Origin: Methanococcoides sp.
Lineage (GTDB): Archaea; Halobacteriota; Methanosarcinia; Methanosarcinales; Methanosarcinaceae
NCBI GenBank assembly: GCA_021108185.1
Contig: JAIORJ010000180.1
Coordinates: 1-41,872, forward strand
DNA: 41,872 bases
Reading direction: 5' to 3'
Position numbers and translations under genes: made by a program. The notes beneath the pieces are model-generated. The model ran no database searches. It had not been told where the DNA came from and saw nothing but the letters and a program-made list of their open reading frames with translations. Numbering within the stretch: position 1 is the first letter of the stretch; each line of letters starts with the position of its first letter. Of the stretch, positions 1 to 41,872 are shown one piece after another.

Positions 1-182
1 TAACCCGTTTTGATTTCCTTATGCTTAAATGGTTCTGTTGAAGCGTTTCTAAGAATAGTCTGTCGTGGCCAAAGAACAGCTCCCTTTTCCTCAATCACTT
101 TTTTATATTCATCGATATTATCAAATGCTTCTTCTCCTTCAGAATTCCACCTTCTAAGCGAAAAAAGAATTGCTTTAATCAA
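1..182 (-). CDS. Partial hypothetical protein at left edge
   Basis: An open frame on the minus strand runs off the left edge. It covers about 60 residues, beginning IKAILFSLRRWNSEGEEAF after a proposed TTG start at 182, with a GGGGAG ribosome-binding site 8-10 nt upstream. It lies on the same strand as, and downstream of, the restriction-related genes. I do not recognise the family. The visible part is charged and soluble, with no membrane segment or metal motif. The frame is open to the edge, so the stop is not seen. The start is tentative because the frame is also open a little further upstream. Confidence 0.45.
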   Translation of the reverse strand, partial: MIKAILFSLRRWNSEGEEAFDNIDEYKKVIEEKGAVLWPRQTILRNASTEPFKHKEIKTG

Positions 183-344
183 AATATCACTCCCCTTATT
201 TGCTAATATATTACTAACTCGTTGCTACATATAATATGAATTCGATTTGTAACAGAATTTACTTCCATTAATAAGTGATATGCATAACCTAAGGTACTGT
301 TAATATGTGCGATTGTCTTTTTTAAGTTTAAGCAAAATAGTAAT
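183..344. other. AT-rich intergenic stretch, no gene seen
   Basis: This 160 nt AT-rich gap lies between two minus-strand genes. A TATA-like stretch near 223-235, read on the minus strand, could serve the partial gene at the left edge. No hairpin terminator or RNA gene is evident. Confidence 0.4.
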
Positions 345-743
345 TCAACGATACTGTCTTTTCTGAGCCTCTATTATATCCTTTTTAACATCATCAGAGA
401 CATCCAGAACCATTACTTCTATGTTATATCTTCTCAAACATTCTCCATGCCACCCATCGTCAACAAATTTGCTTGCAGCTTCTTCATCGATGAAGACAAG
501 AATCTTCCGGAATGTTTGTCCTAAATAATTTTCCACGAATAGCATTTTCAAGGCATTATTCATGATTTTAGGAATCTGAGCTGACTCCATCTTTCCAATC
601 CTTGCCGATGCTTCAAATACGATATTCGGGTTTCGTGATAATCCGGTAACAACCAAATAGGAACCACTTACTGTGATTCTTTTTTCGTTGAACTTTTCCT
701 CTTCAAATCCTAATCTTTGATACTGCTGATATCTTATCATCAT
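345..743 (-). CDS. Hypothetical protein coupled to hsdR remnant
   Basis: A 132-residue protein whose start overlaps the 3' end of the hsdR fragment by about 40 nt in another frame, so it was probably translated by coupling. It is soluble, with mixed alpha/beta character and the stretches GSYLVVTGLSRNPNIVFEAS and FRKILVFIDEEAASKF. No catalytic motif is evident to me. It could be an accessory protein of a type I restriction operon, or a frameshifted C-terminal extension of the HsdR homologue. Only comparison with intact relatives would separate these. If upstream transcription was lost with the 5' part of hsdR, it may no longer be expressed. Confidence 0.5.
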   Translation of the reverse strand: MMIRYQQYQRLGFEEEKFNEKRITVSGSYLVVTGLSRNPNIVFEASARIGKMESAQIPKIMNNALKMLFVENYLGQTFRKILVFIDEEAASKFVDDGWHGECLRRYNIEVMVLDVSDDVKKDIIEAQKRQYR

Positions 744-2028
744 CTTCCGGTGAAAGTATCATTCGGAACGATTCTGTACCTGCTTTCATTTGAATATATC
801 CAGCTCGTATCATCTGATAAATAGCGAAGTCTTCAGCTTTCATATTGTGCTGTTGTGCCACTTTATCGACATCGAGCCTATCCTTTACGTCATTGAGGTC
901 ATCAAGCAGTGTTGTAGAAACTTCCATCTCATCTTCATGGGCTTTGATTACCTTATCCAACCGTTCTCTCAAGGATGTGTAATAAATTGGATTTGTAGGG
1001 AGCAAATTATTGATGGTGGTTCGGATTTTATGCTCGATAAGGCTTGCCTTAGCTCTATCAGAGGTCTTCTGGTTCACCATGTCATAAAATTCAGTTGAAT
1101 AGATTGAAATTGGGTCATGCATTACCTTAATGCCATTACTCACAAGGTAGTCATGGATGAGTTGCTTGGCTTTGGGAGCTGCATCAAGGATACTTACCCT
1201 TTCACTATCATAATTGGTTCTCATGGCATTGTATATCTTGCCATAGAAGTAAAGGTCACGTTTGAATTGGTTAGCTTCAGGATTTGGAATAATGTTATTG
1301 ACATATACCGAAAATTCCTTAAATGCCTTCTCGAACCCTATCCTTGTATCAAGAGCACTGAGAACGCCCAATACACAATTATCAACATATTCATCAGATT
1401 CATAATCTGTTGACATGTCTTTGAAGAACCTCTTTACCTTGTTCAATGACTGTTCAGCCCTTGCCACATCATCAAGTAGGGCTTCCATATAGCCTGCAAC
1501 ATCACCATCGTTGAATATCTCAAGTGCCTCTCTTAATTTTTTGGATATTCCACAGTAATCAATGATAAGACCATGATTCTTGTTCTCTGTGAATGGTCGG
1601 TTGACCCTTGCAACTGCCTGCATGAGATTGTGTTCTCTCAACGGCTTATCAAGATACATGACCTGTTCAATTGGAGCATCAAATCCGGTCAGAAGCATAT
1701 CACAGACAATGAGAAATGCAAGATTGTTGTCATCATCAAAGGGCTTCCTGAACTTCTTGATAATATTACGTTGTTCAGCTTTGGATTTGTAGTATTTTCG
1801 AAGTTCACTTTTCGGGTCATCTTTGGTTGTATTACTGGAAATTATAACCTCGGATTCAGGTGCCCCCATTTCATCCAGTGTTTGTTTGTAAATAGCAGCA
1901 GCATCCCTTGAATATGTGACAATCTGTGCCTTGAACCCTTCAGGTCTGATAGCCGTATTATAGTGTTCTAGCAGGTCTGCACAAATATCATGGATGCGGT
2001 CTTTATCTTCGGATATGGTCTTGAAAAT
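703..2028 (-). pseudogene. hsdR: 5'-truncated type I restriction subunit HsdR
   Basis: The minus-strand frame encodes the C-terminal part of a type I restriction endonuclease R subunit. Superfamily II helicase motif V (FLIVCDMLLTGFDAP) and motif VI (LMQAVARVNRPF) are clear, followed by the helical C-terminal region. An ATG lies at 1869, but homologous coding continues upstream without a start (FKTISEDKDRIHDIC, then AQIVTYSRDAAAIY) until an in-frame TGA at 2029-2031. The N-terminal nuclease domain and helicase motifs I-IV are absent, and no hsdM or hsdS is present in the window. About 440 residues remain of a protein that is usually near 1000. The piece therefore looks like a deletion or recombination remnant without restriction activity. 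Confidence 0.8.
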
Positions 2029-2113
2029 TCAACTTCCCTTCTTTTGCTTTTTTTCTTCAAATAAGCCAAGCAAATTATTTATTTGTACAAAACATCTAAG
2101 AAAAAGATTGTAA

Positions 2114-2584
2114 ATGAACAAAGGAATACTTTTTGGTATTGGCGCTATATTATTAGCACTTGTTATATTCGGAACCCCAGATACTCTCGATTTGGGGTTT
2201 TTTACATGGGATTTAAACCAAGATGAAAAAAATGAAGAGCTATACAATACAAATGAAACATCTGAGATTTTAGTATCAGATTTATTTTATATCAATAATT
2301 TGGAATCCCGTCAGGACATATATAAAATAAATGAGCAAGCAACTATCGATTTTGATGTTCAAAACAAACTAAATAAACCTCATCCGTATACTATAACAGT
2401 AAATTGGATTCACAATAATAAAGAATATTATGGATGGATGAATGAATCTAATGACTCAAATGATTTTCACTCTTACTACACTGTAACCTCTCAAGGTGTG
2501 TGGGAAGCACAAGTTGTCTTAAAGTGGGAATACTTAAATGAAACATACTCAAAGGATGAGATAACATCTTTAAGAGTAATTTAA
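2114..2584 (+). CDS. Small membrane-anchored hypothetical protein
   Basis: This 156-residue protein begins with one hydrophobic segment (residues about 4-22, ILFGIGAILLALVIFGT), acting as signal anchor or signal peptide. An acidic, Asn-rich extracellular domain follows, with beta-strand character and several N-x-T/S sites. Residues 75-156 (ATIDFDVQNKLNKPHPYTIT and onward) resemble an Ig-like or CARDB-like beta sandwich. There is no lipobox cysteine. It starts 85 nt from the broken end of the hsdR remnant and is more AT-rich than the genes to its right, which fits an accessory region. No family was recognised. A cell-surface role is inferred only from topology. Confidence 0.6.
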   Translation: MNKGILFGIGAILLALVIFGTPDTLDLGFFTWDLNQDEKNEELYNTNETSEILVSDLFYINNLESRQDIYKINEQATIDFDVQNKLNKPHPYTITVNWIHNNKEYYGWMNESNDSNDFHSYYTVTSQGVWEAQVVLKWEYLNETYSKDEITSLRVI

Positions 2585-2773
2585 ATAAGGTTGAATTATC
2601 TACCTTAACACCTTTCACTAACAAAAACACTCTGTTCCCATCCCATATCATTCAATATATCAGAATTATCTCTTTTCAACATATCCTATTAATTCTACTA
2701 ATTATACTACCTACACCGGATGAATTGGAAATACAAATACAGTCATCAATATCTTCAAAAAAGGAATAATAAA

Positions 2774-2793
2774 GGGATTACTCATCTGATCCT
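2774..2793 (+). repeat. Copy 1 (degenerate) of recurrent GGGAT-loop-ATCC hairpin
   Basis: The sequence GGGAT, then TACTCATCTG, then ATCCT is a degenerate copy of a hairpin that recurs at 6740-6759 and 9172-9191. All three copies share the plus-strand orientation and two of them the loop core CTCATCT. It lies in the 287-nt gene-free stretch 2585-2871, where I otherwise see only the promoter of the next operon. Confidence 0.4.
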
Positions 2794-2840
2794 GATGGAT
2801 GAATCCAAAATCTAAAGAGCTCTACTACCTAAACAACAAA

Positions 2841-2850
2841 TATTATATAA
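2841..2850 (+). promoter_or_regulatory. TATA box of the ergothioneine-type operon
   Basis: TATTATATAA is centred about 26 nt upstream of the ATG at 2872. This is the archaeal TATA-to-start spacing expected if transcription begins at or next to the start codon. No Shine-Dalgarno sequence precedes the ATG, so a leaderless mRNA is inferred. Confidence 0.6.
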
Positions 2851-2871
2851 TTATTAGACCAATTTTACTAT

Positions 2872-4134
2872 ATGGGGGAAATTGTAACTAAAGAATTAGC
2901 TGAGAGCTTGCATAAGTATAAGGTTATTGACATAAGGCCTATTGATGCTTATAATGGATGGAAGGAAGGTGGAGAGGCAAGAGGTGGGCACATAAAGGGT
3001 GCAAAGACACTGCCGTATAAATGGTTACACTATATTGACTGGATAGAGATCGTCAGGAATAAAGGGATCCTGCCGGAAGATGCTCTGGTCATTTATGGGT
3101 ATGACAGGCAGAGAACGGAAGAGGTGGCAAGGCAATTTGGAAAGGCCGGCTACCCTGACGTGACCGTTTACAACTCTTTTCTTGAATGGGCGGAAAATGA
3201 TCTACCCATGGAGCATCTTGAAAGATATAGCCAGCTGGTCTCAGCGGATTGGCTTGACCAATTGATCACTACAAATGAAGCACCTGAATATGACAATGAT
3301 AAGTTCGTGTTATGTCATTCTCACTACAGGAACCCTGCCGATTATGAGAAGGGGCATATCCCGGGAGCGATATCCATTGACACAACCTCTCTTGAATATG
3401 AGGATAACTGGAATCGCCGCTCCCCTGAAGAACTAAAGGAGGTCCTGGAAGATGCAGGCATAACACATGATACCACGGTCATTCTCTATGGAAGGTTCTC
3501 CTCACCAAGTTATGATGATCCGTTCCCGGGAAGCAGCGCAGGCCATCTGGGTGCAATGAGGTGTGCATTCATCATGCTCTATGCTGGCGTAAAGGATGTT
3601 CGCATACTCAATGGTGGCATTCAGTCCTGGCTTGATTCAGGCTATGACATCACAAAGGACCCTGCTGAAAATAATAGGGTCTCCTTTGGGATCGACATTC
3701 CTCAAAGACCGGAGATCGTTGTTGATCTTGAAGAAGCAAAAGAGATCCTTTCATCTCCTGACAAGAACCTGGTGTGCATCAGAAGCTGGAGAGAATACAT
3801 CGGGGAAATAAGTGGTTATCACTATATCGATGAGAAAGGAAGGATACCGGGAGCAGTGTTCGGGGATTGCGGAACAGATGCCTACCACATGGAGAACTAC
3901 AGGAACCTGGACCACACCATGAGCGAAGCTCAGGAAGTTGCAGAGATCTGGGAGAAGATCGGGATCGTTCCCGAAAAGCGCAACGCGTTCTACTGCGGAA
4001 CAGGCTGGAGGGGGAGTGAAGCCTTCTTTAACGCCTGGCTCATGGGCTGGGATAACGCAGCAGTCTATGATGGCGGATGGCTTGAATGGAGCAATAACAA
4101 GCTTCCTTCTGAAAAGGGTGTGCCTGAACAATGA
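2872..4134 (+). CDS. eanB: Triple-rhodanese sulfurtransferase, EanB-like (ergothioneine synthase)
   Basis: A 420-residue protein of three rhodanese modules (about 1-115, 125-265 and 280-415). The first two lack a cysteine in the active-site loop (YGYDRQRT and YGRFSSPSY). The third has YCGTGWRG with Cys375. In green sulfur bacteria EanB carries a persulfide on the equivalent cysteine and transfers the sulfur to the imidazole C2 of hercynine without oxygen. As I recall, that enzyme has the same Tyr-Cys-Gly-Thr-Gly-Trp-Arg loop, and a second active-site tyrosine 59 residues upstream corresponds here to Tyr316. It overlaps the next gene, an EgtD-type methyltransferase, by ATGA and leads a four-gene operon. 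The start fits a leaderless transcript. An ordinary thiosulfate sulfurtransferase is the alternative, but the loop and the context argue against it. The symbol is assigned by inference. Confidence 0.78.
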   Translation: MGEIVTKELAESLHKYKVIDIRPIDAYNGWKEGGEARGGHIKGAKTLPYKWLHYIDWIEIVRNKGILPEDALVIYGYDRQRTEEVARQFGKAGYPDVTVYNSFLEWAENDLPMEHLERYSQLVSADWLDQLITTNEAPEYDNDKFVLCHSHYRNPADYEKGHIPGAISIDTTSLEYEDNWNRRSPEELKEVLEDAGITHDTTVILYGRFSSPSYDDPFPGSSAGHLGAMRCAFIMLYAGVKDVRILNGGIQSWLDSGYDITKDPAENNRVSFGIDIPQRPEIVVDLEEAKEILSSPDKNLVCIRSWREYIGEISGYHYIDEKGRIPGAVFGDCGTDAYHMENYRNLDHTMSEAQEVAEIWEKIGIVPEKRNAFYCGTGWRGSEAFFNAWLMGWDNAAVYDGGWLEWSNNKLPSEKGVPEQ

Positions 4135-5093
4135 TCATAGAAGATTTCATGCCCGAGATCGGAGAATGTTCTATTCGGGAAGAACTGCTGGCTTGCCTGA
4201 GATCCGATCCTAAAACCCTCCCCAGCATGTTCTTCTACGACAGTCATGGCTCAGAATTGTTCGAGGAGATAACCAAGTTAGAAGAATATTATCCTCCAAA
4301 GATCGAGATCCCATTGCTCAGGTCAACTGCTCAAAAATTGAAACAGGAGATCCAAGACAATGACCTTGTAGAGCTTGGAAGCGGGGACTGTTCAAAGATC
4401 TCAGTATTCCTCGATGAAGTCCCAAAAGAGGTCCGTCAGACAATAGTCTATTATCCGGTTGACGTCTGCAAAGATTCCATAGAGAGATCTGCTTGCAATC
4501 TTCAGTATAGATATCCTGAAATGAAGGTCCACGGGATCACTGCTGACTTCCTCGAACATATTGAAATGATCCCGGGAAAAAGAAAAAGGCTCTTCTGTTT
4601 CTTCGGAAGCACAATCGGTAATCTCACTGAAGCAAGATCAATGGAATTCATGACAGATCTCGGCAAAGCCATGAACAAGAACGACAGGCTTCTCCTTGGA
4701 ATGGACATGGTAAAAGATATTGAGATCATTGAAAGAGCCTACAATGACAGCCAGGGGATCACTGCAGAATTCAATAAGAACATATTGAAAGTTGCAAATG
4801 ATCATCTTGGAACGAATTTCGATCCGGAGGAATTTGAGCACGTTGCATTCTTCAATAGAAAATACTCCCGGATCGAGATGCACCTGAAAGCAAAAAATGA
4901 TCTGGAAGTGACAAGCCCCATATTAGATGAGAAAATTATCTTCAAAAAAGGCGAGACGATACACACAGAGAACTCCCATAAATATACTGTTGATGGTATC
5001 AAAAAAATGGCAGGAGCCGCAGGGCTTTCCGTAGAGAACATCTTTAGCGATGATAAAAAATGGTTCTCCCTTGTTGAGATGGTGAAAAGATGA
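4131..5093 (+). CDS. egtD: L-histidine N-alpha-methyltransferase (EgtD/EanA family)
   Basis: A 320-residue SAM-dependent enzyme that trimethylates the alpha-amino group of histidine to give hercynine. Family hallmarks are visible: FFYDSHGSELFEEIT (34-48), EEYYPPKIE (51-59), the SAM motif VELGSGDCSKI (80-90), GSTIGNL (159-165), GMDMVKD (190-196), AYNDSQGITAEFN (203-215) and TENSHKY (279-285). Asn164, Tyr204, Glu280 and Ser282 match mycobacterial EgtD residues Asn166, Tyr206, Glu282 and Ser284 with a constant offset of two, so histidine binding looks intact. The length equals that of the family. The gene overlaps both neighbours by ATGA. No EgtB or EgtC (oxygen-dependent route) is present, so hercynine is probably passed to the EanB-like product of the preceding gene. 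Confidence 0.85.
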   Translation: MIIEDFMPEIGECSIREELLACLRSDPKTLPSMFFYDSHGSELFEEITKLEEYYPPKIEIPLLRSTAQKLKQEIQDNDLVELGSGDCSKISVFLDEVPKEVRQTIVYYPVDVCKDSIERSACNLQYRYPEMKVHGITADFLEHIEMIPGKRKRLFCFFGSTIGNLTEARSMEFMTDLGKAMNKNDRLLLGMDMVKDIEIIERAYNDSQGITAEFNKNILKVANDHLGTNFDPEEFEHVAFFNRKYSRIEMHLKAKNDLEVTSPILDEKIIFKKGETIHTENSHKYTVDGIKKMAGAAGLSVENIFSDDKKWFSLVEMVKR

Positions 5094-6271
5094 AAGATTT
5101 TGCAAAAGATTTTCCCATACTTGCACAAAAGGTCTACGGGAAAAGATTGGTTTATCTTGATAACGCAGCAACGACCCAAAAACCGGATACTGTGATCGAT
5201 ACTATATCTGATTTCTATAGGTCAGATAACAGTAATATCCACAGGGGTGTGCATTACCTGAGCGAGGTCTCAAGTGAAAGGTATGAGGAAGCACGAAAAA
5301 AAGTCAGTGACTTCATAGGTGCCCGTAACTCAAGTGAAGTGACATTCACTTCCGGAACAACCGGTTCCATTAATCAGGTCGCACGCTCGCTCGGACCTTC
5401 CTTAAGGGGAAACGAAGTTTTGGTGACCGGTGTGGAACACCACTCAAATATCGTGCCGTGGCAACTTGCAGGAGCAAAAGTAAAGGCAATTCCCATGGAT
5501 GACGATTGCAACTTGCTGATAGACTCAATGGAGATCACGAATAAAACAAAATTGATAGCTATAGCTCATGCCTCAAATGTTCTTGGTTGTGTAAATGAGA
5601 TCAAAGAGATAACTAAAATTGCAAAGGATCACGACATCCCGGTCCTGGTGGATGCAGCCCAGTCAATACAGCATTTGCCTCTTGATGTAAAGGACATCGG
5701 TTGCGATTTTTTAGCTTTCTCAGGCCATAAGATGTATGCATCAACCGGAGTTGGAGTGCTTTATACAAGCGATCGCTTCAGTGATATCATGCCGGCAATA
5801 GGCGGAGGGGGCATGATCGATAGAGTAAGTCTTGATAAAACAACTTATCTGGATCCTCCTTTAAGGTTTGAAGCAGGCACGCCAGACATTGCAGGAGCAA
5901 TAAGTATCAGTGCAGCTATCGATTACATGCAAAAAATAGGCATGGATAAAATAAAAAACCATGAGCATGACGTATATTCCTACTCGAGGGACAAACTGCT
6001 GGAAATGGATAATGTGATGGTTTACGGAAATACTAATGAGATGTGTGGAGCTGTCTCATTTAATCTGGACAAGATCCACCATTATGATACAGGATTGATA
6101 TTGGACAAGATAGGGGTCGCTGTCAGGACCGGACATCATTGCGCCCAACCATTGATGAGATCACTCGGTATCGAAGGCACAGTGAGAGCAAGTTTTGCAT
6201 TGTACAATACAAAAGAAGATGTTGACATGCTGGTCGAAGGGATAGAAAAAGTAGAGATGATGTACAAGTGA
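5090..6271 (+). CDS. sufS: Cysteine desulfurase, SufS type
   Basis: A 393-residue PLP-dependent, class V aminotransferase fold enzyme of group II. It converts cysteine to alanine and holds the sulfur as a persulfide. YLDNAATTQKP opens the protein. The PLP lysine is Lys214 in FSGHKMYASTG, VEHHSNIVPW is the cofactor-site segment, and Cys351 in RTGHHCAQPLM accepts sulfur. No residue is missing. The ATG overlaps the methyltransferase stop, and the stop overlaps the sufE start as GTGA. sufBCD is absent nearby, so this copy is probably dedicated to the rhodanese-like enzyme and not to general Fe-S assembly. That assignment is inference from the operon. Confidence 0.9.
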   Translation: MKDFAKDFPILAQKVYGKRLVYLDNAATTQKPDTVIDTISDFYRSDNSNIHRGVHYLSEVSSERYEEARKKVSDFIGARNSSEVTFTSGTTGSINQVARSLGPSLRGNEVLVTGVEHHSNIVPWQLAGAKVKAIPMDDDCNLLIDSMEITNKTKLIAIAHASNVLGCVNEIKEITKIAKDHDIPVLVDAAQSIQHLPLDVKDIGCDFLAFSGHKMYASTGVGVLYTSDRFSDIMPAIGGGGMIDRVSLDKTTYLDPPLRFEAGTPDIAGAISISAAIDYMQKIGMDKIKNHEHDVYSYSRDKLLEMDNVMVYGNTNEMCGAVSFNLDKIHHYDTGLILDKIGVAVRTGHHCAQPLMRSLGIEGTVRASFALYNTKEDVDMLVEGIEKVEMMYK

Positions 6272-6684
6272 ACGACGTTATTCAGGATGAGATCATAGAA
6301 GAGTTTGACGGCCTTGAATGGTTTGACAAATATTCCCTCCTTATCTCTTTCGGCAAAAAGCTCAAACCGATGGATGAGGAGTTTAAGATTGAAGAAAATT
6401 CGATCAGCGGATGCCAATCCAAAGTTTGGGTTAGAAGTTACAATAAAGATGGAAAATTGAGCTTTGATCTCGATAGTGATGCCATGATAACTAAGGGGAT
6501 CATTGCCCTTGTAGCTAAGGTAGTAAACGACCGGTATCCTCAAGAGATCTTAAATGCTGACCTGTATTTTATTGACAAGATTGGATTGAAGTCAAATCTC
6601 TCGCCTGCAAGATCAAATGGACTGGAGTCGATCATCAATAGGATAAAAGAGGTGGCTTCAAACGAGGTGAATTTGAACAGTTGA
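6268..6684 (+). CDS. sufE: SufE-like sulfur acceptor
   Basis: A 138-residue SufE-family protein starting at a GTG that overlaps the sufS stop (GTGA). The family signature SISGCQSKVWV contains Cys49, which accepts persulfide sulfur from SufS and raises its turnover. The rest (FGKKLKPMDEEFKIEEN and LSPARSNGLESIINRIKE) matches the family along its full length. As last gene of the operon it would relay sulfur from cysteine desulfurase to Cys375 of the triple-rhodanese protein. The relay is inferred from gene order. A recurrent hairpin follows 55 nt downstream. Confidence 0.9.
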   Translation: MNDVIQDEIIEEFDGLEWFDKYSLLISFGKKLKPMDEEFKIEENSISGCQSKVWVRSYNKDGKLSFDLDSDAMITKGIIALVAKVVNDRYPQEILNADLYFIDKIGLKSNLSPARSNGLESIINRIKEVASNEVNLNS

Positions 6685-6739
6685 AAAAATTAAGAAGTTT
6701 GTCTCATGGACATTGTCCACGACATTCCCCAACATGAAA

Positions 6740-6759
6740 GGGATCCCTCATCTGATCCC
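6740..6759 (+). terminator. Hairpin downstream of sufE (recurrent element, copy 2)
   Basis: GGGATC, the 8-nt loop CCTCATCT, then GATCCC form a perfect 6-bp stem, followed by CGAAACATTCTT. The same stem and 3' flank recur at 9172-9191. Its place between convergent genes suggests a 3'-end or terminator role for the plus-strand operon. The T-run is poor here. Confidence 0.5.
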
Positions 6760-6834
6760 GAAACATTCTTGACTGCAATCATAAAAAAGTTGAAGCTACT
6801 GTCTTTAAGTTAAAATGTTTTATAAAAGGAGATA

Positions 6835-7212
6835 TCAATCAATAATATTCAATATTTTCTTGGTCAACTCCGCGCTTTGTTCCGTACATTCTGAAATAGA
6901 GTCATCGACACATTCTTTATATGCAAATTCAGAAAGTTCGTAAAGCACTCTGTTCAAATTATTACCTTTACCTGTAAGATGATATTCTATAGACAAAGGT
7001 GTCTTGGAAACGATCACTTTTTCTATCAATTCATCCTGTTCTAACTGGCGTAATTTATCGGATAACACCTTACTGCTGAGTTTGGGATTGCTCTTTAAGA
7101 ACTCATTGAATTGTTTCTTGCCACAGAACATGTCCCTGATAATATTAAGGGTCCACTTTTTGCTTATTATTTTGATCGCTTTGTCTATAGGGCTGCGTTT
7201 CAATTCTCCCAT
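6835..7212 (-). CDS. HxlR-family winged-helix transcriptional regulator
   Basis: A 125-residue HxlR-type regulator. The N-terminus SPIDKAIKIISKKWTLNIIR is the usual lead-in to the winged helix. LKSNPKLSSKVLSDKLRQLE is the recognition-helix region and SIEYHLTGKG the wing. The start ATG at 7212 has an AGGTGA ribosome-binding site. HxlR itself, in Bacillus, activates formaldehyde-fixing genes in response to formaldehyde. Here the gene is transcribed divergently from fae, whose product consumes formaldehyde. Regulation of fae is therefore a reasonable inference, but the effector cannot be read from the sequence. It has no N-terminal cysteine near the DNA-binding domain (its first is Cys30, in DMFCGKK). 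Confidence 0.85.
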   Translation of the reverse strand: MGELKRSPIDKAIKIISKKWTLNIIRDMFCGKKQFNEFLKSNPKLSSKVLSDKLRQLEQDELIEKVIVSKTPLSIEYHLTGKGNNLNRVLYELSEFAYKECVDDSISECTEQSAELTKKILNIID

Positions 7213-7228
7213 GATTTCTCACCTGATT

Positions 7229-7254
7229 ACCAATTGGTTAGGTTAAGTACTTAA
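7229..7254. promoter_or_regulatory. Two palindromes in hxlR-fae intergenic region
   Basis: ACCAATTGGT (7229-7238) and TTAAGTACTTAA (7243-7254) are perfect palindromes. The second overlaps the probable minus-strand TATA element (TTATTTAAG) of the hxlR-like gene, and the first lies near its expected transcription start. Both are good candidates for autoregulatory operator sites. Confidence 0.45.
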
Positions 7255-7398
7255 ATAACTTTTTGTAATTAAGGAGTACAATTATGGCATTGTAGAAAGC
7301 CCCCAATATCCGGCTTAAAAACTGAGATATTATGTCGGATCCTGAATTGAAGGATAAAGACTAGGGAATTTCTACAAAGTCTAAATGGAGATATAATC

Positions 7399-7902
7399 AT
7401 GGCAAAAATTACAACAAGTCTTATTGGCGAAGCATTGGTAGGAGAAGGAGATGAGATCGCTCACATCGATATTGTGATCGGTACAAAGGGAAGTCCAGTC
7501 GAGACCGCATTCATGAACGCACTTTCATCACCAAGCCAGGGACATACCCCATTGCTTGCAGTGCTTGAACCAAATGTAATACCAAAACCTGCAACCCTTT
7601 TAGTGAACAAGGTAACTATCAAAAATGCATCCCAGGCTGTCCTTATGTTCGGACCTGCTCAGGCATCCGTTGCAAAAGCTGTAATGGACAGTGTTGCAGA
7701 AGGCGTGATCCCAAAGGAAGAAGCAGAGAATTTACTGATAATCGTTTCAGTGTTCATCCAGTGGAATGCACTAGACAAAGAAAAGATCTACGAGTACAAC
7801 TACGAAGCAACAAAGCTTGCATTAAAGCGTGCTGTCGAAGGAACACCTACCGTAGATGAAGCACTTGCAAAGAAGGACTGTGCAGAACACCCATTCGCTT
7901 AA
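7399..7902 (+). CDS. fae: Formaldehyde-activating enzyme Fae
   Basis: A 167-residue Fae homologue over its full length. Fae condenses formaldehyde with tetrahydromethanopterin (tetrahydrosarcinapterin in this group) to methylene-H4MPT in the cytoplasm. His22 in DEIAHIDIVIGTKGSPVE corresponds to the active-site histidine of the family. Other conserved stretches are HTPLLAVLEPN, KPATLLVNKVTI and FGPAQASVAKAVMD. It is a stand-alone Fae without a fused hexulose-phosphate synthase domain. GGAG precedes the ATG. The leader appears to be several tens of nt long. A strong hairpin follows. The divergent HxlR-type gene suggests formaldehyde-responsive control. Confidence 0.93.
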   Translation: MAKITTSLIGEALVGEGDEIAHIDIVIGTKGSPVETAFMNALSSPSQGHTPLLAVLEPNVIPKPATLLVNKVTIKNASQAVLMFGPAQASVAKAVMDSVAEGVIPKEEAENLLIIVSVFIQWNALDKEKIYEYNYEATKLALKRAVEGTPTVDEALAKKDCAEHPFA

Positions 7903-7911
7903 ATGAAGACT

Positions 7912-7933
7912 TCCTGCGAGTAAGATCGCAGGA
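7912..7933 (+). terminator. Hairpin terminator after fae
   Basis: TCCTGCGA, loop GTAAGA, TCGCAGGA form a perfect 8-bp stem starting 10 nt after the fae stop codon, followed by an AT/T-rich stretch (7938-7952). It is a convincing 3'-end structure for fae mRNA. Confidence 0.7.
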
Positions 7934-8068
7934 TATCCTTACTTTATTTTAAAAATCATGCATTTAAGACATGATCACTGGCTATCGAGTACACTAAACC
8001 TAGCATTCAATGTTTTTATCAAATAGGCAGTAAAATAATTCAACAACCTGCCAGCACACCTCAGATAA

Positions 8069-8076
8069 TTTTATAC
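8069..8076 (+). promoter_or_regulatory. TATA box, leaderless transcript of ydjM-like gene
   Basis: TTTTATAC is centred about 27 nt upstream of the ATG at 8100, and no ribosome-binding site is present. A leaderless transcript is inferred. Confidence 0.5.
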
Positions 8077-8099
8077 ACTCAGAGGTTCTATCTTTCAAC

Positions 8100-8684
8100 A
8101 TGCCATATCCAGTTGCGCATGTTATGTTCTTCGTGTTATGCATCTGTGCAATAGCAGTCTATACAACCCTGGTAGCGCTCCTTCGCAGAGATATTTCATC
8201 CAAAAATATCATGCAGATCCTGTTGCTACTGATCATAGGAGGATTTTTTGCAGAGTTCCCGGACATACCGGCTGTTTATAATATCCTTGTGAATGGTACC
8301 ATGGAACACTCCCAGATCGGACCGATACCAACGCATTCGCTGTTTTTCAGTTCTTCTGCGATCCTATTTGGAACAATTATTGGATATATGATATATCGGG
8401 AATTTGGCAAGGCTGTATATGTGGGTATTTTTGCCATGTCTGCATCCCTTGCACATCTATTGCTGGATGATCTTTCCAGAGGCTCCATATATTATTTATA
8501 TCCAATATACAATAGAGCGATCAGTGTGTCCTCGTATATGGATGTAGGAATTGCAAGGGTTAATTTCATTCGTTATCTGCTGGCATCCTATGTATTGGTC
8601 TTCTTTCTCTTTGTTGTGATCATGATGGCTTTGTTTGCATTGAATCACCTTGGTTTTCAGTTCAGATATAGGCCAGAAAAGTGA
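8100..8684 (+). CDS. YdjM-like (DUF457-type) membrane hydrolase family protein
   Basis: A 194-residue integral membrane protein with about four or five hydrophobic segments (approximately residues 5-26, 38-56, 80-98, 105-122 and 160-184). The polar motifs AEFPDIPAVYN, GPIPTHSLF and HLLLDDLSRG resemble the metal-binding histidines and aspartates of the YdjM/DUF457 family of membrane-bound, probably metal-dependent hydrolases. The substrate is unknown. It stands alone between the fae terminator and a gene-free stretch. The family assignment rests on these motifs and the topology. Confidence 0.65.
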   Translation: MPYPVAHVMFFVLCICAIAVYTTLVALLRRDISSKNIMQILLLLIIGGFFAEFPDIPAVYNILVNGTMEHSQIGPIPTHSLFFSSSAILFGTIIGYMIYREFGKAVYVGIFAMSASLAHLLLDDLSRGSIYYLYPIYNRAISVSSYMDVGIARVNFIRYLLASYVLVFFLFVVIMMALFALNHLGFQFRYRPEK

Positions 8685-8953
8685 TCACATCGTATTTTCA
8701 ATATCTATTTTTTTAGCTGTATAATACAAAGAAAAATATGGCAAAGGTATTTTATGATTTTTCTGCACAAGCTTTTTAAAAAAAATTTCGTAGGATTCGG
8801 GATATGATCCGCAAACGGATGTTTGGGTATAAAGAACATAAGCTTATCAGGACTCTGGCGGATCTGGCAACAACCCAATATTACTTTTAGTAATAAATTG
8901 ACGACATGGTTATATAGTATTGATTATAACTTATGGTTACAGGTGATAATACA
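8685..8953 (+). other. Gene-free stretch with hairpins and a TATA box
   Basis: No gene is seen. The stretch contains an ATCCG-CAAA-CGGAT hairpin (about 8807-8820), an ATTACT-TTT-AGTAAT hairpin (8880-8894) and a TATA box TTATATA (8910-8916). The TATA box predicts a start of transcription near 8937-8941, just before the small ORF. The part before the TATA box could hide a small RNA, but nothing proves this. Confidence 0.35.
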
Positions 8954-9133
8954 ATGAGTCGTTTAATTGGTCTAAATACCCCTTCATTTACGGCTGTCGC
9001 AAAAAGGTTTGCAGACAGGGTTTTCAATTCTCTTTTTGTTAGTGGGGAACATTCCATGTCCATGGGCCTCTACAGTTGCCCTGGCGGTTCCTGCAGATCT
9101 TCAGTTGCAGAGAACATAGTTGATGGAAATTAA
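8954..9133 (+). CDS. 59-residue small protein with SCPGGSC motif
   Basis: ATG 8954 is preceded by AGGTGAT (8941-8947) and by a TATA box at 8910-8916. The in-frame ATG at 8933 would lie upstream of the expected transcription start, so 8954 is preferred. The product has an amphipathic basic part (FTAVAKRFADRVFNSLF) and then MSMGLYSCPGGSCRSS with two cysteines five apart. No transmembrane segment is seen. A T-rich hairpin terminator follows 39 nt after the stop, so the unit has its own promoter, RBS and terminator. The family was not recognised. A secreted or modified peptide, or a metal- or thiol-reactive small protein, are possibilities only. Confidence 0.5.
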   Translation: MSRLIGLNTPSFTAVAKRFADRVFNSLFVSGEHSMSMGLYSCPGGSCRSSVAENIVDGN

Positions 9134-9171
9134 GGGATTTCTTCAATCTCATCAAAAAATAATGTAGTTAA

Positions 9172-9205
9172 GGGATCACTCGCCTGATCCCGAAACATCT
9201 TTTTT
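9172..9205 (+). terminator. Hairpin plus T-run (recurrent element, copy 3)
   Basis: GGGATC (9172-9177), loop ACTCGCCT, GATCCC (9186-9191), then CGAAACATC and six T residues (9200-9205). On the plus strand it ends the 59-residue gene's transcript. On the minus strand it encodes the C-terminal residues of the PsiE-like protein, so one sequence serves both. Confidence 0.6.
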
Positions 9206-9643
9206 AAATGGAACCTTAGGGAACTTGAAACTGCCGCCTTCATTCTCAGGTGAATACTTTATCGCCAGCACACGCACAATACCAAGTACAAGGATGAGTG
9301 ACGAAAGAGCAAATATAAAATCGGATGTGAACTCTTTGGCATACATTCCCACAGCTATCTCGCGCATGACTATCAGTATGGTAGCATCGGTGACATAGGT
9401 CAGTTTGATCCTCTCATGTTCATGGTAATCGACAAAAGTGTTGAACAGGTCGATCAGTATGAAAATAGTGAGAACACTTGAGACCATGTGATTAAAACCA
9501 ATATCCAGTGAAGTGAAAAGCGTTAACCTCAGATCGAATACGGTTTTAAGCATCCCTACGACCAGGGTCAGCAAAAGTACGTAGAGGAATAACGTTGTGA
9601 TCGAATCGATTATTTTTCTGAATATTTTATTATTGTCTATCAT
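9176..9643 (-). CDS. PsiE-like membrane protein
   Basis: A 155-residue membrane protein with four hydrophobic segments (about 12-32, 47-67, 84-102 and 108-127). LINDLFNTF-like and FVDYHEHERIKLTYVTDATI followed by VMREIAVGMY are characteristic of the phosphate-starvation-inducible PsiE family, whose function is unknown. The hydrophilic C-terminus (residues 128-155) ends within the terminator hairpin of the opposite small gene. A perfect 15-bp palindrome at 9662-9676 lies just upstream of the start. Confidence 0.65.
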   Translation of the reverse strand: MIDNNKIFRKIIDSITTLFLYVLLLTLVVGMLKTVFDLRLTLFTSLDIGFNHMVSSVLTIFILIDLFNTFVDYHEHERIKLTYVTDATILIVMREIAVGMYAKEFTSDFIFALSSLILVLGIVRVLAIKYSPENEGGSFKFPKVPFKKDVSGSGE

Positions 9644-9661
9644 AGTACTACCCTGAAGAAG

Positions 9662-9676
9662 GAGAAGGACCTTCTC
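9662..9676. promoter_or_regulatory. Perfect palindrome upstream of psiE-like gene
   Basis: GAGAAGG-A-CCTTCTC is a perfect inverted repeat 19 nt upstream of the psiE-like start codon. It lies between that start and the AT-rich divergent promoter region. It could be an operator or an RNA hairpin in the leader. Confidence 0.4.
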
Positions 9677-9709
9677 TGAACCCGATATTCATGTCCAAAT
9701 AAACAGTGT

Positions 9710-9768
9710 AGTATATAGGATATATCAGCATAGAATATAGATTAGGCAAGACAGTATATAGAATATAT
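9710..9768. repeat. AT-rich direct repeats in divergent promoter region
   Basis: AGTATATAGGATATAT (9710-9725) and AGTATATAGAATATAT (9753-9768) match at 15 of 16 positions and are 43 nt apart. They may be duplicated TATA elements or regulator sites for the divergent genes. Confidence 0.4.
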
Positions 9769-9850
9769 ATGAGAGGTTGGGAACTAGCCTTAAAAATAGT
9801 CATAAATAATATCGCATATCATTGATAACAAGAAGAAAGGAGGGGAATTC

Positions 9851-10531
9851 ATGACCACTAACACACAATTTACACCGGAACACTATGAGAAGAACATACA
9901 CCGGACAATACCCCATTATTCCAGCTTCCAAAAGGAGATCATCGACCTCATCAGATCAACAAAACCTGATTGTGAGGTATGGCTTGACACTGGGTGTGGG
10001 ACAGGGTCTTTAGTTGAGCTCGCAAATGAAACATTTGATGAGTGCAACTTCTACCTGAACGACCCTTCCGAAGAAATGCTGTCATATGCAAGGACCAGAC
10101 TTGGGAAATATCCTGCTGAAAGGTTCAAATTCACAAATTACACCACCGCAGACCTACCTTTATCCGAAGTTCCAAAATGCGATGTTGTCACAGCGATACA
10201 ATCCCATCACTACCTGAACAGGGAAGAAAGGGTAAACACCACAGCGAAATGCTACAAAATGCTGAAAAAGGGCGGTATTTTCGTAACTTTCGAGAATACC
10301 GCACCGGCAACGGAAAGAGGGATAGAGATCGTCATGGATAGATTGAGAAGATTCCAGCTTGAATGTGGAAAGGACAGTGTTGCTGTGGAGGAGAACCTGA
10401 AAAGATACAACACCGCTTATTTTCCCATAACGATATCCGAGCACCTTGAAATGCTAAAAGAGACCGGATTCACTACATGTGAGCTTTTCTGGACATCATA
10501 CATGCAGGCAGGGTTCTATGCGATCAAATGA
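9851..10531 (+). CDS. Class I SAM-dependent methyltransferase
   Basis: A 226-residue Rossmann-fold methyltransferase. Motif I is VWLDTGCGTGSL (43-54), followed by YLNDPSEEML (acidic loop), FKFTNYTTADLPL, CDVVTAIQSHHYL (motif IV region) and MLKKGGIFVTFENTAP (motif VI). It has a strong AGGAGGGG ribosome-binding site 8 nt upstream of the ATG. The substrate is not evident. The QSHHYL segment and the C-terminal FWTSYMQAGFYAIK are typical of small-molecule or quinone-type methyltransferases of the Methyltransf_25 group. The next gene is convergent, so it is probably monocistronic. Confidence 0.8.
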   Translation: MTTNTQFTPEHYEKNIHRTIPHYSSFQKEIIDLIRSTKPDCEVWLDTGCGTGSLVELANETFDECNFYLNDPSEEMLSYARTRLGKYPAERFKFTNYTTADLPLSEVPKCDVVTAIQSHHYLNREERVNTTAKCYKMLKKGGIFVTFENTAPATERGIEIVMDRLRRFQLECGKDSVAVEENLKRYNTAYFPITISEHLEMLKETGFTTCELFWTSYMQAGFYAIK

Positions 10532-10575
10532 GAGAACGCAATACATCAAATATACCCCAGCCTCACAGACAGAGC

Positions 10576-11172
10576 TCACATTTTCACTATTTTTGCCCTA
10601 TCCCTGGTCAGATTCGTGAGCTTGTCTGCAAAACCATCTTCCTCACCCTTTCTCACCTTAACGGATAGTTCGACCACATCACTATAATCCTCCCCAGTGA
10701 CCTGTCCATATTCCTCGGCCAGCCTTTTGACCGACTGCATATCAGAATAATCAAGGCGAACTACCACGTCCACCATCTCATGGACCTCAACGATTCCTGC
10801 TTCCTCGATCGCAGCAACTGCTGTTTCCCTGTAAGCCCTTGAAAGACCGCCGAAACCCAGTTTGATACCGCCAAAATAACGGGTTACCACTACCACCGTA
10901 TTGCTCAGCCCCTTAAGCTCCAGCACCTTGAAAACGGGCTTACCCGAACTTCCGGCAGGTTCTCCGTCATCATCATATTTCGCCACCAGAGCATTGTCAT
11001 TCTTTATCAGGTAAGCTGAAACATTGTGATTGGCATCACTGTACTGCTCCTTGAGCTGATCGATAAAGGTCCTTGCCTCCGCCTCACTGTCGATGGACCT
11101 CACATGACCTATGAAGGTAGAGTTCCGGAACTCTTTTCGGACAACTGCAAAAGAACCTACTGTTTTATACAA
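10576..11172 (-). CDS. YigZ/IMPACT family protein
   Basis: A 198-residue protein of the UPF0029 (YigZ/IMPACT N-terminal) family. The conserved core is visible: FIGHVRSIDSEAEARTFI, HNVSAYLI, DDGEPAGSSGKPVFKVLE and VVVVTRYFGGIKLGFGGLSR, followed by the C-terminal ferredoxin-like domain. The open frame extends further upstream, but a TTG at 11172 with GGTG 5 nt before it places the protein start at the family's usual YKTVGSF position. Relatives bind nucleic acid or the translation apparatus. The archaeal function is not established. Confidence 0.85.
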   Translation of the reverse strand: MYKTVGSFAVVRKEFRNSTFIGHVRSIDSEAEARTFIDQLKEQYSDANHNVSAYLIKNDNALVAKYDDDGEPAGSSGKPVFKVLELKGLSNTVVVVTRYFGGIKLGFGGLSRAYRETAVAAIEEAGIVEVHEMVDVVVRLDYSDMQSVKRLAEEYGQVTGEDYSDVVELSVKVRKGEEDGFADKLTNLTRDRAKIVKM

Positions 11173-11291
11173 TTCAACACCATCGCAATTAATGAATAGT
11201 AATAACATCAACCATTTAGAAAGACAGGATACATACGGATAGAGAACTATAACCAAGAATTAATTGATTATACATAAAATAGAGGGATTAG

Positions 11292-12431
11292 ATGTTATAT
11301 CGTAAATTCGGCAATACAGAGGAAAAGGTCTCGATACTTGGATTTGGTTGCATGAGATTTCCCATCATCGATGGAAAAGAAGATCAGATCGATGAGGAAG
11401 AAGCGACCAGAATGATCGAATTTGCCATTGAAAAGGGAGTCAATTACTTTGATACCGCTTACCCATATCATGCCGGAATGAGCGAACCTTTTGTTGGAAA
11501 GGTACTTGCTAACGGTCTTCGGGACAAGGTGCTCCTTGCCACAAAGCTTCCGTTATGGCTTGTGCAAACAAGGGAGGATATGGACAGATTCCTTGAAGAA
11601 CAGTTAGAACGCCTTCAGACAGACCATATTGATTATTACCTCATGCATGGATTCACCAGAGGATACTGGAACAAAATGAGAGAGCTTGGCATGTTCGAAT
11701 TCATTGAAAGCGCCGTTTCCAGTGGAAAGATAAAATATATCGGATTCTCGTTCCACGACGATATCACGGTATTCAAAGATATCATCGATGGCTATGACTG
11801 GGATTTCTGCATGATACAGTACAATTTCATGGATGAGGACTACCAGGCGGGAAAGCAGGGACTTCAATATGCCGCACAAAAGGGAATCGATGTAGCCATA
11901 ATGGAACCCTTACGGGGAGGAAATCTCGTACAGGTGCCTGAAACAGTACAGCGTATCTGGGACAGTGCCAAGATAAAACGCACCCCTGCAAACTGGTGTT
12001 TCCAGTATTTGTGGGACCAGCCGGAAATAAGCATAGTTCTTAGCGGAATGAGCACTTTTGAGCAGGTGGAGCAGAATATTGCCTATGCTGAAAAAGGAGA
12101 AGCAAATTCGCTTACAGATGATGACAAAGAAGTTCTCCAAAAGGTACGCAAGTTCTACAATGAGAAAATGGAAGTCAATTGTACCAACTGCAAATATTGT
12201 ATGCCATGCCCAACAGGAGTGAATATCCCAGCCGCATTTACCTATCTTAACAGTGCCTCGATGTATGGCAATGTTGAGAAAGCGAGTTTCCAATATGGTC
12301 TGTTCGTACCACCTGAAGAAGTGGCCTCCATGTGTACGGAATGTGGGCTGTGTGAAGAACATTGTCCGCAGCATATTCGGATACGAGAGATGCTGAAAAG
12401 GGTTGTGGAAGTTCTGGAGGAAAATGATTGA
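11292..12431 (+). CDS. Aldo-keto reductase with C-terminal 4Fe-4S ferredoxin domain
   Basis: A 379-residue fusion. Residues 1-290 form a TIM-barrel aldo/keto reductase with catalytic Asp54, Tyr57 or Tyr59, Lys85 and His119 (NYFDTAYPYHAG, LATKLPLW, DYYLMHGF). Residues about 298-360 carry two cysteine clusters, CTNCKYCMPCPTG and CTECGLCEEHCP, for two 4Fe-4S centres. Such oxidoreductases are frequent in anaerobes, where the carbonyl substrate is unknown and ferredoxin-type electron transfer is likely. GAGGG precedes the ATG. It probably has its own promoter, since the previous gene is divergent. Confidence 0.88.
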   Translation: MLYRKFGNTEEKVSILGFGCMRFPIIDGKEDQIDEEEATRMIEFAIEKGVNYFDTAYPYHAGMSEPFVGKVLANGLRDKVLLATKLPLWLVQTREDMDRFLEEQLERLQTDHIDYYLMHGFTRGYWNKMRELGMFEFIESAVSSGKIKYIGFSFHDDITVFKDIIDGYDWDFCMIQYNFMDEDYQAGKQGLQYAAQKGIDVAIMEPLRGGNLVQVPETVQRIWDSAKIKRTPANWCFQYLWDQPEISIVLSGMSTFEQVEQNIAYAEKGEANSLTDDDKEVLQKVRKFYNEKMEVNCTNCKYCMPCPTGVNIPAAFTYLNSASMYGNVEKASFQYGLFVPPEEVASMCTECGLCEEHCPQHIRIREMLKRVVEVLEEND

Positions 12432-12526
12432 CAGTACACTTCATATATAATTAGAGTGAACTGTATATACACACTTGAAGATTAATATTGTTAACTGAGT
12501 AGTTCGCCGAAAGGTAGGCAACATCA

Positions 12527-15500
12527 ATGACAGAAAACGATCGTTTTGTCTCTATTGAAGATCTAGTGAACAAAGGGGAAGAGAAATACAAGTTCCTCAT
12601 AGAGAATACAAGTGATATCCTCTACATAGTGAATTCAGAAGGAATTGTACTCTATATCAGCCCACAGATGAATCACTATGGGATCGATCCTAAAGATGTA
12701 CAGAACACTCATTTTGAGGAGCACATATATCCAGGCGATCGTGAAAGGCTCATTGATGATTTCCATAAGACGATGGATGAACGCAGAGGTTTTAATACAA
12801 CGTTCAGGTTGGTCGATAGCAAAGGAGATCTACATTGGATGGAAAACCTGCCACATTTCCAGAGCAATGAAGATGGCAGCTCAGCAGGTATCATTGGAGT
12901 TCTCAGAGATATAACAGAACATAAGCTCACGGAAGAGGATCTGCGGACATATCGCACACATCTTGAAAAGCTTGTTGATGAAAGGACCGCTGAACTGACA
13001 AAGGCCAACGAGGACCTCAAAAAGGAAATTGAGGAACGAAAGGAAATTGAAGCTTCCCTGAAAGAAGAGAAGGCCCGTTCAGACAGTATATTGCATGTAG
13101 CCCCGATCGGAATTGGAAAAGTAATTGGTCGGAAGATATTGGAAGTGAACGATGAAGTCTGTCGTATGACAGGATACCAACGATCAGAAATGATAGGACA
13201 GGATACCCAGAGATTCTACATTTCCACTGAAGATTACAAAAAGGCCGGGAAAGAGATATACACTGATCTAACTGAAAAACGAATAGCTACCGTAGAGTAC
13301 CCTTTCAAAAGGAAGAACGGACAGATAATAGATATACTGCTTAATTTTGCTCTTGCAGACCCTGAAGATGCTTCAAAAGGGTATATTTTCACAATGCAGG
13401 ATATCAGTGAGAAAAAGCTTGCTGAAAGAACCATTAGGGAAAAGGAAGCAAAGAACAGAAGCATATTCCTTGCCACACCGATCGGAATTGGTGTTGTCTG
13501 GGACAGGGTATTCAAAGATGTGAATCAGGGATTCTGCGATATTGTAGGTTACTCAAGAGAGGAACTCATCGGAAAGAATGTAATGATATGTTACGATTCC
13601 GAAGAGGAGTATAATAAAGTTGGTACTGAGCTTATTAAGCTTATAAAAGACAGATCAACGGTAACTGTCGAAACAAAGCTCAGAAAAAAGGCAGGAAAAC
13701 CCATTGACGTGCTACTAACAGTAGCCCTGGTAGATCCCAACGATCCAGAAGTAGGAATGACTTTCACCGCACAGGACATCACCGAACAGAAAAGGATAGC
13801 GCTGGAAAAAGAGAAGAAAGAGCGACATATTCGGAGTATATTCCAGGCAACACCAACAGGAATAGGGATCACATGGGGACGTAACCTCCTCGATTTCAAT
13901 GACAGGCTGTACAAAATGTTCGGATATACAAAGGATGAACTTATCGGACAGAATACTGAGATGCTCTATCCAAGCCATGAAGAATACGAACGTGTTGGCA
14001 AAGAACTGAAGAGAATTATCGATAGTAAGAAACCAGGATTAATAGAATCACAATGGGTTTGCAAAAATGGGGATATCAGAGATATCTATATGACATTTGC
14101 ACTTATCGATGTTAATGAACCTTCAGCGGGGGTCACCTTTACTGTGCAGGATTTTACAGAGAAAAAACTTGCCGAAGAATATCTTTACAGCCTTAACCAA
14201 TTCCAGCAGACAATCATTGAAAGTGCAGATGTATGGATAAATGTCCTAAACAAAGATGCAGAGGTAATTGTTTGGAACAATGCTGCAGAGGCCATAAGTG
14301 GATATTCCAGAGAAGAAGTACTTGGAACAACAAGAATATGGGATCTCTTATATCCTGATAAAAAATATAGAAATGAGATATTCGCCACAGCTAATGCCAT
14401 CATAAACGAGAGAAAAAGGGTCTCCGGGTTTGAAACCGTGATCAAACGAAAAGATGGAGAGCAGCGTATAATATCATGGAATTCACAGGACCTTCTTAAT
14501 GAGAGCGGTCAGACCATTGGCTCAATTGCAATTGGAAATGACATCACGAGGCAAAAATTAGCCGAGAAGATGAAAAAACAACAAGTTCATTTCATGCAGG
14601 AACTTATCGATGCCATTCCAGTGCCAATATTCTATAAAGACAGGGAAGGCATCTACCTTGGATGCAACAATACTTTTGCAGAATTTACAGGCATTCCAAA
14701 AGAGGATCTGATCGGAAAAGGTGTTTATGACCTGTACGAGAAAGATATCGCAGAGAAGTACAATCAGATGAATAAGGAGCTTATTGAAAAGGGAGGTACT
14801 CAGACATACGAGTACTACTTACGATCAGTTTCCGGGGAAAAACGTGCAGTTATTTTTAACAATTCTGTTTTCACAGATATAGATGGTAACGTTGCAGGAC
14901 AAATCGGTGCAGTATTCGATATAACAGAGCGTAAAGAGGCAGAAGAATCCCAAAGAAAGCACGCCCATTTCATGCAGGAACTCCTTGAAGCGATCCCTGC
15001 ACCTGTGTACTATAAAGATAAAGATGGGGCCTATCTTGGATGCAACAGGGCCTTTGAGACCTTTTCCGGTTCAAAATGTGAGGATATTGTAGGAAAGGAC
15101 GCATATGGGATATATGATGATAAGCAGGCCGAAGAATACCACCATATGGACCAGGAACTTGTGAAGAACGGCGGAACACAGATATACGAGTCGGATGTCG
15201 TTTACAGAGGAGATAGGACAGAACGTAATGTCCTTTTCAATAAGTCCGTTTTCACTGATATGAATGGAGAAACAGCAGGACTCATAGGAGTTATCCTTGA
15301 TATCACTCAGCGCGTGAAATCCGAAAACGAACTGAAAAAACAGCTTCATTTCCTTCAGGAACTGATGGATGCTACACCTGCACCGATGTTCTATAAAGAC
15401 AAAAAAGGACTGTATATCGGATGTAACAAAGCTTTCGAAGGTATGACAGCTCATAAGAAAGATGAGATTATTGGAAAAACTGTATATGAGCTTTGTCAAA

Positions 15501-16408
15501 ATGATCTTGCTCATAAATATCACGAGATGGATATGGACCTCATGGACAGTGGAGGGATCCAGATATATGAAAGTCAGATCGAAAATCCAGTTACAAAGAG
15601 CATGCAGGATGTGATATTCCACAAATCTGTTATCACAGATATGAATGGAGAAACAGTAGGACTTATTGGATCCATCCTTGATATTACAGAACGTGTAAAG
15701 TCCGAAAAACTGCTTAAGAAATACTCAGAAGAACTTGAGCATTCAAATGAGCTCAAGGATATCTTTACAGACATCATGCGACATGACCTTCTGAACCATG
15801 CGACTGTAATAAGTGGATATACCCAAATGATGCTTTCTTCAGAAGATGATGAAACTAAGCTGAAAAGACTGGGCAAGGTCTATCTCAGTACCAAAAACTT
15901 TATTGAACTTATTGAAAGTGCAGCAGCTTTTGCCAAACTGGAATCTACCGATGATCTGGAGTTTGAGACCATTGATGTCGGTAACATGATAAATGGCATT
16001 ATAGCCAACTTTGAGTATCAGGCAGAAGAAAAAGGTGTGGATATCAGGATAATTTCGGAAGGGGCATGCACTGCACTTGCAAATCCAATGATAGAGGAAG
16101 TTTTCGTCAATTTAATATCAAATGCATTGAAATACGGATCTGACAAAGGGGACATAGTTATCCATATCGAAGATATGGATGATAACTGCAAGATTGCGGT
16201 CACTGATTCAGGTGAAGGTATTTCAGACGAAGACAAGCCATTGGTATTCGAGCGTTTCAAACGTGTGGGAAACAAGAGTATAAAGGGAAGCGGGCTTGGA
16301 CTTGCCATCGTAAAAAGGATAGTTGACCTGCATAAAGGAAAGGTTGGTGTGGAAGATAATCCGGAAGGACAAGGTAGTGTGTTCTGGGTCACATTGAAGA
16401 AAGCATAA
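12527..16408 (+). CDS. Soluble multi-PAS sensor histidine kinase
   Basis: A 1293-residue cytosolic sensor kinase with no transmembrane segment. It has eight PAS modules at about 15-133, 189-302, 306-425, 430-545, 555-680, 687-808, 814-932 and 940-1062. A coiled coil at 136-186 follows the first. The kinase core has His1086 in IMRHDLLNHATVISGY, the N box NLISNALKYG, and the G boxes DSGEGIS and GSGLGLAIVKR. PAS 2-4 (APIGIG or ATPIGIG starts) and PAS 6-8 (HFMQEL starts, 126-127-residue period) are two separate tandem families. No response-regulator gene lies next to it, so the partner is encoded elsewhere. No heme or flavin motif could be assigned safely. AGGTAGG precedes the ATG. Confidence 0.92.
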   Translation: MTENDRFVSIEDLVNKGEEKYKFLIENTSDILYIVNSEGIVLYISPQMNHYGIDPKDVQNTHFEEHIYPGDRERLIDDFHKTMDERRGFNTTFRLVDSKGDLHWMENLPHFQSNEDGSSAGIIGVLRDITEHKLTEEDLRTYRTHLEKLVDERTAELTKANEDLKKEIEERKEIEASLKEEKARSDSILHVAPIGIGKVIGRKILEVNDEVCRMTGYQRSEMIGQDTQRFYISTEDYKKAGKEIYTDLTEKRIATVEYPFKRKNGQIIDILLNFALADPEDASKGYIFTMQDISEKKLAERTIREKEAKNRSIFLATPIGIGVVWDRVFKDVNQGFCDIVGYSREELIGKNVMICYDSEEEYNKVGTELIKLIKDRSTVTVETKLRKKAGKPIDVLLTVALVDPNDPEVGMTFTAQDITEQKRIALEKEKKERHIRSIFQATPTGIGITWGRNLLDFNDRLYKMFGYTKDELIGQNTEMLYPSHEEYERVGKELKRIIDSKKPGLIESQWVCKNGDIRDIYMTFALIDVNEPSAGVTFTVQDFTEKKLAEEYLYSLNQFQQTIIESADVWINVLNKDAEVIVWNNAAEAISGYSREEVLGTTRIWDLLYPDKKYRNEIFATANAIINERKRVSGFETVIKRKDGEQRIISWNSQDLLNESGQTIGSIAIGNDITRQKLAEKMKKQQVHFMQELIDAIPVPIFYKDREGIYLGCNNTFAEFTGIPKEDLIGKGVYDLYEKDIAEKYNQMNKELIEKGGTQTYEYYLRSVSGEKRAVIFNNSVFTDIDGNVAGQIGAVFDITERKEAEESQRKHAHFMQELLEAIPAPVYYKDKDGAYLGCNRAFETFSGSKCEDIVGKDAYGIYDDKQAEEYHHMDQELVKNGGTQIYESDVVYRGDRTERNVLFNKSVFTDMNGETAGLIGVILDITQRVKSENELKKQLHFLQELMDATPAPMFYKDKKGLYIGCNKAFEGMTAHKKDEIIGKTVYELCQNDLAHKYHEMDMDLMDSGGIQIYESQIENPVTKSMQDVIFHKSVITDMNGETVGLIGSILDITERVKSEKLLKKYSEELEHSNELKDIFTDIMRHDLLNHATVISGYTQMMLSSEDDETKLKRLGKVYLSTKNFIELIESAAAFAKLESTDDLEFETIDVGNMINGIIANFEYQAEEKGVDIRIISEGACTALANPMIEEVFVNLISNALKYGSDKGDIVIHIEDMDDNCKIAVTDSGEGISDEDKPLVFERFKRVGNKSIKGSGLGLAIVKRIVDLHKGKVGVEDNPEGQGSVFWVTLKKA

Positions 16409-16455
16409 ATAATTATTAGGACATAGTAAAGATATAGAAAAATGGGAGGAATCAA

Positions 16456-16689
16456 ATGGAAGAATTCACAACAGAGGAACTTGCAAAATACAACGGCAAA
16501 GATGGAGAAAAATGCTATTTTGCATATAAGGGGAAGGTCTATGATGTAACCGAGAGCATGTTATGGGAAGGTGGCGACCATCAGGGAATGCATGACGCAG
16601 GCATTGACCTTACAGCTGATCAGGAAGATGCACCCCATGACGACGATGTACTGGAAGATTTCACAGTAGTGGGAATTCTAAAGGACTGA
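16456..16689 (+). CDS. Cytochrome b5-like heme/steroid-binding domain protein
   Basis: A 77-residue single-domain protein. FTTEELAKYNGKDGEKCYFA, YKGKVYDVTES, GGDHQGMHDAGIDLT and APHDDDVLEDFTVVG match the prokaryotic cytochrome b5-like domain. Histidines in GGDHQGMH and APHD are possible heme ligands. There is no signal peptide, so it is cytosolic. It lies 47 nt after the kinase stop with a strong GGGAGG ribosome-binding site, so it could be cotranscribed with the kinase. Redox carrier or ligand binder is family knowledge, and the actual ligand is unknown. Confidence 0.85.
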   Translation: MEEFTTEELAKYNGKDGEKCYFAYKGKVYDVTESMLWEGGDHQGMHDAGIDLTADQEDAPHDDDVLEDFTVVGILKD

Positions 16690-16702
16690 AACCTTCTTTT
16701 TT
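16681..16702 (+). terminator. Short hairpin with T-run after b5-like gene
   Basis: AAGG (16681-16684) pairs with CCTT (16692-16695) and is followed by CTTTTTT. A second T-rich run lies at 16722-16732. It is a plausible 3' end of the kinase/b5 transcript, although the stem is short. Confidence 0.4.
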
Positions 16703-16847
16703 CGAGGCTTTGGTACCCTCATTTTATTTTTTCCGGGGTAATAAACTCAAGAGCGGGCAGCATTTTTTTGAACGGTTGTGTCCGATATGTACATTACCGA
16801 CCATAATAGATTCACAATAAGGCAATTTTTGCCCTTTTAATGAAAAG

Positions 16848-16855
16848 TTATATAA
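16848..16855 (+). promoter_or_regulatory. TATA box of the cysteate synthase operon
   Basis: TTATATAA is centred about 26 nt upstream of the ATG at 16878, with no ribosome-binding site in between. A leaderless transcript is inferred. Confidence 0.6.
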
Positions 16856-16877
16856 GCATATTTTCTAACTTGCAACC

Positions 16878-18131
16878 ATGAACAAATATATTGTGAAATG
16901 CCCCGGATGCGGAGAAGTTCGTGACCCATACGCATTACACTGCCCTGATGATGATGCATTACCACGTACCGAATACTTCAAAAAGCAGATCGAACCAACC
17001 GATATGCCGGGAATATGGAGATATTACGATTGGCTGCCCGTGAACGGCATAATCGAGAAAGGTTCCGGCAGACCCGTGACCTACAAAAGTGAAGGGTTTG
17101 CAAAAGAGCTGGGATTGAACGACCTGAACATAACTTTCAATGGATACTGGCCTGAAAAAGAGGGTGCCATAAGAACATGCAGTTTTAAAGACCTTGAATC
17201 GTTCCCAACCATACAGCGCCTCATGGAACACAATGAGAAGAGGGTGCTCGTTGTAGCATCCGCCGGCAATACTGCCAGGGCATTTGCTCATGTGGCATCA
17301 ATAACAGGATATCCGTTATTGCTCGTAGTTCCAAAGAACAGCACACATAGGCTCTGGACAACTGAAGAGGACACATCTTCGGTCTGTACGGTAACAGTAG
17401 ATGGTGATTACTATCAGGCCATCGCAATGGCAGAAAAGATAGCAGCAAGGGATGGTTTTGTCAGTGAAGGCGGAGCACGCAACGTTGCCAGACGCGATGG
17501 CATGGGTACCGTGATGCTTGATGCAGTTCTCACGACAAAGAGCCTACCCCAGCATTATTTCCAGGCTGTCGGAAGCGGTACTGGCGGAATATCCGCATGG
17601 GAAGCTTCCATGAGGCTAATAGAAGATGGCCGTTTCGGGAATAATATGCCACGCCTTCATCTTGCACAAAACTTGCCATGTGCCCCTCTTTATTCAACCT
17701 GGACAGGCGAACAGACCAATGGGAACTGCCCGGAAGAGATGTACGATGATGTGCTGTTCAACAGAAAACCACCATACGGAGCCATCGGTGGAGTGAAGGA
17801 TGCCCTTGATGACACTAATGGGATCATCTACGGAATAACGAACAAAGAAGCTGACAAGGCAAGAAAGCTCTTTGAAGAGAACGAAGGCATTGACATATTA
17901 CCTGCTCCTGCAATTGCCTGTGCAGCCATTATGAAAGCTCTGGAAAAAGGCGAGATAAAGGCTGATGAAAGTATTGTTCTGAACATTACCGGAGGAGGTC
18001 AGAAACGCCTGGAAGAGGAATTACCGACCCGTCAGTTGGGTGTTGATCTTGCAGTATCCTCTGATGATATGGATGCAGAGAACAAGATATTGGAAAAGGT
18101 CGCTGAACTTTTAAAGAACAGAGGTTATTGA
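16878..18131 (+). CDS. Cysteate synthase (threonine synthase-derived)
   Basis: A 417-residue PLP enzyme that exchanges the phosphate of O-phosphoserine for sulfite to give L-cysteate, the first step of the Methanosarcinales coenzyme M route. A zinc-ribbon-like N-terminus (CPGCG at 8-12, Cys22) precedes the fold-type II core. The PLP lysine is Lys104 in RTCSFKDLESF, where threonine synthase has GSFKDRG. VVASAGNTARAFAHVA and VGSGTGGISAWE bind the cofactor. The distinction from threonine synthase rests on the neighbours, comD and comE, which act two steps later, and on the unusual CSFKDLE loop. It starts the operon and is probably leaderless. Confidence 0.9.
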   Translation: MNKYIVKCPGCGEVRDPYALHCPDDDALPRTEYFKKQIEPTDMPGIWRYYDWLPVNGIIEKGSGRPVTYKSEGFAKELGLNDLNITFNGYWPEKEGAIRTCSFKDLESFPTIQRLMEHNEKRVLVVASAGNTARAFAHVASITGYPLLLVVPKNSTHRLWTTEEDTSSVCTVTVDGDYYQAIAMAEKIAARDGFVSEGGARNVARRDGMGTVMLDAVLTTKSLPQHYFQAVGSGTGGISAWEASMRLIEDGRFGNNMPRLHLAQNLPCAPLYSTWTGEQTNGNCPEEMYDDVLFNRKPPYGAIGGVKDALDDTNGIIYGITNKEADKARKLFEENEGIDILPAPAIACAAIMKALEKGEIKADESIVLNITGGGQKRLEEELPTRQLGVDLAVSSDDMDAENKILEKVAELLKNRGY

Positions 18132-18169
18132 ATGAACGGTGCCATCGATCTTAAAGTGTGGTGATACAA

Positions 18170-18667
18170 ATGGATGCCAGTGTAGCAGTATTTAACGGTA
18201 TAAAGATGACAGGCGTGGACTTTGTAGTGAGTGTACCCTGCATCAACCTGAAAGAAATATTCCCCATGATCGATGATGATCCTACGATGATACATATTCC
18301 GGTCACGCGTGAAGAGGAAGGTGTGGGCATCTGTGCCGGAGCTTACATGGGAGGAAGGATCCCCGCAATGCTAATGCAAAATTCGGGACTAGGGAACTCG
18401 ATCAATGCTTTGGCATCATTGAACACCCTTTTTCATATCCCGCTACTCCTTATAATGAGCCACCGTGGTTGTGAAGGGGAGACGATCTGTGCACAGTACC
18501 CAATGGGACAAATGACACCTTCGTTACTTGATACCCTTGACATACCATATGTCATTCCCACCATCGATACTGTGGAAGACGCAATACACTATGCGTGGAG
18601 AATAGCCATTGAAAAAAAGAGACCTGTAGCAGTTCTTCTTGAGATTGGGTTCTGGGAGGCAGAATGA
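18170..18667 (+). CDS. comD: Sulfopyruvate decarboxylase, alpha subunit
   Basis: A 165-residue subunit, homologous to the PYR half of thiamine-diphosphate decarboxylases. With ComE it decarboxylates 3-sulfopyruvate to sulfoacetaldehyde in coenzyme M synthesis. VSVPCINLKEIFPMI, HIPVTREEEGVGICAGAYMG (with the activating glutamate) and LMQNSGLGNSINAL are typical. The frame is open to a GTG at 18158, but GGTGAT at 18160-18165 places the start at ATG 18170. It follows cysteate synthase by 38 nt and overlaps comE by ATGA. The aminotransferase that links cysteate to sulfopyruvate is not in the window. Confidence 0.92.
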   Translation: MDASVAVFNGIKMTGVDFVVSVPCINLKEIFPMIDDDPTMIHIPVTREEEGVGICAGAYMGGRIPAMLMQNSGLGNSINALASLNTLFHIPLLLIMSHRGCEGETICAQYPMGQMTPSLLDTLDIPYVIPTIDTVEDAIHYAWRIAIEKKRPVAVLLEIGFWEAE

Positions 18668-19233
18668 AACGTTTCGATGCCATTAAAGCGATAGTTCAAA
18701 AGGCAGAAGATAAGGATTCACTCCTCATCTGCAATATTGGATACCCTTCCCGCGAACTACATGATCTGAAAGACAGGAGTGCGAATTTCTACATGCTGGG
18801 TTCAATGGGACTATCATCATCCATCGGTCTTGGAGTTGCCCTTTCAGTTCCCGAGAGGCATGTCATAGCAATAGACGGGGACGGTTCGGTCCTGATGAAC
18901 ATGGGAAGTCTTGCCACCATTGCACACCAACATCCTAAAAATTACCTTTTGGTAGTGATAGATAATGGAGCCTACGGTTCTACCGGAGACCAGCTCACAG
19001 CTACAGCTCTTGGTACCGATCTCGCAATCGTTGCAAAAGGAGCTGGTATCGATGAAGTTCATAATACTTTCAGCGAAGAGGAATTCAGGGAGAAACTAAA
19101 AAATGTTGACAGGGGAGTAATTGTGGTGCACGTTGATGCAGGAAATTCAAAAGTTCCTGTGATACACCTGACCCCTGAAAAGATAATAGAAAGGTTCATG
19201 TCCGAATGCGCTCGACCATCGATGTCATCCTGA
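18664..19233 (+). CDS. comE: Sulfopyruvate decarboxylase, beta subunit
   Basis: A 189-residue subunit corresponding to the PP half of thiamine-diphosphate enzymes. The TPP/magnesium motif runs from IDGDGSVLMNMGSLATIA to VIDNGAYGSTG. FYMLGSMGLSSSIGLGVALS is the usual dimer-interface segment. It is separate from comD and overlaps it by 4 nt. In some relatives the two are fused. Its 3' end overlaps the convergent DUF39 gene by 38 nt, so the two mRNAs are complementary at their ends. Confidence 0.93.
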   Translation: MKRFDAIKAIVQKAEDKDSLLICNIGYPSRELHDLKDRSANFYMLGSMGLSSSIGLGVALSVPERHVIAIDGDGSVLMNMGSLATIAHQHPKNYLLVVIDNGAYGSTGDQLTATALGTDLAIVAKGAGIDEVHNTFSEEEFREKLKNVDRGVIVVHVDAGNSKVPVIHLTPEKIIERFMSECARPSMSS

Positions 19234-20479
19234 AAGAACCATCAAGTATCTGTTCTTTTAACTTTTCGGATAATTCCAGAGCCCTTTTCTTATCAGACTG
19301 ACGCAGGACGATAGGAACATTTGTGGACTCCCCTCCAAGCTCAAAATTGATGGAACCAAGATTGGCAGTGTAAACATCGGTCACACACAGAGTGGAACAA
19401 AGACCGCAATTGAAACATGTGTACCGGTCAAGTTTTACCTCACCATCCTCAAAGCTGATAGAAGCCATGGGACACATCTCCGCAGGTTCACACAAAGTAC
19501 AGCCAATGCATTCATTCGGGCTGAAATCTATCATAAGGTCCGTACCTTCCCATACATCGCCATAGTCGGAATAACCAACACATGCCCTTTTATCAACGGC
19601 CATTACCGGCATCTTAAGCTGCCTGTCACGTTCCTGTATCGATTCGAGCACTGAATCACTTGTCACAGGAACAGGAACAGCCCAGGAAACAATACATTCC
19701 GGACCCGCTGACGTGAAAAAGCCACCCATGTATTCAGGAATCATCCCATGCATATCCGCAAAGGCCGTAAGGTTAGGTTTTTCCGCACTACTGCGGGTCC
19801 CGGACCCCATTATGAAACCTTCGGAGCCGTTCATGAGCATCCGCGTTCCAATCCCAATGGATTCCAGGAGAGGATCGTTCTTCACAGGATTTATCTGACC
19901 GCAACCGGAAATTGTAGCCTCTGTAAGCCTTGGCCCAAACTCCATGGCATGGAATATGCTGGCTGCCGGCTCATCCGAAGTGTTCACAAATGCGGAATAG
20001 TTCTTGAAAGCATGCCTTGTACCGTAGAGCATAGCATACGGCATATCATCAAGTGTTACCTTTGTCTTGAACGAATCGCCTTTATCAGTAACTACCTTGA
20101 CCTCCACAGACATTCCCTCTGCAAGGTCACGGAAAAGATGACCTGCACCATAACGGGAATCATCCACACTATGATCTGTACCGAAAAGCATCAGGTCAAG
20201 AATACCAAGCCTTTCGTTGGGACAGGGACCAACGTGTGCAGGCACACCATTCATATAGACTTCTTTTGCACGTAAGAAACTGTGTGAAGACTCCACAGGA
20301 AATGACAGGATCGCGTATGTACCACTCATTATGGCACGCGTAGCTGCTGTCACGACATCCACATCTTCAGCCCTTATATCTTCCCCACTATCCACAAGAT
20401 CACAGACCTGTTGAGCAGTAAGCACAACTGCATCTCCTTTTTCGATCTTGCGATTTATCTGTTCAATGCTTTGTTCCAT
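19196..20479 (-). CDS. DUF39/COG1900 sulfur-incorporation protein with two 4Fe-4S sites
   Basis: A 427-residue protein. The DUF39 (COG1900) domain occupies about 1-310 (GTYAILSFPVESSHSFLRAK, GHLFRDLAEGMSVEV, GSGTRSSAEKPNL). Two ferredoxin clusters follow: CIGCTLCEPAEMCP, which has an enlarged last spacing, and CFNCGLCSTLCV. COG1900 relatives in methanogens take part in sulfur insertion into aldehydes, as in homocysteine formation from aspartate semialdehyde. Its place beside the comDE genes suggests thiolation of sulfoacetaldehyde to coenzyme M; that role is inference. A good AGGTGAT site precedes the ATG. It overlaps comE tail to tail. Confidence 0.8.
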   Translation of the reverse strand: MEQSIEQINRKIEKGDAVVLTAQQVCDLVDSGEDIRAEDVDVVTAATRAIMSGTYAILSFPVESSHSFLRAKEVYMNGVPAHVGPCPNERLGILDLMLFGTDHSVDDSRYGAGHLFRDLAEGMSVEVKVVTDKGDSFKTKVTLDDMPYAMLYGTRHAFKNYSAFVNTSDEPAASIFHAMEFGPRLTEATISGCGQINPVKNDPLLESIGIGTRMLMNGSEGFIMGSGTRSSAEKPNLTAFADMHGMIPEYMGGFFTSAGPECIVSWAVPVPVTSDSVLESIQERDRQLKMPVMAVDKRACVGYSDYGDVWEGTDLMIDFSPNECIGCTLCEPAEMCPMASISFEDGEVKLDRYTCFNCGLCSTLCVTDVYTANLGSINFELGGESTNVPIVLRQSDKKRALELSEKLKEQILDGSFRMTSMVERIRT

Positions 20480-20499
20480 GAGATCACCTAGTTATTCTG

Positions 20500-22497
20500 T
20501 TAAATATCCCCACCTACAAAGAGAGGTGTTACCTTTGATATCATTTCTGGTGAGCCCATGAGTACAAGCACATCGCCTGATTTCAGAACGAGATCCGCAT
20601 CAGGATTCGCGATGATATCCGAACTTCTCCTGATAGCAAGCAATGTGACACTGTACTTTTTCCTGAGATCAAGCTGTAATAGGTTCTTGCCAACTGCAAA
20701 AGAGGATGCTCGCACTCTCAGATTGGTAATATCTATTTCCGGCAGATCGATCTCCATGTCATAGATGCTCATGGCACCTGACAGTGTCCTGAACATCTCA
20801 TATCCATCTGAACGGATCTCCGAGATGAACTTCTCGATCTCGTCCTTGGGAACGAGGTATCGCTTCATCAAACGCACGAATATTTCGATAGAGGTCTCAA
20901 ATTCTTCAGGTATTACCTCGTTGGCACCCAGCTCATAAAGCGGCTCCATTTCCTGAAGATACTGGGTACGTGCGATGATATGGATATTGGGATTCAGCTT
21001 ACGTGCCAATGAAATGGCCCTTCTTGTGCCTGCGGGGTCAGAGATACAAACGACCATTACCCTCGCGTCTTTGATATCCGCATGTTCCAGAACACCCTGC
21101 TGGGAAGAATCACCATAATAGATGAGCTCGCCTTTTAGCTGCTCCTTCCTGACCGTTTCAGGGTTCGTGTCAAGGACAAGATAGGGAATGCCTGCAACCG
21201 TTGCAGCTTTTGCAACTGTCCTACCGTTAAAACCAAATCCTGCAATGATAAGATGGTCTTCCAGATGGCCCTTCTTGTCAAGTACCGGCATCATTTTACG
21301 GGAGTGGAAGCCACATTTCATTTTTGAAGGGATGGGAAGGTTCACAACTTTGTCCGCAACTTTCGGGGATATGGACATCACAGATGATGTAACTGCCATG
21401 GTAAGAATAGAGACCACCAGGAAAAGCTGATAGACATCATCGGAGAGCAGCCCAAACTCCACACCGAACGTGGAGAGAACGAAGGAGAACTCACCTACTT
21501 GTGCAAGACCAAGTCCTGCTATTACCGCCGTATGCAAAGGGAAACCGAGCAAATACGAAGACATTCCTGCAATTACTGATTTGAGCATTAATACACAGAC
21601 TGCGACAAGTATGAACAGAACAGGATCATTCAAGAAATAACCAAGATCAAGCAGCATCCCTATGGATATGAAAAAGAAGCTCATGAAAATATCACGGAAC
21701 GGGATGAGGTTACTCAGTGCCTGATGGCTATATTCGGATTCGGAGATTATAAGCCCTGCAAGGAATGCTCCCAGAGCAAGGGACAAGCCCATACTTGATG
21801 TTAGCCATGCCACAGAAAGGCAAATGACGATAATACTGAGAAAGAACAATTCGGGATCTCTTGTCTTTGTTATCTGGAAAAGTAATTGTGGAACGATCCA
21901 TTTTGCACTTGCAAAAACAAGAAGGATCAAGCCAAGCCCTTTTGCGATGATAGGAATAAAAGCAGCATCCGACATGGAGCCAGCACCTGCAAGGAATGGA
22001 GTGAGAAGTATCATTGGTACGACAATGACATCCTGATACAGTAGAACTGCAAGTGAAAAACGACCGTGAGGTGCCTGAAGCTCCCCACGTTTCTGCAACA
22101 GTTTGAGCACGATGGCAGTACTGCTCAGAGAGAAAAGGAAGCCAATGAAGATCGATTCGCCTATTCCGTACCCAAGGTAGTTGGCAATGAAAAAGACAGC
22201 AATAACTGTTAGAAGGACCTGAATAGAACCTCCGAATACAACCGCTCTTTTGATCTTCCAGAGATCTTTAATGGATAGCTCTACACCAATAGTGAACAAA
22301 AGAAGGACGATGCCTATCTCCGCAAGTACCTCCACCTCTTCGACGGCATCTATAAAACCATAGCCATGGGGACCTACGAGTATCCCGGTCACAAGAAAAC
22401 CGACAATCATGGGAATGTGAAGGCGATGACATAAGTAAAGGATTATTATGGATAGACCGAAGATTATGGTAAGATCGTTTATTATCAAAGATACCAA
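20500..22497 (-). CDS. Kef-type CPA2 cation:proton antiporter with TrkA domains
   Basis: A 665-residue protein. About 12 membrane segments fill residues 1-390 (GFLVTGILVGPHGYGF, LLLFTIGVELSIKDLW, SLSSTAIVLKLLQKRGEL and LLYQDVIVVPMILL are CPA2 hallmarks). A TrkA-N nucleotide-binding domain follows (HLIIAGFGFNGRTVAKAA, VLDTNPETV, about 415-530), then a TrkA-C domain (about 575-660). Such proteins exchange potassium or sodium for protons, gated by NAD(H) or another ligand. The start is TTG at 22497. A TTG three codons later is an alternative, since neither has a strong ribosome-binding site. It lies 20 nt upstream of the DUF39 gene, so cotranscription is possible. Confidence 0.88.
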   Translation of the reverse strand: MVSLIINDLTIIFGLSIIILYLCHRLHIPMIVGFLVTGILVGPHGYGFIDAVEEVEVLAEIGIVLLLFTIGVELSIKDLWKIKRAVVFGGSIQVLLTVIAVFFIANYLGYGIGESIFIGFLFSLSSTAIVLKLLQKRGELQAPHGRFSLAVLLYQDVIVVPMILLTPFLAGAGSMSDAAFIPIIAKGLGLILLVFASAKWIVPQLLFQITKTRDPELFFLSIIVICLSVAWLTSSMGLSLALGAFLAGLIISESEYSHQALSNLIPFRDIFMSFFFISIGMLLDLGYFLNDPVLFILVAVCVLMLKSVIAGMSSYLLGFPLHTAVIAGLGLAQVGEFSFVLSTFGVEFGLLSDDVYQLFLVVSILTMAVTSSVMSISPKVADKVVNLPIPSKMKCGFHSRKMMPVLDKKGHLEDHLIIAGFGFNGRTVAKAATVAGIPYLVLDTNPETVRKEQLKGELIYYGDSSQQGVLEHADIKDARVMVVCISDPAGTRRAISLARKLNPNIHIIARTQYLQEMEPLYELGANEVIPEEFETSIEIFVRLMKRYLVPKDEIEKFISEIRSDGYEMFRTLSGAMSIYDMEIDLPEIDITNLRVRASSFAVGKNLLQLDLRKKYSVTLLAIRRSSDIIANPDADLVLKSGDVLVLMGSPEMISKVTPLFVGGDI

Positions 22498-22622
22498 CCC
22501 GTATTTTCCCTTTGCTTTATATTATATAAACTAATAAGAATTATCTAGAGCAAAACTATAAAGAGACAACAAAGGAAATGAAATGAAAGATCGTACCGGT
22601 ACAAAAGTACCCGGTGTTCAGA

Positions 22623-23759
22623 TCAAATGTTATCCACACCTAGAAGGCTTGCAAGTTCCAGACCTTCACTACCAAGCTCCGAAAGCTGGTCGAACAGATC
22701 GGTCTTGCTCACATATTTTTCAGTGCGAGTACCATCGTTCTCCTCGATCTTTATAGTGATCTCATCCTTAGCATAACCCCTTTCAAGACACTCGTCGATA
22801 AGTTCTGTAAACTGCTCGGCAATAAGTTTCAAGCAATCGAATATCTGATTGTTCATGATAGCATCATCGCCATCAAGCACTAATTTGACAAGAGTGTGTT
22901 TTTGGATGCTGGAAATAATGTGTTCTTTAACTGCATCAAGCAAAGCTATCACATGTTCCGATTTCAGGGACTGCATCAAAGCAGGGTCTGCAGTCACCTC
23001 GTTCCCATGGTAATGCAATACAAAGGAGTTGCCGTCCATTTCAACCTTGAAACGTTTGGTGGATTTCTTGTTCTCGAAACTGGCCATAAACCGAACATCA
23101 TCAAACTCCAGGGACGTTAACATGAAATCGGATACTTCTTCCAATTTGACCTTTTCTTCTTTGTAAAATATGCCAGACTTTATCCATGTAGGCAGGAAAA
23201 GAGTGCCGTATACACCCCTTATCGTTAGCAGGTCATCTTTGAAAATGAGTTCAGACTCGTATTCCATTCCAGCGACAGTTGATGAAAGTTTTCCACTAAG
23301 AACACCCTTGTTCATTGAAGCGAAGAACCTGTCTGTCGTCCCATAGATGCCACCTTCAAAAAGAGAATTGAGAATCGACAATATCTGTCTGCTTGCACCC
23401 AAATTACCATCTTCGATGCTATTATTGATGCTCTCGATCTCAAATTGCATTGTCTTTGTGCTTTTATTGAAAGAAGCATCACACTGATCAAAAACAGAAT
23501 TTCTGTAATCAAGGATCTCTTTCATATCAGAATCTTCTGTCAGACCGTTTATGAATTCAAGAACCTTACTATTAATAGACTCGAGCTCATCGACCCCTTT
23601 TTCCAGAGAGATACGCCTTCTGTAGAGATCGTCGTTCTTTTCAATGGAAGCGTTCTCTATCGGAAGGACCTTTCTTGATGTATCAACGAAATTCTGAACA
23701 TCCTTGATAATATCTCTTTGAAGAGGGAGGTCGGTAGAGTCCTGAAACGTGTATTTCAT
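22623..23759 (-). CDS. Hypothetical protein, 378 residues
   Basis: Not recognised. It is a soluble, acidic protein without membrane segment, signal peptide or cysteine cluster. Residues about 1-130 are largely helical and charged (LEKGVDELESINSKVLEFIN), suggesting a coiled coil. About 135-260 is beta-rich (GGIYGTTDRFF, ELIFKDDLLTIRGVYGTL, RFKVEMDGNSFVLHYHG). About 265-378 is helical again, ending in LGSEGLELASLLGVDNI. ATG 23759 follows GGGGAG and is preferred to the ATG at 23771. It lies between tyrS and the Kef-type antiporter on the same strand. No function is proposed. Confidence 0.75.
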   Translation of the reverse strand: MKYTFQDSTDLPLQRDIIKDVQNFVDTSRKVLPIENASIEKNDDLYRRRISLEKGVDELESINSKVLEFINGLTEDSDMKEILDYRNSVFDQCDASFNKSTKTMQFEIESINNSIEDGNLGASRQILSILNSLFEGGIYGTTDRFFASMNKGVLSGKLSSTVAGMEYESELIFKDDLLTIRGVYGTLFLPTWIKSGIFYKEEKVKLEEVSDFMLTSLEFDDVRFMASFENKKSTKRFKVEMDGNSFVLHYHGNEVTADPALMQSLKSEHVIALLDAVKEHIISSIQKHTLVKLVLDGDDAIMNNQIFDCLKLIAEQFTELIDECLERGYAKDEITIKIEENDGTRTEKYVSKTDLFDQLSELGSEGLELASLLGVDNI

Positions 23760-23857
23760 ATTACTCCCCATCTTAACATATATTCATTAAATTAATTGTT
23801 AGAGTGCAAGCATTAAATAGGTTGTGTAGGCAGAAACGAATTTCTGCCAAAATATCA

Positions 23858-24811
23858 TTATCCAAGAACTGCACGTACCGGTTCGAGTATCTCATTAAGG
23901 TATTTAGCCGCACCGTTCTTCAGGTCCATTGGATGAAGACTGCCGTCTGCAAACACTTTTTCAAGCTCAGCATAACTCTTGCAGACAAGGTCACCGCCGA
24001 ACTTTTCCGGTCTTTCGAAAACCATCTCATTATAACGTGGGGTTATGTGGTACTTGAACAGCTCAAGGACCGGATTGTTCTCAATATCTTCTGCCGGACA
24101 GAATGCTTTCTTGAACTTCTTTTTGAGAGCTGCTTCATCATCGTCAACGGAGATGTAGTTCTCATTTGAAGAGGACATCTTCGTGCCGTCCAGTCCGAGG
24201 AGGATAGGTGTGTGGATACAAAGAGGTGCCTTAAAACCAAGCCCTGGAAGACCTTCCCTTGCAAGCATGTGTATCTTCCTCTGGTCAATGCCACCAACTG
24301 CAACATCGACACCAAGAAGAGCAATATCCACTGCCTGCATGATCGGGTAGACCATCTGGGATACCTTTGGGTCTTCCATCTTTCTACCGACCTCATCCAT
24401 ACTTCTCTTTGCCCTGTTGAGTGAAGTGGCCTGAGTAAGTTTGAGAACATTAAGCATGTATTCAGGAGATAACTGGAAGTCAGAGCCATAAACGAAATTC
24501 GTCTTCTCCGGGTCAAGACCAAGTGCAAGGAAACATTCCTTGTTGTAATCAGCGGTCTTGCGCACTTCTTCCATTGTTCCCTTCTGATTGAGGTAAGCAT
24601 GAACGTCCGCAAGAAGGACCGTTATCTCAAATCCGGCTTTCTGGAGGTCAAGTAATTTGTTAACAGTAAGAACGTGACCCATGTGGATCTTTCCGCTTGG
24701 TTCGTAGCCGGTATATGCTGAAGGATGTTCCTTTGTCTCCAACAATTTTGTAAGTTCCTCTTCCGTAACTATTTCCTGCACGTTCCTTTTTATAAGATCC
24801 ATCTTTTCCAT
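23858..24811 (-). CDS. tyrS: Tyrosyl-tRNA synthetase
   Basis: A 317-residue class I synthetase of the archaeal/eukaryotic type that charges tRNA(Tyr). The HIGH-equivalent HMGH is at 43-46 and KMSSS at 211-215. The tyrosine pocket includes YTGYEPSG (33-40) and YPIMQAVDIALLGVDVAVGG (155-174). The short C-terminus, without a bacterial S4 domain, fits archaea. GGTGA lies 5 nt upstream of the ATG. The complete length and motifs leave no real doubt. Confidence 0.97.
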   Translation of the reverse strand: MEKMDLIKRNVQEIVTEEELTKLLETKEHPSAYTGYEPSGKIHMGHVLTVNKLLDLQKAGFEITVLLADVHAYLNQKGTMEEVRKTADYNKECFLALGLDPEKTNFVYGSDFQLSPEYMLNVLKLTQATSLNRAKRSMDEVGRKMEDPKVSQMVYPIMQAVDIALLGVDVAVGGIDQRKIHMLAREGLPGLGFKAPLCIHTPILLGLDGTKMSSSNENYISVDDDEAALKKKFKKAFCPAEDIENNPVLELFKYHITPRYNEMVFERPEKFGGDLVCKSYAELEKVFADGSLHPMDLKNGAAKYLNEILEPVRAVLG

Positions 24812-24902
24812 GAATTCACCGCTCTAAATAATCCATTATATTAGGATTTTTATGAATAATAAAACATTAAAGTTAAGCCATCCCAATATAGGTTACGATA
24901 CA

Positions 24903-25634
24903 TCAATAACCTATAAGATGTTTTTTCAAAAGATCATTACCTTCTTCAGAAGAGAATTGTGGGACTTCCCAGTCCTGAACCACTTTTTTCCTTGTACTTG
25001 ATCTTATTTCCTTGCGCACAGGATCAAATCCGGCTACCTCGTAATCGTCCTTATAAACAAGAACCCCTCTGCGTTGCCACATAGGAACCTTATCGAGATT
25101 TATGCCTCGCTGGAATAGCAATTCATGTATGTCCTGCGCCTTCTTGCCTTTAATGGCCGCTGCAGCATCCTTTTTGCTCATACCTTCCGAAAGCAATGTG
25201 TAATAGCCGTATGAGCTGACACAGTTCCTCCACGCCTCACTCTGTCTCCAGATAAGATATTCAGCAACATTCTCCTTGTTTACCGGAACGATCCTCGAAT
25301 CGAAGGATACAGGTTCATCAAGACCCATCCTGATGGTAAAAGCACTGCTAAGATAACTGGATATGACAGAGTCCAATTTCTCGACCCGCCCTTCAAAAGG
25401 CAGGTCAAAGAAGAGGATACTTGCCTCATCAGAAAATGTGTACGCCAACGCTGCATTAATTCCACTTTTTTTGAAAAAAAGCTCAAGTGAATCTGCCATT
25501 GCAGATGCGAACTTTTCATCATACGGCTTTTCACATCCAAGCCGGGAAAGTGTATTTTTAAATGTCCTGCCATCTACACGTACGATCACAGGCGGTATGC
25601 AGCGAAGATCGGAATAGATCTCCCGTTTTTTCAT
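24903..25634 (-). CDS. thg1: tRNA(His) guanylyltransferase, Thg1 family
   Basis: A 243-residue Thg1/Thg1-like enzyme that adds a nucleotide to the 5' end of tRNA in the 3'-5' direction. The metal-binding residues are Asp21 in RVDGRTF and Asp69/Glu70 in FSDEASI. YLIWRQSEAWRNCVSSYGYY matches the conserved WRQ segment. The gene of Methanosarcina acetivorans is reported to contain an in-frame amber codon read as pyrrolysine near residue 84. Here the frame is uninterrupted, with an ordinary sense codon in that region. It starts 7 nt after the PRC-barrel gene and precedes tyrS on the same strand, so two tRNA-function genes are adjacent. Confidence 0.92.
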   Translation of the reverse strand: MKKREIYSDLRCIPPVIVRVDGRTFKNTLSRLGCEKPYDEKFASAMADSLELFFKKSGINAALAYTFSDEASILFFDLPFEGRVEKLDSVISSYLSSAFTIRMGLDEPVSFDSRIVPVNKENVAEYLIWRQSEAWRNCVSSYGYYTLLSEGMSKKDAAAAIKGKKAQDIHELLFQRGINLDKVPMWQRRGVLVYKDDYEVAGFDPVRKEIRSSTRKKVVQDWEVPQFSSEEGNDLLKKHLIGY

Positions 25635-25641
25635 AATAACA

Positions 25642-25935
25642 TCAATCGTCTTTTGCTTCCTCTTTTACAGGTTTCTTGAACCTGCTGACGACATCACGAA
25701 TAATGACGATGTCCCCGGTTGTGACCACCCAGCGGTACGGAAGGATAACGCCTCTTGTCTGGACATCAAAAATATCACGATTGATGTCTGAAAGAGCAAT
25801 CCCCGAAACAATTCTTTCATCTACATCGAAGACGAGGTCGTTCACTTTACCCACATATGTACCCTGGTTCGTATACACATTTAATCCAAACAGTGAAGTT
25901 ATATCTGCACGCATGATAGTCCCTGTTGTATTCAT
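25642..25935 (-). CDS. PRC-barrel domain protein
   Basis: A 97-residue PRC-barrel protein. ITSLFGLNVYTNQGTYVGKV, DLVFDVDERIVSGIAL and ILPYRWVVTTGDIVII form the barrel, and a charged tail follows. Archaeal relatives are small and abundant, and a role in RNA processing or cell division has been proposed for the family. ATG 25935 gives 97 residues. ATG 25914, preceded by GGGA, would give 90 residues starting MRADITSLF and is a fair alternative. A TATA-like element lies on the minus strand at about 25964-25973. It is followed 7 nt later by thg1. Confidence 0.88.
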   Translation of the reverse strand: MNTTGTIMRADITSLFGLNVYTNQGTYVGKVNDLVFDVDERIVSGIALSDINRDIFDVQTRGVILPYRWVVTTGDIVIIRDVVSRFKKPVKEEAKDD

Positions 25936-26066
25936 AATAATAAATATAAGTTATATGTTGATTCTATATATAAAATGTGTATCCTTAATGTTAAATCCTT
26001 CTAAAGAAATGGCAACTCATCATCATTAAATAGAAGTATAGCTGAAAGTCCAGTGGAGCAAACAAA

Positions 26067-26828
26067 ATGCTTACAAGCACTTACACACATATCCCCGGAA
26101 TTGGAAAAACGATTGAAAAACGAATATGGGAGAGTGGATATTGCACATGGGACGAGTACCTTGAGCATCAGGATGAAATATCCATCCCAGCAACCCGAAA
26201 AGAAAAGATAGCAAATGGCATAGCCGAATCTAAAAAACACCTGGAACAAAAGGATTTCGAATATTTCGCCAACTGCCTCCCAAGTGCGGAACAATGGAGG
26301 GCATTTGAACACTTCTCGGATTCAGTGGCCTATGTGGATATAGAGACAACCGGACTTTCACCTTCAAGTTCCTACATCACAGTGATAGGAATATACGATG
26401 GGGAAGATGCAAAAACGTACGTCAAAGGCATAGACCTTGAAGACGTTGTGGAAGAGTTACAGAAATATGAACTCCTCGTATCGTTCAACGGTGCCCGTTT
26501 TGACCTGCCTTTTATACAAAAGGAATTCCCACAGATAGAGTTCAACCAGCTTCACATCGACCTGATGTATCCTCTAAGGCGCATAGGCCTTTCCGGCGGC
26601 CTCAAAGCAATTGAGAAGAAACTGGAAATAACCCGAACCGAAGAGACCGTGGGGATCACCGGATTCGATGCTGTGAGGCTCTGGCACGAATATGAACGCG
26701 GTAATGAAGGCTCCCTTGAACTGTTGCTGGAATATAACAGGGAAGATATCGTCAACCTTAAGGCAATAATTGAAAAAACGTACCCCCAGTTCATCGAGAA
26801 AACATTCCAGAAGACCCTCGGGAAATGA
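26067..26828 (+). CDS. YprB-like RNase H-fold 3'-5' exonuclease
   Basis: A 253-residue DEDDy-type exonuclease. An N-terminal helix-hairpin-helix (IPGIGKTIEKRIWESG, 9-24) probably binds DNA. The catalytic residues are Asp91 and Glu93 in YVDIETTGL, Asp146 in SFNGARFDLPF, and Tyr223/Asp227 in YNREDIVNL. Relatives resemble the YprB/RNase H-like group of uncertain substrate. It precedes uvrC by 47 nt on the same strand, which supports a DNA-repair role. GTGGAG lies upstream of the ATG. Confidence 0.85.
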   Translation: MLTSTYTHIPGIGKTIEKRIWESGYCTWDEYLEHQDEISIPATRKEKIANGIAESKKHLEQKDFEYFANCLPSAEQWRAFEHFSDSVAYVDIETTGLSPSSSYITVIGIYDGEDAKTYVKGIDLEDVVEELQKYELLVSFNGARFDLPFIQKEFPQIEFNQLHIDLMYPLRRIGLSGGLKAIEKKLEITRTEETVGITGFDAVRLWHEYERGNEGSLELLLEYNREDIVNLKAIIEKTYPQFIEKTFQKTLGK

Positions 26829-26875
26829 CAGGAAGGGAGCAGCACATTCTGCTGTGACCGGAGGGAACAGCAAAA

Positions 26876-28690
26876 ATGAGACCGGACATATCCAACATCC
26901 CTGACCTGCCGGGCGTCTATCTTATGAAGGACGTATCCGACAACATCATCTACATCGGAAAGGCGAAGTCCCTTAAAAAAAGGGTCAGCCAGTACTTCCA
27001 GTCCAGCAAGAGCCATTCTTCCAAAACAATAGCAATGGTCAGGAAGATAGCGGATATCGACTACATTGTCACGGAATCCGAGGTCGCTGCACTGATACTC
27101 GAAGCGAATCTGATAAAGAAGAACAGACCGCACTACAACATCGCCCTGAAGGATGACAAGCGTTATCCTTACGTGAAGGTCACTGTCAATACAAAATTTC
27201 CCAAGATATTCATAACTCGCCGCAGGCTTATGGACGGCGCCCTCTATTTTGGCCCTTATACGAATGTGAAACCTGTCAAACAGACCCTTGAGATGATCTC
27301 ACAGATATTCAGGATTAAAAGATGCAACCGTAGAATAGATGGCAAAGGAAAAAGACCGTGCCTGAACTATCATATCGATCGCTGTTATGCCCCATGCAAT
27401 GGCTCGATCTCCCCTGAAGAATACCGCAATAATGTGATGGAAGCGGTGAAATTTTTTAAGGGTGAGACATCCGGCATAATAAAGGAGCTTCAGGAAAAGA
27501 TGAACGCCCACGCACTGGCACAGGAATATGAGAGTGCTGCTGCAATACGTGACCAGATCGATGCTCTGAAAAGCCTTTCCCAGCAGCAGACGGCCACTGC
27601 GGGAAATGATGACAGCGACATAATTGCAACTGCCTCTGACGATGAGACCGTTTTCGTACAGATCTTCTACATCAGGGATGGCAACATGGTAGGTAAAGTC
27701 GATCTATCCCTTTCGTGGGGAAATACCACCGGCAATATAGCCCGTGTCACAGAGGAATTCATAAAGCAATACTATCAGGATGCCCCTGTACCACCTGAGA
27801 TACTTGTACAACACCCGATACCCGAAAAGGAACTCGTTATCAAATGGCTTTCTGAAAAAGCCGCGAGAAGTGTACAGATACAGGTACCTCAAAGGGGTAA
27901 CAAGAAAAGATTGATGGAAATGGCCGAGCAAAATGCCCAAATGACCATGGAGCAATCACACCTTAAGCAAAGTGATAAGGAACAGGCACTGCAAGCACTG
28001 TTACAGCTCAGGAATGCCCTTTCATTGTCCACATTGCCTGCACACATCGAAGGTTTTGACATCTCCAACATATCGGGCACTGATGCCGTTGGTTCAATGG
28101 TGGTCTTTGAGAACGGCATACCTACAAATAGCAAATACAGGCATTTCAACATAAAGACAGTAAAGGGAATCGACGATTTTGCCATGATGGCAGAGGTAGT
28201 AAAACGCAGGTATACGCGGCAGAAAGCCGAGAAGGACAAACTACCAGACCTCATCCTCATAGACGGAGGTCCCGGACAGGTCAGTGCTGCCATGAGCTCT
28301 TTAAAGGAACTGCAACTCGACATCCCGCTTGTAGGACTTGCAAAACGATTCGAGCATATCATCGTACCAAAAGATGACACCGATGAGGTTGTAATATTAC
28401 CCCACACCTCCGAAGCGCTCAAGATGCTCATGCGTGTAAGGGATGAGAGTCACAGGTTCGCCGTATCGTCCCACAGAAGAAGGCGCACTGCGAGGCTCTC
28501 ACACTCTGAACTGGACACTATCCCAGGGATAGGAGCCTCAAGAAAGAAAGCATTGTTGAACCATTTTAGTTCTATTGAGCAGATACGTCATGCATCCGTC
28601 GAGGAACTTACTGCAGTAGAGGGTATCAGTAAAGGACTTGCTGAGAAGATCGCTGCTCATTTTAATAAAGAGAGAGTTGCAAACCAGTAA
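26876..28690 (+). CDS. uvrC: Excinuclease ABC subunit C
   Basis: A 604-residue UvrC that makes both incisions in nucleotide excision repair with UvrA and UvrB. An N-terminal GIY-YIG nuclease is present (PGVYLMKDVSDNIIYIGKAK, 12-31). A cysteine cluster region (RPCLNYHIDRCYAPCNG) and a UVR motif for UvrB contact (EKMNAHALAQEYESAAAIRD) follow. Then come the RNase H-like second nuclease (IEGFDISNISGTDAVG, LILIDGGPGQVSAA) and a C-terminal double helix-hairpin-helix (TIPGIGASRKKALL, AVEGISKGLAEKI). All domains are complete. Bacterial-type UvrABC is common in Methanosarcinales, probably acquired by transfer. uvrA and uvrB are not in the window. GGAGG precedes the ATG. Confidence 0.96.
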   Translation: MRPDISNIPDLPGVYLMKDVSDNIIYIGKAKSLKKRVSQYFQSSKSHSSKTIAMVRKIADIDYIVTESEVAALILEANLIKKNRPHYNIALKDDKRYPYVKVTVNTKFPKIFITRRRLMDGALYFGPYTNVKPVKQTLEMISQIFRIKRCNRRIDGKGKRPCLNYHIDRCYAPCNGSISPEEYRNNVMEAVKFFKGETSGIIKELQEKMNAHALAQEYESAAAIRDQIDALKSLSQQQTATAGNDDSDIIATASDDETVFVQIFYIRDGNMVGKVDLSLSWGNTTGNIARVTEEFIKQYYQDAPVPPEILVQHPIPEKELVIKWLSEKAARSVQIQVPQRGNKKRLMEMAEQNAQMTMEQSHLKQSDKEQALQALLQLRNALSLSTLPAHIEGFDISNISGTDAVGSMVVFENGIPTNSKYRHFNIKTVKGIDDFAMMAEVVKRRYTRQKAEKDKLPDLILIDGGPGQVSAAMSSLKELQLDIPLVGLAKRFEHIIVPKDDTDEVVILPHTSEALKMLMRVRDESHRFAVSSHRRRRTARLSHSELDTIPGIGASRKKALLNHFSSIEQIRHASVEELTAVEGISKGLAEKIAAHFNKERVANQ

Positions 28691-28957
28691 ATTTGATCAT
28701 TTATTACTGCAATATGCGACATTGTATCGCAAACAATTGCCTGCTTTTATTAGAGATATTGATGCAACAATGTACAGACATTCATTTGCTCCACAATTTG
28801 AATATGATGTAGAAAATGGCATCCGTTTGCAACAAAAAAAATGAGAGAACGATATTATGATATGAAACTTTGATAAAGGAAAATACCATAATTAAGATTA
28901 AGGAACACAGCGTTCAAAGAACAAACTCATGGTAAAAAGCAGGTGATGACCTTTAAA
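28691..28957 (+). other. Gene-free stretch between uvrC and ykgJ-like gene
   Basis: No supported gene. An unrelated frame continues past the uvrC stop to 28844, but it has no independent start or ribosome-binding site. The stretch is AT-rich and includes GCGACATTGTATCGC near 28716, a weak inverted repeat. Confidence 0.35.
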
Positions 28958-29647
28958 ATGATAGACGAAATGATAAGGGAAACGGAAAAAGAGCTCAAGG
29001 CATTGAAAAAATATCCCGATGACAAGCTTATTGAGATAATTAAGGAGGTCGGCTTCGAGTGCGATCTGTGTGGGATGTGCTGCACCAGACAGTTCAACGA
29101 CCATGTGTTCCTGCTGGAAAAAGATGTGGAAGCAATGAAACAGATAGATGCATCCCTTATCACCCCTGCACCATACTATGAGTTCTGTGACCAGAAGGGT
29201 AATTTTTATGTTTCCGGATACTCACTGAGAACAAAAGAGGATGGAAGTTGCGTCCTTCTAGAGAACAATAGGTGTACCATCTATGACAAGAGGCCTACCA
29301 TATGCAGCCTTTACCCATACATGCTCCACCGGGAGACAGATGAAGAAGGCAACCTTGACTGGCGGCAGATATCCGGTCTGGACCAGCATGGATGTTACCA
29401 TAGTGAGATCACGGATGAAGATGTGAAAGTGATAGCATCTGATATTAAAGAATATGAAGAAGCATACCTTGAGCAGCAGATAGCTTTCTTTAAAAAAGTA
29501 AAGGAACATTTCAAAGAGAATGGATCAAGGCATGTCAAATCTGTCTATGACCGCCAGATGCGAGCCTTTGAAAAAGGAAAAGAGATAGGTGTTTACGTTT
29601 TCCACAACAACGGATTGGAGCTTTGCCATATCTCCAAACAGGAATGA
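28958..29647 (+). CDS. YkgJ-family cysteine-cluster protein
   Basis: A 229-residue protein of the YkgJ/CxxCxxCC (zinc- or iron-chelating) family. ECDLCGMCCTRQF near residue 35 and RCTIYDKRPTICSLYPYM near 85 carry the conserved cysteines. HGCYH adds another. The C-terminal third is helical and charged. The frame opens at a GTG at 28943, but AGGTGAT at 28941-28947 points to ATG 28958. Relatives are thought to bind Fe-S or zinc, and some act in protein modification or flagellin methylation. The role here is unknown. Its stop codon lies in a hairpin shared with the convergent gene. Confidence 0.82.
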   Translation: MIDEMIRETEKELKALKKYPDDKLIEIIKEVGFECDLCGMCCTRQFNDHVFLLEKDVEAMKQIDASLITPAPYYEFCDQKGNFYVSGYSLRTKEDGSCVLLENNRCTIYDKRPTICSLYPYMLHRETDEEGNLDWRQISGLDQHGCYHSEITDEDVKVIASDIKEYEEAYLEQQIAFFKKVKEHFKENGSRHVKSVYDRQMRAFEKGKEIGVYVFHNNGLELCHISKQE

Positions 29648-29660
29648 GATCACTCATTCC
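29641..29660. terminator. Bidirectional hairpin across both convergent stop codons
   Basis: GGAATGA-GATCAC-TCATTCC is a perfect 7-bp stem. It contains the stop codon of the plus-strand ykgJ-like gene (ending 29647) and the stop codon of the minus-strand radical SAM gene (ending 29650). The last residues of both proteins are encoded by the two arms. Confidence 0.55.
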
Positions 29661-30756
29661 AGCTACCACTGAGCTCACCGTCCCTTGCCATTTTACCCAG
29701 CACCCGATTAACAGGATCACTGATAGGTGAGGGAACGATGTTCTCGTAGGGTGTTGAAGGTAAAGGAGAAAGGTAATGGGCTCTCACTTTTCCACCCTTT
29801 TTGCTTATCCATTTTATCTGTTCAAGTGTGCTTTGCTGGTCTTCTTCGGTCTCATTGGGAAAACCGAAGATGAAGTCCACTACCGGAACGATGTCATGCT
29901 CAAAACAACGTTCAACAGCGATATTGACATCTTCGGACGTGTGTCCCCTTAACATCTCTTTCAACATACTGTCACTTCCGGATTGAGCACCCAGACTTAT
30001 CGTTCTGTTACTGCAGTACTTATCGATGAGGTCCAGCCCTTCGTGTGTAACAAATTCAGGACGTATCTCGGAAGGAAAAGTGCCAAAAAAGATATTCTTG
30101 CCTTCAATAGAACTCAACTTTGAAAGCAGAGCTTCTACCTTGTCGAACCTTGGCTGAATACCATTGCCGCCATAAGCAAATGCGTTTGAGGAAGTAAAGC
30201 GCAGGTCGTTGTAATATTTAGCGAAAATGACAATGGAATCGATGCTTCGATGTCGCATCTCATGTCCGAATATGCGGGGCGTCTGACAGTATTTGCAATT
30301 CCACGGACATCCCCGGCTTATCTCTATGGGTGAGCGAAGAGCTTTCGAATCGAAACAAGGATAATTGTCAAGGTCCACATTGTCACGCTTTCCAGTAAGC
30401 ACGACCTTCCCATTGCATTTGTATCCGATCCCCTTGACCTTTGAGACATCCCCGCCTTCAAGAAGCGTATTTACAAGATGCGGAAGGGTCTCTTCACCTT
30501 CTCCTATAACGACAAGATCGAAGTGCTCAAGAGTATCCTTAACAGAACCTGAAGGATGCGGACCACCTGCTATACAGATAGTATCGGATGTGCGGGAATC
30601 GACCTCTGCAAACACATTTTCTTTTTGTTTGGTGGCAAAGCTATAGATCATGATGCCCTCATGGATCTCTTTTACAAGCTTGCTTTCGGGAAGAAGGGGG
30701 AGAAGGGCTGCAAGGCTGTAAGTGTTCTTCTGCATCAACCTGAAACATACATCCAT
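29650..30756 (-). CDS. B12-binding/radical SAM protein (MJ1487-like family)
   Basis: A 368-residue protein. A cobalamin-binding Rossmann-like region (about 1-130: ICIAGGPHPSGS, LVVIGEGEETLPHLV) precedes the radical SAM core with Cys150, Cys154 and Cys157 in SRGCPWNCKYCQTPR. ISLGAQSGSDSMLKEMLRGH and FIFGFPNETEEDQQ are typical for the class. The architecture matches a family of archaeal B12/radical SAM proteins of unknown substrate. GAGG precedes the ATG, and it starts 10 nt after the site-2 protease gene, so the two are probably cotranscribed. Confidence 0.85.
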   Translation of the reverse strand: MDVCFRLMQKNTYSLAALLPLLPESKLVKEIHEGIMIYSFATKQKENVFAEVDSRTSDTICIAGGPHPSGSVKDTLEHFDLVVIGEGEETLPHLVNTLLEGGDVSKVKGIGYKCNGKVVLTGKRDNVDLDNYPCFDSKALRSPIEISRGCPWNCKYCQTPRIFGHEMRHRSIDSIVIFAKYYNDLRFTSSNAFAYGGNGIQPRFDKVEALLSKLSSIEGKNIFFGTFPSEIRPEFVTHEGLDLIDKYCSNRTISLGAQSGSDSMLKEMLRGHTSEDVNIAVERCFEHDIVPVVDFIFGFPNETEEDQQSTLEQIKWISKKGGKVRAHYLSPLPSTPYENIVPSPISDPVNRVLGKMARDGELSGSWNE

Positions 30757-30766
30757 TTTTTCAACC

Positions 30767-31876
30767 TCAAGTAATTACCAGTGTGAAAGGCACCAGAGTA
30801 AAACATAGCAGACCAAGTATGAAAGTCCCGATCCCCAATGCAATTCTCCTGTTGTCAAGCTTAATATCATCATTCAAGGTCCTTGGATGACCTGCCAGTG
30901 CAAAGAGCAGAAGGAAGATGGACCAGAACATCCATATACCGCCATTTTGCTGAAGCACGAAGATGACATAAAGACCGAGGCATCCCAAAATGAAGGGCAT
31001 TGCCATAGAAACATGCTTTGCACGTTCCCCGAGCATTGCACGAACGATATGACCGCCATCGAGCTGGCCCGAGGGTAGCAGGTTCAACACGGTCACCAAC
31101 ATACCCACCCAGCCTGCAAAGGCCACAGGATGCATGGTCTCGACAGTATTGCCGGATATCGTATTAATAGCCTGGAACAGAAGGGGGACCTGTATATCGA
31201 GCACCATATTACCGGGTGTGATTATGTATTCCACAGGCGGTAATGAAAGACCGATGAAAGTCACGATGACAGATGCCACAATACCCACAAGTGGACCTGC
31301 AACTGCCACATCGAACAATGCTTTCCTGTCAGGTATGATACCCCTGTGTTTAATAACAGCACCCATTGTGCCAATGATCGTGGGGAAAGGAATGAAATAT
31401 GGCAATGATGTTCGCATGCCGTGCATCTTCGCAGCCATGTAGTGACCCATTTCATGAGAGCCGAGAACAAACATTATCGCAAGTGTAAAGGGAAGCCCTT
31501 TGGTGAACTGAGAAGGTTCGCTGAAAATATCCACCCCGAACATCGTAGCGCCTGCGAACATAGTGGTAAATACCGTTGCTACAGCGAGCAGGACATTTAT
31601 CCATATACGTTCAGGGACCTCTTGTATCAGAGAAACGACCAATACATCTTCCCCGAGTTCCTTGGTAAAGGAGAGTTGATAGCCCTTGGCTGTTAACTTT
31701 GGCCAGAGATATTGATGTACCATCTGGGGGTCGATTTGGGGAACTCCATAAAAATGAATTTCACTGTCAGCATAGTTCACTTCATAGGCTTTGAAAAAGG
31801 GATGAATGTCATCATAGAGGTCCATGACCATGGCCTCTACTTCTACATCCTCTGGAGCTTTATTTCTTGAAGACAT
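30767..31876 (-). CDS. Site-2 protease family (M50) membrane metalloprotease
   Basis: A 369-residue protein. An N-terminal cytoplasmic domain (1-90) is followed by about six or seven membrane segments. The zinc site is His141-Glu142-x-x-His145 in GSHEMGHYMAAK, and the third ligand aspartate is in LLPSGQLDGGHIVRA. This is the intramembrane protease architecture of archaeal S2P homologues, which cut membrane-bound regulators. No substrate is evident nearby. It lies 27 nt downstream of the phosphomevalonate dehydratase small-subunit gene and just upstream of the radical SAM gene. Confidence 0.9.
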   Translation of the reverse strand: MSSRNKAPEDVEVEAMVMDLYDDIHPFFKAYEVNYADSEIHFYGVPQIDPQMVHQYLWPKLTAKGYQLSFTKELGEDVLVVSLIQEVPERIWINVLLAVATVFTTMFAGATMFGVDIFSEPSQFTKGLPFTLAIMFVLGSHEMGHYMAAKMHGMRTSLPYFIPFPTIIGTMGAVIKHRGIIPDRKALFDVAVAGPLVGIVASVIVTFIGLSLPPVEYIITPGNMVLDIQVPLLFQAINTISGNTVETMHPVAFAGWVGMLVTVLNLLPSGQLDGGHIVRAMLGERAKHVSMAMPFILGCLGLYVIFVLQQNGGIWMFWSIFLLLFALAGHPRTLNDDIKLDNRRIALGIGTFILGLLCFTLVPFTLVIT

Positions 31877-31903
31877 TAACTTTATTGTTTCCCACGTCTG
31901 AAT

Positions 31904-32314
31904 TTACCTGTCCATCAATTCAACGAAACCGCCGGTACTATCGACCTTCACACGATCCCCGTCCTTAAAGATAGTGAAAGGGTCCTTGTCAAGCCTGTCC
32001 ACGAGAGGGATATCAGAGATGATAGCTCCCACTGCCACTATTGGTTCAGAATCGATGTTTATCATTGCAGCAGGAGATACGTTGTTCTTTTTCAACTGGT
32101 ATATCACGTAAGAACCCACGGTAGAACCTTTCCCATGCGGGAAAACAAGTATTTTGTCCTTGATACATTCTCCGTAAATAGCATGACCGGGGTCAACAAC
32201 TACTCCTGTTTTCGGGTCAACGTTGCCTAAGAACGAGAGAGCATCCTCTGATAGGAGCACCTCACCTTCCGCAACTCCCCTTGCAATAGTCCTGCATTCG
32301 ATCTTAATTGTCAC
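31904..32314 (-). CDS. Phosphomevalonate dehydratase, small subunit (DUF126)
   Basis: A 136-residue swivel-domain protein (aconitase X small subunit, DUF126). IECRTIARGVAEGEVLLSED, DPGHAIYGECIKDKILVFP and GSTVGSYVIYQL are characteristic. With the large subunit it dehydrates mevalonate 5-phosphate to trans-anhydromevalonate 5-phosphate in the archaeal mevalonate pathway. The frame opens at 32350, but a GTG at 32314 overlaps the large-subunit stop as GTGA and gives the family's usual N-terminus. That start is preferred. Confidence 0.87.
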   Translation of the reverse strand: MTIKIECRTIARGVAEGEVLLSEDALSFLGNVDPKTGVVVDPGHAIYGECIKDKILVFPHGKGSTVGSYVIYQLKKNNVSPAAMINIDSEPIVAVGAIISDIPLVDRLDKDPFTIFKDGDRVKVDSTGGFVELMDR

Positions 32315-33492
32315 CACCTGCCCTTTTGATACATCGCAGGGACCTTGCACATTCCCGGAACGTAAGCCAGTGCTTTGCCTGAATTAACCATCATGCAATT
32401 GTGGCCTTCCGTTGCAGGGGAGACGACCATACAGGTATCACATAACACCTTTGAGCCGCTCTCTTCTATCCTTTTCACAACATCAGGATATCTTTGGGCA
32501 ACTTCTCTCGAAGTGCATACCCAGAGTTCCTTTTCTATCTTTTTGCCTTCCAGCAGATCGGCGATATTGTTCAATTCCTCAGGAGAACAGTGCGGACAAC
32601 CGACCGCTACGATGTCGCATTCCAGGTCATCCTCATTGCCAATGATGGTCTCATAGACATCATCAAGCTGACTTCTCTGGATAGTGATGGTCTCATCGGG
32701 CTTATCAAAACTGACCTGCTTCGCCTCAGGCGTGACACCCTCTACGTGATACAATGCAACTGCACCGGATGCCGCCATTGCAGCACCCAATCCTTTCAGT
32801 TCATCTGAGGTAGGTGTGGAGGCCAGATGGAACATCGGTACGCGATTACCAATTTCCTTACCTGCGATATAACCAAGGGCACCATAATCAGAGCCAGAGA
32901 GCTCATGGTCCACGACCACGGAGACCGTAGGAACACGGTTCTCATCAAGATGGTAACCATAGTTCGCTGTTTTCCCGACCAGTGCAGCAGATAATGCGGA
33001 CGGACCGCCTTCACGATTGGTGCGTGCACCTATCACCGAATTCGCATAAGAGACAGCTGAAGACTCGCTCCATGCAAGATGGTCGCCACAGGTCGCCGAG
33101 AAGCCTTCGAGATAGTAGGGAGTGCAAGTGCACTTTGAACTTATCCCAAGCTTTTCGTAGGCAGCTATTATCTCCAGCTGTTTTTCCGCAAATTCCGCCT
33201 CTATGCCCATCTCTTTCCACCGGACCATATCCATGCCTGCGGGATTCAATATTGAAGGGACCTTTACCGTACCTTCGAGATCGGAGATCCATTCAAGTCC
33301 GGCATCTCCTATCGTCTTGTAGGACACGCCTGCTATCTGGGCGCTCTTGACAGGGATCAGACCATCCGCACCATAGATATCTCCAAGTGCAACAAGGATC
33401 TCCATGGCTTTGCGCAGGGTCTCACCCTGTTCGCCGTCAAGTACATTTTCTTCTTCTGCTGTCAGATACATATTATTTCCTATAGTTATCAT
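32311..33492 (-). CDS. Phosphomevalonate dehydratase, large subunit (AcnX, DUF521)
   Basis: A 393-residue aconitase X-type catalytic subunit that binds an Fe-S cluster. YLTAEEENVLDGEQGETLRK, CTCTPYYLEG and AWSESSAVSYANSVIGARTN, followed by GGPSALSAALVGKT, are hallmarks. AVGCPHCSPEELNNIA and VLCDTCMVVSP supply further cysteines. The ATG overlaps the UbiD-type stop as ATGA, and the stop overlaps the small subunit. The gene set fixes the function as mevalonate-5-phosphate dehydratase and not an aconitase or hydroxyproline isomerase. That inference is strong because the next pathway enzyme is in the same operon. Confidence 0.9.
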   Translation of the reverse strand: MITIGNNMYLTAEEENVLDGEQGETLRKAMEILVALGDIYGADGLIPVKSAQIAGVSYKTIGDAGLEWISDLEGTVKVPSILNPAGMDMVRWKEMGIEAEFAEKQLEIIAAYEKLGISSKCTCTPYYLEGFSATCGDHLAWSESSAVSYANSVIGARTNREGGPSALSAALVGKTANYGYHLDENRVPTVSVVVDHELSGSDYGALGYIAGKEIGNRVPMFHLASTPTSDELKGLGAAMAASGAVALYHVEGVTPEAKQVSFDKPDETITIQRSQLDDVYETIIGNEDDLECDIVAVGCPHCSPEELNNIADLLEGKKIEKELWVCTSREVAQRYPDVVKRIEESGSKVLCDTCMVVSPATEGHNCMMVNSGKALAYVPGMCKVPAMYQKGRW

Positions 33493-34754
33493 TCGGGCAT
33501 CTTTGCGCGCTCGAATATCTCTTTTTCTGCAAGGACTTTTGTGGCATCTATGCCCATCTTGGTGGTGGTCCCATCGGGAGACCCTCTTGGATCAAGGGAA
33601 CTTCCACGCACGTTCGGGATTATCATGACATCGAGGTCAGCTTTCACCCTTGTGGCAATGGCAAATTCCACATCCATCATATTGAAGATATCGATATCCT
33701 CGTCCACTATAACAACGTGCTTAAGGCTCGTATGGGCTGCAAATGCCGCCATGATAGCGTTCTTGGCATCGCCTTCTGTCTGTTTCTCGATCTGAACGAC
33801 CGCATGGAGATAGCAGCAGCCGCCTTCAGTCAACACTACGTTCTTTACGGTCGTGACCTCTGCCACTGCATTGTATATCTTTGGCTCGTAAGGTACGCCC
33901 ATCATGAGAAGATGCTCTGCACCTGCCGGAAGGATGCCGTGATAGATAGGATCCTTCCTGTGCATTATCTTTGTAATTGTAATAACCGGTTCCTTGCGTA
34001 CAAGGTCATAGGTACCTGTGATATCAACGAAAGGTCCTTCATCCACCCTTTCTGTGGGGTCCACATAGCCTTCGAGGATTATCTCAGCATGTGGAACTTT
34101 CACACCGTTCTCACACTCGAACAGTTCCACAGGAGCACCTCTTAAAGCTGCTGCATATTCGAATTCCTTTCCTGCCGGAACACGGGTGGTGGAAGCGAAC
34201 GTTATCGCCGGATCAGCACCCAGCACGATGGCTACCGGTAAAGGCTCGTTGTTCTCAGCTGCCTTCTTGTGAAGTACATAGGAGTGGCGTGGAGGAACAA
34301 GGCGTGCTGCCAGCTTGTTCTTACCCACGACCATAAGTCTGTGGATGGATGCATTCATCATTCCGCCATATTCGGAAACGACAACTCCGGCCGTGATATA
34401 CGGGCCACCGTCTTTCTCAAAGTGTGTCATCAGAGGAAGTTTTGAAAGGTCCACATCGTTCTCAATGACCTCCATGGTCGGAGAGGTATCTACTATCTTT
34501 ACTTCCCCATCCGGCCTTATATCGGAAAGCCTCTGTATAATACCGTCCTTGGGGACACCGAACATATCGGCAAGCTCATTCCTTGAACCCAACAGGTTCA
34601 TGATGGCCTTTTGCCCGTCAATGTCGTGGAACAGTATGGGGGCATTGCTCTTCTTTGCAAGTCTTGGTGCTTCGAATACTTTCGAAACAGGCTCTGTGAC
34701 CTCAACTAACCTGCCACTGGTTCGTAAATGGTCGATAAAATCTCTGAAGCTCAT
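33489..34754 (-). CDS. UbiD-family anhydromevalonate phosphate decarboxylase
   Basis: A 421-residue UbiD-type enzyme, dependent on prenylated FMN. It decarboxylates trans-anhydromevalonate 5-phosphate to isopentenyl phosphate. Family motifs include YITAGVVVSEYGGMMNASIH, RLVPPRHSYVLHKKA, GADPAITFASTTRVPAGKEF, EIILEGYVDP and ATRVKADLDVMIIPNVRGSS. The first gene of the operon, it overlaps the dehydratase large subunit by 4 nt. The UbiX flavin prenyltransferase it needs is not in the window. No ribosome-binding site is visible, and a minus-strand TATA element at 34783-34790 suggests a very short leader. Confidence 0.9.
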   Translation of the reverse strand: MSFRDFIDHLRTSGRLVEVTEPVSKVFEAPRLAKKSNAPILFHDIDGQKAIMNLLGSRNELADMFGVPKDGIIQRLSDIRPDGEVKIVDTSPTMEVIENDVDLSKLPLMTHFEKDGGPYITAGVVVSEYGGMMNASIHRLMVVGKNKLAARLVPPRHSYVLHKKAAENNEPLPVAIVLGADPAITFASTTRVPAGKEFEYAAALRGAPVELFECENGVKVPHAEIILEGYVDPTERVDEGPFVDITGTYDLVRKEPVITITKIMHRKDPIYHGILPAGAEHLLMMGVPYEPKIYNAVAEVTTVKNVVLTEGGCCYLHAVVQIEKQTEGDAKNAIMAAFAAHTSLKHVVIVDEDIDIFNMMDVEFAIATRVKADLDVMIIPNVRGSSLDPRGSPDGTTTKMGIDATKVLAEKEIFERAKMPE

Positions 34755-34782
34755 TGTATCGATGTATAAGAAAATGTCTCAT

Positions 34783-34790
34783 GATAAATA
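34783..34790 (-). promoter_or_regulatory. TATA-like element of the mevalonate operon
   Basis: On the minus strand the sequence reads TATTTATC, centred about 32 nt upstream of the UbiD-type ATG. It fits an archaeal promoter with a leader of only a few nt. Confidence 0.4.
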
Positions 34791-35049
34791 CATTGTCGTA
34801 GCTTTCACTTTTCTTAACCAGCAGATACCTTGGGAACATAAAAAAGAAAATGTTGTCAAAGGAAGGAGGTTGACCCACCAAAACATCGAAATTTTTGGGA
34901 AACCAAGATGTAAAGGAGTTGCAATGGGTTTTTTGTGCGACAACATCTTCGAAGCAATTGTTAGAATTGCCTTATACCATAAATAGTATCGTTTTTAGAT
35001 AATGCATGTTATCTTAAATGATAACGGTTTGCAATGGTACTTGTACAGC
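34791..35049. other. Gene-free stretch upstream of mevalonate operon
   Basis: No gene or RNA is recognised. An AGATAA-TGCATG-TTATCT hairpin at 34997-35014 lies downstream of the minus-strand DUF5806-like gene and may mark its 3' end, but it lacks a U-run on that strand. Confidence 0.35.
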
Positions 35050-35511
35050 TCAATAGTCCAGAGACTCATTTATCCTGCGAAGGGTATCTGCCACAAGCAT
35101 TTGTACATCTGTCATATGGTCATCGGAGATCTCACCGCTCTCGGTCTCGATCAGAAGTTGCAGGTCGGATACGATCTTGTGTATTATCTTTATCATCTCC
35201 TCCTGTCCGATGAGCCCGGCATAGTATGCATAAAAGAAAGTTGTACCGCTTCTCTCGATCTTGTGCTTGAAAGCAGCATGTGCATTGGACACTTCCTGCC
35301 TTGTATATGGCTCATCGACAAAAGGAACAAGTTCAGGCAGGTTCTCCCCTATCCACGTCATCTCGGAACGATTAGAGAGATTCTTGAAATCAGCACACAA
35401 ACGTGCAATCACCCATTCCCGTGCAGTAAGATGAGTGGTCTTTTTCAGAAAACGTGTGACATCAGAGTAACTTTTGTTCTCTAATTTAGTGAATTTCTCA
35501 TATTTGTTCAA
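35050..35511 (-). CDS. DUF5806-like conserved archaeal protein
   Basis: A 153-residue soluble, mostly helical protein. FLKKTTHLTAREWVIARLCA, GENLPELVPFV and FKHKIERSGTTFFYAYYAGL resemble a family of short proteins shared by methanogens and haloarchaea that I associate with DUF5806. The function is unknown. No metal or nucleotide motif is present. It stands alone, with gene-free stretches of 129 nt and about 290 nt on either side. Confidence 0.6.
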   Translation of the reverse strand: MNKYEKFTKLENKSYSDVTRFLKKTTHLTAREWVIARLCADFKNLSNRSEMTWIGENLPELVPFVDEPYTRQEVSNAHAAFKHKIERSGTTFFYAYYAGLIGQEEMIKIIHKIVSDLQLLIETESGEISDDHMTDVQMLVADTLRRINESLDY

Positions 35512-35640
35512 AATATTCCCTCGAAATACCTATGTTCAGAAATGTATTGCAACCAGATAAATACTTTCCTGCACATATATATTGCATCTCACATACAAAG
35601 AACAGAATATCAAACTTGATCAATTCACTAACTAACAATA

Positions 35641-36855
35641 TCATTCATCCTTACACAATTCTTTTCTAATCGAAGTTGAAGAAGTACCATTATCAAGGTA
35701 GTCAGCAAGAGGAACTATCTCACAAATATCTAATATCTCAGGCTCAAGCTCGATGTCAACCCCTTTTCTCTGGAATACAAGGAAATGAGTGTTCATATTC
35801 CTGAAATGTTCCAGCATATCCCACATGTCTTCAACATTGCGATAGTATCGGGTTTTAAACAGACGATTCGCAGTATCTGCCCCGATAATGAAAGTGGCAT
35901 TTTCGAAGAGATTAACTTTCTGAACGAATAAGGGAGCGACAGTTAGTAGAACACCACCAAAAAATACCTCATCCCTGTACTTCCTGAGGGAATCCAGCCT
36001 TTCCTGAAGCGATATAAGATCTATTGGTGGCTTGTCCACGTTTGTGAGAGATACCTCAAAGTGAACCTTCTTCCCCAATTTATTAAAAGCCTGCTCAGCC
36101 ATTTGAATATGATTCTTATGGCACGGATCGAAAGAACCTGGGAATATAACTTCCGGCTTTTCAGTAACAGTTTCGCTGCCCAGATCGAATTGAACAACAT
36201 CGGATACAAGGTCCAAACTGTTCATGATATTATCAGGCAGGGCGAGCATCTGAGCCACTTCTTTAGAAGCGGTGGCTTCCCTTTCTTCAACGACCTCATC
36301 CCCATGTAAAAGTTCTTCAAGGAGCAGATTTCCGGTCCAAGAGCATTCTTTTGCAATAGAATCGACTACCATGCAAGTTGCAATATACTCCTCTTCTTCC
36401 CTCGACCGTTCTTTTCTGAGTATGAGTGTCCTCACGAGGGTCTTATCGAAGGACTGTGTAGCAACGAAGATCTTATGTTCGCGCCCTTCACGCTCATCAT
36501 CCCCCACAGAAAGTTTGCAGGAAGCGGCCACACCCATCAATCCCTTAGCTGATATCGTGTCATCATTACCTGCAAGAGATAACGTACGGCGGTATGCAGC
36601 CATGGCCATGGCCCTTACGGTCACAGGTGAAGCATATTTTTCAGGCTTTTTACCAATAAGTTCATCGAGCGCTTTAGAACTATAGGGCACAATAGCTTCA
36701 AGAACCGTAGCAGAACCGCCCCCATACCTCAAAAGTTGGTCAATGGCTCCGGCACCGCCTCCTGTTAGCGCAAGAACGAGCTGACAGGGGTGCTTGTGTA
36801 TATGCATGATAATATCACGCAAAATAGCCACTTCCTTTGAACAGGGGTCGTTCAT
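35641..36855 (-). CDS. CinA/PncC-like domain fused to NadD-like nucleotidyltransferase
   Basis: A 404-residue fusion. Residues about 8-180 have the CinA C-terminal (nicotinamide-nucleotide amidase, PncC) fold: LALTGGGAGAIDQLL, then IVPYSSKALDELIG, then VRAMAMAAYRR and GLMGVAASCKL. Residues about 233-404 are an adenylyltransferase-like domain: FPGSFDPCHKNH (238-249, His246 and His249), FIIGADTANRLF (322-333) and SSTSIRKEL (392-400). PncC normally has an ESCTGG loop with a nucleophilic serine; here that stretch reads ALTGGG, so amidase activity is doubtful. The nucleotidyltransferase motifs are complete. A pyridine nucleotide substrate is plausible but not shown. Confidence 0.82.
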   Translation of the reverse strand: MNDPCSKEVAILRDIIMHIHKHPCQLVLALTGGGAGAIDQLLRYGGGSATVLEAIVPYSSKALDELIGKKPEKYASPVTVRAMAMAAYRRTLSLAGNDDTISAKGLMGVAASCKLSVGDDEREGREHKIFVATQSFDKTLVRTLILRKERSREEEEYIATCMVVDSIAKECSWTGNLLLEELLHGDEVVEEREATASKEVAQMLALPDNIMNSLDLVSDVVQFDLGSETVTEKPEVIFPGSFDPCHKNHIQMAEQAFNKLGKKVHFEVSLTNVDKPPIDLISLQERLDSLRKYRDEVFFGGVLLTVAPLFVQKVNLFENATFIIGADTANRLFKTRYYRNVEDMWDMLEHFRNMNTHFLVFQRKGVDIELEPEILDICEIVPLADYLDNGTSSTSIRKELCKDE

Positions 36856-36928
36856 ATCCTATTTTCATAGGACAGAGGTCTGTATGGAACATCAGATAAA
36901 GTTATTGATGACAGGAGTGAAGGGCTGA

Positions 36929-37228
36929 TCATCCACTATATCCATGAATAGATGGGTATCGCCACTGCCCCTTTAATTCAAGCCTTGCATCATGCAGGCC
37001 CTGGTAACTCGCCCACACCCCAAAGCCCATGAATTTTCTGAGCAAGCATGTGGCCGAGACAATGATGTTGACCGTCCCTACATGCTGATAGTGGCGGTAT
37101 ATCCTGATGAGGCAACCACCATCCCGATCAATCTACCAATAAAAAGACCCTTGATGAAATAGCCAATTTTCTATGATCTTGGCAATGTAAGGGTACCTTA
37201 AGGTGTCCTTTTTATTGATCGAATCCAT
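36929..37228 (-). pseudogene. Short frame with single in-frame TAG (decayed or Pyl-containing)
   Basis: On the minus strand, ATG 37228 opens a 99-codon frame ending at TGA 36929-36931 and interrupted once by TAG at codon 32 (37133-37135). It starts MDSINKKDTLRYPYIAK, reaches HQGSFYW before the TAG, and resumes IDRDGGCLIRIYRHY, ending LKGQWRYPSIHGYSG. I do not recognise it. Composition looks protein-like, with many aromatic residues. It could be a decayed gene (TAG from CAG or TGG), a pyrrolysine-containing small protein, or chance. Its start is only 10 nt from the divergent cupin start, which leaves no room for a promoter and argues against an intact gene. The rest of 36856-37238 holds nothing else. 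Confidence 0.3.
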
Positions 37229-37238
37229 GAGGTGTACC

Positions 37239-37556
37239 ATGGAAAAACATAATATATTTAACCAAATACCAGTCGATTTAACCCATGAAGTGTTCGAGCC
37301 TCTGGTGGATCAACAGGGGGTATTGATCGAACGTATTATTTCAAAGAAACATGTGACCCCAGAGGGACAATGGTACGATCAAGACCGCAGTGAATGGGTC
37401 ATGGTGTTGCAGGGGGAAGCGAAGTTGGTGTTTGAAGATTCGGAGGTGGTGCACCTCAATCCTGGCGATCATATTAATATTCCTGCCCACTGCAAACACA
37501 GAGTCATTTGGACCAGTGACACGACAGAAACCCTCTGGTTGGCGGTACATTATTGA
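37239..37556 (+). CDS. Small cupin-domain protein
   Basis: A 105-residue single cupin. EWVMVLQGEAKLVFED is the first cupin motif region and LNPGDHINIPAHCKHRVIWT the second. The metal ligands are probably the histidines in DHINIPAHCKHRV. The frame is open to 37203, but AGGTG at 37230-37234 supports ATG 37239. Relatives are common in bacteria, and codon choice (many CAG, GGG and GTG codons) looks less AT-biased than the neighbours, so transfer is possible. The ligand or reaction is unknown. Confidence 0.8.
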   Translation: MEKHNIFNQIPVDLTHEVFEPLVDQQGVLIERIISKKHVTPEGQWYDQDRSEWVMVLQGEAKLVFEDSEVVHLNPGDHINIPAHCKHRVIWTSDTTETLWLAVHY

Positions 37557-37569
37557 GCTAAATTAGTTA

Positions 37570-38223
37570 TCAGTCTCTTTCGATCCTTACAAATATGCTG
37601 TCCGCGATCTCCCTATCGACTGCATACCTAGTATGGTTCAGGTCGAAGACATACGAAGGATATGACTGTACAAGGTTCACCGGAATACCCGGCAATACAC
37701 CCATTGCCAGCATCTTCTGCATCTTATCCTCTTCCTTCATATTGAAATATGCGATCTTACCCCTCTGTCCTTTCTTCAGCAATGAAAGGGGAGTGACGAA
37801 CTGCTCCAGCTCATCTCTGGCTTTCTTGCAGCATTCCCCTTCAGGTATAGGTTTACCATGAGGACAGGTACTCGGATGCCCTAGCAGGGTGCACACATTA
37901 TCATCAATACCCCTATGGAGTATGTGTTCGAACTCACATGCAGAACTATGGACGTATTTGTCCTTTGTGTTCAACACATCCACCAGAAGTCTCTCAGCAA
38001 GGCGATGCCTCCTGACAACTAACCTACCATTTTTAGCACCTTCATCCGTAAGGCTTACATTTGTATCGGAAATCGTGATATTCTCGATCTCAAGTAGCTC
38101 CTGTATCTGTGGAGATGATTCGTTCAGCCCGAGGGACCCCAGGCTCACATGAACCATATTATTTTCATTTGTGCAGATCCACATCCTTTCCAGAACTTCC
38201 TCTGCGGCTTCACTTATTTTCAT
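37570..38223 (-). CDS. DtxR-like metalloregulator fused to FeoA domain
   Basis: A 217-residue protein. The N-terminal part (1-60) is a diverged winged helix. The DtxR metal-binding and dimerisation core follows: VVRRHRLAERLLVDVL, ACEFEHIL and GHPSTCPHGKPIPEGECC. Residues about 142-217 form an SH3-like FeoA domain (TPLSLLKKGQRGKIAYFN, MLAMGVLPGIPVNLV). It is the last gene of the feo operon, its ATG overlapping the zinc-ribbon stop by 4 nt. It supplies the only FeoA domain seen in the window. It may regulate iron genes, assist FeoB, or both. Confidence 0.88.
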   Translation of the reverse strand: MKISEAAEEVLERMWICTNENNMVHVSLGSLGLNESSPQIQELLEIENITISDTNVSLTDEGAKNGRLVVRRHRLAERLLVDVLNTKDKYVHSSACEFEHILHRGIDDNVCTLLGHPSTCPHGKPIPEGECCKKARDELEQFVTPLSLLKKGQRGKIAYFNMKEEDKMQKMLAMGVLPGIPVNLVQSYPSYVFDLNHTRYAVDREIADSIFVRIERD

Positions 38224-38384
38224 TTGAACAGCCCCCTTACGAATTTTTCCAGTTTCGTCTCCGGTGGTATCTCATACCCGCATTTCGGGCAGCGTTGCAG
38301 ATTACATGAGCTGAACCTGCCACAGCTTGTACATTTCGACCTGTCGGGCTCATCGAACTCAAAGCTACAAAGGGGGCACTTCAT
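38220..38384 (-). CDS. 54-residue zinc-ribbon protein in feo operon
   Basis: A short gene whose ATG overlaps the feoB stop (ATGA) and whose stop overlaps the next start (ATGA). The product begins MKCPLCSFEFDEPDRSKCTS and has cysteine pairs CPLC, CTSC and CPKCG, enough for one or two zinc ribbons. It ends in a basic, hydrophobic tail (KLEKFVRGLFK). The frame is open further upstream, but that part is antisense-like within feoB, so 38384 is the start. Its position between feoB and a FeoA fusion suggests a FeoC-like accessory role. That is inference. Confidence 0.75.
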   Translation of the reverse strand: MKCPLCSFEFDEPDRSKCTSCGRFSSCNLQRCPKCGYEIPPETKLEKFVRGLFK

Positions 38385-40408
38385 AGAACCACCCCGAATG
38401 TAGTGAGAACATAGTTCACAACAAAGCCTACTGCAAACGCACTTGGGAAGATAAATGCAGCCATTCCGAGAGCTATCTTGACACCTCTCTCTTTCACAGT
38501 TACCATGAACTGGGCTATACATGGCATGAACAATGTCAATGTAATAGCAGCAACAACGATGTTAATGTCACTCAGCAGCCCTGCGTTATACATGTCGAAC
38601 AGTCCGGCAGCACCGAAATCCCTTCTGAAGAAACCGAACAGGAACATGACCCCCGCTTCTGCAGGAAGTCCTATCCACTGCGATGGATAACTGAACAGTT
38701 GAACAGCCAGCTCGAACACTCCGGTCAGCCTTCCTATCCATATAAGCACACTTGCCACAACGAACAGGGGCAGGACCTCAAGGAAATACCATTGCATCCT
38801 CGAATATGTCTTTATGAGCACATTTGACAGCTTCGGAAGCCTCAGCGGGGGCATCTCCATAAAGAAACTGGGACTTGCTCCCGGCAGGACCTTTGATGAA
38901 AGATATCCCACCAATACCAGCTCCAGACAGATCACGATCGCCCATATGAACAGTGCCTTTCCACTGAACGACAGTATACCCAGTATCACACCAAGCTGTG
39001 CGGAACAGGGTATTGCCAGTGACAGCAACATGCTTGTGATGATCCTTTCCCTTTTAGTCTCGAGAGTACGTGTCACCATGGTCGCCATGGTGGAACAGCC
39101 GAAACCGAGTACCATTGGGATAACAGCCCTTCCACTCATGCCCATCTTCTTGAATGCACGGTCTATCAACATTGCAAGACGTGGAAGATAACCCGTATCC
39201 TCGATAATGGAGAACACAATGAAGAATGCACCAACAAGCGGCATGATCAATGCTATTGCATACGTTACAGCCTGTGTGAGTATCCCATATTCACCTACGA
39301 AAAGGTCCTGTATGACCGGATATGGCACAGCAGCATTGAAACTCTCGACCACCCAGGGATTTATCATTTCTCCGAACAGCGTCCCTTCGAGGTAATCCAC
39401 AACAGTTCCTGCCGCAAACCCACCTACGAACTTGTACAACCCGAAATAAAGCACCAGAATCAGTATTGGAATTCCGGTGACAGGGTGAATGAGAAGGCCA
39501 TCGATGCGCTCCCTTAGTGATGTTCGGGAGCTTTTTTCAACGTCTTCTGTAAGTGTAACATCCCTTTTTCTTGTTGTCATGACATTCTCAACAATATCAT
39601 TGACGAATGCCTGCCTTTCTATGGTCAGGACATAATTAAGAGGATTATTGTACTCTTTTTCAGTTCCATCGATTATCTTCTTTATAGCATCTACATCTTC
39701 GCCTTTCTGAGAGATGTTCTCGAATGCGACTTTATCGTTCTGAAGCAGCAATTGAGCAAGCGTTCTTTTCGAGATGCCGTATTCATCCTGTATCAATGAT
39801 GAGATACTTTCGATCGCATACTCGACCCCTCTGCTATACACTACCTTGCTATCGACATGCTGGAAGCTGTATTTAGATATCGCTTCTTCAAGCTTGTCCA
39901 GCCCTTCCCCTTTTATTGAGGTCGTGCAGATGACCGGAACCCCAAGTTCCTGCTCAAGCCGGGAAGCATTGATCTCAATGCTTCGCTCGGTTGCTTCATC
40001 CATCATGTTCAATACAAGTATAAGGGGAACTTCCGCTTCGATAAGCTGAAGCGTAAGGGGAAGCATACGCTGAATGTTCTTCGCATCCACCACATGCACA
40101 TAAACAAAAGGATCGTTGTCGAACAGATAGCTCTGTGATACGCGTTCCTCCTCAGTGATAGGTAATAATGAGTACATCCCCGGCGTATCGATTATATTGT
40201 ATTCCTTCCCGTCGATCCGCCCTTTTCCCTTACTTATGGACACAGTGGTTCCCGGATAATTGGAAACTATAGCATAACTGTCCGAAAAGTGATTGAAGAT
40301 GACACTCTTACCCACATTCGGATTCCCCACAAGGATTATCCGTTCAAGGTCGCTCTGGATCTCATCTTCCTGACCGCAGCAGCGTTTCTTTTTTAGTATA
40401 GACAACAT
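38381..40408 (-). CDS. feoB: Ferrous iron transporter FeoB
   Basis: A 675-residue inner-membrane Fe(II) transporter. The N-terminal G domain has G1 GNPNVGKS (28-35), G2 PGTT, G3 DTPG (74-77) and G4 NMMD. A helical GDI-like linker and two Gate regions in the membrane part (GRAVIPMVLGFGCSTMATMV, MFLFGFFRRDFGAAGLFD) follow. ATG 40408 is 10 nt from GGAGG. The upstream in-frame TTG at 40426 overlaps that ribosome-binding site and is rejected. An N-terminal KKRCCGQED adds two cysteines. It is the first gene of a three-gene coupled operon, with operator-like palindromes around its TATA box. Confidence 0.95.
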   Translation of the reverse strand: MLSILKKKRCCGQEDEIQSDLERIILVGNPNVGKSVIFNHFSDSYAIVSNYPGTTVSISKGKGRIDGKEYNIIDTPGMYSLLPITEEERVSQSYLFDNDPFVYVHVVDAKNIQRMLPLTLQLIEAEVPLILVLNMMDEATERSIEINASRLEQELGVPVICTTSIKGEGLDKLEEAISKYSFQHVDSKVVYSRGVEYAIESISSLIQDEYGISKRTLAQLLLQNDKVAFENISQKGEDVDAIKKIIDGTEKEYNNPLNYVLTIERQAFVNDIVENVMTTRKRDVTLTEDVEKSSRTSLRERIDGLLIHPVTGIPILILVLYFGLYKFVGGFAAGTVVDYLEGTLFGEMINPWVVESFNAAVPYPVIQDLFVGEYGILTQAVTYAIALIMPLVGAFFIVFSIIEDTGYLPRLAMLIDRAFKKMGMSGRAVIPMVLGFGCSTMATMVTRTLETKRERIITSMLLSLAIPCSAQLGVILGILSFSGKALFIWAIVICLELVLVGYLSSKVLPGASPSFFMEMPPLRLPKLSNVLIKTYSRMQWYFLEVLPLFVVASVLIWIGRLTGVFELAVQLFSYPSQWIGLPAEAGVMFLFGFFRRDFGAAGLFDMYNAGLLSDINIVVAAITLTLFMPCIAQFMVTVKERGVKIALGMAAFIFPSAFAVGFVVNYVLTTFGVVL

Positions 40409-40429
40409 TTGTTCACGTGCCTCCAAATT

Positions 40430-40491
40430 TTAGGCTATCCTAATATATTGGTGACTAGTTAACCATAGTATATAAATTTTGGTGCACCTAA
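40430..40491 (-). promoter_or_regulatory. feoB promoter with two DtxR-type operator palindromes
   Basis: On the minus strand a TATA box TTTATATACT lies at 40476-40467. TTAGG-CTAT-CCTAA (40430-40443) covers the expected transcription start. TTTGGTGCACCTAA (40478-40491), with a GGTGCACC core, covers the BRE side. Both resemble DtxR/SirR-family operators (TTAGG half sites). Binding of a metal-loaded repressor at either site would block the promoter. Confidence 0.6.
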
Positions 40492-40590
40492 CATATTAAG
40501 CAGTGTTGAAATTATAAGAAATAGAAATGGGACCAATAAAGTCCAAGATCAAAAAAGGATAGGTTCTGAAGTCTTAGCGTTCAGGAAGTC

Positions 40591-41094
40591 TCAAGATCGA
40601 TCCTTGCACCCTTTTCTGACATCTTTGTCAAGGGAAGAAGAGATGTTGTTCTTCTTTCTGCAATTGGTGATCTCACCTTTTTCACAAAATTCCTTAAAAT
40701 TGAGGAAGAATTTTGGCATTTCTTCTCTGCAGTTCACAAATTCGCTGAACTTTGTCAGTCTTTCAAGGGTCTCAGGGGTTATGACATGCTCCATCTTGCA
40801 GGCATCATCATCTGCGGTATCTTCATCCACACCAAGGAGGACGAGGAACTCATGCAACACACTGAACTTTTCCTTCGTGCTTCTCGCAAGCTTTCTTCCC
40901 TCAGCGGTGAGAGTAACACCGCCATACTTCTCGTAATTGATGAATCCTTCCCTTGTCAGCTTTTTGAACATTCCCGTGACACTGGACGGACTTACATCAA
41001 GGAATCGTGCGATATCTTTTACCTGAGAATAGCCCTTTTTCTCAATAATGGTATCAATAGCCTTAAGGTAGTCTTCAGTTCTCTCCGTAGTCAA
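40591..41094 (-). CDS. DtxR/MntR-family metal-dependent repressor
   Basis: A 167-residue regulator. The N-terminal winged helix is standard: EDYLKAIDTIIEKKGYSQVK, ARFLDVSPSSVTGMFKKLTR and YEKYGGVTLTAEGRKLA. The metal-binding domain follows (LHEFLVLLGVDEDTADDDAC, KMEHVITPETLERLTKF). There is no SH3 domain; the C-terminus has cysteine-containing FCEKGEITNCRKK. The start is TTG at 41094. It is encoded just upstream of feoB in the same direction but 182 nt away, with its own promoter, and is the best candidate for the repressor of feoB. Confidence 0.92.
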   Translation of the reverse strand: MTTERTEDYLKAIDTIIEKKGYSQVKDIARFLDVSPSSVTGMFKKLTREGFINYEKYGGVTLTAEGRKLARSTKEKFSVLHEFLVLLGVDEDTADDDACKMEHVITPETLERLTKFSEFVNCREEMPKFFLNFKEFCEKGEITNCRKKNNISSSLDKDVRKGCKDRS

Positions 41095-41103
41095 GTATAT
41101 CCA

Positions 41104-41115
41104 ACCTTTTTAGGT
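41104..41115. promoter_or_regulatory. Operator-like inverted repeat before dtxR-type gene
   Basis: ACCT-TTTT-AGGT lies 10-21 nt upstream of the TTG start, with half sites related to those at feoB (CCTAA/TTAGG). It may serve autoregulation. Confidence 0.4.
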
Positions 41116-41192
41116 ATAACAAATATAATGAAGATACAATGTTTGTTATTTAAATAGATTATGTAAGAAAAAATAGAGGATGAACTTGAAGA

Positions 41193-41872
41193 TCAGTCCA
41201 ATTTACGCATTACTATGGACCCATCCCTCATTTTTACCTTGACGTATTGTTCTTTTTCTTCACCTACCTCATATTTGTTATACAGCATGGACTCCACTCG
41301 CCCTGCGCCGGTCAACTTTCGAACGATAGAGATGTCCTGACCACCCACCCGCACTTTTTCAGCAGGAGGAGCAGGTGTTACTTTCTTTTTTGAATATATC
41401 GCGCCACCGAGCATACCGGCACCTACATACCCCTTAGCATCATTGAAAATGAGAGTTCCAGCTTTCATATAGGCACCGGAGAATTCCCCTACAGTACCTT
41501 CTACCACAACAGAGCCACCGTTCAGATGAGCGCCAGTGTTAAGACCGGCATTCCCCTGCACATTGACATTACCCCTTTCCATAAGAAGTCCTGTTCCGTT
41601 GTAAACATCGCCTTTTACAATAATTTCTGCATCACAATTACATCTCGAGGCCAGTGTTCCCCGAAGAATGCCATCATCGAGGATAAGTTTACCATTTACC
41701 GCATCGAACTCGTTCTTGGAAAGCTCTTCACCACCGTTGCCACACAGAAGTTCAGTGATGGAAATGAACTTCCGGCATCCTTCAACATCGGATACGACCT
41801 CGATGATATTCCCAAAGGGCTGTTCAATATCGCCTGTAATGTAAAGCGAGCCTGCCGACATCCCCATCCCTG
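41193..41872 (-). CDS. GXGXG-domain protein (GltB C-terminal/FwdC-like), partial
   Basis: At least 224 residues. Two ATGs occur near the right edge (41867, 41861), but the frame is open to the edge, so the true start may lie outside. Repeating beta-helix turns with glycines are clear: YNGTGLLMERGNVNVQGNAG, NTGAHLNGGSVVVEGTVGEF, and SGAYMKAGTLIFNDAKGYVG followed by AGMLGGAIY. This is the fold of the glutamate synthase alpha C-terminal domain and of formylmethanofuran dehydrogenase subunit C. It could be a stand-alone GltB-type GXGXG subunit. Genes further right would decide. Confidence 0.75.
   Translation of the reverse strand, partial: GMGMSAGSLYITGDIEQPFGNIIEVVSDVEGCRKFISITELLCGNGGEELSKNEFDAVNGKLILDDGILRGTLASRCNCDAEIIVKGDVYNGTGLLMERGNVNVQGNAGLNTGAHLNGGSVVVEGTVGEFSGAYMKAGTLIFNDAKGYVGAGMLGGAIYSKKKVTPAPPAEKVRVGGQDISIVRKLTGAGRVESMLYNKYEVGEEKEQYVKVKMRDGSIVMRKLD

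Follow-up and report, generated by a model that had tools for sequence, protein, structure and literature searches.

The EanA/EanB system of Chlorobium limicola (Clim_1148/Clim_1149; Burn 2017; 6H98, 6KTV), which pairs an EgtD-type methyltransferase with a triple-rhodanese synthase, resembles the operon analysed here down to the catalytic residues, but its EanB belongs to a group without linked SufS and SufE, whereas the methanogen operon encodes both, joined by 4-nt overlaps. According to a review's account of Burn 2017, the EanA/EanB pair was noted in over 20 anaerobes, both bacterial and archaeal (PMC9103826). Adjacent EanA-like and EanB-like genes have also been reported in Methanococcoides vulcani, with a proposal of ergothioneine synthesis by methanogens (Rawat and Maupin-Furlow, 2020; PMC7278568). 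These genes are orthologous to ours, from the same genus and with the same adjacency, EanB being 93% identical; the passages of that report devoted to them treat the EanA/EanB pair only and leave the downstream SufS and SufE unmentioned. That archaea employ the rhodanese route is also stated in a 2022 abstract (PMC9516567). The initial annotation of the present locus had regarded ergothioneine in a methanogen as notable; as EanA/EanB had been reported earlier in Methanococcoides and in archaea, this headline is right but not new. In the literature searched, EanB is not described together with SufE, although the original EanB papers may mention such a linkage.

Three further systems share parts of the design. 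MES, the metallopterin-dependent ergothioneine synthase of Caldithrix abyssi (PMC9516567), likewise provides for anaerobic ergothioneine synthesis with cysteine sulfur delivered via a PLP-dependent cysteine desulfurase; there, desulfurase and molybdopterin enzyme are fused into one protein, without rhodanese or SufE, while the operon would draw on cysteine in an equivalent manner by means of separate proteins. The SufS-SufE couple of the Escherichia coli SUF system comprises the same families with catalytic cysteine and lysine, encoded by adjacent genes, but the operon lacks sufBCD, its SufS belongs to a separate lineage and its SufE scores below the SUF equivalog cut-off. In Mycobacterium tuberculosis, a SufE-like protein, SufE(Mtb), is encoded beside the rhodanese SseA, which it binds and activates; unlike in the operon, this rhodanese has two domains, was assayed with cyanide and comes without methyltransferase or SufS (PMC12375888).

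Layout and promoter of a rigid four-gene operon

The window, i.e. the whole stretch of 41,872 nucleotides that was analysed, derives from a Methanococcoides host and contains genes typical of methanogens, among them one for a formaldehyde-activating enzyme. On its plus strand, eanB (2872-4134; triple-rhodanese ergothioneine synthase, 420 aa), eanA/egtD (4131-5093; histidine N-alpha-methyltransferase, 320 aa), sufS (5090-6271; SufS-type cysteine desulfurase, 393 aa) and sufE (6268-6684; SufE-type sulfur carrier, 138 aa, GTG start) follow each other with overlaps of 4 nt each, ATGA, ATGA and GTGA. The operon is real: the same four genes, in the same order and with near-identical spacing and overlaps, were found in 22 of 22 Methanosarcinaceae copies examined. 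A TATA-box-like element, TTATATAA (2843-2850, plus strand), is centred approximately 26 nt 5' of the eanB ATG, and a similar A/T block about 20-30 nt upstream of this codon recurs in nearly all 23 orthologue upstream regions from Methanococcoides, Methanohalophilus, Methanolobus and Methanosalsum, although the flanking DNA diverges; one Methanohalophilus copy (L129) is without a clear block. Its maintenance fits one archaeal promoter and implies that the predicted transcript would be leaderless or possess a very short leader. The initial annotation, which had described a four-gene run at 2872-6684 with these overlaps under one TATA box, is thus exact to the base, with the TATA block conserved.

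A fifth conserved gene or regulator was not found beside the Methanosarcinaceae copies, the neighbours of which are conserved within genera only. An HxlR-family regulator (6835-7212, minus strand), convergent with sufE and with sub-threshold similarity to the redox regulators RrpA/RrpB, is not kept beside the operon in relatives and was rejected as an operon partner. Base composition proved uninformative with respect to a foreign origin, with 44.1% G+C in the operon versus 43.2% in the window. Elsewhere, the window holds the C-terminal portion of a type I restriction R subunit (PF22679; 345-1869, minus strand), apparently divided between two frames that overlap; it has probably suffered a frameshift or is a remnant. 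PLP synthase-like, TPP-enzyme C-terminal-domain and homocysteine-biosynthesis (HcyBio) genes (16878-20479) probably constitute a coenzyme M and sulfur-assimilation neighbourhood.

Rhodanese and methyltransferase

The annotation of the first gene product as EanB-like triple rhodanese is borne out at several levels. Three stretches match Rhodanese (PF00581) in the Pfam profile search, and in the alignment sequence identity amounts to 60% with C. limicola EanB (404 residues) and to 40% with E. coli YnjE. A PDB sequence search placed eight EanB chains on top with 562-571 bits, YnjE reaching 276 bits, and Foldseek with the predicted structure returned EanB structures as best matches, with 14 EanB chains ahead of YnjE. 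The AlphaFold model, built with 15 sequences (mean pLDDT 75.7, poor around residues 307-354, TM 0.65, domain placement uncertain), confirms the fold family as a prediction. By alignment, the catalytic Cys375 (codon 3994-3996, plus strand) in the CGTGWR loop corresponds to C. limicola Cys412, Tyr316 (codon 3817-3819, plus strand) to Tyr353, Thr377 to Thr414 and Arg380 to Arg417; all four are invariant in 99 aligned sequences.

The triple-rhodanese architecture, the CGTGWR loop and the tyrosine are shared with YnjE, annotated as a molybdopterin synthase sulfurtransferase, and could speak for a YnjE-like enzyme serving molybdopterin or tRNA thiolation. As these residues are common to both proteins, they are necessary for, but not diagnostic of, hercynine chemistry and were rejected as discriminator in favour of overall similarity and context. 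Besides the difference in identity, 38 positions conserved among EanB relatives differ in YnjE and EanB is linked or even fused to EanA, which leaves a YnjE-like function hardly credible and the assignment as EanB standing.

The second gene product is an EgtD-type histidine methyltransferase as annotated, since it surpasses the cut-off of the EgtD equivalog TIGR03438 (352 versus 290.9 bits) and the equivalents of all seven histidine-binding residues checked are identical (Tyr39, Tyr56, Asn166, Tyr206, Met252, Glu282 and Ser284 in M. smegmatis EgtD numbering). The functional link between EanB and EanA is reinforced by gene fusions in two Bacteroidales, which encode both in single frames of 749 and 754 aa (L075, 6007-8235; L090, 6007-8232), and by the EgtD-type enzymes encoded elsewhere in 15 of the 20 genomes in which EanB stands apart from EanA. 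EgtB (TIGR03440) has no match over cut-off in 112 Methanosarcinaceae genomes and none at all in the host, and the operon does not contain the metallopterin enzyme fused to a cysteine desulfurase that characterizes the MES pathway.

Several observations concern the variability of the methyltransferase. A second, divergent type of EanA, 30-36% identical to the one in the window, adjoins EanB in Bacteroidota (L062, L072, L077, L080, L093 and others), and the Met252 equivalent is serine in 10 of 71 EanA sequences. In a single-contig Methanococcoides genome (L122, G021), eanA carries an in-frame TAG at about codon 126, a variable position with mostly lysine or arginine in relatives; the codon may be read as pyrrolysine, or the gene may be inactivated. 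Approximately 33 EanB-free genomes of Methanosarcina and other Methanosarcinaceae genera encode a distantly related Methyltransf_33 paralogue (E mostly near 1e-20).

Might the product be a related compound, either another thio-heterocycle or, with SufS acting on selenocysteine, selenoneine? EanB-like enzymes that sulfurize other heterocycles are expected in the field (PMC9516567), and the substrate range of EanB is little explored outside C. limicola. On the other hand, the checked histidine-binding residues are all kept, EanB is close in sequence to the characterized enzyme, a 38%-identical homologue together with another EanA gave rise to ergothioneine in vivo (PMC11767532) and selenoneine formation by EanB was reported as unsuccessful (PMC9103826), so that a different product appears improbable. 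Anaerobic ergothioneine synthesis is, on the strength of sequence, very likely the function of the operon; all sequence-level predictions tested for the oxygen-independent pathway claimed at the outset held, including the lack of EgtB, the fusions and the co-occurrence with SufE described below.

SufS and SufE are co-inherited with EanB

The two remaining genes were rightly named. SufS matches TIGR01979 with 510 bits (cut-off 475) and possesses the PLP-binding Lys214 and the persulfide Cys351; SufE matches PF02657 with 143 bits (cut-off 27), with the acceptor Cys49 located in GCQSKVW. The catalytic cysteines of both proteins are kept in all operon copies examined.

EanB is present in 29 of 112 Methanosarcinaceae genomes from four genera, within which its presence is patchy (Methanococcoides, 7/11; Methanohalophilus group, 5/8; Methanolobus group, 15/27; Methanosalsum group, 2/3; group names deduced from matching named loci). 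The co-occurrence of the four genes, put forward as a check in the initial annotation, turned out to be strict among these 112 genomes: SufE was found over cut-off in 30, comprising all 29 EanB-positive genomes and one of 83 EanB-negative genomes (Fisher p = 5e-26, uncorrected for kinship), and in this single exception (G051) the operon is cut as the contig ends inside EanA. In 28 of these genomes, sufE and the operon lie in one uninterrupted stretch, and contig ends separate them in the other two (G022, G053); in the host genome, the operon gene encodes the sole SufE. Operon-type SufS (at least 73% identity) occurs only with the operon and shows the same distribution, except for G022, where the gene falls in a contig gap; other SufS-like genes, mostly around 40% identical to the operon SufS, exist in 112 of 112 genomes. 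In one EanB-free Methanococcoides (G018; L121, contig C7, 287-394), the last approximately 29 sufE codons persist beside a YdjM-like gene, which is the 3' neighbour of the operon in relatives, thus indicating a decayed operon lost by deletion. With its absence from 4 of 11 Methanococcoides genomes, among them this decayed case, the operon is dispensable.

In a published survey, 10 of 132 Methanosarcinales were credited with SufE, which the authors treated as a component of the SUF system for Fe-S cluster assembly (PMC8351635); this would be in line with SufS and SufE serving that process and being only co-transcribed with eanAB. The four-gene cassette contains neither sufB nor sufC and has no neighbours conserved across genera, however, EanB-negative relatives make Fe-S clusters without SufE, and separate SufS genes are at hand in the genomes. 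Moreover, SufE reaches only 99.9 bits with NF006792, the equivalog for E. coli SufE, whose cut-off is 160, and the same SufS lineage adjoins EanB in many phyla. A role in Fe-S assembly is accordingly very improbable; the confinement of SufE to the EanB operon argues for ergothioneine synthesis instead, and the filing of methanogen SufE under Fe-S assembly looks wrong.

Spread of the cassette and the proposed path of sulfur

Beyond the methanogens, the order EanB-EanA-SufS-SufE was found in Phycisphaerae (L047), Aminicenantes (L048), Elusimicrobia (L052), Fibrobacter (L102), Omnitrophota (L056, L091, L096) and Thermoplasmata (L057, as well as L053, where a contig end truncates the cassette). 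Ignavibacteria, Calditrichota, Gemmatimonadota, Chitinivibrionales and others have EanB-SufE or EanB-SufS-SufE with no EanA alongside. EanB is rare in Thermoplasmatota (3 of 293 genomes) and in the phylum of the window itself (4 of 136 sampled genera, all four the Methanosarcinaceae ones), which suggests horizontal spread. The Methanosarcinaceae EanB proteins form one clade (support 100) next to a Caldithrix sequence (92).

On the EanB tree, which has an uncertain root and many poorly supported inner nodes, a single change accounts for the distribution of linked SufS/SufE. Forty-six EanB proteins without linked SufS/SufE, from Bacteroidota/Chlorobi and neighbours, group together with C. limicola EanB (node support 94), and all other EanB on the tree have linked SufS/SufE wherever the contig permits a view, this group uniting the methanogens with about ten other phyla. 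Likewise, the operon SufS of about ten phyla constitutes one branch (support 93, subject to the same reservations on inner nodes and root) versus 40 other SufS, among them additional copies from these very genomes and 29 taken from further genomes of the phylum that contains Aminicenantes. Positions which separate SufE-linked from unlinked EanB were found by sequence comparison; reading them as a place where SufE docks would require a good model of the complex.

We estimate a probability of about 0.78 that the four genes are transcribed as one unit which produces ergothioneine independently of oxygen and brings its own source of sulfur. The chemistry, the product, the direction in which sulfur flows and the contact of SufE with EanB are inferred as follows. 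EanA would methylate histidine three times with SAM to hercynine, while SufS would mobilize cysteine sulfur as a persulfide on Cys351. Cys49 of SufE would take over this sulfur and pass it to Cys375 of EanB, directly or as a short polysulfide, and the Cys375 persulfide sulfur would then replace the imidazole C2-H of hercynine to yield ergothioneine, with Tyr316 as putative acid/base. Components of such a relay have precedents, as IscS feeds EanB in vitro (PMC9103826) and a SufE-like protein can bind and activate a rhodanese (PMC12375888). A point against the overall reading is that Chlorobiaceae, when tested for thiols, yielded no sign that ergothioneine is a major one (PMC6282198).

A reading that assigns the same product and role to the operon differs in the last transfer step: EanB would use free polysulfide, and SufS and SufE would only raise the sulfane-sulfur/polysulfide pool. 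In C. limicola EanB, Cys412 resides at the end of a 13 Å tunnel, for which reason polysulfide has been argued to be the donor; polysulfide alone suffices in vitro, and the effect of IscS has been reinterpreted as polysulfide production (PMC9103826). With the cysteine buried and polysulfide sufficient, direct transfer from SufE to EanB may be sterically impossible. Indirect arguments point the other way, since a dedicated SufS and SufE would be superfluous in a sulfidic anaerobe were free polysulfide the donor, the known role of SufE is protected transfer, and SufE linkage follows one side of the EanB tree, which suggests coadaptation of SufE and EanB. We consider the use of free polysulfide a serious possibility, short of even odds.

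One may speculate that the four-gene cassette represents the older and more widespread form of anaerobic ergothioneine synthesis, cysteine-fed and with SufE loading the rhodanese directly, that the polysulfide-fed Chlorobium/Bacteroidota enzyme is a side branch which lost its dedicated feeder, and that methanogen SufE exists solely for ergothioneine; we regard this scenario as less likely than not.

Within the literature searched, three findings are new: a SufS-SufE module dedicated to the pathway, the strict inheritance of this module along with EanB, and the division of EanB into two groups. The module, welded to eanAB and conserved across many phyla, appears to be previously undescribed. 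The physiological sulfur donor of EanB, desulfurase or polysulfide, is disputed, and a conserved cassette that includes SufS and SufE allows the matter to be tested with the natural partner proteins. The SufE of methanogens would be reassigned from Fe-S assembly to thiol synthesis, and the cassette can serve as a genetic marker for candidate anaerobic ergothioneine producers in many phyla. Methanosarcinaceae hosts, including the named M. vulcani SLH 33 with an available genome, would provide a setting for asking what an antioxidant thiol does in the absence of oxygen.
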